From Brevundimonas terrae (GTDB taxonomy: Bacteria; Pseudomonadota; Alphaproteobacteria; Caulobacterales; Caulobacteraceae), in contig NZ_JAASQT010000002.1 of assembly GCF_011761985.1 (NCBI RefSeq), positions 248,001-312,000 of the forward strand: a DNA stretch of 64,000 nucleotides. Direction: 5' to 3'. Of this stretch, positions 1-64,000 are shown one piece after another. A program made the position numbers and the translations under genes. Each line of letters begins with the position of its first letter. The first letter of the stretch is position 1. The notes under the pieces are model-generated. The model did not search any database, was not told the DNA's origin, and saw only the letters and a program-made list of their open reading frames with translations.

Positions 1-117
1 ATGGTGCATGGCGTCCGGTCGATCCGCGCCAGCTTCAACCTTGAAGAATGCGTCTGCCTTGGCAGGGGCGGACGGATCACCTTATAGGCTGGGTATGCAC
101 CCTGCACGGCCACGATC
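1..117. other. window edge, possible 3' end of an upstream gene
   Basis: Frame 1 is open from base 1 to a TAG at 85-87 and would encode 28 residues ending GRITL. It could be the tail of a plus-strand gene that begins outside the window. The piece is too short to identify, and no family was recognised. Bases 88-117 hold no clear Shine-Dalgarno site for the following cupin gene. Confidence 0.2.
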
Positions 118-495
118 ATGAGCGACAGCGAAGACGGCTTCACCGCCGAGGAAGTGGCGATGAATCTGGGTCTGTCACCACACCCCGAGGGCGGATATTT
201 CCGCCTGTTTCCGGGGCAGGAACCGGATGCCGAACGTGTGGCGACCTATCGGCTTTTGATCGCGGACAGTGATCCGCAATGGGTGCCGATGGATCAGGAA
301 GAGATGTGGACCTGCTATATGGGCGGGCCACTGAGGCTGGAAATCGCTACGGGCGGGCCGGTGCACAGCGAAAGCTCGAATGCGGGTGACGGCCACTGGA
401 TGAGCGCACCGGCGGGGGCGTGGGTGCGTCTGGTGCCGCAAGGTGCATGGGCGCTGGCGGGTCGTATCGCCAAGCCCGATCCGCAGTTGCATTAA
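118..495 (+). CDS. cupin superfamily protein, DUF985 (Cupin_5) type
   Basis: A 125-residue protein that matches the small DUF985 cupins in length and in the opening signature LGLSPHPEGGYFR (about residues 18-30). The middle carries the barrel strands (PMDQEEMWTCYMGGPLRLEI) and the end a typical hydrophobic strand pair. Members are single-domain beta-barrels of unknown substrate, sometimes listed as sugar-epimerase-like. It lacks a signal peptide, so it should be cytoplasmic. The ATG at 118 has no good ribosome site, so the start is less certain than the family. It converges on the 93-residue gene at 528-809, with a 15-bp tandem repeat between the two stops. Confidence 0.75.
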   Translation: MSDSEDGFTAEEVAMNLGLSPHPEGGYFRLFPGQEPDAERVATYRLLIADSDPQWVPMDQEEMWTCYMGGPLRLEIATGGPVHSESSNAGDGHWMSAPAGAWVRLVPQGAWALAGRIAKPDPQLH

Positions 496-496
496 A

Positions 497-537
497 CTTA
501 GGCAGCCCAGTCTTAGGTAGCCCAGTCTTAGGCAGCC
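497..537. repeat. 15-bp tandem repeat, 2.7 copies, reiterating stop codons
   Basis: Units at 497-511 and 512-526 differ by one base (cttaggcagcccagt and cttaggtagcccagt), and 527-537 is a partial third copy. Read on the minus strand, the unit is the last codons of the 528-809 gene including its TAA. Because 15 is a multiple of three, each copy places another in-frame TAA after the true stop. Confidence 0.85.
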
Positions 538-809
538 ATGGCGGGGTTTTCAGAAGCGGCGCGGAACTCGTCCCACATCGCGTCTTCGTCGGAATAGCGG
601 CCCAGCGGCGCGCAAATCACATCGACCACCTGTTCTTCCTGACGATCCCAGATGACGGCCAGATCGGTTTCCGTCTCGCACGGTACGATCAGATAGCGCT
701 CGGCAAAGCTCTTGCGCTCGAACGGGCGCAGGGTCGGGGCGACCGCATACGGGCTCTGGGCGTTGTTGGCGGTTTGGGCGGCGGCGGTGCGGGCGAAAGA
801 GAAGGCCAT
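528..809 (-). CDS. conserved hypothetical protein, 93 aa
   Basis: A 93-residue cytoplasmic protein without a recognised domain. The start at 809 (MAFSFARTAA) is preceded on the minus strand by AGGAG nine bases upstream, which decides it against a longer frame reaching 1316 that only shadows the WYL gene. The centre (ERYLIVPCETETDLAVIW) and the acidic, tryptophan-containing end look like a compact folded protein. It is transcribed divergently from the WYL regulator at 910 across about 100 bases, so the regulator could act on it. The 3' end runs into a stop-codon-bearing tandem repeat. No function is assigned. Confidence 0.6.
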   Translation of the reverse strand: MAFSFARTAAAQTANNAQSPYAVAPTLRPFERKSFAERYLIVPCETETDLAVIWDRQEEQVVDVICAPLGRYSDEDAMWDEFRAASENPAMAA

Positions 810-909
810 CTGTGGAAACTCCTGCTGTTGAGGCGCTCGCCTCTTGCTGACAGGTTGTTTATGAAACAGTATTACGACTAAATCGGACGTACCTCTGTGG
901 AGAAGTTTC

Positions 910-1890
910 ATGCGGCATGACAAGGCGGCCATGGTCATTGATCTGGCGCGGGGCATGGCGGCCAGTGCCGAGGGCCTGACCATCAATGAAATGGCATCCC
1001 AGATGGGGGTGGGACGACGCACGGCCGAACGCATGCGTGATGCGGTGTTGATGCTGTTCCCGCAGGCCGAGGAAATCAGTGACCCGCCGTCCAAACGCTG
1101 GCGTATCCGAGGAGGCCTGTCTTCGTTTGAACAGGCTCCGACCGCCACCGAAATGCTGGAGCTTTCCAAGGCTGCGGCCAGCCTGACGGCCTCGGGTGAT
1201 CCGTCGCGTGCGGCAGAGTTGCAGGGGCTGGAGCGCAAGATCAAGGCGGCGATGCGGTCCACGACGCTGAACCGGATGGCCCCTGATCTGGAAGCCTTGG
1301 TGCGGGCCGAAACCATTGCCGTTCAGGCAGGGCCGAGGCCGGGTGCGGACGAGACGGTATTGGCCACTATTCGCGGGGCTGTTCTGGCCGAAGCGCCGCT
1401 GCATTTCATCTATTCGCGTCCGGGGGCCGAGGCCCGCACCCGCATTGTCACGCCCTGTGGCCTGATGTTCGGGCGCGCCAACTATCTGGTGGCCCATGTG
1501 CCTGAAGCGGACCGCATCCAGACCTTCCGGCTGGACCGCATGAGCAGCGTCAGCGCTGGCGCAGGGATGGCCCGCCCGCCCGCAGAGTTCGACCTTCCGG
1601 CCTTCGCCAGCCAGTCCTTCGGTATCTATCAGGACCAGATCGAGGATGTGGTCTTACGGATTGCGCCCGAGGCCGCCGACGAGGCACGCGGCTGGCGCTG
1701 GCACCCGACGCAGGCACTGGAAAATCAGGATGACGGTTCGGTTCTGGTGCGGTTTCGTGCGTCCGGTATGCGCGAACTGGCATGGCATCTGTTTAGCTGG
1801 AGCGGACAGGCCCAGATCATCCAGCCCGAGCGCCTTAAAGACGTCATGGCCGAGGAACTGGAAAAGGCCCGCGCCACCATTGCCGGATAA
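910..1890 (+). CDS. helix-turn-helix WYL-domain transcriptional regulator
   Basis: A 326-residue regulator of the YafY/PafC/DeoR-like WYL group. Residues 1-75 form a winged helix-turn-helix (INEMASQMGVGRRTAERMRDAV is the recognition region), followed by a helical linker and a WYL-type sensor domain from about 150 to 230 (PLHFIYSRPGAEARTRIVTPCGL ... YLVAHVPEADRIQTFRLDRM). The C-terminal 90 residues match the extension usual in these proteins. WYL domains are known to sense nucleic-acid or nucleotide ligands in several families; the ligand here is unknown. The ATG at 910 has GGAGAAG six bases upstream. It is divergent from the 528-809 gene. Confidence 0.85.
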   Translation: MRHDKAAMVIDLARGMAASAEGLTINEMASQMGVGRRTAERMRDAVLMLFPQAEEISDPPSKRWRIRGGLSSFEQAPTATEMLELSKAAASLTASGDPSRAAELQGLERKIKAAMRSTTLNRMAPDLEALVRAETIAVQAGPRPGADETVLATIRGAVLAEAPLHFIYSRPGAEARTRIVTPCGLMFGRANYLVAHVPEADRIQTFRLDRMSSVSAGAGMARPPAEFDLPAFASQSFGIYQDQIEDVVLRIAPEAADEARGWRWHPTQALENQDDGSVLVRFRASGMRELAWHLFSWSGQAQIIQPERLKDVMAEELEKARATIAG

Positions 1891-1985
1891 CGGTGTAACG
1901 GAACCGTGGCTGTATCTTGCCGATTTGTAAGCTGACAGGCGGGGTTTGCTGGCTAGGCTGGCCCTGTAATCGGGAGATTTAAGCT

Positions 1986-3410
1986 TTGCGTATCGGTATC
2001 CCTATGGTGGCGGGTCTGGCCTTGATGGCCGCAGCGGTTTCAGGATGTGCATCGGGCAGCGTCCTGGCGCAGCAAGCACCTATGACGCCGCGTGCCGAGG
2101 TCGAGCGGCAGGGCGAGACCCTGCTGGTCCGTTATGAAATGGATCGCGATGCGGCGGTTTGGGTCTTTACGGATTCGGCCCTGATCAGCGAGGTGCGCCA
2201 GCCATGGCGACCGACCCAGTGGACGGTGATGACGCCCAATGTGGTGCTGGATCGGACGGGTCATTACGATTTTTTGCGTACGGAAGACGGCAGCCCTGTC
2301 CCGCGCACAGTGGAAATCCGCGTGCGGCCCCAGAGTGTAAATTTAGAGGCTGAATATCCGACCCTGAGCTTTACCAACGGGGCGGTGGCCCTGCCGACGG
2401 GGCAGATGTCGGTGTTTCCGATGGGCAGCGTGGCCGAGGTGGCGGCCCTGCCTTCGGACCTGAACGGAGTGGATACGCATGTCGGCCCGACGCAGGTGTC
2501 GTGGCGCGATCAGGCGGGGCCGGTATTGTTCGCGGGCGAACGCCGCCCGTACCTGATTACCCAGCATGAACGGTCTTATGTCCTGATGGGCGATGCCGAT
2601 GTGACCCGTAGCGAAGGTCTGACGGCGGTGATTGATCCGGCCTTGCCGGACTGGATGGCGGCCACCCTGTCAGAGGCGGCTCCGGTGACAGGGCAATGGT
2701 ATCGCCAGCGTCTGGGACCGGCGTCTGCGGGTGCGCAAAAGCCTGTGCTGATGGCGGCATGGCGGGGCGCGACCGAACGGATGACCAGTATGGGCGGCAG
2801 TGTTCTGCCCGGTCTGATCGTGATGAATTTTGAAGGGCAGGGGATCACCCAGCCGACGGACAGGGTGCGCGAACGTGCCCTGTGGTTCATTGCCCACGAG
2901 GCGGCGCATTTCTGGTTGGGCCAGACGGTGCGCTATGAGTATGCCCGCGACAGCTGGATTACCGAGGGCGGGGCCGATCTGATGGCGGTGAGAGCGCTAA
3001 AGGCGCGCGATCCGTCCTATGATGACAAGGCCGAGCTTCAGACCGAGATCGACGACTGCGTGAAATATGCGGGCAAGCCTGTGGCCGAGGCGGGCGCGCG
3101 CGGCGAGCATCGCGCCTATTATGCGTGCGGCGCGGTGTTTGCCATGTCGGCCGAGGCGGCGCAAAAAAGCAAGACGGGCGGGGACTTCCTCGATTTTATC
3201 GGCCCGCTGATTGATGCCAACCGCGATGACGGCGTGCTGACCTCCAGCGAGTGGTTGATCCATTATGCGGCGGCGGGTGCGCGTATGGAGCAGGCCCGCC
3301 TGATGCTGGAAATGATCAATTCGGGTGCACCTGATCCGGCGACCAGTGTGCTGACCCTGCTGGAAGGTTGGGATGTGACCTTGCAGGATGGACGCGTGGT
3401 TCTGCGTTAA
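1986..3410 (+). CDS. predicted lipoprotein with gluzincin-type HEXXH-x18-E zinc motif
   Basis: A 474-residue exported protein. The N-terminus has a hydrophobic stretch ending in a lipobox (VSGC, Cys at about residue 21), which predicts lipidation. Residues 304-308 are HEAAH and a glutamate follows at 327 (WITEGGADL), giving the HEXXH-x18-E spacing of M1-like gluzincins. The preceding 250 residues look like beta-rich N-terminal domains. Overall similarity to classical aminopeptidase N is low, so the substrate is unknown. The start is TTG at 1986 with GGAG nine bases upstream; an ATG at 2004 is the alternative. It ends next to the convergent regulator gene. Confidence 0.75.
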   Translation: MRIGIPMVAGLALMAAAVSGCASGSVLAQQAPMTPRAEVERQGETLLVRYEMDRDAAVWVFTDSALISEVRQPWRPTQWTVMTPNVVLDRTGHYDFLRTEDGSPVPRTVEIRVRPQSVNLEAEYPTLSFTNGAVALPTGQMSVFPMGSVAEVAALPSDLNGVDTHVGPTQVSWRDQAGPVLFAGERRPYLITQHERSYVLMGDADVTRSEGLTAVIDPALPDWMAATLSEAAPVTGQWYRQRLGPASAGAQKPVLMAAWRGATERMTSMGGSVLPGLIVMNFEGQGITQPTDRVRERALWFIAHEAAHFWLGQTVRYEYARDSWITEGGADLMAVRALKARDPSYDDKAELQTEIDDCVKYAGKPVAEAGARGEHRAYYACGAVFAMSAEAAQKSKTGGDFLDFIGPLIDANRDDGVLTSSEWLIHYAAAGARMEQARLMLEMINSGAPDPATSVLTLLEGWDVTLQDGRVVLR

Positions 3411-3420
3411 TCGTAAATAT

Positions 3421-4866
3421 CTAGGCGGGTGCGAACGGATACGGGCTGACCGACTTGGCCCAGTCATCGACGGCCAGAGGGCGGTCGATAGGGGCGGCCG
3501 CCCGCTCGGCGCACGGGTGGCGGTGGCAGAGGCGACAGGCAGGGCCGATCGGCGTGACCTCGGGATGGGTCAGGTCCAGCCCCTGTGCATGGATCAGCCG
3601 GTGCGCGTGTTGCAACTCGCAGCCCATGCCGATGGCCAGATCCTGATTGTCGCCCATGACGTCATGCCCCTGGCGGCTGACCGTGCGGGCAAAGGTGAAC
3701 CAGCGGCTGGCGGGTTTGCCGTCCTGTTCGGGCGTTTCGATGATCTGGGTGATGATCCGGCCCGGTGTGCGAAAGGCCGAGTGCAGTCGCCAGCGCGGGC
3801 AGGCTCCACCAAAGCGCGAGAACGGAAACGCGCCGGTCGCATAGCGTTTGGAGATGTTGCCGGCCTGATCAACCCGCATCAGGAAGAAGGGCACGCCACG
3901 CGCCGATGGCCGCGACAGGGTGGTCAGGCGGTGGGCGGCCTGCTCATAGGAAACGCCAAACTTGGCCTGTAGCCGACTGATATCATAGCGGCTTTCCTCG
4001 GCCAGACGCTGGAAGGCGGCATAGGGCATCAGGATGGCGGCGGCCAAGGTATTGGTCAGAGCCACCTTCAACAGGTTGCGGGTCGGTTCGTCCGGCGTAT
4101 TGGCGGCCTCGACCATGGCATTCAGTTCTGGACCATGTTCGGACAGGGCCAACTGGTAGGCGATGGCAAAGGCGCGCGATGATGGCCCCAGCGTCTCGCT
4201 GAGCAACAGGCGGCGCATATGCAGGTCAAAACGGCGCGTCCACTGCACCATAACCTCGGCGGGCAGGGTGCGGACCGTCAGCCCGTGACGGGCGGCCAGA
4301 CGTTGACGGGCGGCGGGCTCGAAGCCCTCGGCATGGGCAGGGCGATCATGCTGGAGGGCGGCAAACAGCGTCTCGCCTAGCGTATCCAGTTCGGGAAAAT
4401 GGTTGCCGCGTGATTGCAGATATTCGCGCACCCAGTCGGCGGGGGCGCCATCATCCAGACCTTCGCCCTGTTCGTTGGCGGCGCGCATACGGGCGCGCTG
4501 GTCGTCAAAGGTTTGGTACAGCCGCAACAGGGCCTCGGCCACGGCGGGGGCTTCCTCGATGGCCTGCATCAGTTCGTGACGCGGGGCGCTGAAACCCTTG
4601 AACACCGGATCGGCCAGTATTTCGGACAGACGGGCCGCATCGACCGCGCCCGACTGGTTCAGGGTGCGCAGGTCCACATCATAGGTCTCGGCCAGTTTCA
4701 ACAGCAGTTGTGCCGAGACGGGGCGCTGGTTGCGCTCGATATGGTTCAGATAGGATGGCGACACGCCGAGGTCTTCGGCCATGGCGGTCTGGGTCAGGCC
4801 AAGGTCGCGACGCACCCGTTTGAGGCGAGCACCCAGAAACAGTTTGCGGTCAGCATTATCCTGCAT
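3421..4866 (-). CDS. XRE-family short-chain fatty acyl regulator (ScfR/RamB-like)
   Basis: A 481-residue regulator with an XRE helix-turn-helix at residues 10-66 (LTQTAMAEDLGVSPSYLNHIERNQ region), an IrrE-like central region (AFQRLAEESRYDISRLQAKFGVSYEQAAHRL), and a C-terminal cysteine-bearing DUF2083-type domain (GPACRLCHRHPC). The architecture is that of ScfR/RamB/MccR proteins, which control acetate and propionate metabolism including the glyoxylate shunt. It is divergent from isocitrate lyase, and the gap holds a perfect 13-bp inverted repeat beginning 12 bases from its own start. It therefore probably regulates both aceA and itself. Whether it activates or represses cannot be read from the sequence. 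Confidence 0.85.
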   Translation of the reverse strand: MQDNADRKLFLGARLKRVRRDLGLTQTAMAEDLGVSPSYLNHIERNQRPVSAQLLLKLAETYDVDLRTLNQSGAVDAARLSEILADPVFKGFSAPRHELMQAIEEAPAVAEALLRLYQTFDDQRARMRAANEQGEGLDDGAPADWVREYLQSRGNHFPELDTLGETLFAALQHDRPAHAEGFEPAARQRLAARHGLTVRTLPAEVMVQWTRRFDLHMRRLLLSETLGPSSRAFAIAYQLALSEHGPELNAMVEAANTPDEPTRNLLKVALTNTLAAAILMPYAAFQRLAEESRYDISRLQAKFGVSYEQAAHRLTTLSRPSARGVPFFLMRVDQAGNISKRYATGAFPFSRFGGACPRWRLHSAFRTPGRIITQIIETPEQDGKPASRWFTFARTVSRQGHDVMGDNQDLAIGMGCELQHAHRLIHAQGLDLTHPEVTPIGPACRLCHRHPCAERAAAPIDRPLAVDDWAKSVSPYPFAPA

Positions 4867-4877
4867 ATCAAAGATAG

Positions 4878-4915
4878 GTCACAATATGACTAAATGCGTC
4901 AAGTCATATTGTGAC
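4878..4915. promoter_or_regulatory. perfect inverted repeat, probable operator for the aceA/ScfR pair
   Basis: gtcacaatatgac at 4878-4890 is the exact reverse complement of gtcatattgtgac at 4903-4915, with 12 bases between. Each arm is itself a GTCA-N5-TGAC dyad. A third, looser copy (GTCA-N4-TGAC) lies at 4947-4958. The repeat is 12 bases upstream of the regulator start and about 107 upstream of the aceA ATG, the usual place for an autoregulated divergent operator. Confidence 0.75.
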
Positions 4916-4989
4916 TAAGTGACTTTAATCTCGACGCTGATGGTGTGTCATTTGTGACTTTGGCGTGTTCTCTGGAGGCAACGACGGCT

Positions 4990-5025
4990 GTGGCCGCGCC
5001 CTTCGCAAATCGAGAACGACAATGA
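4990..5025 (+). other. possible 11-codon leader ORF coupled to aceA
   Basis: GTG at 4990 opens an 11-codon frame ([11 protein letters not shown]) whose TGA at 5023-5025 overlaps the aceA ATG at 5022 as ATGA. GGAGG at 4974-4978 lies 11 bases before the GTG, whereas aceA itself has only a weak ribosome site. Translational coupling is an inference; the spacing from GGAGG is somewhat long. Confidence 0.3.
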
Positions 5026-6299
5026 CGACCTTTGCTGATCTGGTTCCTTCGCCCTCTGGCCGTTTCGACGGTATCGAACGCCCCTACACGCCTGAAGATG
5101 TCCTACGTTTGCGCGGCTCGGTGCCGATCACCCATACGCTGGCCGAGCGCGGTGCCAATCGTCTGTGGGAGTTGCTGCACTCGGAACCCTATATCAATGC
5201 TCTGGGCGCAGTGACCGGCAACCAAGCCATGCAGATGGTTCGTGCAGGTCTGAAGGCCATCTATCTGTCGGGCTGGCAGGTCGCCGCCGATGCCAATACC
5301 GCCGGTGCCATGTATCCGGACCAGTCGCTGTATCCGGCCAATGCCGCACCGGAACTGTGCCGCCGCATCAACCGCACCCTGCAGCGGGCTGACCAGATCG
5401 AACATGCCGAGGGCGGCGCAAAGCGCGAATGGTTCGCCCCGATCGTTGCCGATGCCGAGGCCGGTTTCGGTGGTCCTCTGAACAGCTTTGAAATCATGAA
5501 GGCCTTCATCGAGGCGGGCGCTGCGGGCGTCCACTTTGAAGACCAACTGGCGTCGGAAAAGAAGTGCGGCCACCTGGGTGGCAAGGTTCTGATCCCGACC
5601 CAAGCCCATGAGCGCAACCTGATCGCGGCGCGTCTGGCAGCGGATGTTTGCGGCACCCCGACCCTGACGGTTGCCCGCACGGATGCGGAATCGGCCCAAC
5701 TGATCACCTCGGATATCGACGAGCGCGACCATCCGTTCATTGACCGCGACAACCGCACGCCGGAAGGCTTCTTCCGCCTGAAGGAAGGCACCGGCCTTGA
5801 TCACTGCATCGCGCGTGGCCTGTCCTATGCCAAATATGCGGACCTGCTGTGGTGGGAAACCTCGCACCCTGATCTGGACGACGCCAAGCGCTTTGCCGAG
5901 GCCGTACAGAAAGAGCATCCGGGCAAGCTGATGGCCTATAACTGCTCGCCATCCTTCAACTGGGAAGCCAAGCTGGACAAGGAAACCATTGCCAAGTTCC
6001 AACGCGAACTTGGTGCCATGGGCTACAAGTTCCAGTTCGTGACGCTGGCCGGTTTCCACAGCCTGAACAACGGCATGTTCGAGCTGGCCTCGGGTTATCG
6101 CGACCGTGGCATGGCGGCCTATTCCGAGCTGCAACAGCGCGAGTTCAGCAATGAAGCCATCGGCTACACCGCCACCCGCCACCAGCGCGAAGTCGGCACC
6201 GGCTATTTCGACGATGTCGCCACTGTCATCTCGCAGGGCCGCTCTTCGACCACGGCTTTGAAAGACTCCACCGAGACGGCCCAGTTCAGCGCCGCCTGA
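5022..6299 (+). CDS. aceA: isocitrate lyase
   Basis: Isocitrate lyase cleaves isocitrate to succinate and glyoxylate, the first step of the glyoxylate shunt used on acetate and fatty acids. The 425-residue length fits the bacterial enzyme. The catalytic signature KKCGH is at 180-184 (nucleophile Cys182), preceded by the magnesium-binding stretch [10 protein letters not shown] (142-151). The chosen start is ATG 5022 (MTTFADLV); an in-frame GTG at 4965 would add 19 unconserved residues. No malate synthase gene is seen in the window. The gene is divergent from a ScfR/RamB-like regulator and is followed after 36 bases by a 69-residue gene. Confidence 0.97.
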
Positions 6300-6335
6300 T
6301 CCCCCGCGTCTACCTATGGAAAGGAGGGTCCCGTC

Positions 6336-6545
6336 ATGGAACCCCTGTCACGACCGCAAGCCATCATCGACTACTGTCTGGCCCCGCTGGGCCTCGACGG
6401 AGCAGGCGAGGGCGAGAAGGAAGCCCGTCGCCGACTGGAACATGTGATCAAGACCTTCCAGTCCAAGGTGAGCCGCCCGTTGAGCGTGGATTTCTCGTCC
6501 ATGCCCAGCCAGGTCATTAACGAGGCCGCCCACGGCTACGAATAG
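6336..6545 (+). CDS. small protein downstream of isocitrate lyase
   Basis: A 69-residue soluble protein, MEPLSRPQAIID to NEAAHGYE, with no recognised domain. A textbook ribosome site (AAGGAGG) lies eight bases before the ATG, so it is very likely translated. It is 36 bases after aceA with no terminator between, and a strong terminator follows at 6560, so the two probably share an mRNA. The short, charged helix-rich sequence could be a partner of a metabolic enzyme, but this is speculation. Confidence 0.7.
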   Translation: MEPLSRPQAIIDYCLAPLGLDGAGEGEKEARRRLEHVIKTFQSKVSRPLSVDFSSMPSQVINEAAHGYE

Positions 6546-6559
6546 GCTGTGAAAATCAG

Positions 6560-6600
6560 GAACCGCCCGAAGCTCAGCTTCGGGCGGTTCTTTGTTTTCG
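6560..6600 (+). terminator. rho-independent terminator
   Basis: A perfect 13-bp stem (6560-6572 with 6578-6590) and five-base loop, followed by a T-rich run. It ends the aceA unit and lies between convergent genes. Confidence 0.9.
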
Positions 6601-6608
6601 TATCAAAG

Positions 6609-8879
6609 TCAGTGGGGCGCGGCTTTATGCGCGGTCAGTTGATAGGTCAGGTCCAGCAATTGCTGCACATTAAAGGGCTTGGACAGGTGGGCATCTGCGC
6701 CCGCATCCATTGAGGCCGAGACATGTTCGGGCATGGCATTGGCGGTCAGCATGATGATCGGTATGTGCGCAATGCCGGTGTCCTTCTCTAGCTGGCGGAT
6801 CAGGCGCGTGGCGCTAAGCCCGTCCATGACCGGCATCTGCATGTCCATCAGCACCAGATCGAAGGTTCGTGCCGCACAGGCATCCAGCGCCAACTGCCCG
6901 TTCTCGACCTCGGTCAGTTGGATATTGTCCTTGTCCAATATCATCTGCACGACGCGGCGGTTGGTGGCGTTGTCGTCGGCCAGCAAGACCTGAAGACTGT
7001 CACTGCGCGGTGTCGTGTCCGGCCTTACCGGCGTGCCAATCGTTTCCGGCGCGGTATCGCTGTTCATGGGCGGATTGGGGGCTGTGATCGGTTCCATGGG
7101 CAGGATCAGGGTGAAGCTGGAGCCTTGGCCCAGCTGGCTGCTGCCATCAATCGAGCCGCCCATTCGGGTGGCCAGTTCCGTACAGATCGACAGACCAAGA
7201 CCGGAACCCCCATAGCGGCGGGTGATGTCCTCGTCGGCCTGCTGGAAACGTTCAAACAGGTCACGGCGTTTGGCCGGATCGAAGCCTATGCCTGTGTCAT
7301 CGACACGGAAAACAACATTGCGATCCTGACGGGTCACAAACAGCGAGATGTGACCTTCGTTGGTGAATTTTACAGCATTGGACAAAAGGTTATTGAGGAT
7401 CTGTCCTGTGCGGGTGGCATCTCCCATGACCCAGTTCTGAGCGCTGGTGGCAATATGGCAGGAAAGCTGGACGCCTTTCTCGCGGGCCGCATTGGCGTAG
7501 AGTTTATGGGTATCATTGACGAGCCGCGTCAGATCGAACGGGGCAGGGCTGATGTGGATCAGGCCGGATTCAATGCGCGCCATATCCAGAATGTCGCTGA
7601 GCAGGGTCTGGAGGTTGTCGCTGGACGAGCGGATGATCTCGACCATTTCGCTCTGGGTGCCGCTCAGGGCAGACTGGGACAAGGCCTCGGCCAGAGCGAT
7701 AATGCCGTTCAGCGGGGTGCGTATTTCGTGGCTCATATTGGCCAGAAACCGGCTCTTGGCCACATTGGCGCTTCGGGCCTGTTCCAGTGCTGTCGCCAGT
7801 TCGGCCTCGTGTTTTTTCTGTTCGGTAAAGTCCGACACGGTGCTCACAAGGCCGCGATGGGCAATGCGGCGGTTTTGCAGGCGCAGCCAGTGGTTCTTGT
7901 CGCCTGACTGGACCAGCCAGTCGCCCGGACTATGCTCGTTAAGCCGCAGTTCCAGCCCGTCAGGGTGGGCCGAGCTGGCCGTTTCGGACATACGGAATGG
8001 AATGGCGGTCTGACGGGCGTGCGAATAGGTCATGCCGACGCGCAAATAGGGGCCGATATCGCGGCTAAGTCTCTGGAAATGGCTGTTCCAGATCACCAGA
8101 CGCTCGCGCTCGTCATACAGGGCCAAGCCGATCGGCAAAGCCTCGATGGCATTACGCAGGTTGGAAACAAAGCGTAGCTGTGACTGCCATAGAGCGGCAG
8201 CAAACAGAACCACACCGAACAACAGGGCGCTGGCGACAGACAGCCCCCAAGCAATCGGCGGGGCGGTCATGGCCCAGCTTGTAGGAGTTGCGGCGAGCAT
8301 CTGTTCCAGCCCGTATGCCATGCAGGCGGTCAGAGTGGCGCACAAGAACGAGACGATCAGCATTTCCTGCCGGACCGACCGACGCGGGCGGATTGCGGAA
8401 ATGATGATGAAGGCGAGCGGCGCGGCCACCACAAACATGGCGGCAGTGGTAAGGCGCGACGGATCAAAACCCACGCCTATAGAAAGACGGCACAGGGTCA
8501 GTGTGGCCAGACTGCCAAACGCAAAGACGACCAGAATCGCCATTGTATAGAGAAACGGATTGGCGGCACCGGAACGGGCAATCTGTAAGCGCAAAACCCC
8601 GGCCATGGTGGCCACTGCCGCGATCTGGCCCAAGGCCGCCAGCCAGATGTTCAGACCATCGGCAAAACCGGAGGGCGAGGCGATATAGCTTGCCCACCAC
8701 AGGCCGTGGGCGGCGACACACAAGGTGACAATGCTCCACAGTCGTCGTTCGGTGTTGGCGCGGGTCTTGATGACGCTGATGGCCAGCATGGCCGCAATGA
8801 GTGTCAGCCAGACAAAGCCCCCGACGGCCAGAATCGACCAATCCGGCGGGGAGATATTCTGGACCGCTATACGCGCCAT
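6609..8879 (-). CDS. membrane hybrid histidine kinase with receiver domain
   Basis: A 756-residue hybrid sensor kinase. About seven hydrophobic segments fill residues 15-235 as a membrane sensor. A PAS-like domain spans about 240-355 (NAIEALPIGLALYDERERLVIWN). The HisKA box FLANMSHEIRTPL places the phospho-histidine at 384. The ATPase N box is near 496-505, with DDTGIGF (527-533) and GGSGLGLS (557-564). After a Pro/Thr-rich linker, a receiver domain (628-745) carries the acidic pair DD at 635-636, phospho-acceptor Asp679 (LMDMQMP) and Lys734. The missing phosphotransfer partner must be elsewhere. It converges on the aceA unit and is divergent from phoR. Confidence 0.92.
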   Translation of the reverse strand: MARIAVQNISPPDWSILAVGGFVWLTLIAAMLAISVIKTRANTERRLWSIVTLCVAAHGLWWASYIASPSGFADGLNIWLAALGQIAAVATMAGVLRLQIARSGAANPFLYTMAILVVFAFGSLATLTLCRLSIGVGFDPSRLTTAAMFVVAAPLAFIIISAIRPRRSVRQEMLIVSFLCATLTACMAYGLEQMLAATPTSWAMTAPPIAWGLSVASALLFGVVLFAAALWQSQLRFVSNLRNAIEALPIGLALYDERERLVIWNSHFQRLSRDIGPYLRVGMTYSHARQTAIPFRMSETASSAHPDGLELRLNEHSPGDWLVQSGDKNHWLRLQNRRIAHRGLVSTVSDFTEQKKHEAELATALEQARSANVAKSRFLANMSHEIRTPLNGIIALAEALSQSALSGTQSEMVEIIRSSSDNLQTLLSDILDMARIESGLIHISPAPFDLTRLVNDTHKLYANAAREKGVQLSCHIATSAQNWVMGDATRTGQILNNLLSNAVKFTNEGHISLFVTRQDRNVVFRVDDTGIGFDPAKRRDLFERFQQADEDITRRYGGSGLGLSICTELATRMGGSIDGSSQLGQGSSFTLILPMEPITAPNPPMNSDTAPETIGTPVRPDTTPRSDSLQVLLADDNATNRRVVQMILDKDNIQLTEVENGQLALDACAARTFDLVLMDMQMPVMDGLSATRLIRQLEKDTGIAHIPIIMLTANAMPEHVSASMDAGADAHLSKPFNVQQLLDLTYQLTAHKAAPH

Positions 8880-9068
8880 AGTTCATACCCCTTATTTGGG
8901 TACCGATGATATTCAAATAAGGGCCCGTGGATAGCGGCTTATGGGTAAATACTGGAAAAGACTGATTTCTGTATTCGTCGCAGGCTTGTTGCAGGCGGGT
9001 GCTAATCCATGGGAAATGAATCGCACCCAAGGTTTCAGGGTGTTGAACCAGGCCTGATACGGACCAGT

Positions 9069-10508
9069 ATGAGCTACGAACCCCAGCAGTCACCGGTGGC
9101 CCCCATGGCAACGTCGCGTCTTTGGACGGCGGGGGCCAGTGGTGGTCTGGCTGTCATCATCCTGCTGGTGCTGGCCGTCATGCAGCCGGCTGTGGCGGGC
9201 TGGATGGTGATGGGGGCGGTGGCGGTGGCCTTTACGACCTGGTTCGTAAACCGCAGACCGGTTTCAGGGGCCGCCTATGCGCCGCTGGTGTCCGAAATTC
9301 CGGCCGAGGCTACGGGCGATACGGGCCTGATGACCGATGTGTTCGAGGCCAGCTTCGATCCCATGATGATTATTTCGGGTGGCGAGGCCGACGATATTGC
9401 CGGACGGCGTATCGTGTTGGCCAATGCCGCGGCCCGCGAACTGTTTCCGGTCAGTGCTGCCGGAGGATTGCTGGTGGCGGTGATCCGTGAGCCGACGGTG
9501 CTGGAGGCCATTGATGATGCCCTGTTCACCGGCGAGGCGTCGCGGGTGGACTATATTTCGGGCGGCGCGAACGAACGCCACTGGCGGGCGCAGGTGCATC
9601 CTTTGCCGGAACGCGAGGGCTTTGCCTATGAAGGGCAGGTACGCCCCGAGGCGCTGGTGCTGCTGACGCTCAAGGACGAGACGGATCTGCGCCGGATCGA
9701 ACGGATGCGCGTGGATTTTCTGGCCAATGCCAGCCACGAACTACGCACGCCGCTGGCCTCGCTGTCGGGCTTTATCGAGACGCTGAAAGGCCACGCCAAG
9801 GATGATCCCAAGGCGCGGGACCGTTTCCTCGACATCATGGCCACGCAGGCCGACCGGATGAGCCGTCTGGTGGCCGACCTTTTGTCGCTGTCGCGGATCG
9901 AACTGAACGAGCATATCGCGCCGGATGGCCGTGTGGACCTGTCGCGGGCCACCTCCGATGTGCTGGATGCGGTCAGTGTTCTTTCGCGCGAGCGTCAGGT
10001 GACGGTGGAGGCCGATCTGGGAATCGGTGGCGCCGACGTGATCGGCGAGCGCGACGAGATTGTGCAGGTGGTGCAGAACCTCGTCGATAATGCGCTGAAA
10101 TATTCCTCGGCGGGCGGCAAGATCGAAGTCACCATCGAGCGGGGGCGTACGCTGGATGAAACCTTCCAGTCGCGCATGGCCGACAGCACCCGTTTGTCAC
10201 TGGTCACACCGGACCGTGAACAGGGCGCGCGTTATGTGGTGGTGACGGTGCGCGACCATGGTCCGGGCATGGCGCGTGAGTACCTGCCGCGACTGACCGA
10301 ACGATTCTATCGCATCGAGGGCCAAAAGAGCGGCGAGCGTCAGGGGACGGGTCTGGGGCTGGCCATTGTGCGCCATATTGTTATCCGTCACAGGGGCGCA
10401 CTTTCTGTGGAAAGCGCTGTGGGATCGGGCGCTTTATTTGCCGCAGCCTTCCCTCTGGCACCTGACCGCAAGAGTGTTGCAACTCAGCCGATAGAAGAAA
10501 TCTTTTAA
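9069..10508 (+). CDS. phoR: phosphate-regulon sensor histidine kinase PhoR
   Basis: A 479-residue membrane kinase that, with PhoB, controls phosphate-starvation genes. Two hydrophobic segments lie near residues 15-65, followed by a PAS-like region. The HisKA box FLANASHELRTPLASLSG has the phospho-histidine at 223. The N box (NLVDNALKYS), DHGPGM and GTGLGLAIV of the ATPase domain follow. Its place before pstCAB-phoU-phoB, the order known from Caulobacter, makes the assignment firm. ATG 9069 is taken as the start; an in-frame ATG at 9009 is possible, and neither has a strong ribosome site. No PstS gene is nearby. Confidence 0.93.
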   Translation: MSYEPQQSPVAPMATSRLWTAGASGGLAVIILLVLAVMQPAVAGWMVMGAVAVAFTTWFVNRRPVSGAAYAPLVSEIPAEATGDTGLMTDVFEASFDPMMIISGGEADDIAGRRIVLANAAARELFPVSAAGGLLVAVIREPTVLEAIDDALFTGEASRVDYISGGANERHWRAQVHPLPEREGFAYEGQVRPEALVLLTLKDETDLRRIERMRVDFLANASHELRTPLASLSGFIETLKGHAKDDPKARDRFLDIMATQADRMSRLVADLLSLSRIELNEHIAPDGRVDLSRATSDVLDAVSVLSRERQVTVEADLGIGGADVIGERDEIVQVVQNLVDNALKYSSAGGKIEVTIERGRTLDETFQSRMADSTRLSLVTPDREQGARYVVVTVRDHGPGMAREYLPRLTERFYRIEGQKSGERQGTGLGLAIVRHIVIRHRGALSVESAVGSGALFAAAFPLAPDRKSVATQPIEEIF

Positions 10509-10548
10509 ATATTAAAAGCTTAACATGCGCATGAGAGTGTTTGCAGAG

Positions 10549-10588
10549 CTGACATAATGGCGGCAGGGCGCTGTAACAGAACTGTCAT
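10549..10588 (+). promoter_or_regulatory. Pho box array upstream of pstC
   Basis: CTGTAAC (10571-10577), four bases, then CTGTCAT (10582-10588) matches the 7-4-7 PhoB direct repeat nearly perfectly. A further CTGACAT at 10549-10555 sits in the same 11-bp phase, 22 bases earlier; the repeat between them (10560) is degenerate. TCTTAT at 10596-10601 is a possible -10. This gives pstC a phosphate-starvation promoter separate from that of phoR. Confidence 0.85.
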
Positions 10589-10682
10589 GCATCCGTCTTA
10601 TTCCGCTCGCCTTTCAAGGGCATTTTCTGCCCAATTCAAAGCTCGCCCAATGGTGGGCCGAATGATTGCGTTTCGGACCTGA

Positions 10683-12113
10683 ATGACCTGGATTTTCCTG
10701 ATTTTCATGGCTGTGTTTGCGGTGCTGTCCTATCTGGGCGGCCGGCGACTGGCCGTGCGGCGCAGTCACGGCGTCAAACCGCACTCGCGCCCCGGCCAGC
10801 ATGGTCTGTATGCCGTCATCGGCGTGCTGGCCCCTGCAATGGCCATCCTGATTCTGGCCTCGGTGTTTTCGGCACCGATCGAGCGCCACTTGATGGCGGC
10901 GGGCAGCCCCGAAGTTGTCGAGCAGCTTGAACCCTTCCGCCGTCAGGCCTTCATGGCCGATGCGCGTCGCGTGGGTGACGGCGGTCAGGCGCTGCAAATC
11001 TGGGCGGCTCCCTATGCGGAACTGCTGCCGACCGAGGGCCGTCGCGCCCACAATATTCATGCCCTGTTGCAATGGGGTGGCCTGACCGCATCGGTGATCG
11101 CGGCCATTCTGGGCGGCCTGTTTGTCTTCCTGCGCATCCGTCCAGACCTGCGCGCGCGTAATGCGGTCGAGGCCTGGGTCGTGGGCATCCTGTTTGCCTG
11201 TGCCACCGTGGCGGTGCTGACGACGGTCGGCATCATCTTCTCGCTGGTTTATGACAGCCTTCGCTTCTTTGGCATGGTGTCGCCGCTGGAATTCCTGTTC
11301 GGCACCCAGTGGAGCCCGCAGATCGCCATCCGTGCCGATCAGGTCGGATCGTCGGGTGCGTTTGGTGCTGTGCCGCTGTTTGCCGGTACCTTCCTGATCA
11401 TGCTGATCGCCATGGCGGTTGCCGCGCCGGTCGGTTTGTTCTCGGCCATCTATCTGTCGGAATATGCCAGCAAGACGACCCGCGCTGTGGTCAAGCCTCT
11501 GTTGGAGGTTCTGGCCGGTGTGCCGACCGTGGTTTACGGCTTCTTTGCTGCCCTGACCGTTGGTCCGGCGCTGCGTGTGTTCTTCAATACGATCGGTAGC
11601 TGGCTGGTCGGTGGACCGCTGGACGGTCTTGGTCAGTATCTGATGCTGGTCCAGAACCAGATGGCTCTGGTGGCCGGTTGCGTCATGGGCATCATGCTGA
11701 TCCCGTTCGTGTCGTCCCTGTCGGACGACATCATGAACGCGGTGCCGCAGTCCCTGCGCGACGGCTCCTATGCCATGGGGGCCACCAAGTCCGAGACGGT
11801 GAAAAAGGTTCTACTGCCGGCCGCTCTGCCGGGTATTGCGGGTGCTCTGTTGCTGGCCGTATCGCGCGCCATCGGCGAGACGATGATCGTGACCATGGCT
11901 GCCGGTCTGGCCGCCAAGCTGACGCTCAACCCGCTGGAAACCGTCACCACCGTCACCGTCCAGATCGTGACCTTGCTGACCGGTGACCAAGAGTTCAACA
12001 GCCCGAAAACGCTGGCCGCCTTCGGTCTTGGTCTGACCCTGTTTGTCGTGACCCTGATCCTGAACATTGTCGCCATGCGTATCGTTGCAACCTATCGTGA
12101 ACAATATGACTGA
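10683..12113 (+). CDS. pstC: phosphate ABC transporter permease PstC
   Basis: A 476-residue inner-membrane permease of the high-affinity phosphate importer. It has the long N-terminal region typical of alphaproteobacterial PstC: two hydrophobic segments before residue 70 and more before the core at about 215. The core ABC permease domain carries the EAA loop near residues 357-385 (SLRDGSYAMGATKSETVKKV), which contacts PstB. The gene follows a Pho box array, and its last bases overlap the pstA start (ATGACTGA), so the two are translationally coupled. Confidence 0.95.
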   Translation: MTWIFLIFMAVFAVLSYLGGRRLAVRRSHGVKPHSRPGQHGLYAVIGVLAPAMAILILASVFSAPIERHLMAAGSPEVVEQLEPFRRQAFMADARRVGDGGQALQIWAAPYAELLPTEGRRAHNIHALLQWGGLTASVIAAILGGLFVFLRIRPDLRARNAVEAWVVGILFACATVAVLTTVGIIFSLVYDSLRFFGMVSPLEFLFGTQWSPQIAIRADQVGSSGAFGAVPLFAGTFLIMLIAMAVAAPVGLFSAIYLSEYASKTTRAVVKPLLEVLAGVPTVVYGFFAALTVGPALRVFFNTIGSWLVGGPLDGLGQYLMLVQNQMALVAGCVMGIMLIPFVSSLSDDIMNAVPQSLRDGSYAMGATKSETVKKVLLPAALPGIAGALLLAVSRAIGETMIVTMAAGLAAKLTLNPLETVTTVTVQIVTLLTGDQEFNSPKTLAAFGLGLTLFVVTLILNIVAMRIVATYREQYD

Positions 12114-13401
12114 CGCCGCCTCCAAAACCGGCGCAGTCAGCGCCCGCGCCGAGAAACTGAAGGCTCGCCTGAAGGGCCGCTATGCCCGCGAGGCCCGCTT
12201 CAAATGGTTCGGTCGTGGTGCGATTGCCATCGCGCTGGCCTTCCTCGCCATCCTGCTGACCAGCATCGTGCTGCAGGGCTATACGGCCTTCTATACCCAT
12301 AGCCTGACCCTGCCGGTCTATATGGATCCGGCGCGCATTGATCAGGCCTATCCGCAAGGCACCAATTTCGAACAGATGGTGGCCGAGCAGCAGCTGGTCC
12401 GTATGGGCGTGGCCGATGACGAGAACGGCAGCAAGGCTACGGCCATGCGCAACTTGCTGTCTTCGGAACTGAAATTCATTGCCGCAGACCGTATCCGCGC
12501 CCAACCGGCGCTGATCGGTCAGACCATTCCGCTGACGACGCCGCTGTCGGACGATGCGGAAATGTATCTGAAGGGCAAGATCACCCGCGAGACGCCTGAA
12601 AACCTGCGCCGTGTCAGCGACCAGCAGATGCAGTGGCTGGACAGCCTGAAGTCGCAAGGCGTGATCCGTGCCCACTTCAACAGCGCCCTGTTCACCAAGG
12701 GTGACTCCACACAACCGGAACTGGCGGGCTTGCTGGGCGCAGTGATCGGCTCGGCCCTGATGCTGACCGTGACGGCCCTGATCGCCATTCCGGTCGGTGT
12801 GTTTGCCGCTGTGTGGCTGGAAGAATATGCACCGCGCAACCGTCTGACGGCGATCATCGAGGTCAATATCAACAACCTCGCCGCCGTGCCGTCGATTGTT
12901 TACGGCCTGCTGGGTGTGGCCCTGTTTATCAACTTCCTGCACCTGCCACGGGCCAGTCCGCTGGTTGGTGGTCTGGTGCTGGCCCTGATGGCCTTGCCGA
13001 CCATCATCATCGCCACCCGCTCGTCGCTGAAGGCTGTGCCGCCTTCGATCCGCGATGCCGCACTGGCCATGGGTGCCAGCCGCACCCAGACCGTGTTCGG
13101 TCACGTCCTGCCGCTGGCCATGCCGGGGGTGATGACGGGTTCGATTATCTCTATGGCGCACGCGCTGGGTGAAACCGCCCCGCTGTTGCTGATCGGTATG
13201 ATCAGCTTTGTGCCGGGTATCTCGGCGGCGATTGATGCGCCCGGTGGTGCCCTGCCGTCCCTTATCTATATCTGGGAGAATGCCTCGGAGCGTGCGTTCC
13301 ACGAACGGACCGCAGCCGCCATCCTTGTCCTTCTCGCCTTCATGATCGTGATGAACGCCGCCGCAATCCTGTTGCGTCGCCGCTTCGAACGCCGGTGGTA
13401 A
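12106..13401 (+). CDS. pstA: phosphate ABC transporter permease PstA
   Basis: A 431-residue permease and partner of PstC. Residues 1-210 form an extended N-terminal part with one membrane segment and a DUF3333-type periplasmic domain, as in other alphaproteobacteria. The remainder is the classical permease with six hydrophobic segments and the EAA loop ([22 protein letters not shown]). ATG 12106 overlaps the pstC stop; an upstream in-frame start at 12067 would lie inside pstC and is rejected. Its TAA shares one base with the pstB ATG (TAATG). Confidence 0.95.
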
Positions 13402-14288
13402 TGTCTATGAACACCAAGCTTATCCGCACCCCCATTGCCTATGGACCGGAAGGTCAGCCGACCGGCGCAGGCGCAGAACATAGCCGCTCGGTGGCACCGA
13501 CTGTGGGCGACAGCGCCCGCGCCGGTCTTGGCCCGATCAAGATTTCAGCCAAGAACATCAAGGTGTTCTATGGCGAGAAACAGGCCCTTCACGGCGTCAG
13601 CCTCGACATCCCCGACAAGGCGGTTACCGCCCTGATCGGCCCGTCGGGCTGTGGCAAGTCCACCTTCCTGCGTACCTTGAACCGCATGAACGACACCGTC
13701 CCCGGCGCGCGCGTCGAGGGCCGTATCGAGATGGACGGCGAGGATATCAACGACAAAAAGGTCGATCCGGTGCTGCTGCGCGCACAGGTCGGCATGGTGT
13801 TCCAAAAGCCGAACCCGTTCCCGAAATCGATCTTCGAGAACGTGGCCTATGGTCCTAAAATCCACGGTCTGGCATCCAGCAAGTCGGAACTGGAAGACAT
13901 CGTCCAGTCGGCCCTGAAACGTGCCGGTCTGTGGGATGAGGTTGCCGATCGTCTGCACGCGCCGGGCACCGGCCTGTCGGGTGGCCAGCAACAGCGTCTG
14001 GTCATTGCCCGCGCCATTGCCGTGGAACCCGAAGTCATCCTGATGGACGAGCCTTGCTCGGCACTGGACCCGATTGCGACCGCCAAGATCGAAGAGCTGA
14101 TCGACGAACTGCGCGAGCGTTATTGCATCGTCATCGTCACCCACTCGATGGCGCAGGCGGCCCGCGTTTCGCAACGTACGGCCTTCTTCCACATGGGCAA
14201 CATCGTGGAAACGGGAGACACCGAAGACATCTTCACCAATCCGCGCGAGCGCCGCACGCTCGACTATATCACTGGCCGTTTCGGTTAA
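13401..14288 (+). CDS. pstB: phosphate ABC transporter ATP-binding protein PstB
   Basis: A 295-residue ATPase that powers phosphate import and takes part in PhoU-PhoR signalling. It has Walker [10 protein letters not shown] from about residue 80, Q-loop [12 protein letters not shown], signature LSGGQQQRL, Walker [13 protein letters not shown] and the switch histidine in [10 protein letters not shown]. About 45 residues precede the ATPase core, longer than in E. coli. ATG 13401 overlaps the pstA stop; ATG 13407 is an equally possible start. It is followed by phoU seven bases later. Confidence 0.96.
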
Positions 14289-14295
14289 GAGCGAC

Positions 14296-15042
14296 ATGAA
14301 CCAGCATACCGTCAAAGCCTATGGTGACGAGCTGAACCAGCTCACGGCAGAGGTCGTCCGCATGGGCGGCCTTGCCGAGGCGCAGGTGGCCGATGCCATT
14401 GAATCCGTGGCCCGCCGCGATGTGGCGCTGGCCCGCGCGGTGATCGAGCGTGACCTGAAACTGGACACGCTGCATTACGACATCGAAAAGAAGGCCATCC
14501 GCCTGATCGCTCTGCGTCAGCCGGTGGCGTCGGACCTGCGTCGTACCCTTGGTGCGATCAAGTTGGCCTCGGACCTCGAGCGCACAGGCGATCTGGCCAA
14601 GAACATTGCCAAGCGCGCCCTGATCCTCGCCGAAGGCGAGCCGATGCAACTTCTGACGCGCTCGATCGAGCGCATGGGCCGTCTGGTGTCGAACCGTCTG
14701 CGCGATGTTCTGGATGCCTATACGGCGTCCGAAGTCGAACGCGCCATGAGCGTCTGGCAGACCGATGACGAGGTGGACGAGCACTACAACGCGCTCTTCC
14801 GTGAACTGCTGACCTATATGATGGGCGACCCGCGCACGATCACGGCCTGTACCCATTTGCTGTTCATGGCCAAGAACCTTGAGCGCATCGGCGACCATGC
14901 CACCAATATCGCCGAGACGGTCCACTACGAGATCACCGGCGAGGACATGATGGGCGAACGCCCGCGTGCCGTGCCGGCCCCCGGCGAGGACGCAGCGCCG
15001 ACGCCGACCCTGACGGGCAATGATGCTCCGTCGGCCGATTGA
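14296..15042 (+). CDS. phoU: phosphate signalling protein PhoU
   Basis: A 248-residue cytoplasmic protein of two three-helix bundles, which keeps PhoR in its repressing state when phosphate is sufficient. Both PhoU repeats show the conserved acidic metal-binding pattern (LASDLERTGDLAKNIAKRA near 93-111, and NLERIGDHATNIAETVHYEITGE near 195-217). The last 25 residues are a proline- and alanine-rich tail. It lies seven bases after pstB and 34 before phoB, clearly in the operon. Confidence 0.96.
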   Translation: MNQHTVKAYGDELNQLTAEVVRMGGLAEAQVADAIESVARRDVALARAVIERDLKLDTLHYDIEKKAIRLIALRQPVASDLRRTLGAIKLASDLERTGDLAKNIAKRALILAEGEPMQLLTRSIERMGRLVSNRLRDVLDAYTASEVERAMSVWQTDDEVDEHYNALFRELLTYMMGDPRTITACTHLLFMAKNLERIGDHATNIAETVHYEITGEDMMGERPRAVPAPGEDAAPTPTLTGNDAPSAD

Positions 15043-15076
15043 CCTGACCTGACATTCCACGACTAGAGAGTCCGAT

Positions 15077-15766
15077 ATGCAGCCCTATATCCTGGTGATG
15101 GAAGACGAGGACGCGCTGTCGACGCTCCTCCAGTACAATCTGGAAAAGGAAGGCTACGAGGTTGCTGTCGCCGGTGATGGCGAAGAAGGCTGGCTGATGA
15201 TCGAGGAACGCCAGCCTGATCTGGTCCTGCTGGACTGGATGCTGCCGCAACTGTCGGGCATCGAGGTGTGCCGCCGTATCCGCGCCAAGTCGGAAACCCG
15301 CAACCTGCCGGTCATCATGCTGACCGCGCGTGGCGAAGAAGCCGACCGTGTGCGTGGCCTCGATACCGGTGCTGACGACTATATGACCAAGCCGTTCTCG
15401 ATGACCGAGCTGACGGCGCGTATGCGGGCGGTCTTGCGCCGTCTGCGTCCGGGTCTGGCCGATGACCGCGTCAACCATGCCGATATCGTAATGGACCGCG
15501 TGGCCCACCGCGTGAGCCGTGCGGGCAAGGAAATCCACCTCGGCCCGACGGAGTTCCGTCTGCTGGATCACTTCCTGAAGCATCCGGGCCGTGTGTTCAG
15601 CCGTGAACAGTTGCTGGATGCGGTCTGGGGCTCGGATGTCTATGTCGAGGCCCGCACGGTGGACGTACACGTCGGTCGTCTTCGCAAGGCGCTGAACGTG
15701 GACGGCACGACCAATCCGATCCGCACGGTCCGCTCGGCGGGCTATTCGCTGGACCTGAACAACTAG
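15077..15766 (+). CDS. phoB: phosphate-regulon response regulator PhoB
   Basis: A 229-residue OmpR-family regulator. The receiver domain (1-120) has the acidic pair EDED near 9-12, phospho-acceptor Asp53 (LLDWMLP), a conserved Thr in MLTARGE and Lys in TKPFS. The winged-helix DNA-binding domain spans 130-225, with recognition region YVEARTVDVHVGRLRKAL. PhoB binds CTGTNAT direct repeats, and such an array lies before pstC. It closes the phosphate operon; a hairpin with no T-run follows at 15795. Confidence 0.96.
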   Translation: MQPYILVMEDEDALSTLLQYNLEKEGYEVAVAGDGEEGWLMIEERQPDLVLLDWMLPQLSGIEVCRRIRAKSETRNLPVIMLTARGEEADRVRGLDTGADDYMTKPFSMTELTARMRAVLRRLRPGLADDRVNHADIVMDRVAHRVSRAGKEIHLGPTEFRLLDHFLKHPGRVFSREQLLDAVWGSDVYVEARTVDVHVGRLRKALNVDGTTNPIRTVRSAGYSLDLNN

Positions 15767-15794
15767 TCTGGACGAACGCCGGTTCGCCTTTATA

Positions 15795-15827
15795 GGTTGT
15801 GGCAAGGCTTGAGGCTTTGTCACAACC
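15795..15827 (+). promoter_or_regulatory. hairpin between phoB and the small secreted protein gene
   Basis: A 14-bp stem (15795-15808 with 15814-15827; two positions would be G-U in RNA) closes on the loop TTGAG. No T-run follows, and it ends 15 bases before the next ATG. It may be a leader element or a poor terminator for phoB. Confidence 0.5.
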
Positions 15828-15842
15828 CTTCAGGGCAATCCA

Positions 15843-16211
15843 ATGCAACGCATCGGTTCGTATCTGGTTTTGGCGTCCATTCTGGTGACCCTGAGCGGTA
15901 CGCCAGCCATGGCACAATCTGTACGGCAGTTTCTGACCTCGGCAGACCGTATTCCGCGCAATGCAACGGCCTTGCTGATGCCATCTGCCCGACGGCTGAT
16001 GAACGAGTTGGGGGAAGCCTTCTCGACCGTGCGTTCCGAACAGGAGGCGCTACAGGCGAGGGGACAACCGCGCACCATCTGTATGCCGGAAAAGGTTACG
16101 CTGAACGCGCTGGAAATCGAAAGCCGGTTTCGTTCTATCCCCGAAGCCCGTCGCAATATCACGGTGACACAGGCCGTCCGTGAATGGATGGCCGAGAAAC
16201 ACCCCTGCTAG
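15843..16211 (+). CDS. small secreted protein, Rap1a/Tai-like
   Basis: A 122-residue protein with a signal peptide cut after PAMA (about residue 24). The mature part is helical and holds two cysteines, in TICMPEKVTLNALEIESRF and at the extreme C-terminus (MAEKHPC). A Cys-x-P motif, a helical middle and a terminal PC are the pattern of Rap1a/Tai proteins, known as periplasmic immunity proteins to type VI amidases and also found as orphans. No effector or secretion gene is nearby, so immunity is not supported. The family call is tentative. It lies 77 bases after phoB and ends at a two-way terminator. Confidence 0.55.
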   Translation: MQRIGSYLVLASILVTLSGTPAMAQSVRQFLTSADRIPRNATALLMPSARRLMNELGEAFSTVRSEQEALQARGQPRTICMPEKVTLNALEIESRFRSIPEARRNITVTQAVREWMAEKHPC

Positions 16212-16230
16212 AGGCAATCAGCTAAAGAAA

Positions 16231-16265
16231 AGGGCGCTGTGGCCGAAGCCGCAGCGCCCTTTTTA
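16231..16265. terminator. bidirectional terminator
   Basis: A 9-bp GC-rich stem (16231-16239 with 16252-16260) with A-rich sequence before and T-rich sequence after it. It serves both the small secreted protein gene and hslO. Confidence 0.85.
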
Positions 16266-16281
16266 TATGTTGTGTTCGCGC

Positions 16282-17220
16282 TTAGTGCAGGGCTTCGGGA
16301 GCCGGAACTACTACCTCGCTCGGATCGATGTGATAGTCGGTCGAGCAGTATTCACAGTTGGCGTGGATCAGGCCGTCATCCTCGACCATTTCGTTGCGAT
16401 CTTCCTCGGAGAAGGATTGCAGCACGGTGACGATACGTTCGCGCGAGCAACGGCAGACGGCCTTGAGAGCCGTCGGGCCTTCCAGACGCACACCGTCCTC
16501 GTGGAACAGGCGATACAGCAGGGTTTCGGGCGTCAGGGTCGGATCAACCAGTTCGTCGTCTGACAGGGTCGAGAACAGGGCGCGGGTGCGGTCCCAGATT
16601 TCCTCGGTCGAGCCACGGGCTTCGTCACCGGCAATGACCTGGATCAGCGCACCGCCTGCACGATATTGCGTGCCGGTGTCGGTAGTGATCTGTCCTACGG
16701 CCAGATTGACCTTGGTCGGGATCTGCTCGGACTGGACGAAGTAATGCTCGGCGCAGGACGACAGGCTGTCGCCTTCGATGGGGGTCATGCCCTGTGTGCG
16801 CTCGAAGTCGGGACCACGGTCCAGCGTCATGATGAACAGGCCCTTACCCAGCAGGTCCTGCGCGCCCGGCGCATCCTTGCTGTCGCACAGGGCTTTCAAC
16901 TCGCCCTCATCATAGCGGCAGAAGCCACGCATGGTGCCGTCGGTGCCATAATCGGCCAGCACATAGCGGACAGGGCCGTCGCCTTGGGCCTGAACCAGCA
17001 GGCGACCGTCAAACTTCAGAGCCGAACCGACCAGAGCGGCCAGCGCACAGGCTTCGCCCAGCAGGTGGGCAACGGGCAGGGGATAGTCGTGCGACGACAG
17101 AATGGTGTTGATGGCGTCGCCCATACGGACCAGACGGCCACGGACAGGCCAGCCTTCGATTTGGAAGGCCGCGGCCAGATCATCATGCAGGGCATTGATA
17201 GGGGCGGTAGCGTCGGTCAC
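16282..17220 (-). CDS. hslO: redox-regulated chaperone Hsp33
   Basis: A 312-residue holdase chaperone activated by oxidation. The N-terminal substrate-binding domain (1-230) is followed by the zinc redox switch: Cys256 and Cys258 (CRC) and Cys289 and Cys292 (CEYC), the standard C-x-C ... C-x2-C arrangement. When the cysteines are oxidised, zinc is lost and the protein binds unfolding clients. The start is a GTG at 17220 preceded by AGGA seven bases away. It is divergent from the 17405 membrane protein gene. Confidence 0.96.
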   Translation of the reverse strand: MTDATAPINALHDDLAAAFQIEGWPVRGRLVRMGDAINTILSSHDYPLPVAHLLGEACALAALVGSALKFDGRLLVQAQGDGPVRYVLADYGTDGTMRGFCRYDEGELKALCDSKDAPGAQDLLGKGLFIMTLDRGPDFERTQGMTPIEGDSLSSCAEHYFVQSEQIPTKVNLAVGQITTDTGTQYRAGGALIQVIAGDEARGSTEEIWDRTRALFSTLSDDELVDPTLTPETLLYRLFHEDGVRLEGPTALKAVCRCSRERIVTVLQSFSEEDRNEMVEDDGLIHANCEYCSTDYHIDPSEVVVPAPEALH

Positions 17221-17404
17221 TTTTGGTCCTGAAACACTGTAATAAACTTGAAGTCGCGCAACATAGTGAGCGATGGCGCCATTTGTAAGGGGCCGGACTT
17301 GCAGCCTGTGCGCGATATGGCAAACTTCATTGCGATGTTTGTGCAGATTTCGGGAACTCTTGCGCCCGTAAACCGCTGATGTTTGTGAACCCTACAGTGA
17401 TAAA

Positions 17405-18019
17405 ATGATGGCAGGCATGAGCGAAGACACGCATCTGATCGACCAAGTGATTGCAGAAGTCCGCAAGCACCCGGGCATTGTTGCCGGTGGGGTGGCTGTG
17501 CTGGCGGCGGTGGGCTTTGCGTCCCTGTTTTTGAACCAGCGTACCGGCCCGCGCCGGTATGAAGTGCTGATGAACCGGATGGACCCGCGTGGCTGGGTCG
17601 ATACCGATGCCCTGCGTGACCGTCTGGAACAGATGGGGGGCCGTGTTCATGACGAGGCCGGGGATTTGGGCCAGCGCGCCTCGGAACGCGCTCGCAGCTT
17701 GAAGGCCCGTGCATCGGACCATATGCACGACCTTTCCGACCGTGCGCAGGAACTGGGGCACATTTGGGGGGATCGCGCGCGCGGTTTTGCCGATAATGCC
17801 CGCGAGCGCTTCGATGACTGGCGCGACGGCCCGCGCAGCCGCCGCACCACGCGCCGCTATGCCAAGAGAGCGCGCCGTGCCGCAGAAGACGCCCGTGACT
17901 ATGCCAGCGACTTTGCCAAGGACCATGCCAAGGAGGGCGCGGCCTTGCTGGCGGTCGGTCTGGTGGCCGCAGTGATCGGCGCGATTGCTCTGGAACAGCG
18001 CAAAATCAGCGGCAAGTAG
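17405..18019 (+). CDS. membrane protein with two end segments and a basic helical middle
   Basis: A 204-residue protein of unknown family. Hydrophobic segments lie near residues 23-42 and 180-198. Between them is a highly charged, arginine-rich region likely to form long helices (residues 65-170, repeatedly RARSLKAR, RAQELG, RFDDWRDG). The look is of a YtxH- or DUF883-like membrane-anchored stress protein, but no specific match can be claimed. Start codons at 17405, 17408 and 17417 are all possible. It is followed by a terminator at 18055. Confidence 0.65.
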   Translation: MMAGMSEDTHLIDQVIAEVRKHPGIVAGGVAVLAAVGFASLFLNQRTGPRRYEVLMNRMDPRGWVDTDALRDRLEQMGGRVHDEAGDLGQRASERARSLKARASDHMHDLSDRAQELGHIWGDRARGFADNARERFDDWRDGPRSRRTTRRYAKRARRAAEDARDYASDFAKDHAKEGAALLAVGLVAAVIGAIALEQRKISGK

Positions 18020-18054
18020 GCGCTAAATTCGAAGATTTGAAAAAATCATGCGTG

Positions 18055-18080
18055 AAGGGGGCTGTTTGGCCCCCTTTTTA
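18055..18080 (+). terminator. rho-independent terminator
   Basis: An 8-bp stem (18055-18062 with 18069-18076) with a six-base loop and a T-run. Confidence 0.88.
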
Positions 18081-18115
18081 TTGCTGCAAGTGCGAAGGTG
18101 GGCTATCGGGCGGGC

Positions 18116-20020
18116 ATGATCTCGCTCAACGCTGATGCGCCCGTTTTCGTGTTCGATTTCGATTCGACTCTGGTTCGCATCGAAACGCTTGAGGCTCTGG
18201 CCGAGTTGTCACTGGCGGCTGCCCCCGATGCCGAAGAGCGCAAGGCCAAGATCGCCGAACTGACCGAACAGGCCATGAATGGCCATCTCGGTTTTGGCGA
18301 GGCCCTGCAACAGCGTCTGGCCCTGCTGGGTCTGCGCCGCGAGCATGTCGAGGCACTGGCCGATCGTATTCTGGACGAGGCGACCATTTCGGTACGCCGC
18401 AATGTCGATTTCTTCGAGCGCAATGCCGAGCGTATCTACATCATGTCGGGCGGCTTTACCGAGGTGATCGCCCCTCTGGCTGCACGTCTGGGCATCGCGC
18501 CGGACCATGTGCTGGCCAATGATCTGGTCTATGACGCCGATGGTCGTGTCACCGGCGTTGACGAAGCCAATCCGCTGGCCCGCGAGAACGGCAAGCCGAC
18601 CACCATCAACAGCCTGAATCTGGAACGCCCCATCGTGATGGTGGGCGATGGCTGGAACGATGCCGAGGTCAAGCTGTCGGGCGCTGCCGACCGTTTCTAT
18701 GCCTTTACCGAGATTGTCAGCCGTCCCAAGGTTGTCGAGGTCGCCGATGCCGTGGCCTCCAGCATGGACGAGCTTTTGTTTGCCGAGGGCGTTTCGGGGC
18801 GTTGGTCCTATCCACGCAACCGCATCAAAATGCTGCTGCTGGAAAACATCCATCCGGCTGCCGTCGAGCGTCTGGAAGAGGCCGGTTACAGCGTCGATAC
18901 GATGAAGGGCGCTCTGGATGAAGACGACCTGATCGAAGCGATCAAGGGCGTGCATGTTCTGGGGATCCGCTCCAAGACAACCGTCACCAAGCGCGTGCTG
19001 GAACATGCCGACCGACTGATGGCCGTTGCCGCCTTCTGCATCGGCACCAACCAGATTGATCTGGACGCCTGTGCCGACAAGGGCGTGGCGGTCTTCAATG
19101 CGCCTTTCTCCAATACCCGTTCGGTGGTGGAGCTGGCTCTGGGCCTGATGGTCGTGATGATGCGCGACGTGGCCGACAAGTCGCGCCAGATGCACCAGGG
19201 TATCTGGAACAAGTCCGCTACCGGATCGCGCGAAGTGCGCGGCAAGACGCTGGGCATTATCGGTTATGGTGCCATCGGCAGCCAGTTGTCGGTTCTGGCC
19301 GAAAACCTTGGCATGCGCGTGTTGTTCTATGATCTGAACGAGCGTCTGGCGCTGGGCAATGCGCGTCGTGTCCGCAAGCTGGATGACCTGCTGGCCGAGT
19401 CCGATGTGGTGACGTTGCACGTCGATGGCCGCAAGGACAATGCCAACATCTTTGGCCGCGACCAGTTCGCCAAGATGAAGCATGGCGCGTTGTTCCTGAA
19501 CCTTGCGCGCGGTCACATCGTCGATGTCGATGCACTGGCCGATGCGGTCAAGTCGGGTCGTCTGGGCGGGGCGGCGGTGGATGTCTTCCCCGAGGAACCG
19601 CGCACCAATTCCGATCCGTTCGACAGCCCGCTGATCGGTCTGGACAAGGTGATCCTGACCCCGCACGTCGGCGGCTCGACCGAAGAGGCACAAGAAGCCA
19701 TTGCCGAGTTCGCCGCCGAGCGCCTGCTCAACTATCTGAACCGTGGCGACACCACCTTCTGTGTGAACCTGCCCAATGTGCAACTGGCGGATGTGACCCG
19801 TGCCCACCGCCTGCTGCATATCCATAAAAACCAGCCCGGCGTTCTGGCCGAGTTGAACCGCGCCCTGTCCGAAGCGGGCCTGAACATTCTGGGCCAGCAT
19901 CTGAAAACAGACGAACGCACCGGCTATGTCATCATTGATGTGGATCGCGATTATGACCGCGAAGCCGTCAAGGCGCTGAAGCAAATCCCCGGAACGGTGA
20001 AGTTCCGCATGTTGCATTAA
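18116..20020 (+). CDS. fused phosphoserine phosphatase / D-3-phosphoglycerate dehydrogenase
   Basis: A 634-residue fusion. Residues 1-225 are a SerB-type HAD phosphatase: DFDST with nucleophile Asp14 and acid/base Asp16, MSGG at 110-113, Lys160, and GDGWND at 177-182. Residues 237-634 are SerA: Rossmann motif GYGAIG (383-388), catalytic Arg465, Glu494 and His517, and a C-terminal ACT domain (about 562-634) for serine feedback. Together they catalyse the first and last steps of serine synthesis, leaving only the SerC transaminase, not seen here. All catalytic residues of both halves are present. The start at 18116 is preferred; GTG 18098 is possible. Confidence 0.93.
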   Translation: MISLNADAPVFVFDFDSTLVRIETLEALAELSLAAAPDAEERKAKIAELTEQAMNGHLGFGEALQQRLALLGLRREHVEALADRILDEATISVRRNVDFFERNAERIYIMSGGFTEVIAPLAARLGIAPDHVLANDLVYDADGRVTGVDEANPLARENGKPTTINSLNLERPIVMVGDGWNDAEVKLSGAADRFYAFTEIVSRPKVVEVADAVASSMDELLFAEGVSGRWSYPRNRIKMLLLENIHPAAVERLEEAGYSVDTMKGALDEDDLIEAIKGVHVLGIRSKTTVTKRVLEHADRLMAVAAFCIGTNQIDLDACADKGVAVFNAPFSNTRSVVELALGLMVVMMRDVADKSRQMHQGIWNKSATGSREVRGKTLGIIGYGAIGSQLSVLAENLGMRVLFYDLNERLALGNARRVRKLDDLLAESDVVTLHVDGRKDNANIFGRDQFAKMKHGALFLNLARGHIVDVDALADAVKSGRLGGAAVDVFPEEPRTNSDPFDSPLIGLDKVILTPHVGGSTEEAQEAIAEFAAERLLNYLNRGDTTFCVNLPNVQLADVTRAHRLLHIHKNQPGVLAELNRALSEAGLNILGQHLKTDERTGYVIIDVDRDYDREAVKALKQIPGTVKFRMLH

Positions 20021-20029
20021 AAACGCTGG

Positions 20030-20062
20030 AAAGGGCCGGAAACGAGAGTTCCGGCCCTTTTT
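20030..20062 (+). terminator. rho-independent terminator
   Basis: A perfect 12-bp stem (20030-20041 with 20049-20060), seven-base loop and T-run, ending the serine-synthesis fusion gene. Confidence 0.9.
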
Positions 20063-20147
20063 GCATACCGGCATATTGCAATCATCTGTATGCGGCGCAT
20101 CCTCTGCCAAATGGCCCCGATCTCGCGAGGGCTGTCGGGAGGAAGAT

Positions 20148-21941
20148 ATGAAGGTATTGTTGAGCGGAGCTGCGATGGCAGTTCTGGCCTTGGGCGTCTG
20201 CGCCACGGGGGTCGAGGCGCAGACCTATAACCGTCTTGTCGTCTTTGGCGACAGTCTGTCCGACAACGGCAATCTGTATATGGCGACCAGCGGCACACAG
20301 CCTGCTTCGCCGCCCTATTGGCAGGGGCGTTTTTCCAGCGGGCCGGTCTTTACCGAGCAACTGGGCTTTAATGCCGCCAACTTTATGGGACCGGTAACCG
20401 GCAGCATCAACATGGCCTTTGGCGGGGCCAGAACCGACGCGCAAGCCATGCCGCCCGGCATGCAGTTGCAACTGGGCCAGTACCGCCAGCGCGGGGGCAC
20501 CTTTGGCCCGAACGATCTGGTGACGGTTCTGGGCGGGGCCAACAACATCTTCCAGGGGCTTCCGGCGGCGGGGGCATCCAGCAATCCGACAGGGTCGATT
20601 GCGGCGGTTTCGAATGCGGCGGCGGCAGATGTGACCGGACTGGTCGGGTCCATTGGGGGGGCAGGGGCCGGAACGGTTGCGGTCATCAGCCTGCCGCGTC
20701 TGAGCACCACGCCACAGTTCCGTGGCACGCCGGCGGCACCGCTGGCAGACTATGCCGTCACCACGTTCAACTCGGCCCTGTTGAACGGGCTGAGGCCCTT
20801 GGCGAACACCAGTGCCACCAACATCATCTATGTGGACCTGCTGAGTGGCAGTGACGCCATGGCCGCCAATCCCGACGCCTTCGGGATCAGCAATGCCACA
20901 CAGGCCTGTTTCAACGGTGTCACCGTCTGTTCCAACCCCGACAGCTATTTCTATTTTGACGGGGTTCACCCGACGCAAAAGGGGCATTCCCTGCTGGCGG
21001 GCTTGGTGAACGACTATATCTATTACGGCACGGCCGGATCGCGCATGGCGGTGCTGAGCGAGACCGCATGGCGTCACCGCGAGGATGATCTGGATCTGGC
21101 GACGCGCACCTTGTCCACCCGCGATGGCTGGGGAACGGGAACGCGTCTCAGCCTGTCGGCACTGGCCGATTCCACCAAGGTGGATGCGCGTGGCGCAATC
21201 GAGGAAACCAAGACCGACGGCTATGGTCTGCGTCTGGCACTGGAAACGGGCAATGAAAGCCTGCGTTTCGGTCTGGCCGGTGCGGCCCGCAAGTCGAAAA
21301 TCGATGCGGGTCCGGTCAAGGCCGACCTCGATAGTTTCAGCCTCGACGCCTATGGCGGCTGGCGCTCTGAAAAAGCCTTTGTGAACTTTGCCGCTGGGGC
21401 CGCGCAGGATGACTATAACGATGTCTCGCGCCTGACGGCACTGGCACCGCTGGTGCATACCTCCTCGACGCGCGGCACTTCGATGGGCGCGCGTGCGCAA
21501 GGCGGGCTGTGGTTCCAGCCGGGCCGACTGGCGATCTCGCCGCGTGTGGCCGTGGCCTGGGTCAACACCACGGTGGATGACTTCTTCGAGAATGGCGGCG
21601 CGGCGGACTATCACTATCAAGAACGCAAGCTGGATGCCGTGACGGGCGAGGTGACGGTGCGTGTCGAGCATCGTGCCGAGCGGTTCGGTTTCTATGCCGA
21701 GGGCGGCTGGCGTGACTCTTTAAGTGACGGCAGCGACGATATCCGTACCGGCCTTGTCGGCAATACGGCCAAGGTTCTGGCCGAACAGGTTGACCTGCCC
21801 TACGGCTCGCAAGGGCTGGCGGCGGTCGGTCTGGAGGGCAAGATCGGCGAACGGATGAATGTCGAGGTCGGCTATCGTGGCCGCTTTGGCAGCGATTTCA
21901 CCAGCCATATGGGCGGTGTTCGCGTCAGCCTCGCCTTCTAG
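20148..21941 (+). CDS. GDSL-family autotransporter esterase
   Basis: A 597-residue type V secreted esterase of the EstA/ApeE kind. A signal peptide ends near GVEA (24). The passenger (25 to about 320) is a GDSL hydrolase with nucleophile Ser36 in FGDSLSDNG, oxyanion residues Gly93 and Asn133 (GGANN), and the catalytic pair Asp271 and His274 in DGVHPT. The C-terminal part (about 330-597) has the alternating strands of an autotransporter barrel and ends in the typical VRVSLAF. Such proteins usually stay on the cell surface and cleave lipids or esters. ATG 20148 has GGGAGGAAG just upstream. Confidence 0.93.
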   Translation: MKVLLSGAAMAVLALGVCATGVEAQTYNRLVVFGDSLSDNGNLYMATSGTQPASPPYWQGRFSSGPVFTEQLGFNAANFMGPVTGSINMAFGGARTDAQAMPPGMQLQLGQYRQRGGTFGPNDLVTVLGGANNIFQGLPAAGASSNPTGSIAAVSNAAAADVTGLVGSIGGAGAGTVAVISLPRLSTTPQFRGTPAAPLADYAVTTFNSALLNGLRPLANTSATNIIYVDLLSGSDAMAANPDAFGISNATQACFNGVTVCSNPDSYFYFDGVHPTQKGHSLLAGLVNDYIYYGTAGSRMAVLSETAWRHREDDLDLATRTLSTRDGWGTGTRLSLSALADSTKVDARGAIEETKTDGYGLRLALETGNESLRFGLAGAARKSKIDAGPVKADLDSFSLDAYGGWRSEKAFVNFAAGAAQDDYNDVSRLTALAPLVHTSSTRGTSMGARAQGGLWFQPGRLAISPRVAVAWVNTTVDDFFENGGAADYHYQERKLDAVTGEVTVRVEHRAERFGFYAEGGWRDSLSDGSDDIRTGLVGNTAKVLAEQVDLPYGSQGLAAVGLEGKIGERMNVEVGYRGRFGSDFTSHMGGVRVSLAF

Positions 21942-21948
21942 GTTGAAT

Positions 21949-21978
21949 GAGGCCCGCTTGTTCGCGCTTGCGGGCCTC
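21949..21978 (+). terminator. weak terminator candidate
   Basis: A 9-bp GC stem (21949-21957 with 21970-21978) directly after the autotransporter gene, but only a short mixed T/C tail follows. Confidence 0.5.
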
Positions 21979-22081
21979 GTCTCCTTTGGAGCGGGCCAGA
22001 TTACAGGCATTTAATGTTGGCTATCCTGACGCAAGGATGAGCGACTGATAGCCTTGGCGCCGAACAAGCGCTGGAGGGCAA

Positions 22082-23053
22082 ATGGCTGCTGTGCTGCAAC
22101 TGGCGGATGTCAGTAAAAACTACGGTAGTTTTCAAGCCGTTAGAAATCTTAGCTTCGAGGTAGAGCGCGGAACCATCTGTGGTTTCCTCGGCCCGAATGG
22201 CGCGGGCAAGACGTCCACAATACGGATGATACTGGGCCTGCAAGGCGTATCGTCGGGCCAGATCACCATTCTGGGGGCCGATGACGGACGCAAGGTGCGT
22301 GACCGGATCGGTTTCCTGCCCGAAGAACGGGGCCTTTATAAAAAGATGACCCCTGTCGAGGCGATCTCCTACCTGGGATCGCTGAAAGGCCTGCCCGCAG
22401 CCGAGGGCCGCAAACGCGCCCGCGACATGCTGGAGCAGATGGGACTTGGCGACACCCACAAGAAGAAGATGAAGGACCTGTCCAAGGGCATGGCCCAGAA
22501 GGTCCAGTTGATCGCCTCGGTGGTGCATCAGCCGGAGTTCGTCATTCTGGACGAACCCTTCTCGGGTCTTGATCCGATGAACCAGCAGGGGCTGGAGGCG
22601 ATGATCCGCTCTCTGGCGGCCAATGGCGCGACGGTCCTGTTCTCGACCCACGTCATGCAACATGCCGAGCGTCTGTGCGACAAGGTGGTGTTGCTGGCGC
22701 GCGGTCGCAAAGCCTTTGAGGGCACAGTCGCCGAGGCGCGCGCCACATCGGCCCGCTATCTGGAAATCGAGGGCGCACTGGATGTGAATGCCGTGGCGGC
22801 TCTGCCGGGAGTGGGGACGGTAGAAACCCTGTCGGACATCGACGGGATTGTTACCCTGAAGGCGGCACTCGCAGCGGGGGCCGAGGCCCAGCACACCTTA
22901 CGGGCGGCCTTTGTGTCCGATCTGGATGTGCGACGTTTCCAGTTGCGCGAACCCACCCTGCATGACGCCTTTATCGCCTTGACCGGCGATCATCCCGACG
23001 ATGACCAGCGGCACAAGGCCACCGGCACCCAGATTGAGGAGGCCGCGCAATGA
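22082..23053 (+). CDS. ABC transporter ATP-binding protein, NatA-like
   Basis: A 323-residue ATPase of the ABC-2 export group. It has Walker A GPNGAGKTST near residue 38, signature LSKGMAQKV, Walker B FVILDEPFSGLD, and the switch histidine in STHVMQHAERL. The C-terminal 80 residues form the DUF4162-like extension found in NatA-type subunits. It overlaps the permease gene by four bases (ATGA), so the two form one exporter. The substrate is not known; NatAB proteins export sodium in Bacillus, but homologues handle other cargo. Confidence 0.9.
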   Translation: MAAVLQLADVSKNYGSFQAVRNLSFEVERGTICGFLGPNGAGKTSTIRMILGLQGVSSGQITILGADDGRKVRDRIGFLPEERGLYKKMTPVEAISYLGSLKGLPAAEGRKRARDMLEQMGLGDTHKKKMKDLSKGMAQKVQLIASVVHQPEFVILDEPFSGLDPMNQQGLEAMIRSLAANGATVLFSTHVMQHAERLCDKVVLLARGRKAFEGTVAEARATSARYLEIEGALDVNAVAALPGVGTVETLSDIDGIVTLKAALAAGAEAQHTLRAAFVSDLDVRRFQLREPTLHDAFIALTGDHPDDDQRHKATGTQIEEAAQ

Positions 23054-24501
23054 ACCGCGCCATGTTGATCGCCCATCGTGAAGTGATGGCCTATGTGAAG
23101 ACGGTCGGTTTCTGGCTGTCTCTGCTCAGCCTGCCGTTCTTTGCCGTTCTGGGTGGTTTTATGCCGACCCTGATCAAGCGTGCAGAGCCGGTTCAAAACT
23201 ATATTCTGGTCGAGGAAGCCGCACCCGCGGCGTCGTCGGGTCTGGCTGCTGCTGTGCGCGAGGCACTGGAAAAAGACTATGACCGCACGGTCTTGTCGTC
23301 GCTCAGCATTGCGGCGGTGGGCGAGGCGGGTATTACCGGCCGCGATACCGTACGCAAGGCCGTGGACGAGGGCGGCTATGAGGCCGGTCTGGCGGCGCTG
23401 AAGCAGGTGGCACCGCGGGCGGGCGCATCCTTCAAGGCCCCGCGTCGTGACAAGATCGAGCTTCCGGCCCCTGCCGAGCTTACGTCTGCTGCTGACGGCG
23501 TGGCACTGGATGCCAAGGCCCGTGAATGGGTGCAAAAGGACAAGAGCGAAGGCGGACAGGACCTGTCCGCCATTATCATCCTGTCCAACAAGGATAGCGG
23601 TCCTGCGGCCCGTATCTGGTCGCGCCGTGCCGGTAATAACGACATGGAGGGCCAGATTCGTGATGCCCTGCGCGATGTGAACCGCCAGAAGGCTTTCGAG
23701 GCCAGCGGCATCGACACGGCCGTGGTGGCGCAGGTCGAGAATTACCGCCCGGATATTACCCTGCTGTCGCCGCGTGCGGCATCGGGTGGCGAGGTCGGTC
23801 TGCGTGACCGTCTGCCGTCCATCATTGGCGTGATCTGTGGTTTCCTCATGTGGTCGCTGATTATCACCGGTGCCAGCATGCTGATGAACGGGGTCATGGA
23901 AGAGAAATCCAACAAGATTCTCGAAGTCCTGTTGTCGTCTGTCACCGCCACCGAACTGCTGGTGGGCAAGGTGCTGGGCGTGGCCATCCTGACGCTGACG
24001 GTCATGGGGGGCTGGGGCATTATCAGTGCTGTGGGTCTGGCTGCGACCTTGCCGGACGTGGCGCGTGATATTGGCGCGGTGATGCTGACCAACGGACTGT
24101 GGCTGTATCTGCTGCTGTATCTGGTGGGCGGCTATTTGATGTATGCGGTGCTGTTTGCCGCCATCGGTGCCTTCTGCGAGACGCCGCGCGATGCCCAGAC
24201 CCTGATGGGGCCGGTGATGATGGCGATGGTGGTGCCGCTGCTGTTCATGCAGATGGCGGTGCGTAACCCCGATGCGGTCATCCTGAAGGTGCTGAGCTTC
24301 ATTCCGCCGTTCACGCCGTTCATCATGTCGGCCCGTGCGCCCAGCCAGCCGCCGCTGATCGAGGTCATCCTCAGCATCGTAGTGATGTTTGTCTTTGCTG
24401 GCCTGATGATGTGGCTGTCGGGGCGGGCTTTCCGCGCAGGGGCCATGTCGGACGCCAAGCTGTCGTGGAAGTCCTTCCTCGGGGCTATGCGTCACAGCTA
24501 G
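23050..24501 (+). CDS. ABC-2 type permease, NatB-like
   Basis: A 483-residue membrane subunit. One hydrophobic segment near residues 20-40 is followed by a large extracytoplasmic domain (about 45-250) and five or six hydrophobic segments from 255 to 465. The motif GVMEEKSNKILEVLLSSVTATELLVGK is the conserved NatB/ABC-2 loop that meets the ATPase. It is translationally coupled to the ATPase gene before it and ends in a terminator at 24526. Confidence 0.9.
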   Translation: MNRAMLIAHREVMAYVKTVGFWLSLLSLPFFAVLGGFMPTLIKRAEPVQNYILVEEAAPAASSGLAAAVREALEKDYDRTVLSSLSIAAVGEAGITGRDTVRKAVDEGGYEAGLAALKQVAPRAGASFKAPRRDKIELPAPAELTSAADGVALDAKAREWVQKDKSEGGQDLSAIIILSNKDSGPAARIWSRRAGNNDMEGQIRDALRDVNRQKAFEASGIDTAVVAQVENYRPDITLLSPRAASGGEVGLRDRLPSIIGVICGFLMWSLIITGASMLMNGVMEEKSNKILEVLLSSVTATELLVGKVLGVAILTLTVMGGWGIISAVGLAATLPDVARDIGAVMLTNGLWLYLLLYLVGGYLMYAVLFAAIGAFCETPRDAQTLMGPVMMAMVVPLLFMQMAVRNPDAVILKVLSFIPPFTPFIMSARAPSQPPLIEVILSIVVMFVFAGLMMWLSGRAFRAGAMSDAKLSWKSFLGAMRHS

Positions 24502-24525
24502 GGGCTATTGGCCCTCTAACAACCT

Positions 24526-24553
24526 AAGGCGGGCCATATGGTCCGCCTTTTTT
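24526..24553 (+). terminator. rho-independent terminator
   Basis: An 11-bp stem (24526-24536 with 24539-24549, one G-U) followed by six Ts, ending the NatAB operon. Confidence 0.85.
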
Positions 24554-24590
24554 GTGCCGCCTGTCCAAACGCAGGGCAGGTAACAGACAA

Positions 24591-24630
24591 AAGAAAACCC
24601 GCCCTGCGAAATCGCGGGGCGGGTTTTCTT
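24591..24630. terminator. strong bidirectional terminator
   Basis: A perfect 14-bp stem (24591-24604 with 24617-24630), with further pairing inside, flanked by A- and T-rich ends. It ends rpsU on the minus strand and backs up the NatAB terminator. Confidence 0.88.
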
Positions 24631-24657
24631 GTGCCTTAATGAAAAGGCGTCGCTATA

Positions 24658-24891
24658 TTAGCGGCCGCGCGGCTTCGGAGCCGGCAGCAGGCCTTCGCGC
24701 TGGGCGCGCTTGCGAGCCAGCTTGCGAGCGCGACGGACAGCTTCTGCCTTTTGACGGGCGCGCTTTTCCGACGGCTTTTCAAAGTGCACGTGACGCTTCA
24801 TTTCGCGGAAGCTGCCTTCACGTTGCATTTTTTTCTTCAGGGCCTTCAGGGCCTGATCGACATTGTTGTCGCGAACGAAAATCTGAACCAG
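24658..24891 (-). CDS. rpsU: 30S ribosomal protein S21, apparent CTG start
   Basis: A 77-residue S21 protein: [20 protein letters not shown] followed by the very basic helical tail ([20 protein letters not shown]) and a short Pro/Arg end. The family normally begins at the codon before VQIFVRD. Here that codon is CTG (24891-24889), with AAAGGAG eight bases upstream, ideal for initiation there. No ATG or GTG lies nearby in frame; a TTG about 18 codons upstream would add a tail not seen in S21. CTG is therefore taken as the start. The gene is divergent from a COQ9 gene. Confidence 0.9.
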
Positions 24892-25048
24892 GGTTCTCTC
24901 TCCTTTGGCCGCCCGCCGCGTCCTGATGAAGGGAAGACGGGCAGACAAAACAAAAACCTCTCCAAAAGGATTAACCCCTCTGGATGAAGGCGGCGGGATA
25001 CATGATCTTTGGGCTTCTGTCCAGTTAGACAGTGGCAATCGTGATGGG

Positions 25049-25084
25049 TCGAAACCCGATCATTATGCGGCTATTATATCCAGA
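25049..25084 (+). promoter_or_regulatory. candidate leaderless promoter of the COQ9 gene
   Basis: TCGAAA at 25049-25054 and TATTAT at 25073-25078 are spaced 18 bp. The ATG at 25084 is five bases past the -10 and has no ribosome site, which would fit a leaderless mRNA. Confidence 0.35.
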
Positions 25085-25782
25085 TGACCGAGACACCACA
25101 CCAGACAGAGCCGTTGGGAGCCGCTTCAAGCGGAAAGGAACAGTCTTCAGACTGGGCCGAACGCACTGAACAGGCGGTCCTGAGCGCTGCTATTTCAAGG
25201 GCTGAACGGCTGGGCTGGAACAATAATCTGGTGCGGTTGGCCTGCGAGGCGGAAGGTTTTTCTCTTGGAGATCAAGAACTTCTGTTCCCGCATGGCGCGC
25301 GCGATCTGGCGGCCCTGCTTTCACGACGCCACGATGCGGCGGCGCTAAAGGCGCTGGAGGCCACGCCCGCCCACACGCTGAAGATTCGCGAGCGAATCGC
25401 GGCGGGGGTTTCAGCGCGTCTGGAAGCTGCCGCTGCCGATCTTGATGCGTCACGCAAATGTGCGGGATTTTTAGCACTACCCTTTAACGCCGATCTGGGA
25501 ATCGGTCTGATGTGGGAAAGCGCCGACAAGATCTGGCGCTGGGCCGGAGACACGGCCACCGACCAGAACCATTATTCGAAACGCACCATTCTGGGGGGGA
25601 TTCTCGCTCCGGCCCTGACCATCCGTCTGTTCGAGGGCAAGGATGCCGCCGACCGCTTTGTCGCCAAGCGGATCGAGAACGTCATGGCGTTTGAAAAATG
25701 GAAGGTGGGCAAGGATTTCGATGCGCCGATGCGCAACATCACCGATTTTCTGGGCCGCCTGCGTTACGGGGCCAAGAGCTGA
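25084..25782 (+). CDS. COQ9 family protein
   Basis: A 232-residue COQ9 homologue. The N-terminal half is a TetR-like helical region (AERTEQAVLSAAISRAERLGW). The C-terminal half carries the COQ9 domain with WESADKIWRWAGDTATDQNHYSKR (about 139-162), the conserved lipid-binding core. In mitochondria COQ9 binds a lipid and presents ubiquinone intermediates to the hydroxylase COQ7; the bacterial role is likely similar but less studied. Adjacency to rpsU is common in alphaproteobacteria. The ATG lacks a Shine-Dalgarno site. Confidence 0.9.
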   Translation: MTETPHQTEPLGAASSGKEQSSDWAERTEQAVLSAAISRAERLGWNNNLVRLACEAEGFSLGDQELLFPHGARDLAALLSRRHDAAALKALEATPAHTLKIRERIAAGVSARLEAAAADLDASRKCAGFLALPFNADLGIGLMWESADKIWRWAGDTATDQNHYSKRTILGGILAPALTIRLFEGKDAADRFVAKRIENVMAFEKWKVGKDFDAPMRNITDFLGRLRYGAKS

Positions 25783-25788
25783 ATAAAG

Positions 25789-25818
25789 AAAGGGCCGCTG
25801 TTTTCAGCGGCCCTTTAT
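25789..25818. terminator. bidirectional terminator
   Basis: A 12-bp stem (25789-25800 with 25805-25816) with a four-T loop, A-rich before and T-rich after. It separates the convergent COQ9 and purK genes. Confidence 0.9.
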
Positions 25819-25820
25819 TA

Positions 25821-26909
25821 TTAGAGGTCTTCCAGCACCTTATTCACATGGGCCATTTTGCGGCCCGCCCGTGCTTCGTGCTTGCCGTAGAAATGCAGGT
25901 GGTTGGCCGGATTGGCGGCCAGTGCGGGCCAGTCATTGATCTCGTCGCCCAGCAGGTTGGTCATCTCGACCTTGGCATGGGGCTTGGTCGAACCCAGCGG
26001 CCATCCGGCAATGGCGCGGATATGCTGCTCGAACTGGTCGCAGCCACAGCCGTCCTGCGTCCAGTGGCCGGTATTATGCACACGCGGGGCGATTTCGTTG
26101 ACCAGAAGACGGTCGCCGAGGTCGAACAGTTCGACACCGATCACACCTACATAGTCCAGACCGTTCAGGATGTTGGTGGCGATGTCGACGGCGCGGGCTT
26201 GGGTGTCAGCATCCACATTGTCTGCGGGCGCGATCGTGGTGCGTAAGATGCCGTTCTCGTGGATGTTCTGGCCCAGCGGATAGACGGCGACCGCGCCATC
26301 CGTACCGCGTGCGGCAATCACCGACAGTTCGCGGCTGAAACGGGCCGCCGCTTCCAGAATGGAAGGACGGCCGCCTAGAGTTTCCAGCGCCGATGCAGCA
26401 TCGGCGGTATCCCTGATCCAGACCTGTCCCTTACCGTCATAACCCTCGCGGCGGGTTTTCAGCAGGGCAGGCAGGCCCAGAGCCTCGATAGCGGCGGTCA
26501 GGTCGTTCAGGCCATCGACCTGACGGAAATCGACCGTCGTGGCCCCGACACTGTTCAGATAGGTTTTTTCTTCGATACGGTCCTGCGCCACAGCAAGGGC
26601 GCGACCATTGGGGGCGACGCGCACGCCTTCGGCCTCGAGGATGGCGACAACCGAGGCGGGGACGTTCTCGAACTCGGTGGTGACAACATCACAGGCCGCT
26701 GCCAGTGCCTTCAGGCCTTCTGCGTCGTCATAGGCCGCCTGAATGTGGCGGGCCGCCACGCGCGACGCGGGGCAGTTCGCTTGAGGCTCCAACACCACAA
26801 CATCGAAACCCAGTGTCGATGCGGCCTCGGCCAGCATACGGCCCAACTGACCTCCACCAAGGATGCCAATCGTTGATCCGGGGGCCAAGGCGGCGGGGAG
26901 GGCAGTCAT
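25821..26909 (-). CDS. purK: 5-(carboxyamino)imidazole ribonucleotide synthase PurK
   Basis: A 362-residue ATP-grasp enzyme that carboxylates AIR with bicarbonate and ATP in purine synthesis. It has the N-terminal nucleotide-fold motif GILGGGQLGRMLA (about 14-26), the ATP-grasp lysine segment LKTRREGYDGKGQ, and the metal-binding stretch NEIAPRVHNTGHWT. It lies six bases after purE on the same strand, so the two form a purEK operon. It ends at the shared terminator with COQ9. Confidence 0.96.
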   Translation of the reverse strand: MTALPAALAPGSTIGILGGGQLGRMLAEAASTLGFDVVVLEPQANCPASRVAARHIQAAYDDAEGLKALAAACDVVTTEFENVPASVVAILEAEGVRVAPNGRALAVAQDRIEEKTYLNSVGATTVDFRQVDGLNDLTAAIEALGLPALLKTRREGYDGKGQVWIRDTADAASALETLGGRPSILEAAARFSRELSVIAARGTDGAVAVYPLGQNIHENGILRTTIAPADNVDADTQARAVDIATNILNGLDYVGVIGVELFDLGDRLLVNEIAPRVHNTGHWTQDGCGCDQFEQHIRAIAGWPLGSTKPHAKVEMTNLLGDEINDWPALAANPANHLHFYGKHEARAGRKMAHVNKVLEDL

Positions 26910-26915
26910 AAGCGC

Positions 26916-27407
26916 TTAGTCCTCGACGGTTTCGAGTACGGATTCGGTCTGGGCGGCACGGAAGGCCGAAAGGCGACCGGCCAGTGCTTCGTCCGACAGG
27001 GCCAGAATCTGGGCGGCCAGAATACCGGCATTGGTGGCACCGGCCTCGCCAATCGCCAGAGTGGCGACAGGCACGCCGCCCGGCATCTGTACGATGGACA
27101 ACAGGCTGTCCATGCCCTTGAGCGCCTTGGATTGTACGGGAACGCCGAGTACCGGAAGGTCGGTCATAGAGGCGGCCATGCCGGGAAGGTGGGCGGCACC
27201 GCCCGCGCCTGCGATCACGACCTTATAGCCCTTGGCCTTGGCCGTGGTGGCAAAGTCGAACAGACGTTGCGGGGTGCGGTGGGCACTGACGACCTTGGCC
27301 TCCCATGCGACACCAAGCTGATCCAGCTTGTCGGCGGCGAACTTCATCGTCGGCCAGTCGGAACGGCTGCCCATAATAATGGCAACGGGCGGCGTGGAGG
27401 CGGTCAT
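26916..27407 (-). CDS. purE: N5-carboxyaminoimidazole ribonucleotide mutase PurE
   Basis: A 163-residue class I PurE that moves the carboxyl group of N5-CAIR to give CAIR, directly after PurK. Typical motifs are [11 protein letters not shown] near the N-terminus, SAHRTP (His of the active site), and [15 protein letters not shown] 27407 has GGGAG eight bases upstream; a TTG at 27431 is less likely. It is the first gene of the purEK operon. Confidence 0.96.
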
Positions 27408-27527
27408 GGCTTTGGCTCCCCAAACGGTCAAAGTGGCCGCTTATAGCAGGCGCGTTGCGTCCGCAACCGACCGCGCTACTCTGAACGAACTGAATTGCCT
27501 GCGACTCGCCCGTTTTGCGGTGCCGGA

Positions 27528-28121
27528 TTGACCGATTTGAGCCGGATTGAAGATCAAGACCCTGTCGTCCTTAGGGCGGAAATCGAGCGCTTGCGTTTCG
27601 ATGTCGAGGCTCTGCGTCAACGATTGGAACAGGCCGAGGCGTTGGCGGATCATGATGTCCTGACACCGGCTTTGAACCGTCGTGGCTTTGTGAATGTGCT
27701 GACGCGCCAGATGGCCTATTGCCAACGTCACCAGCAATCGGCGGTCCTGCTCTATATGGATCTCGACAATTTCAAGCCGCTGAACGATCGCTATGGCCAT
27801 GCCGCCGGTGACGAGGCCCTGCGGGCGGTGGTCGATATCCTGATCCAACAGACGCGCGAATCCGATGCGGTGGGCCGCCTTGGCGGTGACGAGTTCGCCG
27901 TCGTGATGATGAATGCCAGCTATGAGGACGGTAAGGCCAAGGCCGGACGTCTGCAGGAACTGCTGCATAGTCAGGGCTTTGAGTGGCAGGGACACCATCA
28001 CGGCCTGTCGGCCTCGATCGGTGTGAGGCCTCTATCTGTGCAGACCGATCCTGAAATCTGGCTGGCCGAGGCGGACACCGCCATGTGGCTCCGCAAGGCC
28101 GAAAAACCTTCCATCCGTTAA
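27528..28121 (+). CDS. single-domain diguanylate cyclase
   Basis: A protein of about 197 residues made of a short coiled coil (about 10-40) and one GGDEF domain. The active-site motif GGDEF is at 119-123, and RESD at 110-113 is an intact RxxD inhibitory site exactly five residues before it, so product inhibition by c-di-GMP is expected. It should make cyclic di-GMP from two GTP. It has no sensor or membrane part, so the coiled coil or a partner must control it. The start is uncertain: TTG at 27528 is used, TTG at 27495 is possible. An imperfect hairpin (28122-28156) follows the stop. Confidence 0.88.
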   Translation: MTDLSRIEDQDPVVLRAEIERLRFDVEALRQRLEQAEALADHDVLTPALNRRGFVNVLTRQMAYCQRHQQSAVLLYMDLDNFKPLNDRYGHAAGDEALRAVVDILIQQTRESDAVGRLGGDEFAVVMMNASYEDGKAKAGRLQELLHSQGFEWQGHHHGLSASIGVRPLSVQTDPEIWLAEADTAMWLRKAEKPSIR

Positions 28122-28245
28122 GCTGTAAACCCTGCATGCCAGCAGGTTTGCACAGCCATGCCCGTGGCGGCTGTATCGTGCGCGTACGGCATCGGGTAAG
28201 CCTTGCCTTACATCGGTGAAAATATTCGAACTTGGGCTCGCGTAC

Positions 28246-28259
28246 CGAATAATCATTCG
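28246..28259. promoter_or_regulatory. possible Fur-like dyad
   Basis: CGAAT and ATTCG arms around AATC; the core AATAATCATT resembles half of a Fur box. It is far (about 320 bases) from the next start codon, so the assignment is weak. Confidence 0.25.
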
Positions 28260-28432
28260 CCGCCAAGTTTTCACATTCCCTTGATAGGTGTGCGAAATCA
28301 TTCTTCCGGGCGGGGTGGGCGAGGTGAGAAACGAAGGCTTTTTTGTCTAGACCATTGAATGATGTAAAAAATATTGTGCCGAGGGGTGTAAATATGATTT
28401 TTGGACGGATATGTCACAGACGTAATGTAGCG

Positions 28433-28447
28433 CTGAATTATATTCAG
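28433..28447. promoter_or_regulatory. 6-3-6 palindrome, possible operator
   Basis: CTGAAT-TAT-ATTCAG is a perfect dyad about 130 bases before the amidohydrolase start. The binding protein is unknown; the Lrp-type regulator at the end of the locus is one candidate. Confidence 0.35.
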
Positions 28448-28503
28448 TAACGAGCGTAATATCCGAAGCCCTTACCGACACGGCGATGCTACCGATTTGA
28501 TAT

Positions 28504-28543
28504 GGGAACAGTGTTCTGGCTTGAGGGAGCCGGAGCTGTTCCC
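28504..28543 (+). promoter_or_regulatory. leader hairpin with TGAGGG loop (amidohydrolase)
   Basis: The arm 28504-28521 (gggaacag, a TG bulge, ttctggct) pairs with 28528-28543 (agccggag, ctgttccc): 16 pairs including two G-U, closing on the loop TGAGGG (28522-28527). No T-run follows. It ends 32 bases before the amidohydrolase ATG, so it lies in the mRNA leader. Confidence 0.65.
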
Positions 28544-28575
28544 GAGAGACTGGGTCTGCGTTGAGGGGGAAGTGG

Positions 28576-30246
28576 ATGGCGGCAAATATTGGCCGACGTG
28601 TAGGGGCGAGATTCTGGTCCGGTGTGTGTGCTGCGGTGATCGTGGCTGCGGCATCGCTGGCCGGAGGACAGGTCGCATTGGCGCATCAGGGCAGTGATGC
28701 GCCAGCGGCACGCCAGACCTATATTCCTGCACCTGCAAGACGGGCAGGCGAGGGCTATGGCCCGTATCCGCTCATGGTTATTCGTGGCGTGACCCTTATC
28801 GACGGTACGGGGGCACCGCCCACCGGCCCGGTTGATATCGTGATCGAGAACGACCGTATTACCGACATTGTGCAAGCCGGTTGGCCGGGTATGCCCGAGC
28901 GCCTGAACAGGCCGCCGCATGGTGCTGTCCACGAAATCGACGCCCGTGGCATGTATGTGATGCCGGGCTTTGTGGACGCCCACGTTCATGCCGGCGGTCC
29001 GGGCAAGGCTCCTGAAATGGAGTATGCCTACAAGCTGTGGCTGGCCCATGGTGTTACGACGGTGCGCGGTGTCAGTCTGGCCCCGCACGCCATTGCCCGC
29101 TCGGAACGTGACCGTTCGGCGCGTGGCGAGATCGTGGCCCCGCGTATCTATAATTATCAAACCATGGGTTCGGGCTGGAACCGTGGACGCATCCACGATG
29201 CTGCCAAGGCGCGTGAGTGGGTGCGCTGGGGTGCGGCCAACGGTATCGACGGCATCAAGTTCTTCATCCGTGGCGACGAGACACCGGAAACAGTGCTGGC
29301 GGCCATCGACGAGGCCAACAAGCTGGGCATGGGCACGGTCGCGCACATTGCCCAACCGGGTGTGGCGCAACTGAATGCCGAGCAACTGGCCGAGGCGGGA
29401 CTGGGCACCATCACCCACTTCTACGGCCATTTTGAATCGCTGCTGGCCGGTCGTGAAATCCAGAACTATCCGGTCGATTACAACTTCCTCGACGAGCAGA
29501 AACGCTTTGGCGAGGCCGCCGAAATCTGGCGTCAGGTTGATGTCGGTATGCCGGGCTGGGACGAGTACCTGAAGACGCAGGTCGAGACGGGCGTGGCCTT
29601 TGACCCGACCATGACCATCTATGCCGCGTCTCGTGATCTGATGCGGGCGCGCAATGCGCCGTGGCACGATATCTATACGCTGCCGACGCTGAAGGACTAT
29701 TTCCAGTCCACGCGCGACAATCACGGCAGCTATTTCTTCGACTGGACGACCCAGAACGAAGTGTCATGGCGCCGGTTCTATGACCGCTTCATGCATCTGG
29801 TGAACGATTACAAACGCGCCGGTGGCCGCGTGACGATCGGTTCGGATTCCGGCTTCATCTGGAAACTGTTCGGCTTTGGCTACATCGAGGAGATGGAGCT
29901 GTTGCAGGAAGCCGGCTTCCATCCGCTGGAGGTCGTGCGTGCGGCCACGATGGATGGCGCATCGGTACTGGCCGAGCCTTCGGGCAAGCCTGCCGACTTC
30001 GGTATCGTCCGCATCGGCATGAGCGCCGATCTGGTGATCGTGCCGGAAAACCCGCTGGCGAACTTCAAGACGCTTTACGGCACCGGCCACGAGCGCCTTA
30101 GCCCCGAAAACCGCATCGAGAAGGTTGGCGGGGTCAAATGGACCATCACACGCGGCGTTGCCTATGACGCCGAGGCACTGCTGGCCGATGTGAAGGCCAT
30201 GGTGGACGAGCAAAAGACCGCACGCGGTCAGCCGGTCCAGCCATGA
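28576..30246 (+). CDS. exported amidohydrolase
   Basis: A 556-residue metal-dependent amidohydrolase with a signal peptide (hydrophobic stretch to about residue 36). The catalytic barrel has HVH at 136-138 (FVDAHVHAGG), a possible bridging lysine in GIDGIKFF, histidines in VAHIAQPG and THFYGHF, and the late aspartate in GSDSG. The fold is of the imidazolonepropionase/prolidase-like group, whose exported members often cleave peptides or N-acyl amino acids. ATG 28576 follows GAGGGGG. It precedes a TonB-dependent receptor and a secreted DUF885 peptidase on the same strand, so a periplasmic role on an imported substrate is likely. The substrate is unknown. Confidence 0.88.
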   Translation: MAANIGRRVGARFWSGVCAAVIVAAASLAGGQVALAHQGSDAPAARQTYIPAPARRAGEGYGPYPLMVIRGVTLIDGTGAPPTGPVDIVIENDRITDIVQAGWPGMPERLNRPPHGAVHEIDARGMYVMPGFVDAHVHAGGPGKAPEMEYAYKLWLAHGVTTVRGVSLAPHAIARSERDRSARGEIVAPRIYNYQTMGSGWNRGRIHDAAKAREWVRWGAANGIDGIKFFIRGDETPETVLAAIDEANKLGMGTVAHIAQPGVAQLNAEQLAEAGLGTITHFYGHFESLLAGREIQNYPVDYNFLDEQKRFGEAAEIWRQVDVGMPGWDEYLKTQVETGVAFDPTMTIYAASRDLMRARNAPWHDIYTLPTLKDYFQSTRDNHGSYFFDWTTQNEVSWRRFYDRFMHLVNDYKRAGGRVTIGSDSGFIWKLFGFGYIEEMELLQEAGFHPLEVVRAATMDGASVLAEPSGKPADFGIVRIGMSADLVIVPENPLANFKTLYGTGHERLSPENRIEKVGGVKWTITRGVAYDAEALLADVKAMVDEQKTARGQPVQP

Positions 30247-30321
30247 CCGTGAACTGAAGATCAAAGACTGAAACTGCGGGCGGTGAATAAAACGCTGCCC
30301 CGCAAAACCAACAAACCAATT

Positions 30322-30354
30322 CCTGCGACGCCTTTGAGGGAAGGCGATTGCAGG
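30322..30354 (+). promoter_or_regulatory. leader hairpin with TGAGGG loop (TonB receptor)
   Basis: CCTGC (30322-30326) pairs with GCAGG (30350-30354), and CGCCTT (30329-30334) with AAGGCG (30341-30346), around a small internal loop. The apical loop is TGAGGG (30335-30340), the same as in the amidohydrolase leader. It ends 40 bases before the receptor ATG and has no T-run. Confidence 0.6.
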
Positions 30355-30394
30355 TCTGCGCCCGCAAGGGAAGTCATAGCTAGGGGATGACGAA

Positions 30395-33361
30395 ATGAGA
30401 CGCTCCACTTACCTCAAGGCAGGGACAATCCTGGCCGGCGTAGCGACACTGGCTCTTGCCCCTGTGGCAACCGCACAGGATGTTGTTGAACAGGAAGAAG
30501 TCAGCTCGGTTAGCGACATCGTCGTCACCGGCTCGCGCATCCGCCGCCCGAACATCGAGGCCGCAACGCCTGTGGCCGTTGTGGATGCTGGCGAGATCGA
30601 GGCTATCGGCAGCACCAACCTGATTGACGTCATGGCACGCCAGCCATCGGCCGGTCTGGGCTCGTCGGCTTCCAGCACCACCAACTCGGTGAACGGTCAG
30701 GGTCTGGCCACGCTGAACCTGCGTAATCTGGGTTCCAGCCGTACTCTGGTTCTGGTCAATGGCCGCCGCCACGTTGCCGGTGCAGCCGGTACCAGCGCCG
30801 TGGACATCAACACCGTTTCCAAAACCACGATTGCCCGCGTTGATACGGTAACGGGCGGTTCGTCGGCAGTTTACGGCGCGGACGCCGTGGCCGGTGTGGT
30901 GAACTTCATCACCAAGCAGGACTTTGACGGCATCACCTTCCAGACCCAGTACGGTTCGGCAGATGGTCCGCAGACCTATTACGGTTCGGTCGCTATGGGC
31001 CGTAACTTCAATGATGACCGCACCAACATCATGGGCGCGTTCACCTATGACAAGTCCGAAGGCATGCTGCGCCACGAGCGCGACTATGCCATGAGCTCGC
31101 TGGCGGAAATCCCGAACCCGGACAAGAAGAGCGCCAATGACGGCCTGCCGTCGTTCATCATGGCGCGTGACGTCTATACCAACACCCAGAACGACTTCTT
31201 TACGCCGGTTATTGTCACGCAGGTCGGTGCGGCCAAACCGTTCAGCCTGACCTTCACACCGGATGGCAAGCTGACCACGTTTGACCGTGGCCAGATCCTG
31301 TATGACGGTCAGGGCCGTGAACAGAAGCTGTCCATCGGTGGTGACGGCTTCAAGCTGCGCGACGACATGCTGCGCACGCCGGTCGAGCGTTTCGGCGGCG
31401 AGATGCAACTGCGTCACCAGTTCAACACCTCGGGTAATGTGTTCAGCTCGCTGAACCTGTTTGCCGAAGCCAAATACTTCCACATGGAAGCCAGCAGCCA
31501 GGCGCGTAACGGTACGTTTGCCGATACGTCTCCGGGCCGTTCGACGGGTAACGCCTATCGCATCTATGCCGACAATGCCTTCATATCGCCGGAGTTGCGG
31601 GCGGTGATGGCGGGCGGCGCTCTTCCGATTGATGACAAAGATCCTCTGAAGCGCCAGTATTTCGACATCAGCCGTATCGATACCGACTTCGGTATCCGTA
31701 CGACCACGTCGGAATACGACACCCTGCGCTTCGTCACCGGCTTTGACGGTTCGTTCAACAATGGCTGGAATTTCGAAGCCTATGTGAACTATGGCGAAAC
31801 GAAATCGCAGTTCGTGAACTTCGACCGTCTGCAAAAAGAGTTCTATGACTCGATCGATGCCGTCTCCGAAAACGGCCAGATCGTTTGTCGTGATCTGGCA
31901 GCACGCGCCAATGGCTGTCAGCCGCTGAACCTGTTCGGTGCCGGTCTGGCTTCGCAGGAAGCGCTGGACTACTCCTACATCTACACCGTTCGTGACGATG
32001 TGATCCGTCAGTGGAACGCGGTGGCCAGCGTCAACGGCGAGCTGTTCAGCTTCCCGTCGCTGTTCAGCGGTACGGCCCTGCCGGTTGCCTTCGCGGCAGG
32101 TGTGGAATGGCGTAAAGAATACAGCCAGATGGTGCCGGACATCCGTTCGCAGCAGGGGCTGATCTTCCAGAACGTACAGGCCCGCACCGAGGGCGAGTAC
32201 CAGTCCAAGGAAGTCTTCGTCGAAGTGAACCTGCCGCTGCTGGCTGATGTTCCCTTCGCCCAGTACGTCAACCTGAACGGTGCCTATCGCTATCAGGACT
32301 ACAGCACCACGGGCGGTGACGGCAGCTTCGGTCTGGGTCTGGAATGGACTGTTGATCGCAACATCCGTTTCCGCGGTAACTATGCCAAGGCTGTTCGTGC
32401 GCCGAACATTGGCGAACTGTTCAATGGTGGCAGCGAAGGCTATGCCGACTTTGCCGATCCGTGTGATGCAACGCGCCTGAACGTCGGCAAATATCCGGCC
32501 AACCGTGCCAAGAACTGTGCGGCGCTGGGTCTGGACCCGAACTTCACCCAGTCGGTCAGCACCAAGCCTTCGGTCAGCAAGGGTAACGAAAACCTGTCGC
32601 CGGAAGAGGGTGAAACCCTGACACTGGGCGTGGTCCTGACCCCGTCCTTCATTCCGGGTCTGGCGGTCACGGTTGACCACTATGACATCGCCATCAGCGA
32701 CGTTATCGCCTCGTTCGGCGCTCGCACCATCATCGACAACTGCGTGGACAGCCCGACGCTGGACAACCCGTTCTGCGGCAATGTCACCCGTGGCCCGGAT
32801 GGCAACATCGCCCGCGTCGTCAATCAGGTGATGAACGTGGCCGAATATACCAGCTCGGGCTGGGACGTGACCGCGTCCTACCGCACCGATCTGGCCTCGC
32901 TGGGTCTGCCGGATTACGGCTCGCTGTCCTTCAGCGCGGCTGCGGGCTTCCTCGACGAACTGACCTATGATCCGGTTCCGGGCGATGCCAGCGTGCGCGA
33001 CGAACAAGCAGGCGAAGCGCCCAATCCCAAGCGCCGCGTCAACTTCCGCATGACGTGGGACTATGACAACCTGTCGCTGTCCTACTCGAACCGTTATCTG
33101 AGCAGCGTGGTGCGTTCCAATCAGGATGCACCGGGTACCTACGAGGTCTGGAAGGCTCCGTCGTGGACCACGCATGACATCCGGGCGGAATACACCTTCG
33201 GCAACTACTCGGTCTTTGGCGGTATCAACAACTTCACCGACGAAGCCCCGCCGCAGACCCCGTTCACCTGGACGGGTACGTCGCTCTACAACGGCTTCAA
33301 TGCCAGCATTTACGACAACCTTGGTCGTTACATGTATGTGGGCGTGAACGCTCGCTTCTAA
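30395..33361 (+). CDS. TonB-dependent receptor
   Basis: A 988-residue outer-membrane receptor. A signal peptide ends near VATA (about 27). An Asp/Glu-rich stretch leads to DIVVTGSRIRRPN, the usual start of the plug domain, which runs to about residue 175 (NTVSKTTIARVDTVTGGSSAVYGADAVAGVVNFITK). The rest is a large barrel with two cysteine-bearing extracellular loops (CRDLAARANGCQPLN, and CDATRLNVG) and ends in YVGVNARF. This subclass in Caulobacterales and sphingomonads takes up peptides, sugars or other organics rather than only iron. Flanking hydrolases favour a peptide-like ligand. The start at 30395 has GGGG eight to nine bases upstream. Confidence 0.95.
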   Translation: MRRSTYLKAGTILAGVATLALAPVATAQDVVEQEEVSSVSDIVVTGSRIRRPNIEAATPVAVVDAGEIEAIGSTNLIDVMARQPSAGLGSSASSTTNSVNGQGLATLNLRNLGSSRTLVLVNGRRHVAGAAGTSAVDINTVSKTTIARVDTVTGGSSAVYGADAVAGVVNFITKQDFDGITFQTQYGSADGPQTYYGSVAMGRNFNDDRTNIMGAFTYDKSEGMLRHERDYAMSSLAEIPNPDKKSANDGLPSFIMARDVYTNTQNDFFTPVIVTQVGAAKPFSLTFTPDGKLTTFDRGQILYDGQGREQKLSIGGDGFKLRDDMLRTPVERFGGEMQLRHQFNTSGNVFSSLNLFAEAKYFHMEASSQARNGTFADTSPGRSTGNAYRIYADNAFISPELRAVMAGGALPIDDKDPLKRQYFDISRIDTDFGIRTTTSEYDTLRFVTGFDGSFNNGWNFEAYVNYGETKSQFVNFDRLQKEFYDSIDAVSENGQIVCRDLAARANGCQPLNLFGAGLASQEALDYSYIYTVRDDVIRQWNAVASVNGELFSFPSLFSGTALPVAFAAGVEWRKEYSQMVPDIRSQQGLIFQNVQARTEGEYQSKEVFVEVNLPLLADVPFAQYVNLNGAYRYQDYSTTGGDGSFGLGLEWTVDRNIRFRGNYAKAVRAPNIGELFNGGSEGYADFADPCDATRLNVGKYPANRAKNCAALGLDPNFTQSVSTKPSVSKGNENLSPEEGETLTLGVVLTPSFIPGLAVTVDHYDIAISDVIASFGARTIIDNCVDSPTLDNPFCGNVTRGPDGNIARVVNQVMNVAEYTSSGWDVTASYRTDLASLGLPDYGSLSFSAAAGFLDELTYDPVPGDASVRDEQAGEAPNPKRRVNFRMTWDYDNLSLSYSNRYLSSVVRSNQDAPGTYEVWKAPSWTTHDIRAEYTFGNYSVFGGINNFTDEAPPQTPFTWTGTSLYNGFNASIYDNLGRYMYVGVNARF

Positions 33362-33371
33362 GCAAAATGGT

Positions 33372-33400
33372 TGAAGCCGTCCGGTCGCCGGACGGCTTCA
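33372..33400 (+). terminator. hairpin after the receptor gene, weak terminator
   Basis: A perfect 13-bp stem (33372-33384 with 33388-33400) and three-base loop. The following bases are only partly T-rich, so it may trim the receptor message or let some transcription continue into the peptidase gene. Confidence 0.65.
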
Positions 33401-33409
33401 TTACCTTTG

Positions 33410-33434
33410 GGGGCCAGCCCGAGGGAGCGGCCCC
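33410..33434 (+). promoter_or_regulatory. leader hairpin with GAGGG loop (DUF885 peptidase)
   Basis: GGGGCC (33410-33415) pairs with GGCCCC (33429-33434), with two further pairs inside a bulged A. The loop CCGAGGGA (33419-33426) presents GAGGG, as in the two hairpins upstream. It ends 21 bases before the ATG. Confidence 0.5.
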
Positions 33435-33455
33435 GAGATTTCCTGAGGGGAAAAG

Positions 33456-35234
33456 ATGAAAACGCTGATCGCGCATAGCGCCATCGCCGCCGCCATGGGC
33501 ATCATGGCCGCCGGATCGACGCTGGCTATACCCGCAGCAGCACAGGCTCAGGCACCCGCTGTCGCTAACAATACTGTTGCACCGCCTCTGACCGCACTGG
33601 ACGCACAGTTCCGCGCTATCGCCGATGAAGAATGGGCATGGCGCAGTCAGGAAATGCCGAGCCGTGGTTCGGCTCGCTTTCCAGACGTCAGTGCTGAAGG
33701 ACAAGCGCGTCGACTGGCCTATTGGCTGAACGTGCAGCAGCGTCTGAACGCTATTTCGCTGAATGACCTGTCGCCTCAAGAGCGCACCAACTACTCAGTC
33801 TACAAGCACCAGATCGACAGCTTCGTTGAGGACATCCAGTTCGGCCTATACGAAATGCCGTTCACTGCCGACAGTTCGTTCTGGTCGGGCGTTTCGGGCA
33901 TGGCCAACGGCACCTTCTCTTCGGTTGCCGACTACGAGCGCTACCTGGATCGCCTGCGCGCCGCGCCGGCTCATTTCGATCAGCAGATCGTCAATATGCG
34001 CGCCGGTATCGCCCGTGGCTTTGTGCAGCCACGCGAAGCTCTGTCTGGCCGCGATATTTCGATCTCGACCATCAGCGAGGCGACCAATCCAGTCGAGAAC
34101 CAGCTCTATGGTCCGTTCAAGTTTATGTCGGGAATTTCCGAAGCCGACCAGCAGCGCCTGCGCGCTGAAGCTGTTCAGGTTATCGGCCAGATCGCTGTTC
34201 CAGCCTTCCAGAACCTGCTGACCTTTTATCGCGGTGAATATCTGCCCGCCACGCGCGCGACGCTGGGTGCTGACAAGTTACCAAACGGCGAGGCCTTCTA
34301 CCAAAGCCAGATCCGCCAATACACAAGCATCGACATGACTCCGGACGAGATCCACCAGATCGGTCTGGCCGAGGTCGCCCGCCTTCGCGCGGAAATGGAA
34401 ACCGTGATGCGCTCGACCGGCTGGACCGGCACGTTCAACGAGTTCACCCGCTTCCTGAAGACCGACAAACAATTCACCTATGACGAGCCCGAGCACCTGC
34501 TGTGGCACGCGGCATGGGTGGTGAAGAAGGTCGACGGCAAGATGGCTCAGTATTTCGAGCTGCAACCGCGCCAGACCTTCGACGTGTCGGAAATCCCGGC
34601 CAACATCGCGCCCTTCTATACGGCTGGCCGCGGCAACTGTTCGTTCAATACCTATGACCTGCCGTCGCGCCCGCGTTACAATATTCCGGCCCTGACCGTA
34701 CACGAGTGCAACCCGGGCCACGCCTGGCATGGCAAGATGCGTAGCGAACTGCCAGCCCTTCCGGCATGGCGTCTGGGAGCCAACATCTCGGCCTTCGGTG
34801 AGGGCTGGGGCCTGTACACCGAGAAACTTGGTGTTGAAATGGGCGTTTATGAAAACGCCTATGAGGACTTCGGGCGTCTGAATTACGAGATGTGGCGTGC
34901 GGCTCGTCTGGTGATTGATACCGGCCTTCACTCCAAGGGGTGGTCCCGTGATCAGGCTCTGGCCTATCTGACGAATAATACAGCGTTGTCGGACCATGAA
35001 ATCCGCACCGAAATCGATCGCTACATCACATGGCCGGGGCAGGCTCTGGCCTATAAGCTGGGGCAGATCGAGATTATCCGTCTGCGGGCTAAGGCTGAGG
35101 CTGAGCTGGGTTCCGACTTCGATATCCGTAAGTTCCACGACAAGCTTATCGGCCTGATCGTGGCAACCATTCCGGCCATGACCGCCGAGATGGAAGCCTT
35201 CATCACAGAACAGAAGGCCAATACGGCCCCTTAG
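33456..35234 (+). CDS. secreted DUF885-family metallopeptidase
   Basis: A 592-residue DUF885 protein with a signal peptide (to about residue 31). The zinc motif is HECNPGH at 416-422, a variant of the family HE-x3-GH, and a downstream glutamate lies at 449 in EGWGLYTEKL. These features fit gluzincin-like peptidases thought to act on short peptides. It should work in the periplasm on material brought in by the neighbouring receptor. TGAGGGGAAAAG immediately before the ATG is the ribosome site. A terminator hairpin follows at 35249. Confidence 0.9.
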   Translation: MKTLIAHSAIAAAMGIMAAGSTLAIPAAAQAQAPAVANNTVAPPLTALDAQFRAIADEEWAWRSQEMPSRGSARFPDVSAEGQARRLAYWLNVQQRLNAISLNDLSPQERTNYSVYKHQIDSFVEDIQFGLYEMPFTADSSFWSGVSGMANGTFSSVADYERYLDRLRAAPAHFDQQIVNMRAGIARGFVQPREALSGRDISISTISEATNPVENQLYGPFKFMSGISEADQQRLRAEAVQVIGQIAVPAFQNLLTFYRGEYLPATRATLGADKLPNGEAFYQSQIRQYTSIDMTPDEIHQIGLAEVARLRAEMETVMRSTGWTGTFNEFTRFLKTDKQFTYDEPEHLLWHAAWVVKKVDGKMAQYFELQPRQTFDVSEIPANIAPFYTAGRGNCSFNTYDLPSRPRYNIPALTVHECNPGHAWHGKMRSELPALPAWRLGANISAFGEGWGLYTEKLGVEMGVYENAYEDFGRLNYEMWRAARLVIDTGLHSKGWSRDQALAYLTNNTALSDHEIRTEIDRYITWPGQALAYKLGQIEIIRLRAKAEAELGSDFDIRKFHDKLIGLIVATIPAMTAEMEAFITEQKANTAP

Positions 35235-35248
35235 GTGAATAAAAGTCG

Positions 35249-35288
35249 GCGTATCCATCACAAATATGGATACGCTGGCCTTTTATGG
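35249..35288 (+). terminator. terminator after the DUF885 gene
   Basis: A 10-bp stem (35249-35258 with 35266-35275), seven-base loop, followed by CCTTTTAT. Confidence 0.7.
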
Positions 35289-35318
35289 CCATTTTGGCAT
35301 CAGACTGGTGAAATCGGC

Positions 35319-35332
35319 CATTGTCGACAATG
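35319..35332. promoter_or_regulatory. 14-bp perfect palindrome before the Lrp gene
   Basis: CATTGTCGACAATG at 35319-35332, 50 bases before the regulator ATG. A perfect dyad at this place is a good candidate for autoregulation. Confidence 0.5.
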
Positions 35333-35382
35333 CGTAGCTCTGACAATAAAGTCTGCACGACGTTCTGTGGGGGGAGCAGATT

Positions 35383-35856
35383 ATGAGCTCGAATGATTAT
35401 AAGCTCGATGAGGCAGACCGCCGTATTTTACGCGCGTTGCAGCAGGATGGACGTATAACGAACCAGGATTTGGCGGCGGCATGCAATATGTCGGCGTCTT
35501 CGTGTTTCGAGCGTGTGCGCCGTCTGCGCGAGCGCGGGGTGATCATGGGTTATACGGCCCTGATCAATCCAAAATATGCCGAGCGCGAATTACTGGTTTT
35601 TGTCGAGATTATGCTGGATCGCACGACCTCCGACATTTTCGACCAGTTTGCGGCCCGTATCCGTCGTTCTCCCGAGGTTCTGGAGTGCCACATGGTGGCC
35701 GGCGGCTTTGACTATCTGGTCAAGGTCCGCATGAAGGACATGGCGGCCTATCGTGCCTTCTTGGCTGACACGCTGGTGGTCATGCCAGGGGTGCGCGAAA
35801 CCCGTACCTATGCGGTGATGGAAGAGGTCAAGGATACATCGATCCTGCCGCTCTGA
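35383..35856 (+). CDS. Lrp/AsnC-family transcriptional regulator
   Basis: A 157-residue regulator. The helix-turn-helix is at about 8-65 (ADRRILRALQQDGRITNQDLAAACNMSASSCFERVRRLRERGVI), followed by an RAM/ligand domain (75-150) with the GGFDYLVKVRMKDMAAYRAF signature that binds amino acids. GGGGGGAG seven bases before the ATG marks the start. It is the last gene of a set encoding a receptor and two peptide-type hydrolases, so control of that set by an amino acid is a reasonable guess. The stop codon is copied in a 15-bp tandem repeat. Confidence 0.93.
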   Translation: MSSNDYKLDEADRRILRALQQDGRITNQDLAAACNMSASSCFERVRRLRERGVIMGYTALINPKYAERELLVFVEIMLDRTTSDIFDQFAARIRRSPEVLECHMVAGGFDYLVKVRMKDMAAYRAFLADTLVVMPGVRETRTYAVMEEVKDTSILPL

Positions 35857-35892
35857 TACGAGCCACTCTGAGATCGGCCACTCTGAGATTTG
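35848..35892 (+). repeat. 15-bp tandem repeat over the Lrp stop codon, three copies
   Basis: Units at 35848-35862 (ccgctctgatacgag), 35863-35877 (ccactctgagatcgg) and 35878-35892 (ccactctgagatttg). Each has CTCTGA in the same frame, so two spare TGA codons follow the real one. Confidence 0.75.
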
Positions 35893-35893
35893 C

Positions 35894-35921
35894 AAAAGGC
35901 CCGCTTCGGCGGGCCTTTTTT
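35894..35921 (+). terminator. rho-independent terminator with TTCG loop
   Basis: An 11-bp stem (35894-35904 with 35909-35919) capped by TTCG and followed by Ts, ending the Lrp gene. Confidence 0.9.
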
Positions 35922-35929
35922 ATGTCTGC

Positions 35930-36154
35930 TCAGGCGATGATGTCAGGCAGGATCTGGTCACGGATTTTGACGATCTCGTCGCGTAGAGACAGCTTTTTCC
36001 GCTTGAGGCGGGCGATCATCATCTGGTCGGGAACGGGCATCAGGGTCAGGGCCTGAATCGAGGCGTCCAGATCGGCATGCTCTTGCTGCAACTCTGCCAG
36101 TTGTTTCAGCAGCGCTTTTTCGTCTTCGGACTGGATCGGATCGTGATCGTTCAT
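35930..36154 (-). CDS. YdcH/DUF465-like small protein
   Basis: A 74-residue, almost wholly helical and charged protein. The C-terminal half (ARLKRKKLSLRDEIVKIRDQI) is the DUF465 pattern; members are small coiled-coil proteins of unknown role. ATG 36154 has GGGGAAG upstream. It is the last of three minus-strand genes after ubiX and a TIGR02444 gene. A paralogue with the same motif lies at 37391-37564. Confidence 0.75.
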   Translation of the reverse strand: MNDHDPIQSEDEKALLKQLAELQQEHADLDASIQALTLMPVPDQMMIARLKRKKLSLRDEIVKIRDQILPDIIA

Positions 36155-36195
36155 AACGCTTCCCCACGCACTGGGGGCTTATAGCTGAGCGGGGG

Positions 36196-36675
36196 TCAGG
36201 CTGAAAGCCGTTCGGACAATGTCTTGAGGGCCGGACGTGGAATAATACGCGCCCACAGGCGGGCCGCATCGGCCATGCCGTCTATAGCGGGACGGGGCGC
36301 GCCCGATGCGGGCGGGGCCAGTTCTTCGAGTTGCTCCAGCAGGTGCCGTTCGGCCTTCAGCTCCAGAGCCTTGATCTGCTCGCGTACCGACAGGCGGGCC
36401 CCGGTATCCAGATCGGGCACAGGGGCCTTCAAAGTGCGGCGTATAGCTCGCAAAGGGGCCACGGTGGTGGTTTCCCATGCGCGGGCGGTGTCGGCACCAG
36501 CCTCAAGGGTTTCCTCGTCGGGCGTGCGGCCTGTCTCGGCGCACCATGCTCCCCACAAAAGCAGGCAAACATTCTGTTCGTGAAAGTCCTGAAGCGCGAG
36601 GCAGGCCGCCGAGACGCCTTCGCGCTTATAGGCGGCCAGCGCCCAGTCCCAGAGCGTGATGCTGCTCTGGCTCAT
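36196..36675 (-). CDS. TIGR02444 family protein (DUF2390)
   Basis: A 159-residue helical protein. The N-terminus (TLWDWALAAYKREGVSAACLALQDFHEQNVCLLLWGAW) is characteristic of the TIGR02444/DUF2390 family, whose function is unknown. Its ATG at 36675 overlaps the ubiX stop (ATGA), so translation is coupled. The longer open frame upstream only shadows ubiX. Confidence 0.85.
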   Translation of the reverse strand: MSQSSITLWDWALAAYKREGVSAACLALQDFHEQNVCLLLWGAWCAETGRTPDEETLEAGADTARAWETTTVAPLRAIRRTLKAPVPDLDTGARLSVREQIKALELKAERHLLEQLEELAPPASGAPRPAIDGMADAARLWARIIPRPALKTLSERLSA

Positions 36676-37298
36676 TTCAGGCCTTCCCAGCGGCGTACGG
36701 CGTGCCAGTCGAGACCGAACAGGTCCAGAGCACGGCCTACCGACTGGTCGATAATCTGTTCGACGCTTTCGGGGCGGGCATACAGGGCGGGCAGGGGCGG
36801 GGCGATGACAGCGCCCATTTCGGCCAGCGCCGTCATGGTCCGCAGATGGCCCAGATGCAGCGGCGTCTCGCGCACCATCAGCACCAGCGGGCGGCGCTCT
36901 TTCAGCACCACATCGGCAGCGCGGGTCAAAAGGGTGGAGGTGACGCCGGTGGCGATCTCGCTCATGGTCCGCACCGAGCAAGGGGCGATAATCATGCCCA
37001 TGGTCCGGAATGATCCGGACGCGATCGTCGCACCGACATCGCCGATCTTGTGAACCACGCTGGCACGCTGTGTGACATCGTCCGGCGTCAGATCAGTTTC
37101 TTGTGATAGGGTCAGCAGGGCCGCACGCGAGATGACCAGATGGCTCTCGACGCCCATTTCCTTGAGGGCGTCTAGCACACGGACACCGTAAATCACGCCG
37201 GATGCTCCGGAAATTCCGACAACCATGCGGGCGGGCGTCGATGCTTTGGCGGCGGGATTCAAGGGTGGCGACCTTTCGAAACGGGGGCAGTCAGACAC
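36672..37298 (-). CDS. ubiX: flavin prenyltransferase UbiX
   Basis: UbiX attaches a dimethylallyl group to FMN to make the prenyl-FMN cofactor of the decarboxylase UbiD in ubiquinone synthesis. The flavin-binding start MVVGISGASGVIYGVRVL (from residue 25) and the later SFRTMGMIIAPCSVRTMSEIATG and PLHLGHLRTM motifs are clear. The 208-residue reading starts at GTG 37298; ATG 37226 would give a protein closer to the usual length, and neither has a clear ribosome site. It heads an operon with the TIGR02444 gene. Confidence 0.93.
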   Translation of the reverse strand: MSDCPRFERSPPLNPAAKASTPARMVVGISGASGVIYGVRVLDALKEMGVESHLVISRAALLTLSQETDLTPDDVTQRASVVHKIGDVGATIASGSFRTMGMIIAPCSVRTMSEIATGVTSTLLTRAADVVLKERRPLVLMVRETPLHLGHLRTMTALAEMGAVIAPPLPALYARPESVEQIIDQSVGRALDLFGLDWHAVRRWEGLK

Positions 37299-37390
37299 TC
37301 TATACCAAGGAATGTCACCGGAATGTGATTCCCCTTACAGGCGTTCGCGGCGCTCACTGTCATCGTCCCTTAGACATGGAGGCGCAAGCC

Positions 37391-37564
37391 ATGACGATTG
37401 AGGCGCGTATTAGAGAACTCGGTAACCGTCACCGTAATCTGGACGATACGATCCAGCAGGAAATGCGACGACCCACGGCGGATGCCACGCGACTCAGAGG
37501 GCTTAAACAACAGAAGCTGAAGCTCAAGGAAGAGATCGGCCAGTTGGAAAGCCGGATGCACTGA
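37391..37564 (+). CDS. YdcH/DUF465-like small protein
   Basis: A 57-residue helical protein (MTIEARIRELGNRHRN to LESRMH). The core RLRGLKQQKLKLKEEIGQLE is the DUF465 pattern and resembles the protein at 35930-36154. GGAGG eight bases before the ATG decides this start over longer frames. It is divergent from ubiX and ends in a perfect terminator. Confidence 0.75.
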   Translation: MTIEARIRELGNRHRNLDDTIQQEMRRPTADATRLRGLKQQKLKLKEEIGQLESRMH

Positions 37565-37582
37565 TCAGGTAGAGGATAAAGA

Positions 37583-37616
37583 AAAAGGCTCCGAAGCAGA
37601 ACTTCGGAGCCTTTTG
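37583..37616. terminator. bidirectional terminator
   Basis: A 14-bp stem (37583-37596 with 37602-37615) with a five-base loop, A-rich and T-rich flanks. It lies between convergent YdcH-like and trcR genes. Confidence 0.9.
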
Positions 37617-37634
37617 CATTTCCAAGCCGTGCGA

Positions 37635-38300
37635 TCAGTCGCGCGAGCCAAACACCGACTCGGCGGTTGGCTCGGCATTGGCGAAGTGGTCGATGTCTTC
37701 TTCGAAGATGACAACCGGTTCTTCAGGGGCGGTTTCGACCGGCTGGAGGATGCCGTTCTTGGCGTCTTCCTTGGCCTTCTTGTCAGCGGCCTTGCGGACC
37801 ACTTCGTCCAGTTGCAGCTGGCCGACAAGGCCGAGCGTCACAGGATCGACAGGCTTGATGTTGGTCGAGTTCCAGTGGGTGCGGTTACGCACCGACTCGA
37901 TGGTGGCCTTGGTGGTGCCCAGCAGCTTGGCGATTTGGGCATCCGGCACTTCGGGGTGGTTACGCACGAACCACATGATGGCGTCCGGACGGTCCTGACG
38001 GCGCGAAACCGGCGTATATTTCGGACCCGTCTTGACCGGCTTCAGCAGCTCGGCGTGACGCGAAACGATGGCCTTCATGCGATAGGCGGAATCGGCTTGC
38101 GCCTTTTCCAGCTCTTCGCGGGTCAGCTGGCCATTGACGAGCGGGTCGGCACCACGGATGTCGCGCGCCACATCGCCATCGGCGATGCCGCGTACTTCCA
38201 GCGGGTGGAGGCCACAGAAATCGGCAATCTGCTCGAAGGTCAGCGAGGTGTTTTCCACCAGCCAGACCGCAGTGGCCTTGGGCATCAGGATCTCGGACAT
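37635..38300 (-). CDS. trcR: DUF1013 cell-cycle transcriptional regulator TrcR
   Basis: A 221-residue protein of the alphaproteobacterial DUF1013 family. The N-terminal half is a helix-turn-helix-like domain (TAVWLVENTSLTFEQIADFCGLHPLEVRGIADGD) and a second one follows (PDAIMWFVRNHPEVPDAQIAKLLGTTKATIESVRNRTHW). The Caulobacter member TrcR is reported to associate with RNA polymerase and to affect cell-cycle transcription. The acidic tail matches the family. ATG 38300 is used; ATG 38306 is two codons upstream. A strong hairpin lies in its leader. Confidence 0.9.
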   Translation of the reverse strand: MSEILMPKATAVWLVENTSLTFEQIADFCGLHPLEVRGIADGDVARDIRGADPLVNGQLTREELEKAQADSAYRMKAIVSRHAELLKPVKTGPKYTPVSRRQDRPDAIMWFVRNHPEVPDAQIAKLLGTTKATIESVRNRTHWNSTNIKPVDPVTLGLVGQLQLDEVVRKAADKKAKEDAKNGILQPVETAPEEPVVIFEEDIDHFANAEPTAESVFGSRD

Positions 38301-38351
38301 GGGCATTTATCCCGGTGGTTCAGGCCCGAATAATGGGCGTTGGATACGACG

Positions 38352-38376
38352 GCGCCCGACCTTTTCGGCCGGGCGC
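38352..38376 (-). promoter_or_regulatory. leader hairpin of trcR
   Basis: On the minus strand 10 bases pair with 10 (38352-38361 with 38367-38376) around a GAAAA loop. One pair is G-U in the minus RNA but a mismatch (A-C) in the plus RNA, which suggests that the structure belongs to the trcR transcript. It is 52 bases before the start and lacks a T-run. Confidence 0.45.
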
Positions 38377-38510
38377 GATGGAACGACTATAGGCTTATTT
38401 CGCTAAAAAGAAAACGCTGTCTGCCAGCTCCATACAGCTAGGGTTCATATTTTAATGTCATGCTGCTGGCGTTGAATGAATGTTTGGCACCAGATTGGAA
38501 AGGGTGACCG

Positions 38511-39194
38511 ATGAAGAATGGATTTGCAGCCTTGGCGGCTTTCACAGTTGTGGCCGGCGGTATCAGCTTTGCCTCGGTTACGCCTGCTGATGCACAGGTA
38601 CAGACGCGTGGTGCCCCGCGCGGCAGCTATGCCCAGTCGTGCACGGGTTCCTATGTCAATCAGGGCCGTCTGTATGCCGACTGCCGTGATTTGCGCGGCA
38701 ATATCCGCGAGACCTCGATCGAGCTGAACCGCTGCTCCAGCAGCGATATCGGCAATGATAACGGTCTGCTGGTCTGCCGTGGCCATCGCGGGGACTACGA
38801 GGACAATGGTCGTCCGGGTCAAGGCAATGGCAACCGCCCGGGCCATGGCAACGGTAATGGCAATGGCAATGGTTGGGGCGGCGGTTGGGGCGGCGGCAAT
38901 GGTGGCCGTGGCGGCTCGATCACTGTCTATCGCGACTCCGATTATCGCGGCCAGTCGCTGACCTTTGACCGTGAAGTTGCCAACCTGCGCAACCACGGCA
39001 TGAATGATGCGGTCAGCTCGATCCGTTTCTCGCGCAATAGCGGGACTTGGGAAATCTGCACCGACGCCAACTTCCGTGGCCGTTGCGAGCGCATTTCGTC
39101 GGATACGCGCGATCTGACCCGTCTGCGTCTGAACGACACCATCTCGTCGATGCGCCCTGTGGGCCGTGGCTATGACAACTATCGTCCGCGCTAA
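38511..39194 (+). CDS. secreted CVNH plus beta/gamma-crystallin protein
   Basis: A 227-residue secreted protein, with a signal peptide to ADA (about 28). Residues 38-90 look like a cyanovirin-N-type (CVNH) unit, SYAQSCTGSYVNQGRLYADC with a later IELNRC and LLVCR; the four cysteines (44, 58, 75, 89) could form two disulfides. A Gly/Asn-rich spacer (100-135) follows. Residues 136-216 form a beta/gamma-crystallin domain of two Greek keys (ITVYRDSDYRGQSL and WEICTDANFRGRC), each with the calcium motif: NDAVSS (165-170) and NDTISS (208-213). It probably binds glycans and calcium outside the cytoplasm. It is monocistronic with its own terminator. Confidence 0.8.
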   Translation: MKNGFAALAAFTVVAGGISFASVTPADAQVQTRGAPRGSYAQSCTGSYVNQGRLYADCRDLRGNIRETSIELNRCSSSDIGNDNGLLVCRGHRGDYEDNGRPGQGNGNRPGHGNGNGNGNGWGGGWGGGNGGRGGSITVYRDSDYRGQSLTFDREVANLRNHGMNDAVSSIRFSRNSGTWEICTDANFRGRCERISSDTRDLTRLRLNDTISSMRPVGRGYDNYRPR

Positions 39195-39216
39195 GCGCTA
39201 GACGTGTAGAAACAGG

Positions 39217-39247
39217 AAAGGGGCCGGATCATTTCCGGCCCCTTTTT
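39217..39247. terminator. bidirectional terminator
   Basis: A 12-bp stem (39217-39228 with 39234-39245), five-base loop and T-run, between convergent genes. Confidence 0.9.
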
Positions 39248-39253
39248 TGTGGC

Positions 39254-40225
39254 TTATGGGATCAAGACCACCTTGCCGACATGGTCGCCGGCTTCCAGCT
39301 CGGCATGGGCCTGTGCGGCCTGATCCAGCGGGAAACGGGCATGGATGCGGGCGCTGATCTTGCCCTGTTTGATCCACGGCCAGACGGTGGCCTCGACGGC
39401 TGCGGCCAGACGGGCCTTTTCATCGGCAGGGCGGCTACGCAGGGTCGAACCGGTCAGGACCAGTTTTTTCAGCATGATGCGTTGCAGGTCGATCTCGGTA
39501 CGGTTGCCGGTCAGGCTGGCAATCACCACCCAGCGTCCGCGCTCGTTTAGCGCCTTCAGGTTCAGTTCCGCATAGGCGGCACCGACCATGTCCAGCACCA
39601 CATCCACGCCGCCTGCCGCCTTGATCTCGGCGGCAAGGTCTTGCGTGCTGCTATCCAGACTGATGTCGGCCCCCAGCGCCTTGGCGGCCTCGGCTTTGGC
39701 CTTGGTGCGGCTGGTGGCAATCACGCGGGCACCGGCGGCCTTGGCCATCTGGATCGCCATAACGCCAATGCCGCTGGTCGCGCCGTGGATCAGCAGGGTC
39801 TCGCCAGCCTTCAGCGCACCGCCCTCGAACACATTGGTAAAGACGGTAAAGGCCGTTTCCGGCAGGGCGGCGGCTTGCTCGAAATCCAGTCCGGCAGGGA
39901 CGGGCAGGGCATGGCGGGCATCGACCGTCACATAGTCGGCATAGCCGCCACCGCCCAGAAGGGCGCACACCTTGTCACCGACGGCCCAGCGGGTGACGCC
40001 ATCACCGATGGCCTCAACCTCTCCGGCCACTTCCAGACCCAGAATGTCGGACGCGCCCGCAGGGGCCGGATAAAAGCCGTTGCGCTGGACAATGTCGGGA
40101 CGGTTAACCCCCGCCGCCCGCACACGGATCAGGATTTCGCCTGCTTGCGGCTGTGGAACAGGGCGCTGGCCCACCACCAGTGCCGAGGCCGGACCTTTGC
40201 CGTCTGTGATTTCGATGACGCGCAT
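39254..40225 (-). CDS. NAD(P)H quinone oxidoreductase (zinc-independent MDR family)
   Basis: A 323-residue member of the medium-chain dehydrogenase/reductase superfamily, PIG3/Qor type. The N-terminal GroES-like fold has VRAAGVNRPDIVQRNGFYP and DILGLEVAGEVEAIG; the Rossmann domain has IHGATSGIGVMAIQMAKAAGARV (about 145-167). There is no zinc-binding cysteine cluster, so it is a reductase of quinones or enones rather than an alcohol dehydrogenase. ATG 40225 follows AGGAG, which rules out a longer frame. Confidence 0.9.
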   Translation of the reverse strand: MRVIEITDGKGPASALVVGQRPVPQPQAGEILIRVRAAGVNRPDIVQRNGFYPAPAGASDILGLEVAGEVEAIGDGVTRWAVGDKVCALLGGGGYADYVTVDARHALPVPAGLDFEQAAALPETAFTVFTNVFEGGALKAGETLLIHGATSGIGVMAIQMAKAAGARVIATSRTKAKAEAAKALGADISLDSSTQDLAAEIKAAGGVDVVLDMVGAAYAELNLKALNERGRWVVIASLTGNRTEIDLQRIMLKKLVLTGSTLRSRPADEKARLAAAVEATVWPWIKQGKISARIHARFPLDQAAQAHAELEAGDHVGKVVLIP

Positions 40226-40330
40226 GGGGAAGGCTCCTGACTTGCCAAAAAATGGTTTCAAGCGTCTTCTACGCAGTCCTATGGCGTTCGACCATAAATG
40301 CGGCCGCGATATTTGGTCCAGGAGGCGTGT

Positions 40331-40531
40331 ATGTCTTTTGAAGATCTCGAGAATAATCCGGCAGGTGGTGACAGCCTGCATGCCCTGATCCGCGAGGATC
40401 TCGACCCCTATTCGGTTGGTGATCTGGAAACACGTATTGCCGCGCTCGAGGCAGAGATCGCACGCATTAAATCGGCCATTGCATCCAAGTCCTCGCAGCG
40501 TAATGCTGCGGATGCGCTGTTCAAATTTTAA
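40331..40531 (+). CDS. DUF1192 small protein
   Basis: A 66-residue protein with the DUF1192 core SVGDLETRIAALEAEIARIKSAIASK and an ending AADALFKF, typical of a small alphaproteobacterial family with a single helix. AGGAGG six bases before the ATG fixes the start. It lies 129 bases before rcdA on the same strand and may be transcribed with it. Confidence 0.85.
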   Translation: MSFEDLENNPAGGDSLHALIREDLDPYSVGDLETRIAALEAEIARIKSAIASKSSQRNAADALFKF

Positions 40532-40660
40532 CCTGACAGGGGATAGGCTTTGCGTCTCGTATGACCTTGGACGTAACAAGGTTGTTTCCAAGCTTGGCAG
40601 TAGGCTAGACACAATAGGCCGCATCCCGGAAAAGGGGTGCTGCGCGGGGACGGAAAAGAC

Positions 40661-41170
40661 GTGAATCTGGTCAATGAACTGCCATCAATGACGTCGGTCC
40701 GCACGACCGAAGTGCTGAAATTCACAGCCTCGGAGCTGTTCCAGCGCCTGTTTCGTGAAGGCATCGAACTGGTCGAGGAAACGGCGGCCTATCTGGACGG
40801 GGACGGCCGCAGCGAGTCGCGCCTGCTGACGCGCTCTGCGGCGCTGAGCTATGCCAGTGAAAGCATGAAGCTGACCACGCGACTGATGCAGATTGCGTCA
40901 TGGCTGCTGGTTCAGCGGGCCGTGAACGAGGGCAATCTGGAAGCCGATGTCGCCTTCCAGTCGCGCTATCGACTGGCCACACGCGAAGCAAAGCCGGAAC
41001 CTCTGTCCAATGACCTCCCCGCCACGCTGGTGGACTATGTTCAGCGGGCCGAGCGTCTGTATGACCGGACCTATTATCTGGACCAGAAAATGTATGTGTC
41101 CGTTGAGGACGAGGCCCCCGTCAACGGGGTGCTTAGCCAGATCGAGCGTTTGAGGGCGGCATTTGGCTAG
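40661..41170 (+). CDS. rcdA: CtrA-degradation adaptor RcdA (DUF1465)
   Basis: A 169-residue three-helix-bundle protein of the DUF1465/RcdA family. The core EVLKFTASELFQRLFREGIELVEETAAYLDGDGR and SYASESMKLTTRLMQIASWLL match RcdA closely. In Caulobacter, RcdA with CpdR and PopA delivers the cell-cycle regulator CtrA to the protease ClpXP. Its C-terminal helix (PVNGVLSQIERLRAAFG) is conserved. GTG 40661 is used because of the nearby GGAAAAG; ATG 40688 is a shorter alternative. A long terminator follows. Confidence 0.9.
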   Translation: MNLVNELPSMTSVRTTEVLKFTASELFQRLFREGIELVEETAAYLDGDGRSESRLLTRSAALSYASESMKLTTRLMQIASWLLVQRAVNEGNLEADVAFQSRYRLATREAKPEPLSNDLPATLVDYVQRAERLYDRTYYLDQKMYVSVEDEAPVNGVLSQIERLRAAFG

Positions 41171-41194
41171 GGGCTAGAGGCCGCAAGACAAAGA

Positions 41195-41230
41195 AAAAGG
41201 CGGCGGGGTTCACACCCGCCGCCTTTTCTT
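41195..41230. terminator. strong bidirectional terminator
   Basis: A 13-bp stem (41195-41207 with 41215-41227) with a seven-base loop and symmetrical A- and T-rich flanks, between rcdA and the L,D-transpeptidase. Confidence 0.9.
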
Positions 41231-41247
41231 TTGTCTGCCAACAGGGA

Positions 41248-42828
41248 TCAAACCCAGTCGTCATCCTTGTCCGCAGGAGCTTCGGACACAACTTCGGGCA
41301 GGCGCACATCAATACCCATGGCACGCGCCAGCTTGGTATCGCGACGATAGGAATCCTCGCGGAAGGCGACGCGGCCCTGACCGTCCACAAAGGCCGTCCA
41401 GTACAACAGGCGCACACCGATCTGGCGACCGGTCTGGACGCGGGTGGTGTCGCCGCTGACCTGAGCCGTGTCAAAGCGTTCCAGCTTGGTCGGATCGGGT
41501 GCCAGTAGCAGGCGGGCAAACTCGACGGCGTTCTGCACGCGAACGCAGCCGTGGCTGCGCTGGCGCACCGACAGGTTGAACGCGCCCTTGCTGGGCGTGT
41601 CGTGCAGGAAGATGGCATAGCTGTCGCGCAGCTCGAACTTCACATAGCCCAGCGACGAGCGGGGACCGGCGCGCTGCACCACCCAGCCATTATCGTTGAT
41701 ATACATGTCGTTGGCGGCCAGATATCCCGGCCCCTTGGGCAGGATTTCGCGGCGGGCAATGCCCATGGGCACGGTCCATGGCGGGTTGGCCACGACCGAG
41801 GCGAAGTCGCGTTCCAGACTGGGGGTCTGGTTGGCGTGAGAGCCGACAACCACGCGGTTGGAGTGAACGGGCTGGCCGTCCTTCCAGTAAACCATGATGG
41901 CGGCGGCGGTGTTGACCTCGATCCGCTCGGGTTGCAGGTCGCGTTTCAGCCAGCGGCGACGTTCCAGATTGAGGGCGATCTGGCGGGCGCGGTCCTCGGC
42001 AGAGGCTCCGAGCGAGCGCTGGGTCGCCGGACCGACGCGGCCATCCACGCCCAGACCGTGGCGGGTCTGGAAGCTGCGCATACCTTGCTGGACAGCGGCA
42101 CTATAAACGGCGCTGTTGCCCATGGCGGTTGCCGCCGAGGGGCTGATATCGCCTTCTAGGGTCAGACGTTTGACGAGGCCGGGGACGCGCGGGTCGCTGG
42201 CACCCGGTTCGATCTGGGCACCGGCGGCAAAGGCAGGCCATCCACCGTCGCGGGCAATGCGGCGATAGCGGATATAGCCGGCGGACAGGTTCTTATAGCC
42301 GATGTCCTGCGGGGCCAGACCGTCGAACCAAGCCGGCAGGTTGTTATTGTTCAAGGCACCGACAAGGCCCGAAGCCACATCGACGCTGTTCTTCTGCATT
42401 TCCCACAGTTCTTCGACCGTTTCCGGTGCGATGCGGCCATGGGCCAGAACCTTGGCATAGCCGAGAGCCGCAGCGGTTGAACGCACTTCGGCGGTATCGG
42501 GCTGGGCGGCAAGGCCGACGAAATCGAAATAGTCACCGGCATGAAGGGCGTGATGCTCGGCGCGGCTGGCAATGTCCTGCAAGGCGCGAAGGCGTTCGGC
42601 GTTCCAGACAGGGCGACCGCCGGTCAGTTCGTAGACCTTGCGGACATCCGGCTGGATATCTTGGGCAAGGCGGCCGATCTGGGCGTCGAGAGCAGGGGGG
42701 ATGGTGTTTGGAACGGTCACCTGCACCTGTGCCAGTGACGCATTTGCTGCACCCAGAGCCAGAGATGCCGTTGCGACACCCAGACCCAATTCACGTCGAT
42801 TCATAACCCATCCGCTCATACTGTCCAT
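41248..42828 (-). CDS. L,D-transpeptidase of YcbB (LdtD) type
   Basis: A 526-residue exported enzyme that forms 3-3 cross-links in peptidoglycan. An N-terminal signal follows an RR pair (MNRRELGLGVATASLALG), so Tat export is possible. The middle holds a scaffold domain and a peptidoglycan-binding helix region (YSAAVQQGMRSFQTRHGLGVDGRVGPAT). The YkuD catalytic domain has the histidine of LHDTPSK and the motif SHGCVRV with nucleophile Cys428. Length and order fit YcbB/LdtD. Starts at 42828, 42819 and 42804 are possible; 42828 has AAGG close by. It converges on rcdA. Confidence 0.92.
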   Translation of the reverse strand: MDSMSGWVMNRRELGLGVATASLALGAANASLAQVQVTVPNTIPPALDAQIGRLAQDIQPDVRKVYELTGGRPVWNAERLRALQDIASRAEHHALHAGDYFDFVGLAAQPDTAEVRSTAAALGYAKVLAHGRIAPETVEELWEMQKNSVDVASGLVGALNNNNLPAWFDGLAPQDIGYKNLSAGYIRYRRIARDGGWPAFAAGAQIEPGASDPRVPGLVKRLTLEGDISPSAATAMGNSAVYSAAVQQGMRSFQTRHGLGVDGRVGPATQRSLGASAEDRARQIALNLERRRWLKRDLQPERIEVNTAAAIMVYWKDGQPVHSNRVVVGSHANQTPSLERDFASVVANPPWTVPMGIARREILPKGPGYLAANDMYINDNGWVVQRAGPRSSLGYVKFELRDSYAIFLHDTPSKGAFNLSVRQRSHGCVRVQNAVEFARLLLAPDPTKLERFDTAQVSGDTTRVQTGRQIGVRLLYWTAFVDGQGRVAFREDSYRRDTKLARAMGIDVRLPEVVSEAPADKDDDWV

Positions 42829-42905
42829 TCGACCTTTTCGTCAGACACCATATCTGCCGACCTGATCTGAACGCCTGCAGGTTATCCCTGTTCCGGTTAA
42901 AGAAA

Positions 42906-42938
42906 AAGCACCGCCCCTTTCGGAGCGGTGCTTCTTGT
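42906..42938 (-). terminator. rpmE terminator
   Basis: A 9-bp stem (42906-42914 with 42925-42933). On the minus strand it follows rpmE and ends in a run of Ts. Confidence 0.8.
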
Positions 42939-42958
42939 TGTCACCAACGGTAACGGAC

Positions 42959-43183
42959 TTACTTCTTGAGGAAGCCACCGAACTTGCCGTTGAAGCGCGA
43001 CACGCGGCCGGCGCGGTCCAGCATCTGGCCGTTGCCACCGGTCCAGGCCGGGTGCGAGGTCGGGTCGATGTCGAGGTTCAGGGTTTCACCTTCTTTGCCG
43101 TAGGTCGAACGGGTCTGGTAGGTGGTGCCATCGGTCATCACAACGTTGATGAAGTGGTAGTCCGGGTGCGTATCGGTCTTCAT
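42959..43183 (-). CDS. rpmE: 50S ribosomal protein L31
   Basis: A 74-residue L31 ([29 protein letters not shown] ... SHPAWTGG ... [13 protein letters not shown]). It lacks the CxxC zinc cysteines of the zinc-type L31, having only the C-minus sequence, so it should work without zinc. ATG 43183 is clear by conservation. It is divergent from the ABC exporter gene at 43317, an arrangement common in Caulobacterales. Confidence 0.96.
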
Positions 43184-43316
43184 GATGTAAATCCGTCTCT
43201 GCGCGACGACGATTCCGACCGTCACTGCGCGTAAATTCGAGAATCCCGCCGTGCGAGACGGTGGGAGCGAGGTCGGGCGTTTACACCGAGGGGCGTTACG
43301 GGGCAAGAGCAGGTGT

Positions 43317-45164
43317 ATGAACCAGCAAAATGCCACACCCACTGAATCTGCCGTTCATGGTCGCCCCGGGGCCGGAGCCCTGCTGGCCGAACAGATCGGC
43401 GAAGCGGCCGGAAAGCGCGGACGCAGCCGTAACGTCAAGCCACTTGCGCGCTTGCTGCCCTATCTGGCGGCGCATAAGGGCCATGCCCTGTTGTCGGCCC
43501 TTTTCCTTGTGGGCTCGACCGTGGCCTCGCTGGCGCTGACGGCGACGGCGCGCGGTGCGATTGATACCGGCTTTGAAAATGGCGGGGCGCATCTGAACTT
43601 CTGGTTCGGTATTCTCGGGGCCAATGCGCTGGTGCTGGGCCTGCTGACGGCGCTGCGTTATTTCTATGTGACCAAGACCGGTGAGCGCATGATTGCCGAT
43701 CTGCGTCAGGGGCTGTTTGCGCGTATTCTGTCGCTGGACCCGGTCTTCTTTGCCCATATGCGTACCGGCGAGGTGCTGTCGCGCATGACGACCGACATCC
43801 AGTTGGTCGATACGCTGCTGACCACCTCGATCAGCTATGCGCTGCGTAATTTCCTGACCCTGATCGGTGCGACGATCCTGCTGTTCTTCGTCAGCCCCAA
43901 GCTGACGGCATTTGTACTGTTGATCGTGCCGATCCTGATTGTGCCCCTGTTCCTGTTCGGGCGTCAGGTCCGCAAACTGACGGTGCAATCACAGGACACG
44001 TTCGCAGGTGCCGTAGGCTTTGCCGGTGAAAGCGTCGATGCACTGGAAACGGTTCAGGCCTTTGGGCGCGAAAACAATGCGCGTGGCCGTTTTGATGCGG
44101 CGGTGGAAATGGCCTTTGGCGCATCGCTGAAGCGTATGCGCGCGCGGGCTGTCATGACCGCCATGATTATCACCGTCATGTTCGGTGGTGTGTCACTGGT
44201 GCTGTGGCTGGGCGCACAAGACGTGGTGGCCGGAAACATGACGCCGGGTTCGCTGTTGCAGTTCGTGTTGCTGTCCGTGTTTGCCGCTGGCGCTGTGGGC
44301 GCTCTGGGCGAAAGCTGGGGCGATGTGCAAAAGGCTGCCGGTGCCATGGAGCGTATCGACGAACTGATGCGAGCAGAGCCTGCGATTGCGGCACCTGCCA
44401 ACCCCAGCGTTCTGCCGGTACCGGCACGCGGCGAGGTGTCCATGTCGGCGGTGGACTTTGCCTATCCGGGCCGCCCTGACCTGACCGCGCTGAAGGGCTT
44501 TAGCCTGACAGTGCGTCCGGGCGAGACGGTGGCTCTGGTCGGGCCGTCGGGCGCGGGCAAGTCGACTGTGTTCCGTCTGTTGCTGCGTTTCTATGATCCG
44601 CAATCGGGTCTGGTGTCGGTGGATGGCGTGGATGTGCGCAAGGCCGATCCGGTCGAGGTGCGCAGCCGCTATGCGTGGGTATCACAAGAAGCGCCTCTGT
44701 TCTCGGGATCACCGCTGGAAAACATCCGCTTTGGCCGCGAGGACGCAACGCTGGAACAGGCCAGACAGGCCGCATCCGAGGCTCAGGCTCTGGGCTTTAT
44801 CGAAGCCCTGCCGCAAGGGTTTGATACCCCGCTTGGCGAACGTGCCAAGAGCTTGTCGGGTGGTCAGCGCCAACGTCTGGCCATTGCGCGTGCTCTGGTT
44901 CGCGATGCGCCGATCCTGCTGCTGGATGAGGCCACCAGTGCGCTGGATGCCGAGAACGAGCGTCTGGTTCAGGCCGCTCTGGATCAGGCCATGGAGGCGC
45001 GTACCACGCTGGTTATTGCCCACCGTCTGGCCACCGTCTTGCGGGCTGACCGCATCATCGTGATGGATGCCGGTCAGGTGGTCGAAGAGGGCACCCATGC
45101 CGAACTGGTGGCCAAGGGCGGCCTGTATTCGCGCCTTGCCAAGCTGCAGTTCCAGAACGACTGA
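43317..45164 (+). CDS. ABC exporter, fused permease and ATPase (MsbA/LmrA type)
   Basis: A 615-residue half-transporter. The permease domain (about 45-330) has six hydrophobic segments; the ATPase (about 370-610) has Walker [11 protein letters not shown]-loop [11 protein letters not shown], signature LSGGQRQRL, Walker [13 protein letters not shown] and the switch histidine in VIAHRLATV. It will act as a homodimer. MsbA-like proteins flip lipids or export drugs; the cargo is not known here. ATG 43317 is chosen over 43251. Its TGA is directly followed by the stop of the convergent glycerophosphodiesterase gene, with no bases between. Confidence 0.92.
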
Positions 45165-46229
45165 TTAAGGTAGGCGGCCCAGCTTGGCCCCGACCGCCAG
45201 CGCCGGAAAGTCGCTGAACACCGCATCGACCTTCAGGTCGTAGAAACGGTTCAGATAGCCCGTCAGATCGCCATGGTCTGACGGGCTTTCGTTTGAGCGG
45301 TGTTCCAGCGGCAGGAAGATGTTTTCGGCGCGGAAGGTCCAAACTACCACCTTGAGGTCCGCGGCATGGGCATCGGCCACAAGCGACGTGGCGGGCAGGG
45401 CGGCGGACCGGTCGTCGCGCGGCAGGATCATCTGGTCTTGCACACCGATAAAGCCCGCATAGGTACGGATGGCGGCCAAGCCTTCCGGCGTGGCCATATC
45501 GGCATAGGTCATGTCGGGACGGTCGGCAGGACCACCGAATACCTGCATCAACTGTAGCAGGGGCGTATCGATACGCTTGGACAGGCGCTCCAGCGGCCCG
45601 ACCTCGAAACACTGCACCAGAACCGGCGCATCGGCCCCTGTCAGGTCCAGCCGTTCCAGTTCGGCCACAAAGGCGTCTTCGATATTCAGGTTGCGCGACC
45701 GAAAATGCAGCGGGTGTTTCAACTCGGGAGCCACGCCGATGCTGCGGCCCGTACGGGCGCTGGCCTCGCGGGCGATGGTGACCACCTCGTCAAAGGTCAG
45801 GATCGGGTCTTGGCCATCAAAGGCCGCCGACGCGGGGCGTAACAGCGGCAACCGCTCCTTGGCCCTCAGGGTTTTCAACTCGGCCAGCGTAAAGTCTTCG
45901 GTGAACCAGCCGGTGATCTCGACGCCGTCAACCATGCGCGTGGTTTTGCGGTCTGCAAACTGCGGGTGATCGGCGACATCGGTGGTTTCCCCGATCGCGT
46001 TCTCGTGGCGCACCACCAGATGCCCGTCGGCGCTCATTACCAGATCAGGCTCGATAATATCGGCCCCCTGATCGATAGCCCGCTCATAGGCCATGCGTGT
46101 GTGTTCGGGGCGTTCACCCGAAGCGCCGCGATGGGCGATGATGACTGGCGTGGCCAGCATGGAGGATACGGCAAGGACAACGCTGAGCATTGTGTGATGG
46201 GGCCCCAGATCTCGCATCAAGGCAAGCAA
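45165..46229 (-). CDS. glycerophosphodiester phosphodiesterase
   Basis: A 354-residue periplasmic enzyme that splits glycerophosphodiesters to glycerol-3-phosphate and an alcohol. The catalytic signature IIAHRGASGERPEHT (about 29-43) and IEPDLVMSADGHLVVRHE (about 59-76) supply the two histidines and metal ligands. The hydrophobic N-terminus (LSVVLAVSSMLA) suggests export. Starts at 46229, 46217 and 46190 are all possible, and no ribosome site decides. It may recover phosphate-containing headgroups, but no Pho box was found near it. Confidence 0.92.
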   Translation of the reverse strand: MLALMRDLGPHHTMLSVVLAVSSMLATPVIIAHRGASGERPEHTRMAYERAIDQGADIIEPDLVMSADGHLVVRHENAIGETTDVADHPQFADRKTTRMVDGVEITGWFTEDFTLAELKTLRAKERLPLLRPASAAFDGQDPILTFDEVVTIAREASARTGRSIGVAPELKHPLHFRSRNLNIEDAFVAELERLDLTGADAPVLVQCFEVGPLERLSKRIDTPLLQLMQVFGGPADRPDMTYADMATPEGLAAIRTYAGFIGVQDQMILPRDDRSAALPATSLVADAHAADLKVVVWTFRAENIFLPLEHRSNESPSDHGDLTGYLNRFYDLKVDAVFSDFPALAVGAKLGRLP

Positions 46230-46348
46230 AGTGTTTGCGATACCTTGTAAACGGGATGCCGCAATAACTTACAAAATCTACATTTTGTGGGTTGGGGAAC
46301 TTCAGGCATTTATGGGGACGATTGTGTCGTCACGACCTTGGAGGGAAA

Positions 46349-47767
46349 GTGAAACATCGAATGTTGAGGGGCGCTGCGCTGGCACTTGTGCTGGCTGCCG
46401 TTCCGATGGCTGCGGGGGCTGCGCCAGCAGCACCGTCGGCCCCTGCGGCTCCAAGCCAGCAGTTCCGCGTTGATCCGGTCTATTACAACCTGCCGAACGG
46501 GCTGCGTGTGGTGCTGTTGAAAGACAGCCGCGTGCCGACGGTGACGGTGGCGGTGCATTACGGCATCGGCTTCCGCGTCGAGCCGCGCGACCGTACCGGC
46601 TTTGCCCACCTGTTCGAGCACCTGTTGTTCCAGGGATCGGAAAACGCACCCAAGGGGCATTTCATCAATCTGGTCAGCAATGCGGGCGGGGCGATGAACG
46701 GCTCGACGCGTTTTGACTACACCAACTATTATCAGGTGGTGCCGTCGGGCGCTCTGGAAGCGATGATCTGGGGCGAGGCCGACCGTATGGCGCGTCCGGT
46801 CATCAATGCCGAAGTGCTGAAAAATCAGCAGGACGTCGTGGCCAACGAGGTCAAGGTCAATGTCATCAACCAGCCCTATGGCGGCTGGCCATGGCTGGTC
46901 ATGCCTCAGGCGGCCAATACCAACTGGCACAATGCCCATAATTTCTATGGCGCGCTGGATGATCTGGAAGCGGCTACGGTCGATGATGCCAAGGCGTTCC
47001 ACGAACGCTTCTATGGACCGAATAACTCGGTGCTGTTCATCGGTGGCGACTTTGACGAGGCCCAGACCCGTCGCTGGATCGAGCAGTATTTCGGAGCCAT
47101 TCCGGCCAGTGCACCTGTGCAGATGCCCGACATCTCAGAGCCGCGCCAGACCGAACCGCGCCGTGTGATCCATAATGATCCGCTGGCCCCCAAACCGGCA
47201 TGGGCTGCGGGCTGGCACATGCCGCCGCGCCATTCGCAAGAATGGTACGCCATGGGCCTGATCAACCAGATGCTGATTCAAGGAACGGACAGCCGTCTTT
47301 ACGACAAGCTGGTGCGTCAGGAATCCATCACGTCGGGTATCGGTGGCGGCATCAACCTGTTGGGCAGTCAGTATACCTATAATGGCCCGATGGAGATGGT
47401 GGTCGATCTGACCCACGATGCCGACAAGACCGAAGCCCAGATTACGGCGGCGGTGGATGCGGTGGTGGGTGACCTGCAGAACAATCTGGTCTCCGATCAG
47501 GAACTGCAACGCGCCAAGACCAAGATCCGCTCTTCGCTATATGGCACGATCGACAGTGCATCGCGCTTTGGTCTGGCCGAAATCCTGTCGGCCTATGCCC
47601 TGTTCGATGACAACCCCGCTAAGTTCAATGATGTCGAGGCGGGCTTTGCCGCTGTGACGCCGGAACTGATCCGCGCGACGGCCCGCGAGTATCTGCGCGA
47701 CGGCAACCGCACCATTGTCATTCTGCAACCGGGCGCAGCCCAAGCGGCATCGGAGGCCCAGCAATGA
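46349..47767 (+). CDS. M16 zinc peptidase, catalytic subunit
   Basis: A 472-residue secreted M16 peptidase with a signal peptide to about AGA (24). The inverted zinc motif HLFEH is at 87-91, with the third ligand glutamate in the ANEVKVN region about 75 residues on. GTG 46349 is the likely start because GGAGG lies just upstream; the ATG four codons later is too far from it. It overlaps the next gene by four bases (ATGA) and must pair with it, as bacterial M16 heterodimers do. They degrade peptides in the periplasm. Confidence 0.93.
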   Translation: MKHRMLRGAALALVLAAVPMAAGAAPAAPSAPAAPSQQFRVDPVYYNLPNGLRVVLLKDSRVPTVTVAVHYGIGFRVEPRDRTGFAHLFEHLLFQGSENAPKGHFINLVSNAGGAMNGSTRFDYTNYYQVVPSGALEAMIWGEADRMARPVINAEVLKNQQDVVANEVKVNVINQPYGGWPWLVMPQAANTNWHNAHNFYGALDDLEAATVDDAKAFHERFYGPNNSVLFIGGDFDEAQTRRWIEQYFGAIPASAPVQMPDISEPRQTEPRRVIHNDPLAPKPAWAAGWHMPPRHSQEWYAMGLINQMLIQGTDSRLYDKLVRQESITSGIGGGINLLGSQYTYNGPMEMVVDLTHDADKTEAQITAAVDAVVGDLQNNLVSDQELQRAKTKIRSSLYGTIDSASRFGLAEILSAYALFDDNPAKFNDVEAGFAAVTPELIRATAREYLRDGNRTIVILQPGAAQAASEAQQ

Positions 47768-49185
47768 TCCGTCGTCTTTCTATGTCTGCTGCGGTGCTTG
47801 GTGTCGCAGTGGCGATGACACTGGGCGCCGTGCCTGCATCGGCACAGGTTGTGCCGCAACCACCTATCGGTGCGCCCAAGCCCGTCTCGGTGCCGCAAAC
47901 CGAGGATTATCAACTGCCGAACGGCATCAAGGTCACTCTGGTGCCCTATGCGGTGGTGCCCAAGGCCGTTGTGGCTGTGCGTGTTCCAACCGGAAATGCC
48001 TCCGAGGGTCAGGACACATGGTTGTCGGACCTGACTGTGGCGCTGATGCGCGAGGGCGCGGGCAACCGTAGCGGCAGCGAGATATCGCAAGCCTTTGCCG
48101 ACATGGGTGGCGGGCTTGGCACCTCGGTTGGATCTTCGCGTACCGTGTTCTCGACCAATGTGCTTGGCGAGCGGGCCCCTGATGCGGTGGCGCTGATTGC
48201 CGATCTGATGCAGCGCCCGACCTTTCCTGCCGATGCACTGGATCGCACCAAGCAGGGCTTTGTGCGCAACATTGCCATCAAACTGAGCACGCCGAGCGGG
48301 CAGGCCTTCAATGCCTATCACCGCACGGTTTTTGCGGGCCACCCGTACGCAGCCTATGTGCCGACCGAAGCCCAGATGCAGGCCTATACGCTGGATCAGG
48401 CCAAGGCCTTCCACGCCCGCAGTTTTGGCCCCAACGGCGCACATATCTATGTCGGTGGACAGTTTGATACCACAGCGGTGAAGGCGGCTATCGAACAGCA
48501 GTTTGGTGGCTGGCGCATCAATAACGATGTGGCCAATGTGCCTGTGGCTCCGGCTGTGGCGCGCCGTGTGGTTCTGGTGGACCGCCCCGGTGCCGTACAG
48601 TCCACGCTGATGTTGGTGGCCGATGCGCCCAAGATCGGCGGTCAGGACTATATCCGTGCCGAGGTGATGGATTCCCTGCTGGGTGGTTCATTCAACTCGC
48701 GGATCACCACCAATATCCGCGAGGACAAGGGCTATACCTATTCGCCCTATAGCGCCCTCAACGTGCTGGATGTGAACACCACGCACTGGAGCCAGAATGC
48801 CGATGTAACGGCGGCCCATACGGGAGACTCCCTCAAGGAAATCTTCCACGAGATCCATCGCCTGCAAAATGAAGCGCCGACCGTAGAGGAAACCACCGGC
48901 ACCCAGAATATGAGCACTGGTGGCTTTGTTATGGGCATGTCGACGACCAACGGCGTAGTGAACAACATCATCACACTGGATGATCGTAACCTGTCGCGCG
49001 ACTATTATGATCGCTACATCCCGTGGGTAATGTCGGTAACACCCGCCGATATCCAGCAGGCGGCCCAAAGGATCGACCTGAACAAGATGACGGTCATTGT
49101 CGTGGGTGATCTGGCGACTGTACGGCCGCAACTTGAAGCTCTGCCGGAGTTTCAGGGCGTGACCTTCGAGGTGTTCCAGCCCTAG
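47764..49185 (+). CDS. M16 peptidase family, non-catalytic subunit
   Basis: A 473-residue secreted M16 protein. A signal peptide ends at about PASA (27). The zinc motif is absent: the corresponding stretch reads LSDLTVALMREGAG. The C-terminal half keeps the Arg/Tyr pair of the substrate-holding site (FNSRITTNIREDKGYTYSPYS). It therefore completes the active site of the upstream HLFEH subunit. Coupled translation (overlap of four bases) supports a fixed one-to-one complex. A strong terminator follows. Confidence 0.93.
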   Translation: MIRRLSMSAAVLGVAVAMTLGAVPASAQVVPQPPIGAPKPVSVPQTEDYQLPNGIKVTLVPYAVVPKAVVAVRVPTGNASEGQDTWLSDLTVALMREGAGNRSGSEISQAFADMGGGLGTSVGSSRTVFSTNVLGERAPDAVALIADLMQRPTFPADALDRTKQGFVRNIAIKLSTPSGQAFNAYHRTVFAGHPYAAYVPTEAQMQAYTLDQAKAFHARSFGPNGAHIYVGGQFDTTAVKAAIEQQFGGWRINNDVANVPVAPAVARRVVLVDRPGAVQSTLMLVADAPKIGGQDYIRAEVMDSLLGGSFNSRITTNIREDKGYTYSPYSALNVLDVNTTHWSQNADVTAAHTGDSLKEIFHEIHRLQNEAPTVEETTGTQNMSTGGFVMGMSTTNGVVNNIITLDDRNLSRDYYDRYIPWVMSVTPADIQQAAQRIDLNKMTVIVVGDLATVRPQLEALPEFQGVTFEVFQP

Positions 49186-49209
49186 GCGGCGCGAGCAGCT
49201 TGAATAGAA

Positions 49210-49250
49210 AAAGGGCGCATCCTTGTAACAGGATGCGCCCTTTATTTTTC
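49210..49250. terminator. bidirectional terminator
   Basis: A perfect 13-bp stem (49210-49222 with 49231-49243), eight-base loop, then a T-rich tail; between convergent genes. Confidence 0.9.
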
Positions 49251-49265
49251 AGCTTTGCGGCTGGA

Positions 49266-50072
49266 TCAGGCGCCTTGTAGCACCTTGCGCAGCTTGGCTT
49301 GAATGTCGGGGTTGCCCGCGACAATCGTCTTGCCCAGCTTGGGATCTCCATCCTGTTCGATAGTGGTCACAAGGCCACCGGCCTCGGTCACCAGCAGGAT
49401 ACCGGCAGCGACATCCCAGCGTTGCAGGCCGCGCTCGAAGAAGGCGTCATAGCGGCCGGCGGCCACCCATGCGAAGTCCAGCGAGGCCGCACCCAGACGA
49501 CGGATGCCGGCAACGCGCTGGCCTACGGCGTGGATGTCCTTGATGGCTTGGGCATGGCCGGTCTTGCCGATGAAGGGCAGGCCGGTGGAGACCAGCGAGT
49601 CCGCCAGTTCCTTGCGACCCGCCAGACGGATGCGGCTGTCGTTCAGATAGCAGCCCTTGCCCTTTTCGGCCCAGAACATCTCGTTCATGACCGGATTATA
49701 GGTCACGGCGGCGACGATTTCGGCGGTACCGTCGGGGTGGGTGCGTTGCAGGCCAACCGTGATCGCAAAATGCGGCATGGCGTGCATGAAGTTGGTGGTG
49801 CCGTCGATCGGATCGACAATCCACATGTGGGTCTTGTCGGTGCCTTCGATCAGACCGCGCTCTTCGCCGAGGAAGCTGTAACCCGGACGGGCCTTCATCA
49901 GCAGTTCGAAGAGGGTGTCTTCTGCCTTGATGTCGGCAGCCGTGACGAAATCGCCGGGGCCCTTGCGCGATACCTGTAGGTGGGCGACTTCACCGAAGTC
50001 ACGAAGCATCGGGCGAGCGGTCTTGCGGACGGCGTCCATCATGACCTGAAGAAGTGCGGAACTTAGAGCCAT
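49266..50072 (-). CDS. inositol monophosphatase family protein (SuhB-like)
   Basis: A 268-residue magnesium-dependent phosphatase. Metal and substrate motifs are in order: FLGEERG (about 65-71), WIVDPIDGTTNFMHAMPHFA (about 83-102) and LDFAWVAAGRYDAFFERGLQRWDVAAG near 200-226. The family includes SuhB (inositol phosphatase and rRNA transcription factor) and related nucleotide phosphatases. The exact substrate cannot be told. ATG 50072 follows AGGAGATC. It is downstream of efp on the same strand, with a terminator hairpin between. Confidence 0.93.
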   Translation of the reverse strand: MALSSALLQVMMDAVRKTARPMLRDFGEVAHLQVSRKGPGDFVTAADIKAEDTLFELLMKARPGYSFLGEERGLIEGTDKTHMWIVDPIDGTTNFMHAMPHFAITVGLQRTHPDGTAEIVAAVTYNPVMNEMFWAEKGKGCYLNDSRIRLAGRKELADSLVSTGLPFIGKTGHAQAIKDIHAVGQRVAGIRRLGAASLDFAWVAAGRYDAFFERGLQRWDVAAGILLVTEAGGLVTTIEQDGDPKLGKTIVAGNPDIQAKLRKVLQGA

Positions 50073-50140
50073 TGGTCGATCTCCTGGTCCGTGCATCCTG
50101 TATGTGAAGAGCGAGGCCCCGGATGGACGGAGAAGTCAAA

Positions 50141-50165
50141 AGGGGTGCGGACCATCCGCACCCCT
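50141..50165 (-). terminator. efp terminator
   Basis: An 11-bp stem (50141-50151 with 50155-50165) with a three-base loop; on the minus strand four Ts follow. Confidence 0.8.
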
Positions 50166-50208
50166 GTAAGAGTAGTCTTGCCCCATTGCAGGGGGAAGAC
50201 GGCGTTTT

Positions 50209-50775
50209 TTAGTCCGCGCGACGGACGTATTCACCCGTCGAGGTATCGACGATGATTTTTTCACCGGCCGACATGAACGGCGGGATCATGACGCGCACGC
50301 CGTTCGAGGCCGTTGCCGGCTTGTAGGACGACGAAGCGGTCTGGCCCTTAACGGTCGGCTCGGTTTCGACAACTTCCAGAACGACGTGGTCCGGCAGTTC
50401 CAGACCGATCGGACGCTCTTCGTGCGACTCGATGATGACCTTCATGCCTTCCTGAAGGTAGGCGATGCGGTCTTCACCAACCCATGCCTTGGACAGTTCG
50501 ATCTGTTCGTAGGACTCGTCGTCCATGAAGACGAGGGTGTCGCCATTGTCGAACAGGTAGGAGTAGTCACGCTGTTCCAGCGTGACGCGCTCGACCTTGT
50601 CTTCCGAGCGGAAGCGTTCGGCCAGCTTGTTGCCGGTTTCGAGGTTTTTGGCCTCGACGTTGGCAAAGGCGCCGCCCTTGCCGGGCTTGACGTGGCTGGC
50701 CTTGGTTACGACCCACAGACCACCATTGTGCTGCAGGACCATACCGGGCTTGATGGTATTGGCGTTGATTTTCAT
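50209..50775 (-). CDS. efp: translation elongation factor P
   Basis: A 188-residue EF-P, which relieves ribosome stalling at proline runs. The tRNA-mimicking three-barrel shape is reflected in the KOW-like N domain with [17 protein letters not shown], where Lys33 at the loop tip is the usual modified residue, and in the OB domains ([31 protein letters not shown]). The Lys implies modification by an EpmA-type system, not seen in the window. It is followed by its own terminator. Confidence 0.97.
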
Positions 50776-50888
50776 AGGGAACCGTTCGGGCTCGTTTATG
50801 GGCAGGTGGGCGCCGCCCGTTTGGGGCGCTCCAAATCGCCGCGAGACCTAGAATAGATAAGGGCAAATGGCAATGTCGGCGGCTATTT

Positions 50889-51386
50889 CTATGGCTGTTT
50901 GATCAGACTATTGGCCTGCGATGCCGGATCGACAGCCGCATCCACCTTGAGGCGGCGGGCTTCATAGGCAAAGGCGGCGGCCAGTCCGGCCGAGGCCATG
51001 GCGGCACCGATCTGGCTCCAGCGGTTTTGCGGACGGGCAGCCAACCACCACGCATTGGCGGTCTGGGCCAGTGCCCATAGCCCCATGGCGGTGGTCTTTC
51101 CGTGACGGGCAGGGGCGTTCCAGACCCGCAGCGCCGACAAGGTATTGGCGGAGAACACAGCAGGCAGCAGCAGGTTTCCGGCCCTGACCTCTTTCTTGAC
51201 GCGTCGGAACAGGGCGCGCGAAGACGGGTCGGGGGCGGCTTCCTTGGCCAGTATGGTGACGGAGGCTGCAAATCCGACCACCAGCACAGCGCCGAGGGCC
51301 ACATGCTTCCAGTCCCGATTGTCGGCATTGAGGAAGTCGCCCGCCTTGTCGCGTGCGGTGTCGATCAGGTCGTCCATATGGGCCAT
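50889..51386 (-). CDS. membrane protein of unknown function
   Basis: A 165-residue protein with a hydrophilic helical start (MAHMDDLIDTARDKAGDFL), a segment near 32-50, and two or three further hydrophobic segments (ALRVW to WWLA, and AAMASAGLAAAFAYEARRL). No family was recognised. ATG 51386 follows GGGGGAAAGC, which rules out the longer frame. It is downstream of bacterioferritin on the same strand but separated by a terminator. Confidence 0.65.
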   Translation of the reverse strand: MAHMDDLIDTARDKAGDFLNADNRDWKHVALGAVLVVGFAASVTILAKEAAPDPSSRALFRRVKKEVRAGNLLLPAVFSANTLSALRVWNAPARHGKTTAMGLWALAQTANAWWLAARPQNRWSQIGAAMASAGLAAAFAYEARRLKVDAAVDPASQANSLIKQP

Positions 51387-51423
51387 GTGCTTTCCCCCGA
51401 CTGTGGTCACTACAGGCAAATGA

Positions 51424-51457
51424 AAAGGCGGCGGAGATGTTCCCCGCCGCCTTTGCA
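51424..51457 (-). terminator. bacterioferritin terminator
   Basis: An 11-bp GC stem (51424-51434 with 51444-51454) with a nine-base loop; on the minus strand it is followed by TTTTC. Confidence 0.85.
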
Positions 51458-51479
51458 TGTTCCGGTTTGACCCGAAGGA

Positions 51480-51968
51480 TCAGTGGCCTTCGCCGACGAT
51501 CTCTTTCATGGCCGATTGCAGATAGTTCTGCTTGCCCATCAGCTCGACGAGGTTGAGCTGGTTTTCGAGGAAGTCGATGTGGTTCTCGGTGTCCGACAGG
51601 ATGGTCAGCAGCATGTCGCGGCTGACATAGTCGCGGGCCTGTTCACATTCGGTCAGAGCGTCGCGGGTGGCCAGTCGGCTGTCCATTTCCAATTGCAGGT
51701 CTGCTTGCAGGCATTCGATGGGGTCTTCGCCCACCTTGAGCTTGTGCAGGTCTTGCAGGTTGGGCAGGCCGTCGAGGAACAGGACGCGCTTGATCAGCAG
51801 ATCGGCGTGTTTCATCTCGCCGATGGATTCTTTGTAGATGATGTCGCCAAGGTGGGTCAGACCCCAGCTTTCGAACATGCGCGCGTGAAGGAAGTATTGG
51901 TTCACGGCTGTCAGTTCGTTTGTCAGCACCTTGTTCAGGGTGCGAATGATCGCAGGATCGCCCTTCAT
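51480..51968 (-). CDS. bfr: bacterioferritin
   Basis: A 162-residue haem-containing ferritin that stores iron. The ferroxidase ligands are present: Glu18, Glu51, His54, Glu94, Glu127 and His130, and Met52 is the haem ligand. ATG 51968 (MKGDPAII) with GGAGAAG upstream is the start; the longer frame is rejected. It lies downstream of bfd, whose ferredoxin releases iron from the shell, on the same strand. Confidence 0.97.
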   Translation of the reverse strand: MKGDPAIIRTLNKVLTNELTAVNQYFLHARMFESWGLTHLGDIIYKESIGEMKHADLLIKRVLFLDGLPNLQDLHKLKVGEDPIECLQADLQLEMDSRLATRDALTECEQARDYVSRDMLLTILSDTENHIDFLENQLNLVELMGKQNYLQSAMKEIVGEGH

Positions 51969-52115
51969 GGCATTCTTCTCCGTAGCTGACAGCGGAGAGG
52001 GGCCGCTATCTCGTGGAACGGAGAATAACACGGCTTTGGGCGTTATGTTTATTTGCGAGTTACTTTCACTGCATTGATAATGCGAGCGTTTTTCACTCTC
52101 AGAAGCAGGTGGCGA

Positions 52116-52301
52116 TTACTCGGCGGCAATCGCGAAAGAGTCTTGCGATTCCTGAATCATCTGGCGCATTTCGCAGACGCATTTCGCGCACTGGGCCTGA
52201 CAGCCCTGCGAGGCGAAAATGTCTTTCGGACGCTTGGCACCGGCCTCGATGGCGAAGTGGACGTCGCGGCTGCGGATGCCGTTACAGTTACAAACGTACA
52301 A
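52116..52301 (-). CDS. bfd: bacterioferritin-associated ferredoxin
   Basis: A 61-residue [2Fe-2S] protein that reduces stored iron in bacterioferritin for release. It starts MYVCNCNG with Cys4 and Cys6, and the second pair lies in CQAQCAKCVC (residues 34-43; Cys38 and Cys41 match the known ligands). The start codon is TTG at 52301, with AGGGG about nine bases upstream. Two Fur-like dyads precede it, consistent with expression under iron starvation. Confidence 0.93.
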   Translation of the reverse strand: MYVCNCNGIRSRDVHFAIEAGAKRPKDIFASQGCQAQCAKCVCEMRQMIQESQDSFAIAAE

Positions 52302-52324
52302 GGCTGCTGCCCCTGCTCGTTAAT

Positions 52325-52337
52325 GAGAATGGTTCTC
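52325..52337. promoter_or_regulatory. dyad, possible Fur box (bfd side)
   Basis: GAGAATGGTTCTC (5-3-5 perfect palindrome) at 24 bases before the bfd start. Confidence 0.45.
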
Positions 52338-52358
52338 TGTAGCATGAATCGAGAGTTA

Positions 52359-52373
52359 TGCAACTCATTCGCA
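52359..52373. promoter_or_regulatory. Fur box in the bfd-thiE intergenic region
   Basis: TGCAACTCATTCGCA is a 7-1-7 dyad matching the alphaproteobacterial Fur pattern (TGC...ATTCGCA). It lies 58 bases upstream of bfd and 80 upstream of thiE. Confidence 0.6.
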
Positions 52374-52423
52374 TTCCAGTTGCGGAGACGTATGGGCAAG
52401 GGAGACTGCCAAAGACATTGACG

Positions 52424-52447
52424 CGCCCTGCTTATGCGGGCAGGGCG
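52424..52447 (+). promoter_or_regulatory. hairpin covering the thiE ribosome site
   Basis: CGCCCTGC (52424-52431) pairs with GCAGGGCG (52440-52447). The right arm is part of the G-rich ribosome site directly before the thiE ATG at 52453. No TPP riboswitch sequence was seen. Confidence 0.4.
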
Positions 52448-52452
52448 GGGGC

Positions 52453-53112
52453 ATGGCCCGTGAACCCAAAGTCCCGCCTCGCCCTGTGTGTCAGCTTTAT
52501 CTGATCACGCCTGCGTCGATTGATGATCTGGATGCTTTTGCTGTGCGTCTGGACAAGGCTCTGGGTGCCGGTGAGGTTGCCGCCTTCCAGATCCGCCTGA
52601 AACCGGCATCGGATGACCAGATCCGCGCCGCCGTGGCCAAGCTGAAACCTGTCTGCCACGCCCATGGCGTGCCGGTCTTGCTGAACGACCGCCCCGATCT
52701 GGCCAAGGCCACGGGTTGCGACGGCGTTCATGTCGGTCAGGATGACGCCTCGGTGGCCGATGCCCGTCGTATGCTGGGCGAAGACGCCATGATCGGTGCC
52801 ACCTGCCACGACAGCCGCCATCTGGCGATGGAAGCGGCTGAGGCGGGGGCCGACTATGTGGCCTTCGGGGCCTTCTTCCCGACGGACACCAAGGAAACCA
52901 CCCACCGCGCTGAAACCGATGTCCTGACCATCTGGCAGGAGACGATGGAAACGCCATGCGTTGCCATTGGCGGTATCACGGTTGAAACGGCAGCAGATAT
53001 TGCCCGCGCAGGGGCCGATTTTGTGGCTGTCAGCGGTGCGGTCTGGAACCATCCCGACGGCGAGGCCGCAGCGGTAAGTGCGTTTTCGCATGCTCTGAAT
53101 ACGGCCTATTAG
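52453..53112 (+). CDS. thiE: thiamine phosphate synthase
   Basis: A 219-residue TIM barrel that joins the pyrimidine and thiazole halves of thiamine. Motifs are FQIRLK near the start, [23 protein letters not shown] (about 76-98) and IGATCHDS followed by [15 protein letters not shown], all of the ThiE/TenI superfamily. The full set favours ThiE over TenI. A GC hairpin covers its ribosome site. It is divergent from bfd. Confidence 0.9.
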
Positions 53113-53219
53113 GCGCGCATTTAGGTCCGGGATTTTAGACGGCTTCAGACCCTATTAAAGAGCGTGCGGTAAAACTGCGCGCAAATAGGCTTAGGCGCAT
53201 ATGTAGCGCGAGGAACGTC

Positions 53220-54944
53220 ATGGAAGTCGGACAAACCTGGACCGATACGCCGCTCCAGAAGGACGAAAAGAGGCAAGCCTCGGGTCCGGGGGCTGTTATG
53301 GCGCAACTGCGGGGACGCGGTGCGCCTGCCAATATGACCTTTTTCCGCCGTCCATTTGCTCTGGTCGGAACTATCGGGGCCTTGTGCCTACTGGTTGTGG
53401 TCTCGGTCCGCTTTATGGCGGCGGGACCCGGCATAATCTCGACCCTGTGGATTACCAGCGGCGTCGCCGTCGTGACCTGGTTCAAGGGCGGGCGTGGCCT
53501 GACCTATGGCGTGGCCTTTGCGGCACTGGTCTCAATGGCCCTGATGGCGGGCGAGCTGATCCTCGGCAACCCGCCGCATCGCGCCATCATTTTTGTCGGT
53601 CTGAACCTGCTGGAAATCATGCTGGCGGTGGCGCTGCTGCGATATGTGTTTCCAAAACTGGATGTGCATACGGTCAAGGGCAATGTGAAGCTGTTCGTGA
53701 CCTGTATGGCCGCCTGCTTGCCCTCGGCGCTGATATGCGGGGCGTTTCTGAACCACGGTGCCATTGACGGTTATTTCGGCGGTGTGCGGATGTGGTGGCT
53801 GGGCCATGGCGTCGGCATGTTGATGGTGCTGGCAACGGGGCTGTCTCTGGGCGGGATCTTCGACGGGGCGCAGACCAGCAGAAGCTATCGCATCAGGCAG
53901 TTGGCCGAGATGGTGTTCATGCTGGCTGTGCTGGTGGTGGCATCGTTGATGGTGTTCTATTTTTCGTATCTGGCACTGGGCTTTGCAATCTTGCCGCTAT
54001 TGCTGCTCATGGCGGTCCGGTTGCGTGTGCTGGGCACAGCGATTGGCTTGCTGGTCGTCAGTGTGATCGCCATCAAGGGCACGATGGCAGGAACCGGCCC
54101 CTATCATACCATGCAGGTTCCGGCGGCTCTGGGTATGGCGCAGATGCTGATCCTGTTCGGATACTCGCCTGTGCTGGTTGTTGCTGCCTTGCTGGACGAA
54201 CGTGATGCGCTGGCCGAACGGGCGCGGGCCGGACGCCAGAAGGCCGAGATCGCTTCTGCGGCCAAATCGCGTCTGCTGGCCAATGTCGCGCACGAAATCA
54301 AAAGCCCCGTCGGGGGCATTATCGGCATCGCCGAAATGTGGGCGGCGGGTCATCTGGGCGAGGTGACGCCCGCTCAAAAAGACATGGCGCAGATGATGGT
54401 CCGCACGGGGCGTCAGATTGAAAATCTGGCCCATGATCTGCTGGATGTATCACAGGCAGAGTCTGGCGCTGTGCGTATCGAAATGCGCCCGACCGATGTG
54501 GCGGGTGTGTTGCACGATGCCAGCAAGACCGTTTCCATGATGCCCGAGGCGGCTGGCTTAAAGCTGGATATTCTGGTGGTAGAGCCGGGTTTGAAGGTGA
54601 TGGCGGATTCCCAGAGACTGGCGCAGATCATCGTCAATCTGGGCAGTAACGCTGTGAAATACGGCCGTACGGGCGGCTTTGTGCGTTTCACGGCCACACG
54701 CCGCGAGGACGGGCAGATACGTCTGGCGGTCGAGGATGGCGGTCCGGGTCTGACAGCGGAAAAACAGGTGCAATTGTTCGAGCCGTTTAACCGTCTGGGG
54801 CTGGAGCGCACATCCATCGAGGGGCATGGCATCGGGCTGGCCCTGTCCAAACGACTGGCCGAGTTGCAAAACGGCCAGATGGGCGTTGTCTCCGTTCAGG
54901 GGCAGGGCGCGTCGTTTTGGGTGGAACTGGCCGAGGCCTATTGA
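53220..54944 (+). CDS. membrane sensor histidine kinase with MASE1-like domain
   Basis: A 574-residue kinase with eight or nine hydrophobic segments in residues 45-335, resembling a MASE1 sensor. The HisKA box LLANVAHEIKSPVGG has phospho-His358; the ATPase domain shows NLGSNAVKY, DGGPGL and GHGIGLALS. No receiver domain or adjacent response regulator is present, so it is an orphan. GAGGAACGTC before the ATG marks the start. It is followed closely by a Pro/Ala-rich secreted protein gene. Confidence 0.9.
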   Translation: MEVGQTWTDTPLQKDEKRQASGPGAVMAQLRGRGAPANMTFFRRPFALVGTIGALCLLVVVSVRFMAAGPGIISTLWITSGVAVVTWFKGGRGLTYGVAFAALVSMALMAGELILGNPPHRAIIFVGLNLLEIMLAVALLRYVFPKLDVHTVKGNVKLFVTCMAACLPSALICGAFLNHGAIDGYFGGVRMWWLGHGVGMLMVLATGLSLGGIFDGAQTSRSYRIRQLAEMVFMLAVLVVASLMVFYFSYLALGFAILPLLLLMAVRLRVLGTAIGLLVVSVIAIKGTMAGTGPYHTMQVPAALGMAQMLILFGYSPVLVVAALLDERDALAERARAGRQKAEIASAAKSRLLANVAHEIKSPVGGIIGIAEMWAAGHLGEVTPAQKDMAQMMVRTGRQIENLAHDLLDVSQAESGAVRIEMRPTDVAGVLHDASKTVSMMPEAAGLKLDILVVEPGLKVMADSQRLAQIIVNLGSNAVKYGRTGGFVRFTATRREDGQIRLAVEDGGPGLTAEKQVQLFEPFNRLGLERTSIEGHGIGLALSKRLAELQNGQMGVVSVQGQGASFWVELAEAY

Positions 54945-54981
54945 GGTTTTGGCTCTATATTTCGGGAACCATGGTGAGCTT

Positions 54982-55743
54982 ATGACGAAGGCCAAGACAT
55001 TTTCTGCGCTGGCAGTATCGGTGATAGCTCTGTCTGCGGGGCAGGCTGCGATGGCCCAAAATGCCTCTGCACCAACGGCGCAGGAACTGACACGTTCGCT
55101 GAACTCGCGACCACCTCAAGCGGCACCTGTGACCGCTCCGGCTCCGGTACGGGCACCGGCTCCGGCACAGGCACAGCGGCCCGCTGCGGCACCTGTTGCG
55201 CCGCCTGCGTCGCGATCGGTTCCGGCGACCGCGCTGACCCCTGCGACCCGCATGGAGACACGTCCGGCGTCTGCGCCTGTGGCCAGCACTAGCGGGGCGA
55301 GACCAGCGCCGGTGGCACCTGCACCCGCACCTGCTGCGGCACCTGCACAAGCGCCAGTTGCGGCCCCCGCATCGGCACCGCGTCCGCTGAACGCCGCCGC
55401 GATTGCAGCCCTGCCATTCCGTATTGATCTGAAGGGCGCACAGATTGTCGAGCGTCCTGCCGGTCCGACGGCCAAGGTCTATTCGGTGCGTCGCGGCGAT
55501 ACGCCTCTGCTGATGATCTATACCGGCCCGCAGTCGGACTATCCGATCTATGGCGGAGATCAGGCCGAGGTTGCGGGCCGTACCAGCATCATCGTGACCG
55601 AAGGCATGCGCCGTCGTGCGGTCGAGCACCTGTTCCGGCGTGAGGACGCCCAGCCCGCCGATATCCATGTCTGGGTCATGGCGATGGACGGTGCAGACGG
55701 TGATCTGGCCGAGCAGATCGGACAGACGGTCGATCCCCGTTAG
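54982..55743 (+). CDS. secreted proline/alanine-rich protein
   Basis: A 253-residue protein with a signal peptide to about AMA (25). A long low-complexity region (about 45-145) consists of Pro, Ala and Val repeats (APAPVRAPAPAQAQ), typical of a spacer through the periplasm or peptidoglycan. The C-terminal domain (150-253) is folded (PFRIDLKGAQIVERPAG ... LLMIYTGPQSDYPIYGG) and unrecognised. It begins 38 bases after the kinase gene, without a clear ribosome site, so co-transcription is possible. Confidence 0.7.
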   Translation: MTKAKTFSALAVSVIALSAGQAAMAQNASAPTAQELTRSLNSRPPQAAPVTAPAPVRAPAPAQAQRPAAAPVAPPASRSVPATALTPATRMETRPASAPVASTSGARPAPVAPAPAPAAAPAQAPVAAPASAPRPLNAAAIAALPFRIDLKGAQIVERPAGPTAKVYSVRRGDTPLLMIYTGPQSDYPIYGGDQAEVAGRTSIIVTEGMRRRAVEHLFRREDAQPADIHVWVMAMDGADGDLAEQIGQTVDPR

Positions 55744-55866
55744 GTCATCGATATTAGGGCTTGCTGAATCATCAAGACTGACTGATCTTGCAAATCATTC
55801 GCAAGATGGAGGTCGCGATGATTATTCTGGGCATCGGCATGTCGCAACTGTCACGCCTCATGAGAA

Positions 55867-55897
55867 AGGGCGCAGAGGATGAACCCCTGCGCCCTGT
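55867..55897 (-). terminator. ecotin terminator
   Basis: A 9-bp stem (55867-55875 with 55887-55895); on the minus strand it lies after the ecotin gene and is followed by TTTCTC. Confidence 0.65.
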
Positions 55898-55936
55898 TGA
55901 ACGTCCTCACCTTCGGGTTATCGAAGGCTCGGTGTC

Positions 55937-56422
55937 TCAGTTCAGTTCGAGAACCTCGCCCGCACGCCACAAGCGATAGCGAACCTCGACGTTTTCAGGC
56001 GTGTAGACCACAACCGGCAGGCGCGAGTTGTAACGCACCAGGGTTTGCTGCGGCAGGGTTACGAACGCCTCGCGCTCGGAACCTGCGGGGCAGGCCATCA
56101 TGGTCGAGGCACCGGCGCTGATCTGTGGCAGGACATAGTAGTTATAGCCCCAGCCTTCGGCTGTGCGCTCTTCAAGCTGGCCGCCGAGCATCTGACGGTT
56201 GCAGTCGATGGTCTTGGTCTGACCAATGATCAGCTCAACCTTGACCGCATCTTCGTTATCGAGGGCCGGCAGGTTCAGGACATGGCGCTTCTGGCCGGCG
56301 GTTGCTTCGGGATAAGCTTTCATCGCGTCCTGCACAGTAGGGGTCGATTGAGCCTCAACCGACGGGGTTGCGCAGGCAGAAAGTGCTAGCGCTGCAACGG
56401 TAGCGAGGGCAAAAAATCGCAT
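55937..56422 (-). CDS. eco: ecotin, predicted lipoprotein serine-protease inhibitor
   Basis: A 161-residue ecotin, a broad inhibitor of chymotrypsin-fold serine proteases. Conserved blocks are [33 protein letters not shown] and [23 protein letters not shown]. The reactive loop has P1 Met108, as in E. coli (Met84), and Cys74-Cys111 match its disulfide. The N-terminus has a perfect lipobox LSAC (Cys17), so it may be membrane-anchored instead of free; a later VEA cut site is the alternative. The C-terminal dimer arm (GEVLELN) is shorter than in E. coli. It follows the thiolase gene on the same strand. Confidence 0.93.
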
Positions 56423-56467
56423 GAAATGCCTTTCAGGTGAAGATCTGCCCTCGGTAACGCTTATTTA

Positions 56468-57655
56468 TTAAGTAAGTTCCACTGCCATGGAGATGGCTTC
56501 GCCGCCACCGATGCACAGGGATGCAACGCCGCGCTTCAGGCCACGGCTTTCGAGTGCCGCAAGCAGGGTGGCCATGATGCGGGCACCCGAGGCACCGATC
56601 GGGTGACCCAGAGCGGTTGCGCCGCCATTGACGTTCAGCTTGGCACGGTCGATGCCCATTTCTTTCTGGGCGATCATGGCGACGACGGCGAAGGCTTCAT
56701 TGACCTCCCACAGGTCCACATCATCCACGCTCCAGCCCGCTTTTTGCAGGGTCTTTTGCATGGCCGGAACCGGCGCGGTGGTGAACAGGCCCGGCTCGTG
56801 CGCGTGGCCCGAATGGGCGACGACGCGGGCGACGATGTTCAGGCCCAGTGCCTTGGCCGTGCTTTCACGCGCCATGACCAGAGCGGCGGCACCGTCCGAG
56901 ATCGACGAGGCATTGGCGGCCGTGATGCGGCCATCCTTGATGAAGGCGGGACGCAGGGTCGGGATCTTGGCCGGATCAGCCTTGCCGGGTTGCTCGTCTT
57001 CGGAAACGGTCACCACGCCTTTGCGGGTTTCGATCTCGACGGGGACGATTTCCTTCTGGAACGCACCCGAGGCAATGGCTGCCTTGGCGCGGTTCAGGCT
57101 TTCGATGGCATAGGCGTCCATGTCTTCGCGCGAGAAGCCGTAGGTCTCGGCCGAGCCTTCGGCAAACACGCCCATGGCTTTGCCTTCATAGGCGTCTTCG
57201 AGGCCGTCCATCATCATCGAGTCGATAATGGTGTCATGGCCGATACGCGCACCGCCACGGTGCTTGTTCATCAGGTACGGCGCGCCGCTCATGGATTCCA
57301 TGCCACCGGCGACGATGACGTCTGCGGTACCGGCCAGAAGGGCATCATGGGCCATGGCGGCGGCTTGCAGGCCCGAACCGCACATCTTGTTCAGCGTGGT
57401 GGCCTCGACGCCCAGCGGCAGACCGGCACCCAGTGCCGCCTGACGGGCCGGAGCCTGACCCAGACCGGCAGGCAGGACACAGCCCATGAAAATCTGGTCG
57501 ATTTTTTCAGGGGCCACGCCCGCGCGCTCGACCGCGGCCTTAACAGCAGTGCTGCCCAGTACGGTGGACTTTACGCTGGACAGAGCGCCCTGAAACCCGC
57601 CCATCGGCGTGCGGGCATAGGAGCAGATGACGACGGGATCAGCAGGGGTAGTCAT
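56468..57655 (-). CDS. acetyl-CoA acetyltransferase (thiolase)
   Basis: A 395-residue thiolase that condenses two acetyl-CoA to acetoacetyl-CoA, or runs the reverse. The nucleophile Cys92 is in MCGSGLQA, the histidine in NVNGGATALGHPIGASGAR, and the second cysteine in LCIGGGEA. The sequence resembles biosynthetic PhaA/AtoB thiolases. ATG 57655 is preferred over 57676. It lies between a thioesterase gene and ecotin, all on the minus strand, and may be co-transcribed with them. Confidence 0.95.
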   Translation of the reverse strand: MTTPADPVVICSYARTPMGGFQGALSSVKSTVLGSTAVKAAVERAGVAPEKIDQIFMGCVLPAGLGQAPARQAALGAGLPLGVEATTLNKMCGSGLQAAAMAHDALLAGTADVIVAGGMESMSGAPYLMNKHRGGARIGHDTIIDSMMMDGLEDAYEGKAMGVFAEGSAETYGFSREDMDAYAIESLNRAKAAIASGAFQKEIVPVEIETRKGVVTVSEDEQPGKADPAKIPTLRPAFIKDGRITAANASSISDGAAALVMARESTAKALGLNIVARVVAHSGHAHEPGLFTTAPVPAMQKTLQKAGWSVDDVDLWEVNEAFAVVAMIAQKEMGIDRAKLNVNGGATALGHPIGASGARIMATLLAALESRGLKRGVASLCIGGGEAISMAVELT

Positions 57656-57753
57656 GGTTTCAGCCTTTGGCGGCAAATCACTAGAGTGCGCCTGATTAGG
57701 GGGCGCGATGCCCCCGAAGCAAGAGATATGCGGGTAAACTGTTCTCGATTAGC

Positions 57754-58614
57754 TTAGGCGTGGCCAAGGACTTTGCGTCGCTGGCGCGATGTGGCCAGCA
57801 CACTGCCGTCCGCGCCCCATGCGATGGCGTCATCGACCGCCCAGCCATCGGAGTGCTGGATCAGGCTGTATTCGAAATAGGCCCAGCCATCGGGCGCATT
57901 CTCGGGCGTTGGCGGCGTCAGGAAATCATAGCGCAGATCAACTGTGGTCATGATCGGCGGTGCCTCGAAGCCCGTCCATGACGGCGGATACAGTGCATCC
58001 AGCAAATAGCAGAGGCGGATTTCATCCAGCGGCTGGCCGTCGCGCATCCTGATCCAGCAACGCTCGACGCGTTTGCCGTCCTTGTTGCCGCCAAAAATGT
58101 TCGGGCCACCGTCAAAACGGTATTCGGCATGTTGGGCAAAGCGGGGTGCAAATGGTCCCTCCATACCGGCACCGACAGGAAGACTATCGAGCGCGGGGGG
58201 CGGCACAGCGCGATCATAGAGGGCGGCGGCATCCGGGGTGTTGCGACCAAATGTGCCACTGGCATTGTGGGTCAGGCGCTCGCCCTGTGCGGCCTGAACG
58301 GCGGCATAGGTGATCTGGCGGCCTTTTCGCAGCATTTGCGGGGTGAACAACAGCGGCTGGCCATAGTTTGCCGCCGCCAGATACTGCACCGACAGGGTTT
58401 GCAGCGGCGCATCGATATCCAGCCCCTGTCGCATGGCCTTGGCACACAGGGCGGCCAGCAAGCCCCCGAACGGAAAGCCTTTTTCCGGCGGCAACTGTTG
58501 CGGGGCGTTGGAAAACTCTTCGCGCATCAGGCTGGACAGGCCGCCTTCGACGGGTGTCAGCGCGAACGCCTGTTCCAGCAGTTCGAGCGATGAAGTCGGG
58601 TGGGGGTCTGCCAT
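57754..58614 (-). CDS. acyl-CoA thioesterase family protein
   Basis: A 286-residue double hot-dog protein of the TesB-like/acyl-CoA thioesterase family. The N-terminal domain shows PFGGLLAALCAKAMRQ and the C-terminal VDLRYDFLTPPTPENAPDGWAYFEY, as in these proteins. It should hydrolyse acyl-CoA esters. It is divergent from an HxlR regulator across 104 bases, which makes it the likely target, together with the thiolase downstream. Confidence 0.8.
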   Translation of the reverse strand: MADPHPTSSLELLEQAFALTPVEGGLSSLMREEFSNAPQQLPPEKGFPFGGLLAALCAKAMRQGLDIDAPLQTLSVQYLAAANYGQPLLFTPQMLRKGRQITYAAVQAAQGERLTHNASGTFGRNTPDAAALYDRAVPPPALDSLPVGAGMEGPFAPRFAQHAEYRFDGGPNIFGGNKDGKRVERCWIRMRDGQPLDEIRLCYLLDALYPPSWTGFEAPPIMTTVDLRYDFLTPPTPENAPDGWAYFEYSLIQHSDGWAVDDAIAWGADGSVLATSRQRRKVLGHA

Positions 58615-58718
58615 GGGGAGGTCGATCTGATGGTAGTTGGGTTTTAATTAGAAACTTACTCGGTGCATTTAAAATCGCAACCCTTGTAAAAATCCTGACG
58701 CGGGGTCACTCTATAGGC

Positions 58719-59210
58719 ATGGGACGCACAGCCGACTATTCACGCCAAAGCTGTTCTGTCGCCGGTGCTCTCGAAGTCATCGGTGATCCTTGGACCATGC
58801 TTGTGATCCGCGACGCCTTCAACGGTGTGACGCGTTTCGAGCAATGGCAGGAACATCTTGGCGTGGCCCGCAATGTTCTGGCGGCGCGCCTGAAATCTCT
58901 GGTGCATCACGGTGTGCTGGAGCCGCGCCTGTATTCCGAACGTCCGCCGCGCAACGAATATGTGCTGACGGCCAAGGGCAAGGATCTGTACGGCATTCTG
59001 GTCACCCTGCACGCATGGGGTGAAAAGCATGTCTATCACGACCAGCAATCGGGCGTGGTCCTGCGTCACAAGACTTGCGACAATATTCTGCAACCGCGCA
59101 TCGCGTGTGGCTGCTGCAACGAGATGGTCCGTCCTCGCGAGGTTCAGGTCATCTATACCGCCGACCGCCCCACCGTCGGCGATATGATGGCCGAGGACGA
59201 AGTGGCTTAG
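58719..59210 (+). CDS. HxlR-family transcriptional regulator
   Basis: A 163-residue winged-helix regulator. Cys12 in SRQSCSVAGALEVIGDPWTMLVIRDAF begins the HxlR domain, and the recognition helix is GVARNVLAARLKSLVHHGVLE. The C-terminal tail has a cysteine cluster (HKTC, ACGCC) that could bind a metal or sense redox state, as in many HxlR proteins. No ribosome site precedes the ATG. It is divergent from the thioesterase gene, its probable target. Confidence 0.88.
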   Translation: MGRTADYSRQSCSVAGALEVIGDPWTMLVIRDAFNGVTRFEQWQEHLGVARNVLAARLKSLVHHGVLEPRLYSERPPRNEYVLTAKGKDLYGILVTLHAWGEKHVYHDQQSGVVLRHKTCDNILQPRIACGCCNEMVRPREVQVIYTADRPTVGDMMAEDEVA

Positions 59211-59238
59211 TACGCAGGGTTAATCGGGGCAGGCGGGG

Positions 59239-59916
59239 ATGATCAACGAGGTTTCACAACGCCGCGCCAGAAAAGCGCGCCGACGCAAACTGCTGATTGG
59301 CAGTACCTTTTTCATTATCGTAGCGAGTTGTTTTGCCAGTCTTTTCGGACTGGGGAACCGAGCCGCGGTGTGGGTAATAGGATTATACGTTCTGGGAATG
59401 TTGGTCTTTGGCCTTTCGGAGGCGAAGACTGCCATTCGCGTTTATAGATCGTGGCTTTCTCACCAAAACTTCCAGCCTCGTCAGGCCGATGGCTTTTCGC
59501 CTTTAGAGGTTGCGGCTTTGCAAAACCTGCTCGTCGCGGCGGGATCCGATGCCGTAGAACTGGCTCGATACCTTGCTTCAAGCGAGGTTGTTGAACGCTA
59601 CAATTCTGGCACGGGACTGGTTGTCACGCTGCAATCAACGGAGCCTTTTGTCGCTTCTTGCAATGTTACAAGATTATTCGGTTGGTTTGTGATTTCGGCC
59701 GAGAAAGTTGTGATCGGCGCGCGGTTGTGGGCGGATGATCGAGAGGGTGTGGCGCTGCTGGAGTTCTTTACGGGAGGTCATATCACGCGACATTGGGAAT
59801 GGACGCATGAGCCGTTTGGGGATGCTACAGACGAATGTACCCGTCCGCCGGTGCCGCTCAGTTCCCCAGTAGTTAGCGCTCCCAGTGTGAAATATTTTCC
59901 ACGTGATCAACTTTGA
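59239..59916 (+). CDS. membrane protein of unknown function, atypical composition
   Basis: A 225-residue protein with a basic N-terminus (RRARKARRRK) and two hydrophobic segments (about 18-40 and 43-62), then a soluble domain (85-225). The soluble part shows no recognised family. Codon choice is less GC-rich than the neighbours (ATA, TTA, AGA codons occur), which may indicate recent acquisition. A G-rich ribosome site precedes the ATG. It lies 28 bases after the HxlR gene on the same strand, and convergent with a dioxygenase-like gene. Confidence 0.55.
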   Translation: MINEVSQRRARKARRRKLLIGSTFFIIVASCFASLFGLGNRAAVWVIGLYVLGMLVFGLSEAKTAIRVYRSWLSHQNFQPRQADGFSPLEVAALQNLLVAAGSDAVELARYLASSEVVERYNSGTGLVVTLQSTEPFVASCNVTRLFGWFVISAEKVVIGARLWADDREGVALLEFFTGGHITRHWEWTHEPFGDATDECTRPPVPLSSPVVSAPSVKYFPRDQL

Positions 59917-59953
59917 TCTGAAACGCCTATTCTGCATTCCGGTCGGTGGTTGA

Positions 59954-60655
59954 TTAGCCCCGTTCCGGCACGATGGTCGGGTGGGTATTGGGCAGGATTT
60001 TCTCGACTTCATGCGGCTCGACATGGCTGGCCATGCGATAGGCATTTACCGGCTGTGACCGGTTGATCCACATGGCATAGTCCAGATGGTCGGCGCGGGG
60101 ATCATCCGTATTAGGATGCAGCAGGATGGTCAGGCCGAGGCTGTTTAACTGCAACCACGGGATGATGACGGCCAACAAATCATTGGTGAAGCCGAAATAG
60201 AATGACGGCGTCACATGCGGGCCGCGCGGTTCGAGGTTCCAGTTGCCCAGTTCGACAGGGAAACGCTCGAGCACCCACTGGCGCAGTAAGGCGGCCTTGT
60301 GGTGGTTGTCTTCGTCGAAATAGATGTGGGCGTGATAGCTGCTGATGCGCGTGAAGGGCTGCGGACTAACCGGCAGAGTTTGCTCGTTCGGGCGCAAGGA
60401 AACAGGCGCAGTAATCACCTCGTTCAGCACATCGCCCCACGGTGACTGGCCGACGGATGGCGGCGGAACGTGCGCGGCATAGGCCGTCGATGTCGGGACT
60501 GTCGTCGTGGCGGCTTCTGCATGGACGGGCTTGGTCATGGTGACGATCGCAGCGGTTGTGGCACCGGCACCCAGTAACAGATGACGACGGGCGGGCGAGA
60601 CAGCTTCGGCGTTTTGGCGTGCGCGTGTTGCCTCTGTCGATGGTTCGTGGCGCAT
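59954..60655 (-). CDS. Tat-exported DOPA 4,5-dioxygenase family protein
   Basis: A 233-residue protein. Residues 105-225 match the DOPA 4,5-dioxygenase-like family (DOPA_dioxygen): ISSYHAHIYFDED, GPHVTPSFYFGFT, and LLHPNTDDPRADH, with the conserved histidines that could hold iron. Members cleave catechols such as DOPA or are uncharacterised. The N-terminus has an RR motif before a hydrophobic run (ARRHLLLGAGATTAAI), typical of Tat export, so it would fold with metal before leaving the cytoplasm. ATG 60655 follows GGGGATCG. No other catechol genes are nearby. Confidence 0.85.
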   Translation of the reverse strand: MRHEPSTEATRARQNAEAVSPARRHLLLGAGATTAAIVTMTKPVHAEAATTTVPTSTAYAAHVPPPSVGQSPWGDVLNEVITAPVSLRPNEQTLPVSPQPFTRISSYHAHIYFDEDNHHKAALLRQWVLERFPVELGNWNLEPRGPHVTPSFYFGFTNDLLAVIIPWLQLNSLGLTILLHPNTDDPRADHLDYAMWINRSQPVNAYRMASHVEPHEVEKILPNTHPTIVPERG

Positions 60656-60817
60656 TTTCGATCCCCTGTCCGCAAAACAGCAGGTAGCCGTATCAAACAG
60701 GCCGTGTTCGCCCGCATCAGTTCTTCTGTGGAAACTGATAGGTTTGCTGAGGGTTTAGGGCTTAGGGCGCGCGATACGTTTAGGATGCGTCAAAAGTCTG
60801 GGGCTATGATGTAATCC

Positions 60818-62659
60818 ATGTTTAAGTCTCTGACGTCGCGTATCGCTGCCGTGGGTATTATGGTCGCGATTGCCCTGTTTGCCTTGATCCTGGCGATTGT
60901 CGATGCCTCGCGCCAAAGCCGCGAGAGCTTCCAGTGGGTGATGCATTCCAGCCAGCTTATTCAGGCTATGGAAGAGACAATGGCCGGTTTGCGCGATGCG
61001 GAATCCGGCCAGCGCGGCTATGTGCTGACCCAGAACCCCGGCTTCGCACAGTCGTTTGATCGCCGTATCGAAGATGCCCGCCAGTCCTATGCCAAGCTTT
61101 ACGAGCTGACCAAGGATAATCCGGCGCAGAGCAACCGGATGCGCGAGTTCGGCACTCTGCTGGAAGAGCGGATCGAGCTGATGCATACGCCGCTTCAGAT
61201 GGCGCGGCAAAATGCGTTCAGCGAAGCGCGGGCGATGGTGACCGAGGGACGTGGCCACGAAACCATGAATGCGCTGGTTCTGCTGGCGCAGGATTTCCTC
61301 AACGAGGAAGAACAACTGCGCGACAGGCGCATTATGGCGGCGGAACGCCGTCTGGCCTGGGGGCGCGGTCTGGCTCTGTTTGGCGGGCCTTTGATCGCGC
61401 TGATTACGCTGTTGCTGTCGGCCATGGTGATCCGTGGCATTCGCTATCCGACCCGTATGCTGAACGGGGCGATGAGCCGCTTTGGCCAAGGCGAACTGGA
61501 TGCCCGCGTGCCCGAACAGATGGGATCGCGAGAGTTTGACCGTCTGGCCCACGGCTATAATGCCATGGCCGAAAAGCTGGAAATGACGGTTGCGGCGCAG
61601 GAGCGCAGCAAGGGCGAACTGCGTCGTGTCCACGATGAGCTTTTGTCCAGCAGCCAGACCCTGAAGGAACGCGGTGAGGTTATCGAACTGCTGGGGGCCA
61701 TGTCGCACCGCATGCAGGCCACGCGCACCGATGCCGAACTGGCCGAGGTCATCAGCATCTTCGTGCCGCGCGTCATGCCCGGTCTGCCGGGTGTGCTGTA
61801 TGCCTATAATAATTCACGCAATCTTCTGGTGCCGATGTCGGTCTGGGGCGATCCGCGCGATGTTGGACAAGGCTTCCCGCCGGACCAGTGCTGGGCGTTG
61901 CGACGCGGTCAGGATCACTATGTCAGCGGCAAGGGCAAGGATGTGGTCTGCGAGCATGTGTGCGGCGATATAGAGGCCTATCACTGCGAGCCTCTGCTGG
62001 CCTCGGGCGAGGTCATCGGTGTGCTGTATCTGGACGGCATTCTGGATGACGAGGCACGTTTCCGTATGAATGTGCTGGTCGAGAATATTGCCTCGGCCAT
62101 GACCAACCGCCGCCTGCAACGCGACCTTAAAGAACAGACGATCCGCGATCCGCTGACGGGGCTGTTCAACCGTCGCTATATGGAAGAGGCGCTGACACTG
62201 GAGGTGGCCCGTGCCAGCCGTTCCGAAGTGCCGCTATGCGTTGTGATGTGCGACGTGGACCACTTCAAACGCTTCAATGACGAATATGGCCATGATGCCG
62301 GTGATGCGGTGCTGTCGCTGGTGGCCAGCGAGCTTGGGGAGCGTTTCCGCGATGGCGACATTGTCTGCCGTTTCGGGGGCGAGGAATTCACCATTATTGC
62401 GCCGGGCACCACCAAGGAAGACTTGCTGCGTCGTGTCGAGGATGTTCGCGAGTCCGTCTCGCGCCTGTCGCCACGCCTTCGCAATGACCTGTTGGGCTCC
62501 ATCACCATGTCGTTCGGTATCAGCCAGTGGGAGCCGAGCATGGACCGTAATGGCGCGGAGCTGCTGCAACATGCCGATGCGGCCCTGTATCGCGCCAAGC
62601 GGGATGGCCGTAACCGGACGGTCCTGCACGAACATGGGCCGCATCTGGCAACGGGTTGA
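60818..62659 (+). CDS. membrane diguanylate cyclase (CHASE3-HAMP-GAF-GGDEF)
   Basis: A 613-residue cyclase. Two hydrophobic segments (about 10-30 and 187-207) enclose a periplasmic CHASE3-like helical domain. A HAMP region (208-260), a coiled coil and a GAF domain (about 300-440; DAELAEVISIFVPRVMPGLPGVLYAYNN) follow. The GGDEF domain (about 455-605) has active-site GGEEF at 520-524 and an intact RxxD site, RDGD, at 511-514. It should make cyclic di-GMP in response to an outside signal. The ATG has a poor ribosome site. Confidence 0.93.
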   Translation: MFKSLTSRIAAVGIMVAIALFALILAIVDASRQSRESFQWVMHSSQLIQAMEETMAGLRDAESGQRGYVLTQNPGFAQSFDRRIEDARQSYAKLYELTKDNPAQSNRMREFGTLLEERIELMHTPLQMARQNAFSEARAMVTEGRGHETMNALVLLAQDFLNEEEQLRDRRIMAAERRLAWGRGLALFGGPLIALITLLLSAMVIRGIRYPTRMLNGAMSRFGQGELDARVPEQMGSREFDRLAHGYNAMAEKLEMTVAAQERSKGELRRVHDELLSSSQTLKERGEVIELLGAMSHRMQATRTDAELAEVISIFVPRVMPGLPGVLYAYNNSRNLLVPMSVWGDPRDVGQGFPPDQCWALRRGQDHYVSGKGKDVVCEHVCGDIEAYHCEPLLASGEVIGVLYLDGILDDEARFRMNVLVENIASAMTNRRLQRDLKEQTIRDPLTGLFNRRYMEEALTLEVARASRSEVPLCVVMCDVDHFKRFNDEYGHDAGDAVLSLVASELGERFRDGDIVCRFGGEEFTIIAPGTTKEDLLRRVEDVRESVSRLSPRLRNDLLGSITMSFGISQWEPSMDRNGAELLQHADAALYRAKRDGRNRTVLHEHGPHLATG

Positions 62660-62667
62660 GGCAAGAA

Positions 62668-62702
62668 AAAGGGCCACGGTAGCGATACCGTGGCCCTTTG
62701 AT
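62668..62702. terminator. bidirectional terminator
   Basis: A perfect 13-bp stem (62668-62680 with 62687-62699) with a six-base loop, between the convergent cyclase and mnmA genes. Confidence 0.9.
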
Positions 62703-62724
62703 TTGGGGGCTTTGATTTTGTGCC

Positions 62725-63948
62725 CTAGAGAACGGCCTGTGTGGACTGGATAAAGCCACCGCCCAGAACCCGCTCGTCATCGGCAGGATCATAGAGGACG
62801 CAGGCCTGTCCCGGGGCGACGCCTTCTTCGCCCTCGGCAAACACCACCTTCACTATGCCGTCGTCTGCCAGTGCCAGACGGGCAGGGGAGGGCTGGCGGG
62901 TCGAGCGCACGCGGGCCAGTACCTCGGCACCGTCGCGGGCAGCTTCCTCGATCGTGGCCTGCTGGCCCAGCCAGTTGGTTTCTTCCAGCACGAGGCTGGC
63001 GGTCAACAGGGCTTCGCGCGGGCCGACAATGACCTGACGCAGTTCGGGGTTCAGCTTGGTGACGAACAGAGGCTCGCCCACCGCGACATTCAGGCCGCGA
63101 CGCTGGCCGATGGTGTAGTCGGTAATGCCGGAGTGCTTGCCCAGAACGCGGCCGTCCATATGCACGATCTCGCCCGCCTCGCGGCCTTGCGGGCGCAGAC
63201 GGTCGATCAGGGTGCGATAGTCACCGGAAGGCACGAAACAGATGTCCTGACTGTCCGGCTTGGCGGCGATGCGAAGGCCAAGGCTGGCGGCGACGCCGCG
63301 CACCTGCGGTTTTTCCAGATCGGCCAGCGGGAAGCGCAGATAGTCCAGCTGGTCCTGCGTGGTCGCAAACAGGAAATAGGACTGGTCGCGCGAATGGTCG
63401 ATGGCTTTACGCATCTGGGCGCGGTTACCGGCAATGGCGCGGCGCACATAGTGGCCGGTGGCCATGGCCTCGGCACCCAGATCGCGGGCCACGTCCAGCA
63501 GGTCTCGGAACTTGACGGTCTGGTTGCAGCGGATGCAGGGAACCGGCGTCTGACCCTTGAGATAGGAGTCAGCGAACTGGTCGATCACGGCGTCTTTGAA
63601 GCGGTTCTCGTAATCCAGCACATAGTGCGGGATGCCAATCGTATCGGCAGCCAGACGGGCATCGTGGATGTCCTGACCGGCACAGCAGGCACCCTTTTTC
63701 TTCAGGGCCTCGCCATGGTCGTAAAGTTGCAGGGTGACGCCCACCACATCATAGCCTGCCTTGTGCAGCAGGGCGGCAACGACAGTGGAATCCACACCGC
63801 CCGACATGGCGGCAACAATGCGGGCACCCAGCGGCAGGCCGACGGCCTGTCGCACGCTCTCGATCGCGGCTTCCATGTCGGCGGACGACATGGGGGCGAT
63901 ATCGGGAATAGGGCAGGTCAGGTCATCGGTCATAGTCATAGCCGCCAT
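62725..63948 (-). CDS. mnmA: tRNA-specific 2-thiouridylase MnmA
   Basis: A 407-residue enzyme that thiolates U34 of glutamate, lysine and glutamine tRNAs. The PP-loop [13 protein letters not shown] (about 47-59), the catalytic cysteines in [12 protein letters not shown] and QDICFV, and the C-terminal tRNA-binding domains ([17 protein letters not shown]) are all clear. Starts at 63948, 63939 and 63933 are possible; none has a strong ribosome site. A possible promoter lies just upstream. Confidence 0.96.
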
Positions 63949-63975
63949 TTAGGGGCTAAGCGGCGCGATTTCGAG

Positions 63976-63998
63976 GCCATAGGGGCCACAGTTGTCAA
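63976..63998 (-). promoter_or_regulatory. candidate housekeeping promoter of mnmA
   Basis: On the minus strand TTGACA (63998-63993) and, after 10 bases, CTATGGC (63982-63976) resemble a Caulobacter-type -35/-10 pair with short spacing. Confidence 0.35.
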
Positions 63999-64000
63999 AA

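Follow-up and report, generated by a model that had tools for sequence, protein, structure and literature searches.

Three consecutive genes of one locus of Brevundimonas terrae, encoding an amidohydrolase (ami), a TonB-dependent receptor and a DUF885 protein, are each preceded by a stem-loop containing the letters GAGGG, which raises the question of whether these hairpins are copies of one regulatory element. A preliminary description of this DNA had proposed that the three loops are the target of one small RNA or RNA-binding protein that co-regulates the locus. Analyzing the window (the whole stretch of 64,000 nucleotides, from a genome of 2.94 Mb) together with related genomes, we found two genuine, conserved and gene-specific leader hairpins and one coincidence. 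The two hairpins most likely act in cis on their own cistrons, and it is unlikely that one RNA switch serves the entire locus. The features on which the argument depends are the following:

15795 to 15827, plus strand: fourth hairpin, with another loop, outside the GAGGG element (fold).
28504 to 28543, plus strand: ami leader hairpin, with TGAGGG at 28522-28527 (fold and 10-genome comparison).
28563 to 28569, plus strand: Shine-Dalgarno sequence of ami, GAGGGGG (sequence).
28576 to 30246, plus strand: ami, the amidohydrolase gene (PF01979, E 9e-14).
30275 to 30304, plus strand: extra hairpin in the spacer between ami and the receptor gene (fold, -16.1 kcal/mol).
30322 to 30354, plus strand: receptor leader hairpin, with TGAGGG at 30335-30340 (fold and 11-genome comparison).
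30395 to 33361, plus strand: TonB-dependent receptor gene (PF00593, PF07715).
33372 to 33400, plus strand: terminator-like or 3'-end hairpin of the receptor gene (terminator scan).
33406 to 33438, plus strand: DUF885 leader hairpin, its GAGGG partly paired and unconserved (fold and 11-genome comparison).
33439 to 33453, plus strand: small hairpin with the Shine-Dalgarno sequence GAGGGG of the DUF885 gene (fold).
33456 to 35234, plus strand: DUF885 gene (PF05960, E 7.7e-138).

The ami product is probably secreted, judging from its N-terminus. The trio of genes recurs in 10 further genomes of the genus (L014-L019, L040, L041, L117 and L118), among them named Brevundimonas species (L014-L019), and their operon proteins share 65.5-83.0% identity with those of the window. 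The receptor and DUF885 leaders were compared in 11 genomes, the DUF885 start of L117 being extrapolated, and the ami leader in 10 including the window, because the L017 sequence stops short of it.

The hairpin reported before ami was confirmed: it folds at -26.5 kcal/mol, carries the loop letters at 28522-28527 and ends 32 bases before the ATG, in a leader with a folding z-score of -3.2. In the predicted folds of both the ami and the receptor hairpins, the U and the G flanking GAGG are paired, and the open loop is GAGG inside UGAGGG. TGAGGG stands between complementary arms in seven of the ten ami leaders (the window, L014, L016, L018, L040, L117 and L118) and is the loop of the best local hairpin in six of these, L018 preferring an overlapping fold; it is absent from L015, L019 and L041, so that the ami loop is dispensable there. 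A comparison of orthologous leaders had been suggested as a check, and for ami it was positive, the loop being invariant over a covarying stem in the seven genomes: 5 of 7 pairs changed on both sides and 87.8% of the cells were paired, in a count that leaves out the three leaders without TGAGGG. The five covarying pairs were matched by 0 of 500 shuffles, a figure that is no true probability since the sequences are related, and at most one remained when the partner was slid by 1 to 3 columns. By this maintenance of its stem, the ami leader is a conserved structured element, and the hairpin is a constrained RNA element right behind a conserved promoter-like block. Further away, no GAGGG was found within 180 bases upstream of ami orthologues in another family of the order (5 loci of 45-48% identity, with uncertain starts).

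The receptor hairpin also exists as reported, with a fold of -20.9 kcal/mol, loop letters at 30335-30340 and its 3' end 40 bases before the ATG; the leader as a whole has a folding z-score of -1.2, and 23 of 200 shuffles folded equally well. Conservation applies here to the hairpin but not to the loop word. A hairpin is present at the matching position in all 11 leaders, with GGGA invariant in its loop, but the loop of the 10 relatives has GGGGA at its end, against UGAGGGA in the window, and GAGGG occurs in the leader hairpin of two of the 11 genomes, the window and L016. Covariation of the stem is modest: both-sided change was seen at 3 of 10 pairs in a nine-sequence alignment including the window and at 2 of 10 when the ten relatives were taken by themselves, which 245 of 500 shuffles also reached, while the covariation score and share of paired cells of the relatives were reached by 1 of 500. 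The window, whose bulge shifts the register, was excluded from the ten-relative count; alignment A1, which misplaces the window hairpin, was kept out of the pair counts, and alignment A6 was excluded for a spurious minus-strand copy.

The third hairpin behaves differently. Its loop had been given as CCGAGGGA, but the terminal loop at 33406-33438 is GAG closed by CC/GG, so that GAGGG is partly paired and CCGAGGGA does not stand open as a loop. Most of the 11 genomes can form a hairpin at the matching position, and the GAGGG letters occur in four of these stretches (window, L041, L117 and L118), yet in none of the 11 does GAGGG lie wholly inside the terminal loop, which is GAG in the window and L117. 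Nor was a GAGGG-loop hairpin found at 20 non-Brevundimonas DUF885 loci, in the 200 bases before a match that is not always the gene start. The folding z-score of -4.1 for this leader comes from a stretch that includes the strong hairpin at 33372-33400, whose stem letters recur in aligned orthologues. GAGGG in the DUF885 leader is a coincidence together with an ordinary purine-rich Shine-Dalgarno sequence, and one GAGGG element common to the three genes is rejected, the DUF885 loop lacking it in 11 of 11 genomes and the receptor loop reading GGGGA in 10 of 11. As for the fourth hairpin, described with a TTGAG loop before the gene at 15843, it does exist, but its loop is UGA on a stem of 15 pairs, with no GAGGG.

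If the hairpins are not one element, the common control of the locus may lie in transcription, for which the following features are relevant:

28434 to 28446, no strand assigned: palindrome TGAATTATATTCA, a putative Lrp/AsnC-type operator (perfect dyad in the window).
28458 to 28467, plus strand: AATATCCGAA, an invariant upstream element (identical in 10 of 10 ami upstream regions).
28488 to 28495, plus strand: -10-like GCTACCGA (sequence, with a likeness to the alphaproteobacterial consensus).
35383 to 35856, plus strand: gene of an Lrp/AsnC-family regulator, adjoining the operon (PF01037).

An AATTnTATT core is present in all ten ami upstream regions, preceded by G in nine and by A in L040, and the pattern GAATN3ATTC has 7 occurrences in a 1.504 Mb sample of the same genome. 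The -10-like element reads GCTAGCGA in seven of nine relatives and GGTAGCGA in the other two, and GCTAGCGA resembles the alphaproteobacterial -10 consensus. Such an element would place the start of the ami transcript at about 28501-28504 and make the hairpin its first structure; in the window, 8 bases separate the end of the promoter-like block from the hairpin. The putative promoter thus lies upstream of the ami hairpin, not downstream of it, and we keep the word putative because a scan with the E. coli-type sigma-70 consensus gave no promoter upstream of ami. Downstream of the DUF885 gene, the window and all 10 relatives have the Lrp/AsnC gene, and its product is 88.5-91.7% identical in these relatives, above the range of the operon proteins. 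The adjacency of this conserved regulator and the conserved elements upstream of ami suggest an amino-acid-responsive transcriptional control of a peptide-use operon, and they would be a simpler explanation of co-control than a shared RNA element.

Our best explanation, which we hold with about even confidence, therefore combines two local cis-acting hairpins with transcriptional control of the locus. The primary transcript would have the ami hairpin as its first structure, just ahead of the ribosome-binding site, and the receptor hairpin would stand in the short spacer behind ami, just upstream of its own ribosome-binding site. Each would act in cis on its own cistron, by protecting from ribonucleases the 5' end of the message, or one created by processing between cistrons, and by leaving the ribosome-binding site free, which would allow the expression level of the receptor to differ from that of ami. 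The locus would be co-regulated at the level of transcription, by way of the neighboring Lrp/AsnC regulator and the elements conserved upstream of ami, a control that we infer from adjacency and sequence. We counted in favor of this explanation the stem covariation, the promoter-like block, the terminator-like hairpin after the receptor gene, the presence of the receptor hairpin in all 11 loci, the adjacency of the Lrp/AsnC gene with the conserved elements upstream of ami, and the ten strongest matches of a receptor model described below, all of them in this operon. The loop word differs between the three genes in relatives, which makes a common RNA switch unlikely and local action more probable. 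A purely structural role leaves unexplained the invariance of TGAGGG in seven ami leaders and of GGGA in eleven receptor leaders. The negative promoter scan upstream of ami and the three ami leaders without the loop letters also count against this explanation.

That invariance, of the ami loop above a covarying stem and of GGGA in every receptor loop, is what favors a rival that we consider unlikely though not negligible, namely that the UGAGGG and GGGGA loops are sites for a trans-acting RNA or protein co-regulating at least ami and the receptor. Another observation on its side comes from a survey of 1.504 Mb, about half of the same genome, with 1,389 called genes. Among 20,338 hairpins with six-base loops, 701 (3.4%) lie in leaders, against 5 of the 8 with a TGAGGG loop, so that these loops are over-represented in leaders; five is the top leader count among 3,652 loops, tied with GGAAAC. 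Gene starts were those of a simple caller, except that of ami, which was set by hand. The five leaders belong to ami, the receptor, an MFS transporter, a DUF4953/DUF5117 Met-zincin peptidase and a response regulator next to pleD, which we take to be divK-like (the family search names only PleD). Without the two leaders of this operon the share is 3 of 6. Two of the three outside leaders lie on contig C6, which was sampled because the ami model matched there; this choice biases how many TGAGGG hairpins are counted, but does not directly affect where they lie with respect to genes. This enrichment is the best evidence for the idea of the preliminary description; it counts against our best explanation and is left unexplained.

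Against a trans-acting factor stand first the ami and receptor loops themselves, which are unlike each other in relatives, and then the fate of the loop word in the other leaders: TGAGGG of the transporter and peptidase leaders is kept in genome G024, but of the further orthologous leaders shown none of 18 for the transporter and none of 8 for the peptidase has it. Searching 101 genus genomes, taken from a larger group with stricter filters, with a receptor model (R1) yielded 20 matches with E no higher than 0.01. Eleven of them fall in this operon: the ten strongest of all, with E of 4.2e-5 or less, and that of G127 at 0.004. None of the nine others (E 0.001-0.01) lies in a locus resembling the three proteins; by a simple coding score three are inside genes on the same strand, three antisense and three outside called genes, one of these directly before a doubtful start. 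In the window's own genome the next match after the operon is at E 0.2. A receptor-wide regulon is rejected, the matches outside the operon being weak and in unrelated-looking places.

The ami model (R2) gave a similar picture. In G109 and G127 it made 33 further matches, 11 with TGAGGG, and none was classed as a leader; the classifier labelled the true ami leader of the window's genome as 'other', so that missed leaders are possible. On re-inspection one of the 33 abuts a gene start: G127:C1:843365 had been classed as 'sense', but its hairpin includes a stop codon and is intercistronic, right before the start of the following gene. For G043, 10 of 14 matches were inspected and, besides ami, the counterpart of this intercistronic hairpin alone precedes a start; in G024 one of five is a leader, that of the transporter common to the window's genome. 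In six other genomes the returned loci were inspected, partly by eye. In the relatives examined these matches do not make up a regulon of the ami type, and a genus-wide one is rejected.

The search for a partner went the same way, with no candidate surviving among CsrA and alphaR8. CsrA had no match in the window's genome, in a search that recovers the family from 3 of 14 control genomes, and it is rejected as the loop-binding partner. Rfam families gave no match at gathering score in the window, so that a known leader or riboswitch element is also set aside; at E up to 1, L001 gave no match and L040 a single one, which was below threshold and lay elsewhere, and RF02342 (ar7) gave a sub-threshold match only. 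A literature search on Brevundimonas leaders returned nothing relevant among the top results. Given loops that differ in relatives, the poor predicted use of the loops by the alphaR8 small RNA, and the lack of CsrA and of a regulon in the relatives examined, the proposal that three loops are the target of one small RNA or protein is not upheld.

The shared GAGGG could also be due to chance, stable hairpins being common in GC-rich leaders and purine runs resembling Shine-Dalgarno sequences; this too is an improbable reading. The preliminary description had asked how often random hairpins have GAGGG loops, and we counted them in 784 kb of the same genome, with 738 called genes. By a loose criterion a leader hairpin precedes 464 of the 738 genes, and GAGGG lies in a leader hairpin loop of 11, including the three of this locus; the DUF885 match and several others are Shine-Dalgarno hairpins. 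Similarly, the G127 intercistronic hairpin recurs in G043 and G031, three relatives in which TGAGGG is a TGA stop followed by a Shine-Dalgarno run. These observations, and the failure of the DUF885 leader as a GAGGG loop, are in favor of chance. On the other side, the conservation of the ami loop with a covarying stem already speaks against it for that gene, and 0.10% of random triples drawn from the 522 other leaders have any loop 5-mer in common (P about 0.001), GAGGG itself being found in a hairpin loop of 1.5% of them by the loose criterion. Five of 95 real same-strand triples share a loop 5-mer, this locus and four overlapping ones elsewhere on contig C2. The triple does not withstand a stricter stem threshold, at which this locus loses its shared loop word while two of the C2 triples remain, and the GAGGG-loop leaders are those of ami, the receptor and two genes elsewhere.

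We give little credence to a bolder possibility, that in this Brevundimonas lineage an undescribed small RNA or RNA-binding protein docks on UGAGGG-loop hairpins located just before ribosome-binding sites; if true, the ami-receptor operon would be controlled together with the MFS transporter, the Met-zincin peptidase and the divK-like response regulator.

It is quite improbable that the loops are targets of an alphaR8 (mmgR/suhB, SisA-like) small RNA, the obvious candidate since AGGGA, present in all three window hairpins and extended to AGGGAG in two, is complementary to part of its core UUUCCUCCCU. Such a gene exists in the genome (RF00519, 60.4 bits against a gathering score of 41), as the one match over the family cut-off among the 45 listed genome-wide, the other 44, at E up to 1, being weaker. 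This gene carries the exact core and a terminator and adjoins an FGase gene; one other exact copy of UUUCCUCCCU occurs in the genome, inside a coding frame, presumably that of CTP synthase. Pairing was computed from duplex and accessibility for 407 leaders of a 424 kb sample, and the ami, receptor and DUF885 leaders ranked 398th, 33rd and 113th. The best ami site covers the loop and nets about 0 kcal/mol, and those of the receptor and DUF885 lie at the Shine-Dalgarno sequence. The calculation ignores kissing-loop contacts with a closed stem, so that these ranks make the alphaR8 idea less probable; on this poor predicted pairing, targeting through the loops is rejected. The search for a small RNA was successful as to the presence of a suitable core, but the loops are not well bound in the prediction. 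In the Caulobacter report (PMC12559287), SisA lies beside an FGase gene in the same arrangement and represses a target by pairing in the 5' leader, which favors the idea, while CrfA, given in the preliminary description as activating TonB-receptor messages by leader pairing, is described there as acting on its targets indirectly, by sponging or counteracting the alphaR8 small RNAs SisA-D.

Finally, that the hairpins are transcription attenuators or terminators of preceding genes, as the position of two of them in spacers behind another gene might suggest, is scarcely credible: the ami and receptor hairpins have no T run after them and are absent from the terminator scan, which rejects that identity for both, and the ami hairpin is preceded by a promoter-like block, with about 380 bases separating the hairpin from where the nearest upstream called gene ends.

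Returning to two cis-acting hairpins under common transcriptional control, a six-base loop that stays unchanged while its stem covaries, at the putative beginning of the operon transcript, makes a small, testable candidate for a cis-element in a relative of Caulobacter. The locus is also an example of how a loop word common to neighboring leaders in one genome can vanish on comparison with relatives.

Several known systems offer a comparison. Hairpins at the 5' terminus, of the E. coli ompA type, stabilize bacterial mRNAs, and the present ones are similar in being stable stem-loops at or near an inferred 5' end, upstream of the ribosome-binding site; they differ in that loop letters are conserved here, whereas the ompA mechanism needs none. 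Targets of CsrA/RsmA follow a pattern of ARGGA in a loop, which AGGGA fits, but no CsrA gene was found here. Caulobacter belongs to the same family as the bacterium of the window. The SisA-D/alphaR8 and CrfA system described there (PMC12559287) is similar in its receptor and nutrient genes, in the presence of an alphaR8 gene and, for SisA-D, in purine-rich leader sites complementary to a CU-rich core; unlike that system, the pairing predicted here is poor or outside the loops, and CrfA is a sponge that does not pair with receptor leaders. ChvR is reported to be specific to C. crescentus (PMC6237742), and its target chvT offers a TonB-receptor leader with two sRNA sites, at -70 to -59 and -20 to -10.

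Hairpins that carry TGAGGG were also found outside the operon, in other leaders of the source genome and between genes elsewhere in the genus:

C6, L168:17080-17228, before 37229: leader of an MFS transporter gene, with a large multi-stem fold
C3:296602 (L201:16602), minus strand: response-regulator leader, perfect hairpin of six pairs with loop TGAGGG
Near position 1501 of loci L151, L157 and L163 (genomes G043, G127 and G031): hairpin with TGAGGG in the loop

Several genus orthologues of the MFS transporter leader have a similar fold layout with other loops, and among the leaders shown TGAGGG is present only in the source genome and in G024. The response-regulator gene adjoins pleD and is presumably divK-like; on the other side lies a divergent gene, probably DNA-polymerase-IV-like. 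The hairpin of G043, G127 and G031 takes in both the stop codon that ends one gene and the Shine-Dalgarno run of the gene behind it.

In relatives with the same gene trio (L014, L015, L016, L018, L019, L040, L041, L117 and L118), ami apparently starts with TTG, preceded by a GGGAGGG Shine-Dalgarno run which can itself form pairs (observed in L015 and L019), and several of their leaders have a second hairpin after the first. The window's ami starts with ATG and has neither the TTG, nor the pairing GGGAGGG run, nor the second hairpin. Upstream of it, at 28434-28467, lie a dyad and AATATCCGAA, possibly an operator for the adjoining Lrp/AsnC regulator, whose gene (35383-35856) is kept adjacent to the operon.

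On contig C2 of the source genome, from about 419,200 to beyond 422,400 (L056 and L057), there are four sets of three successive genes on one strand, overlapping one another, in which the leader hairpin loops have CAAAATG-like words in common; the pattern resembles a leader cassette present in several copies.

A candidate, though unlikely, partner of the leader loops is also encoded in this genome:

C1:321800-321881 (L060:1450-1531), minus strand: alphaR8/mmgR sRNA gene (RF00519, 60.4 bits)

It contains the exact UUUCCUCCCU core and adjoins an N-formylglutamate amidohydrolase gene, the same layout as is published for Caulobacter sisA (PMC12559287).
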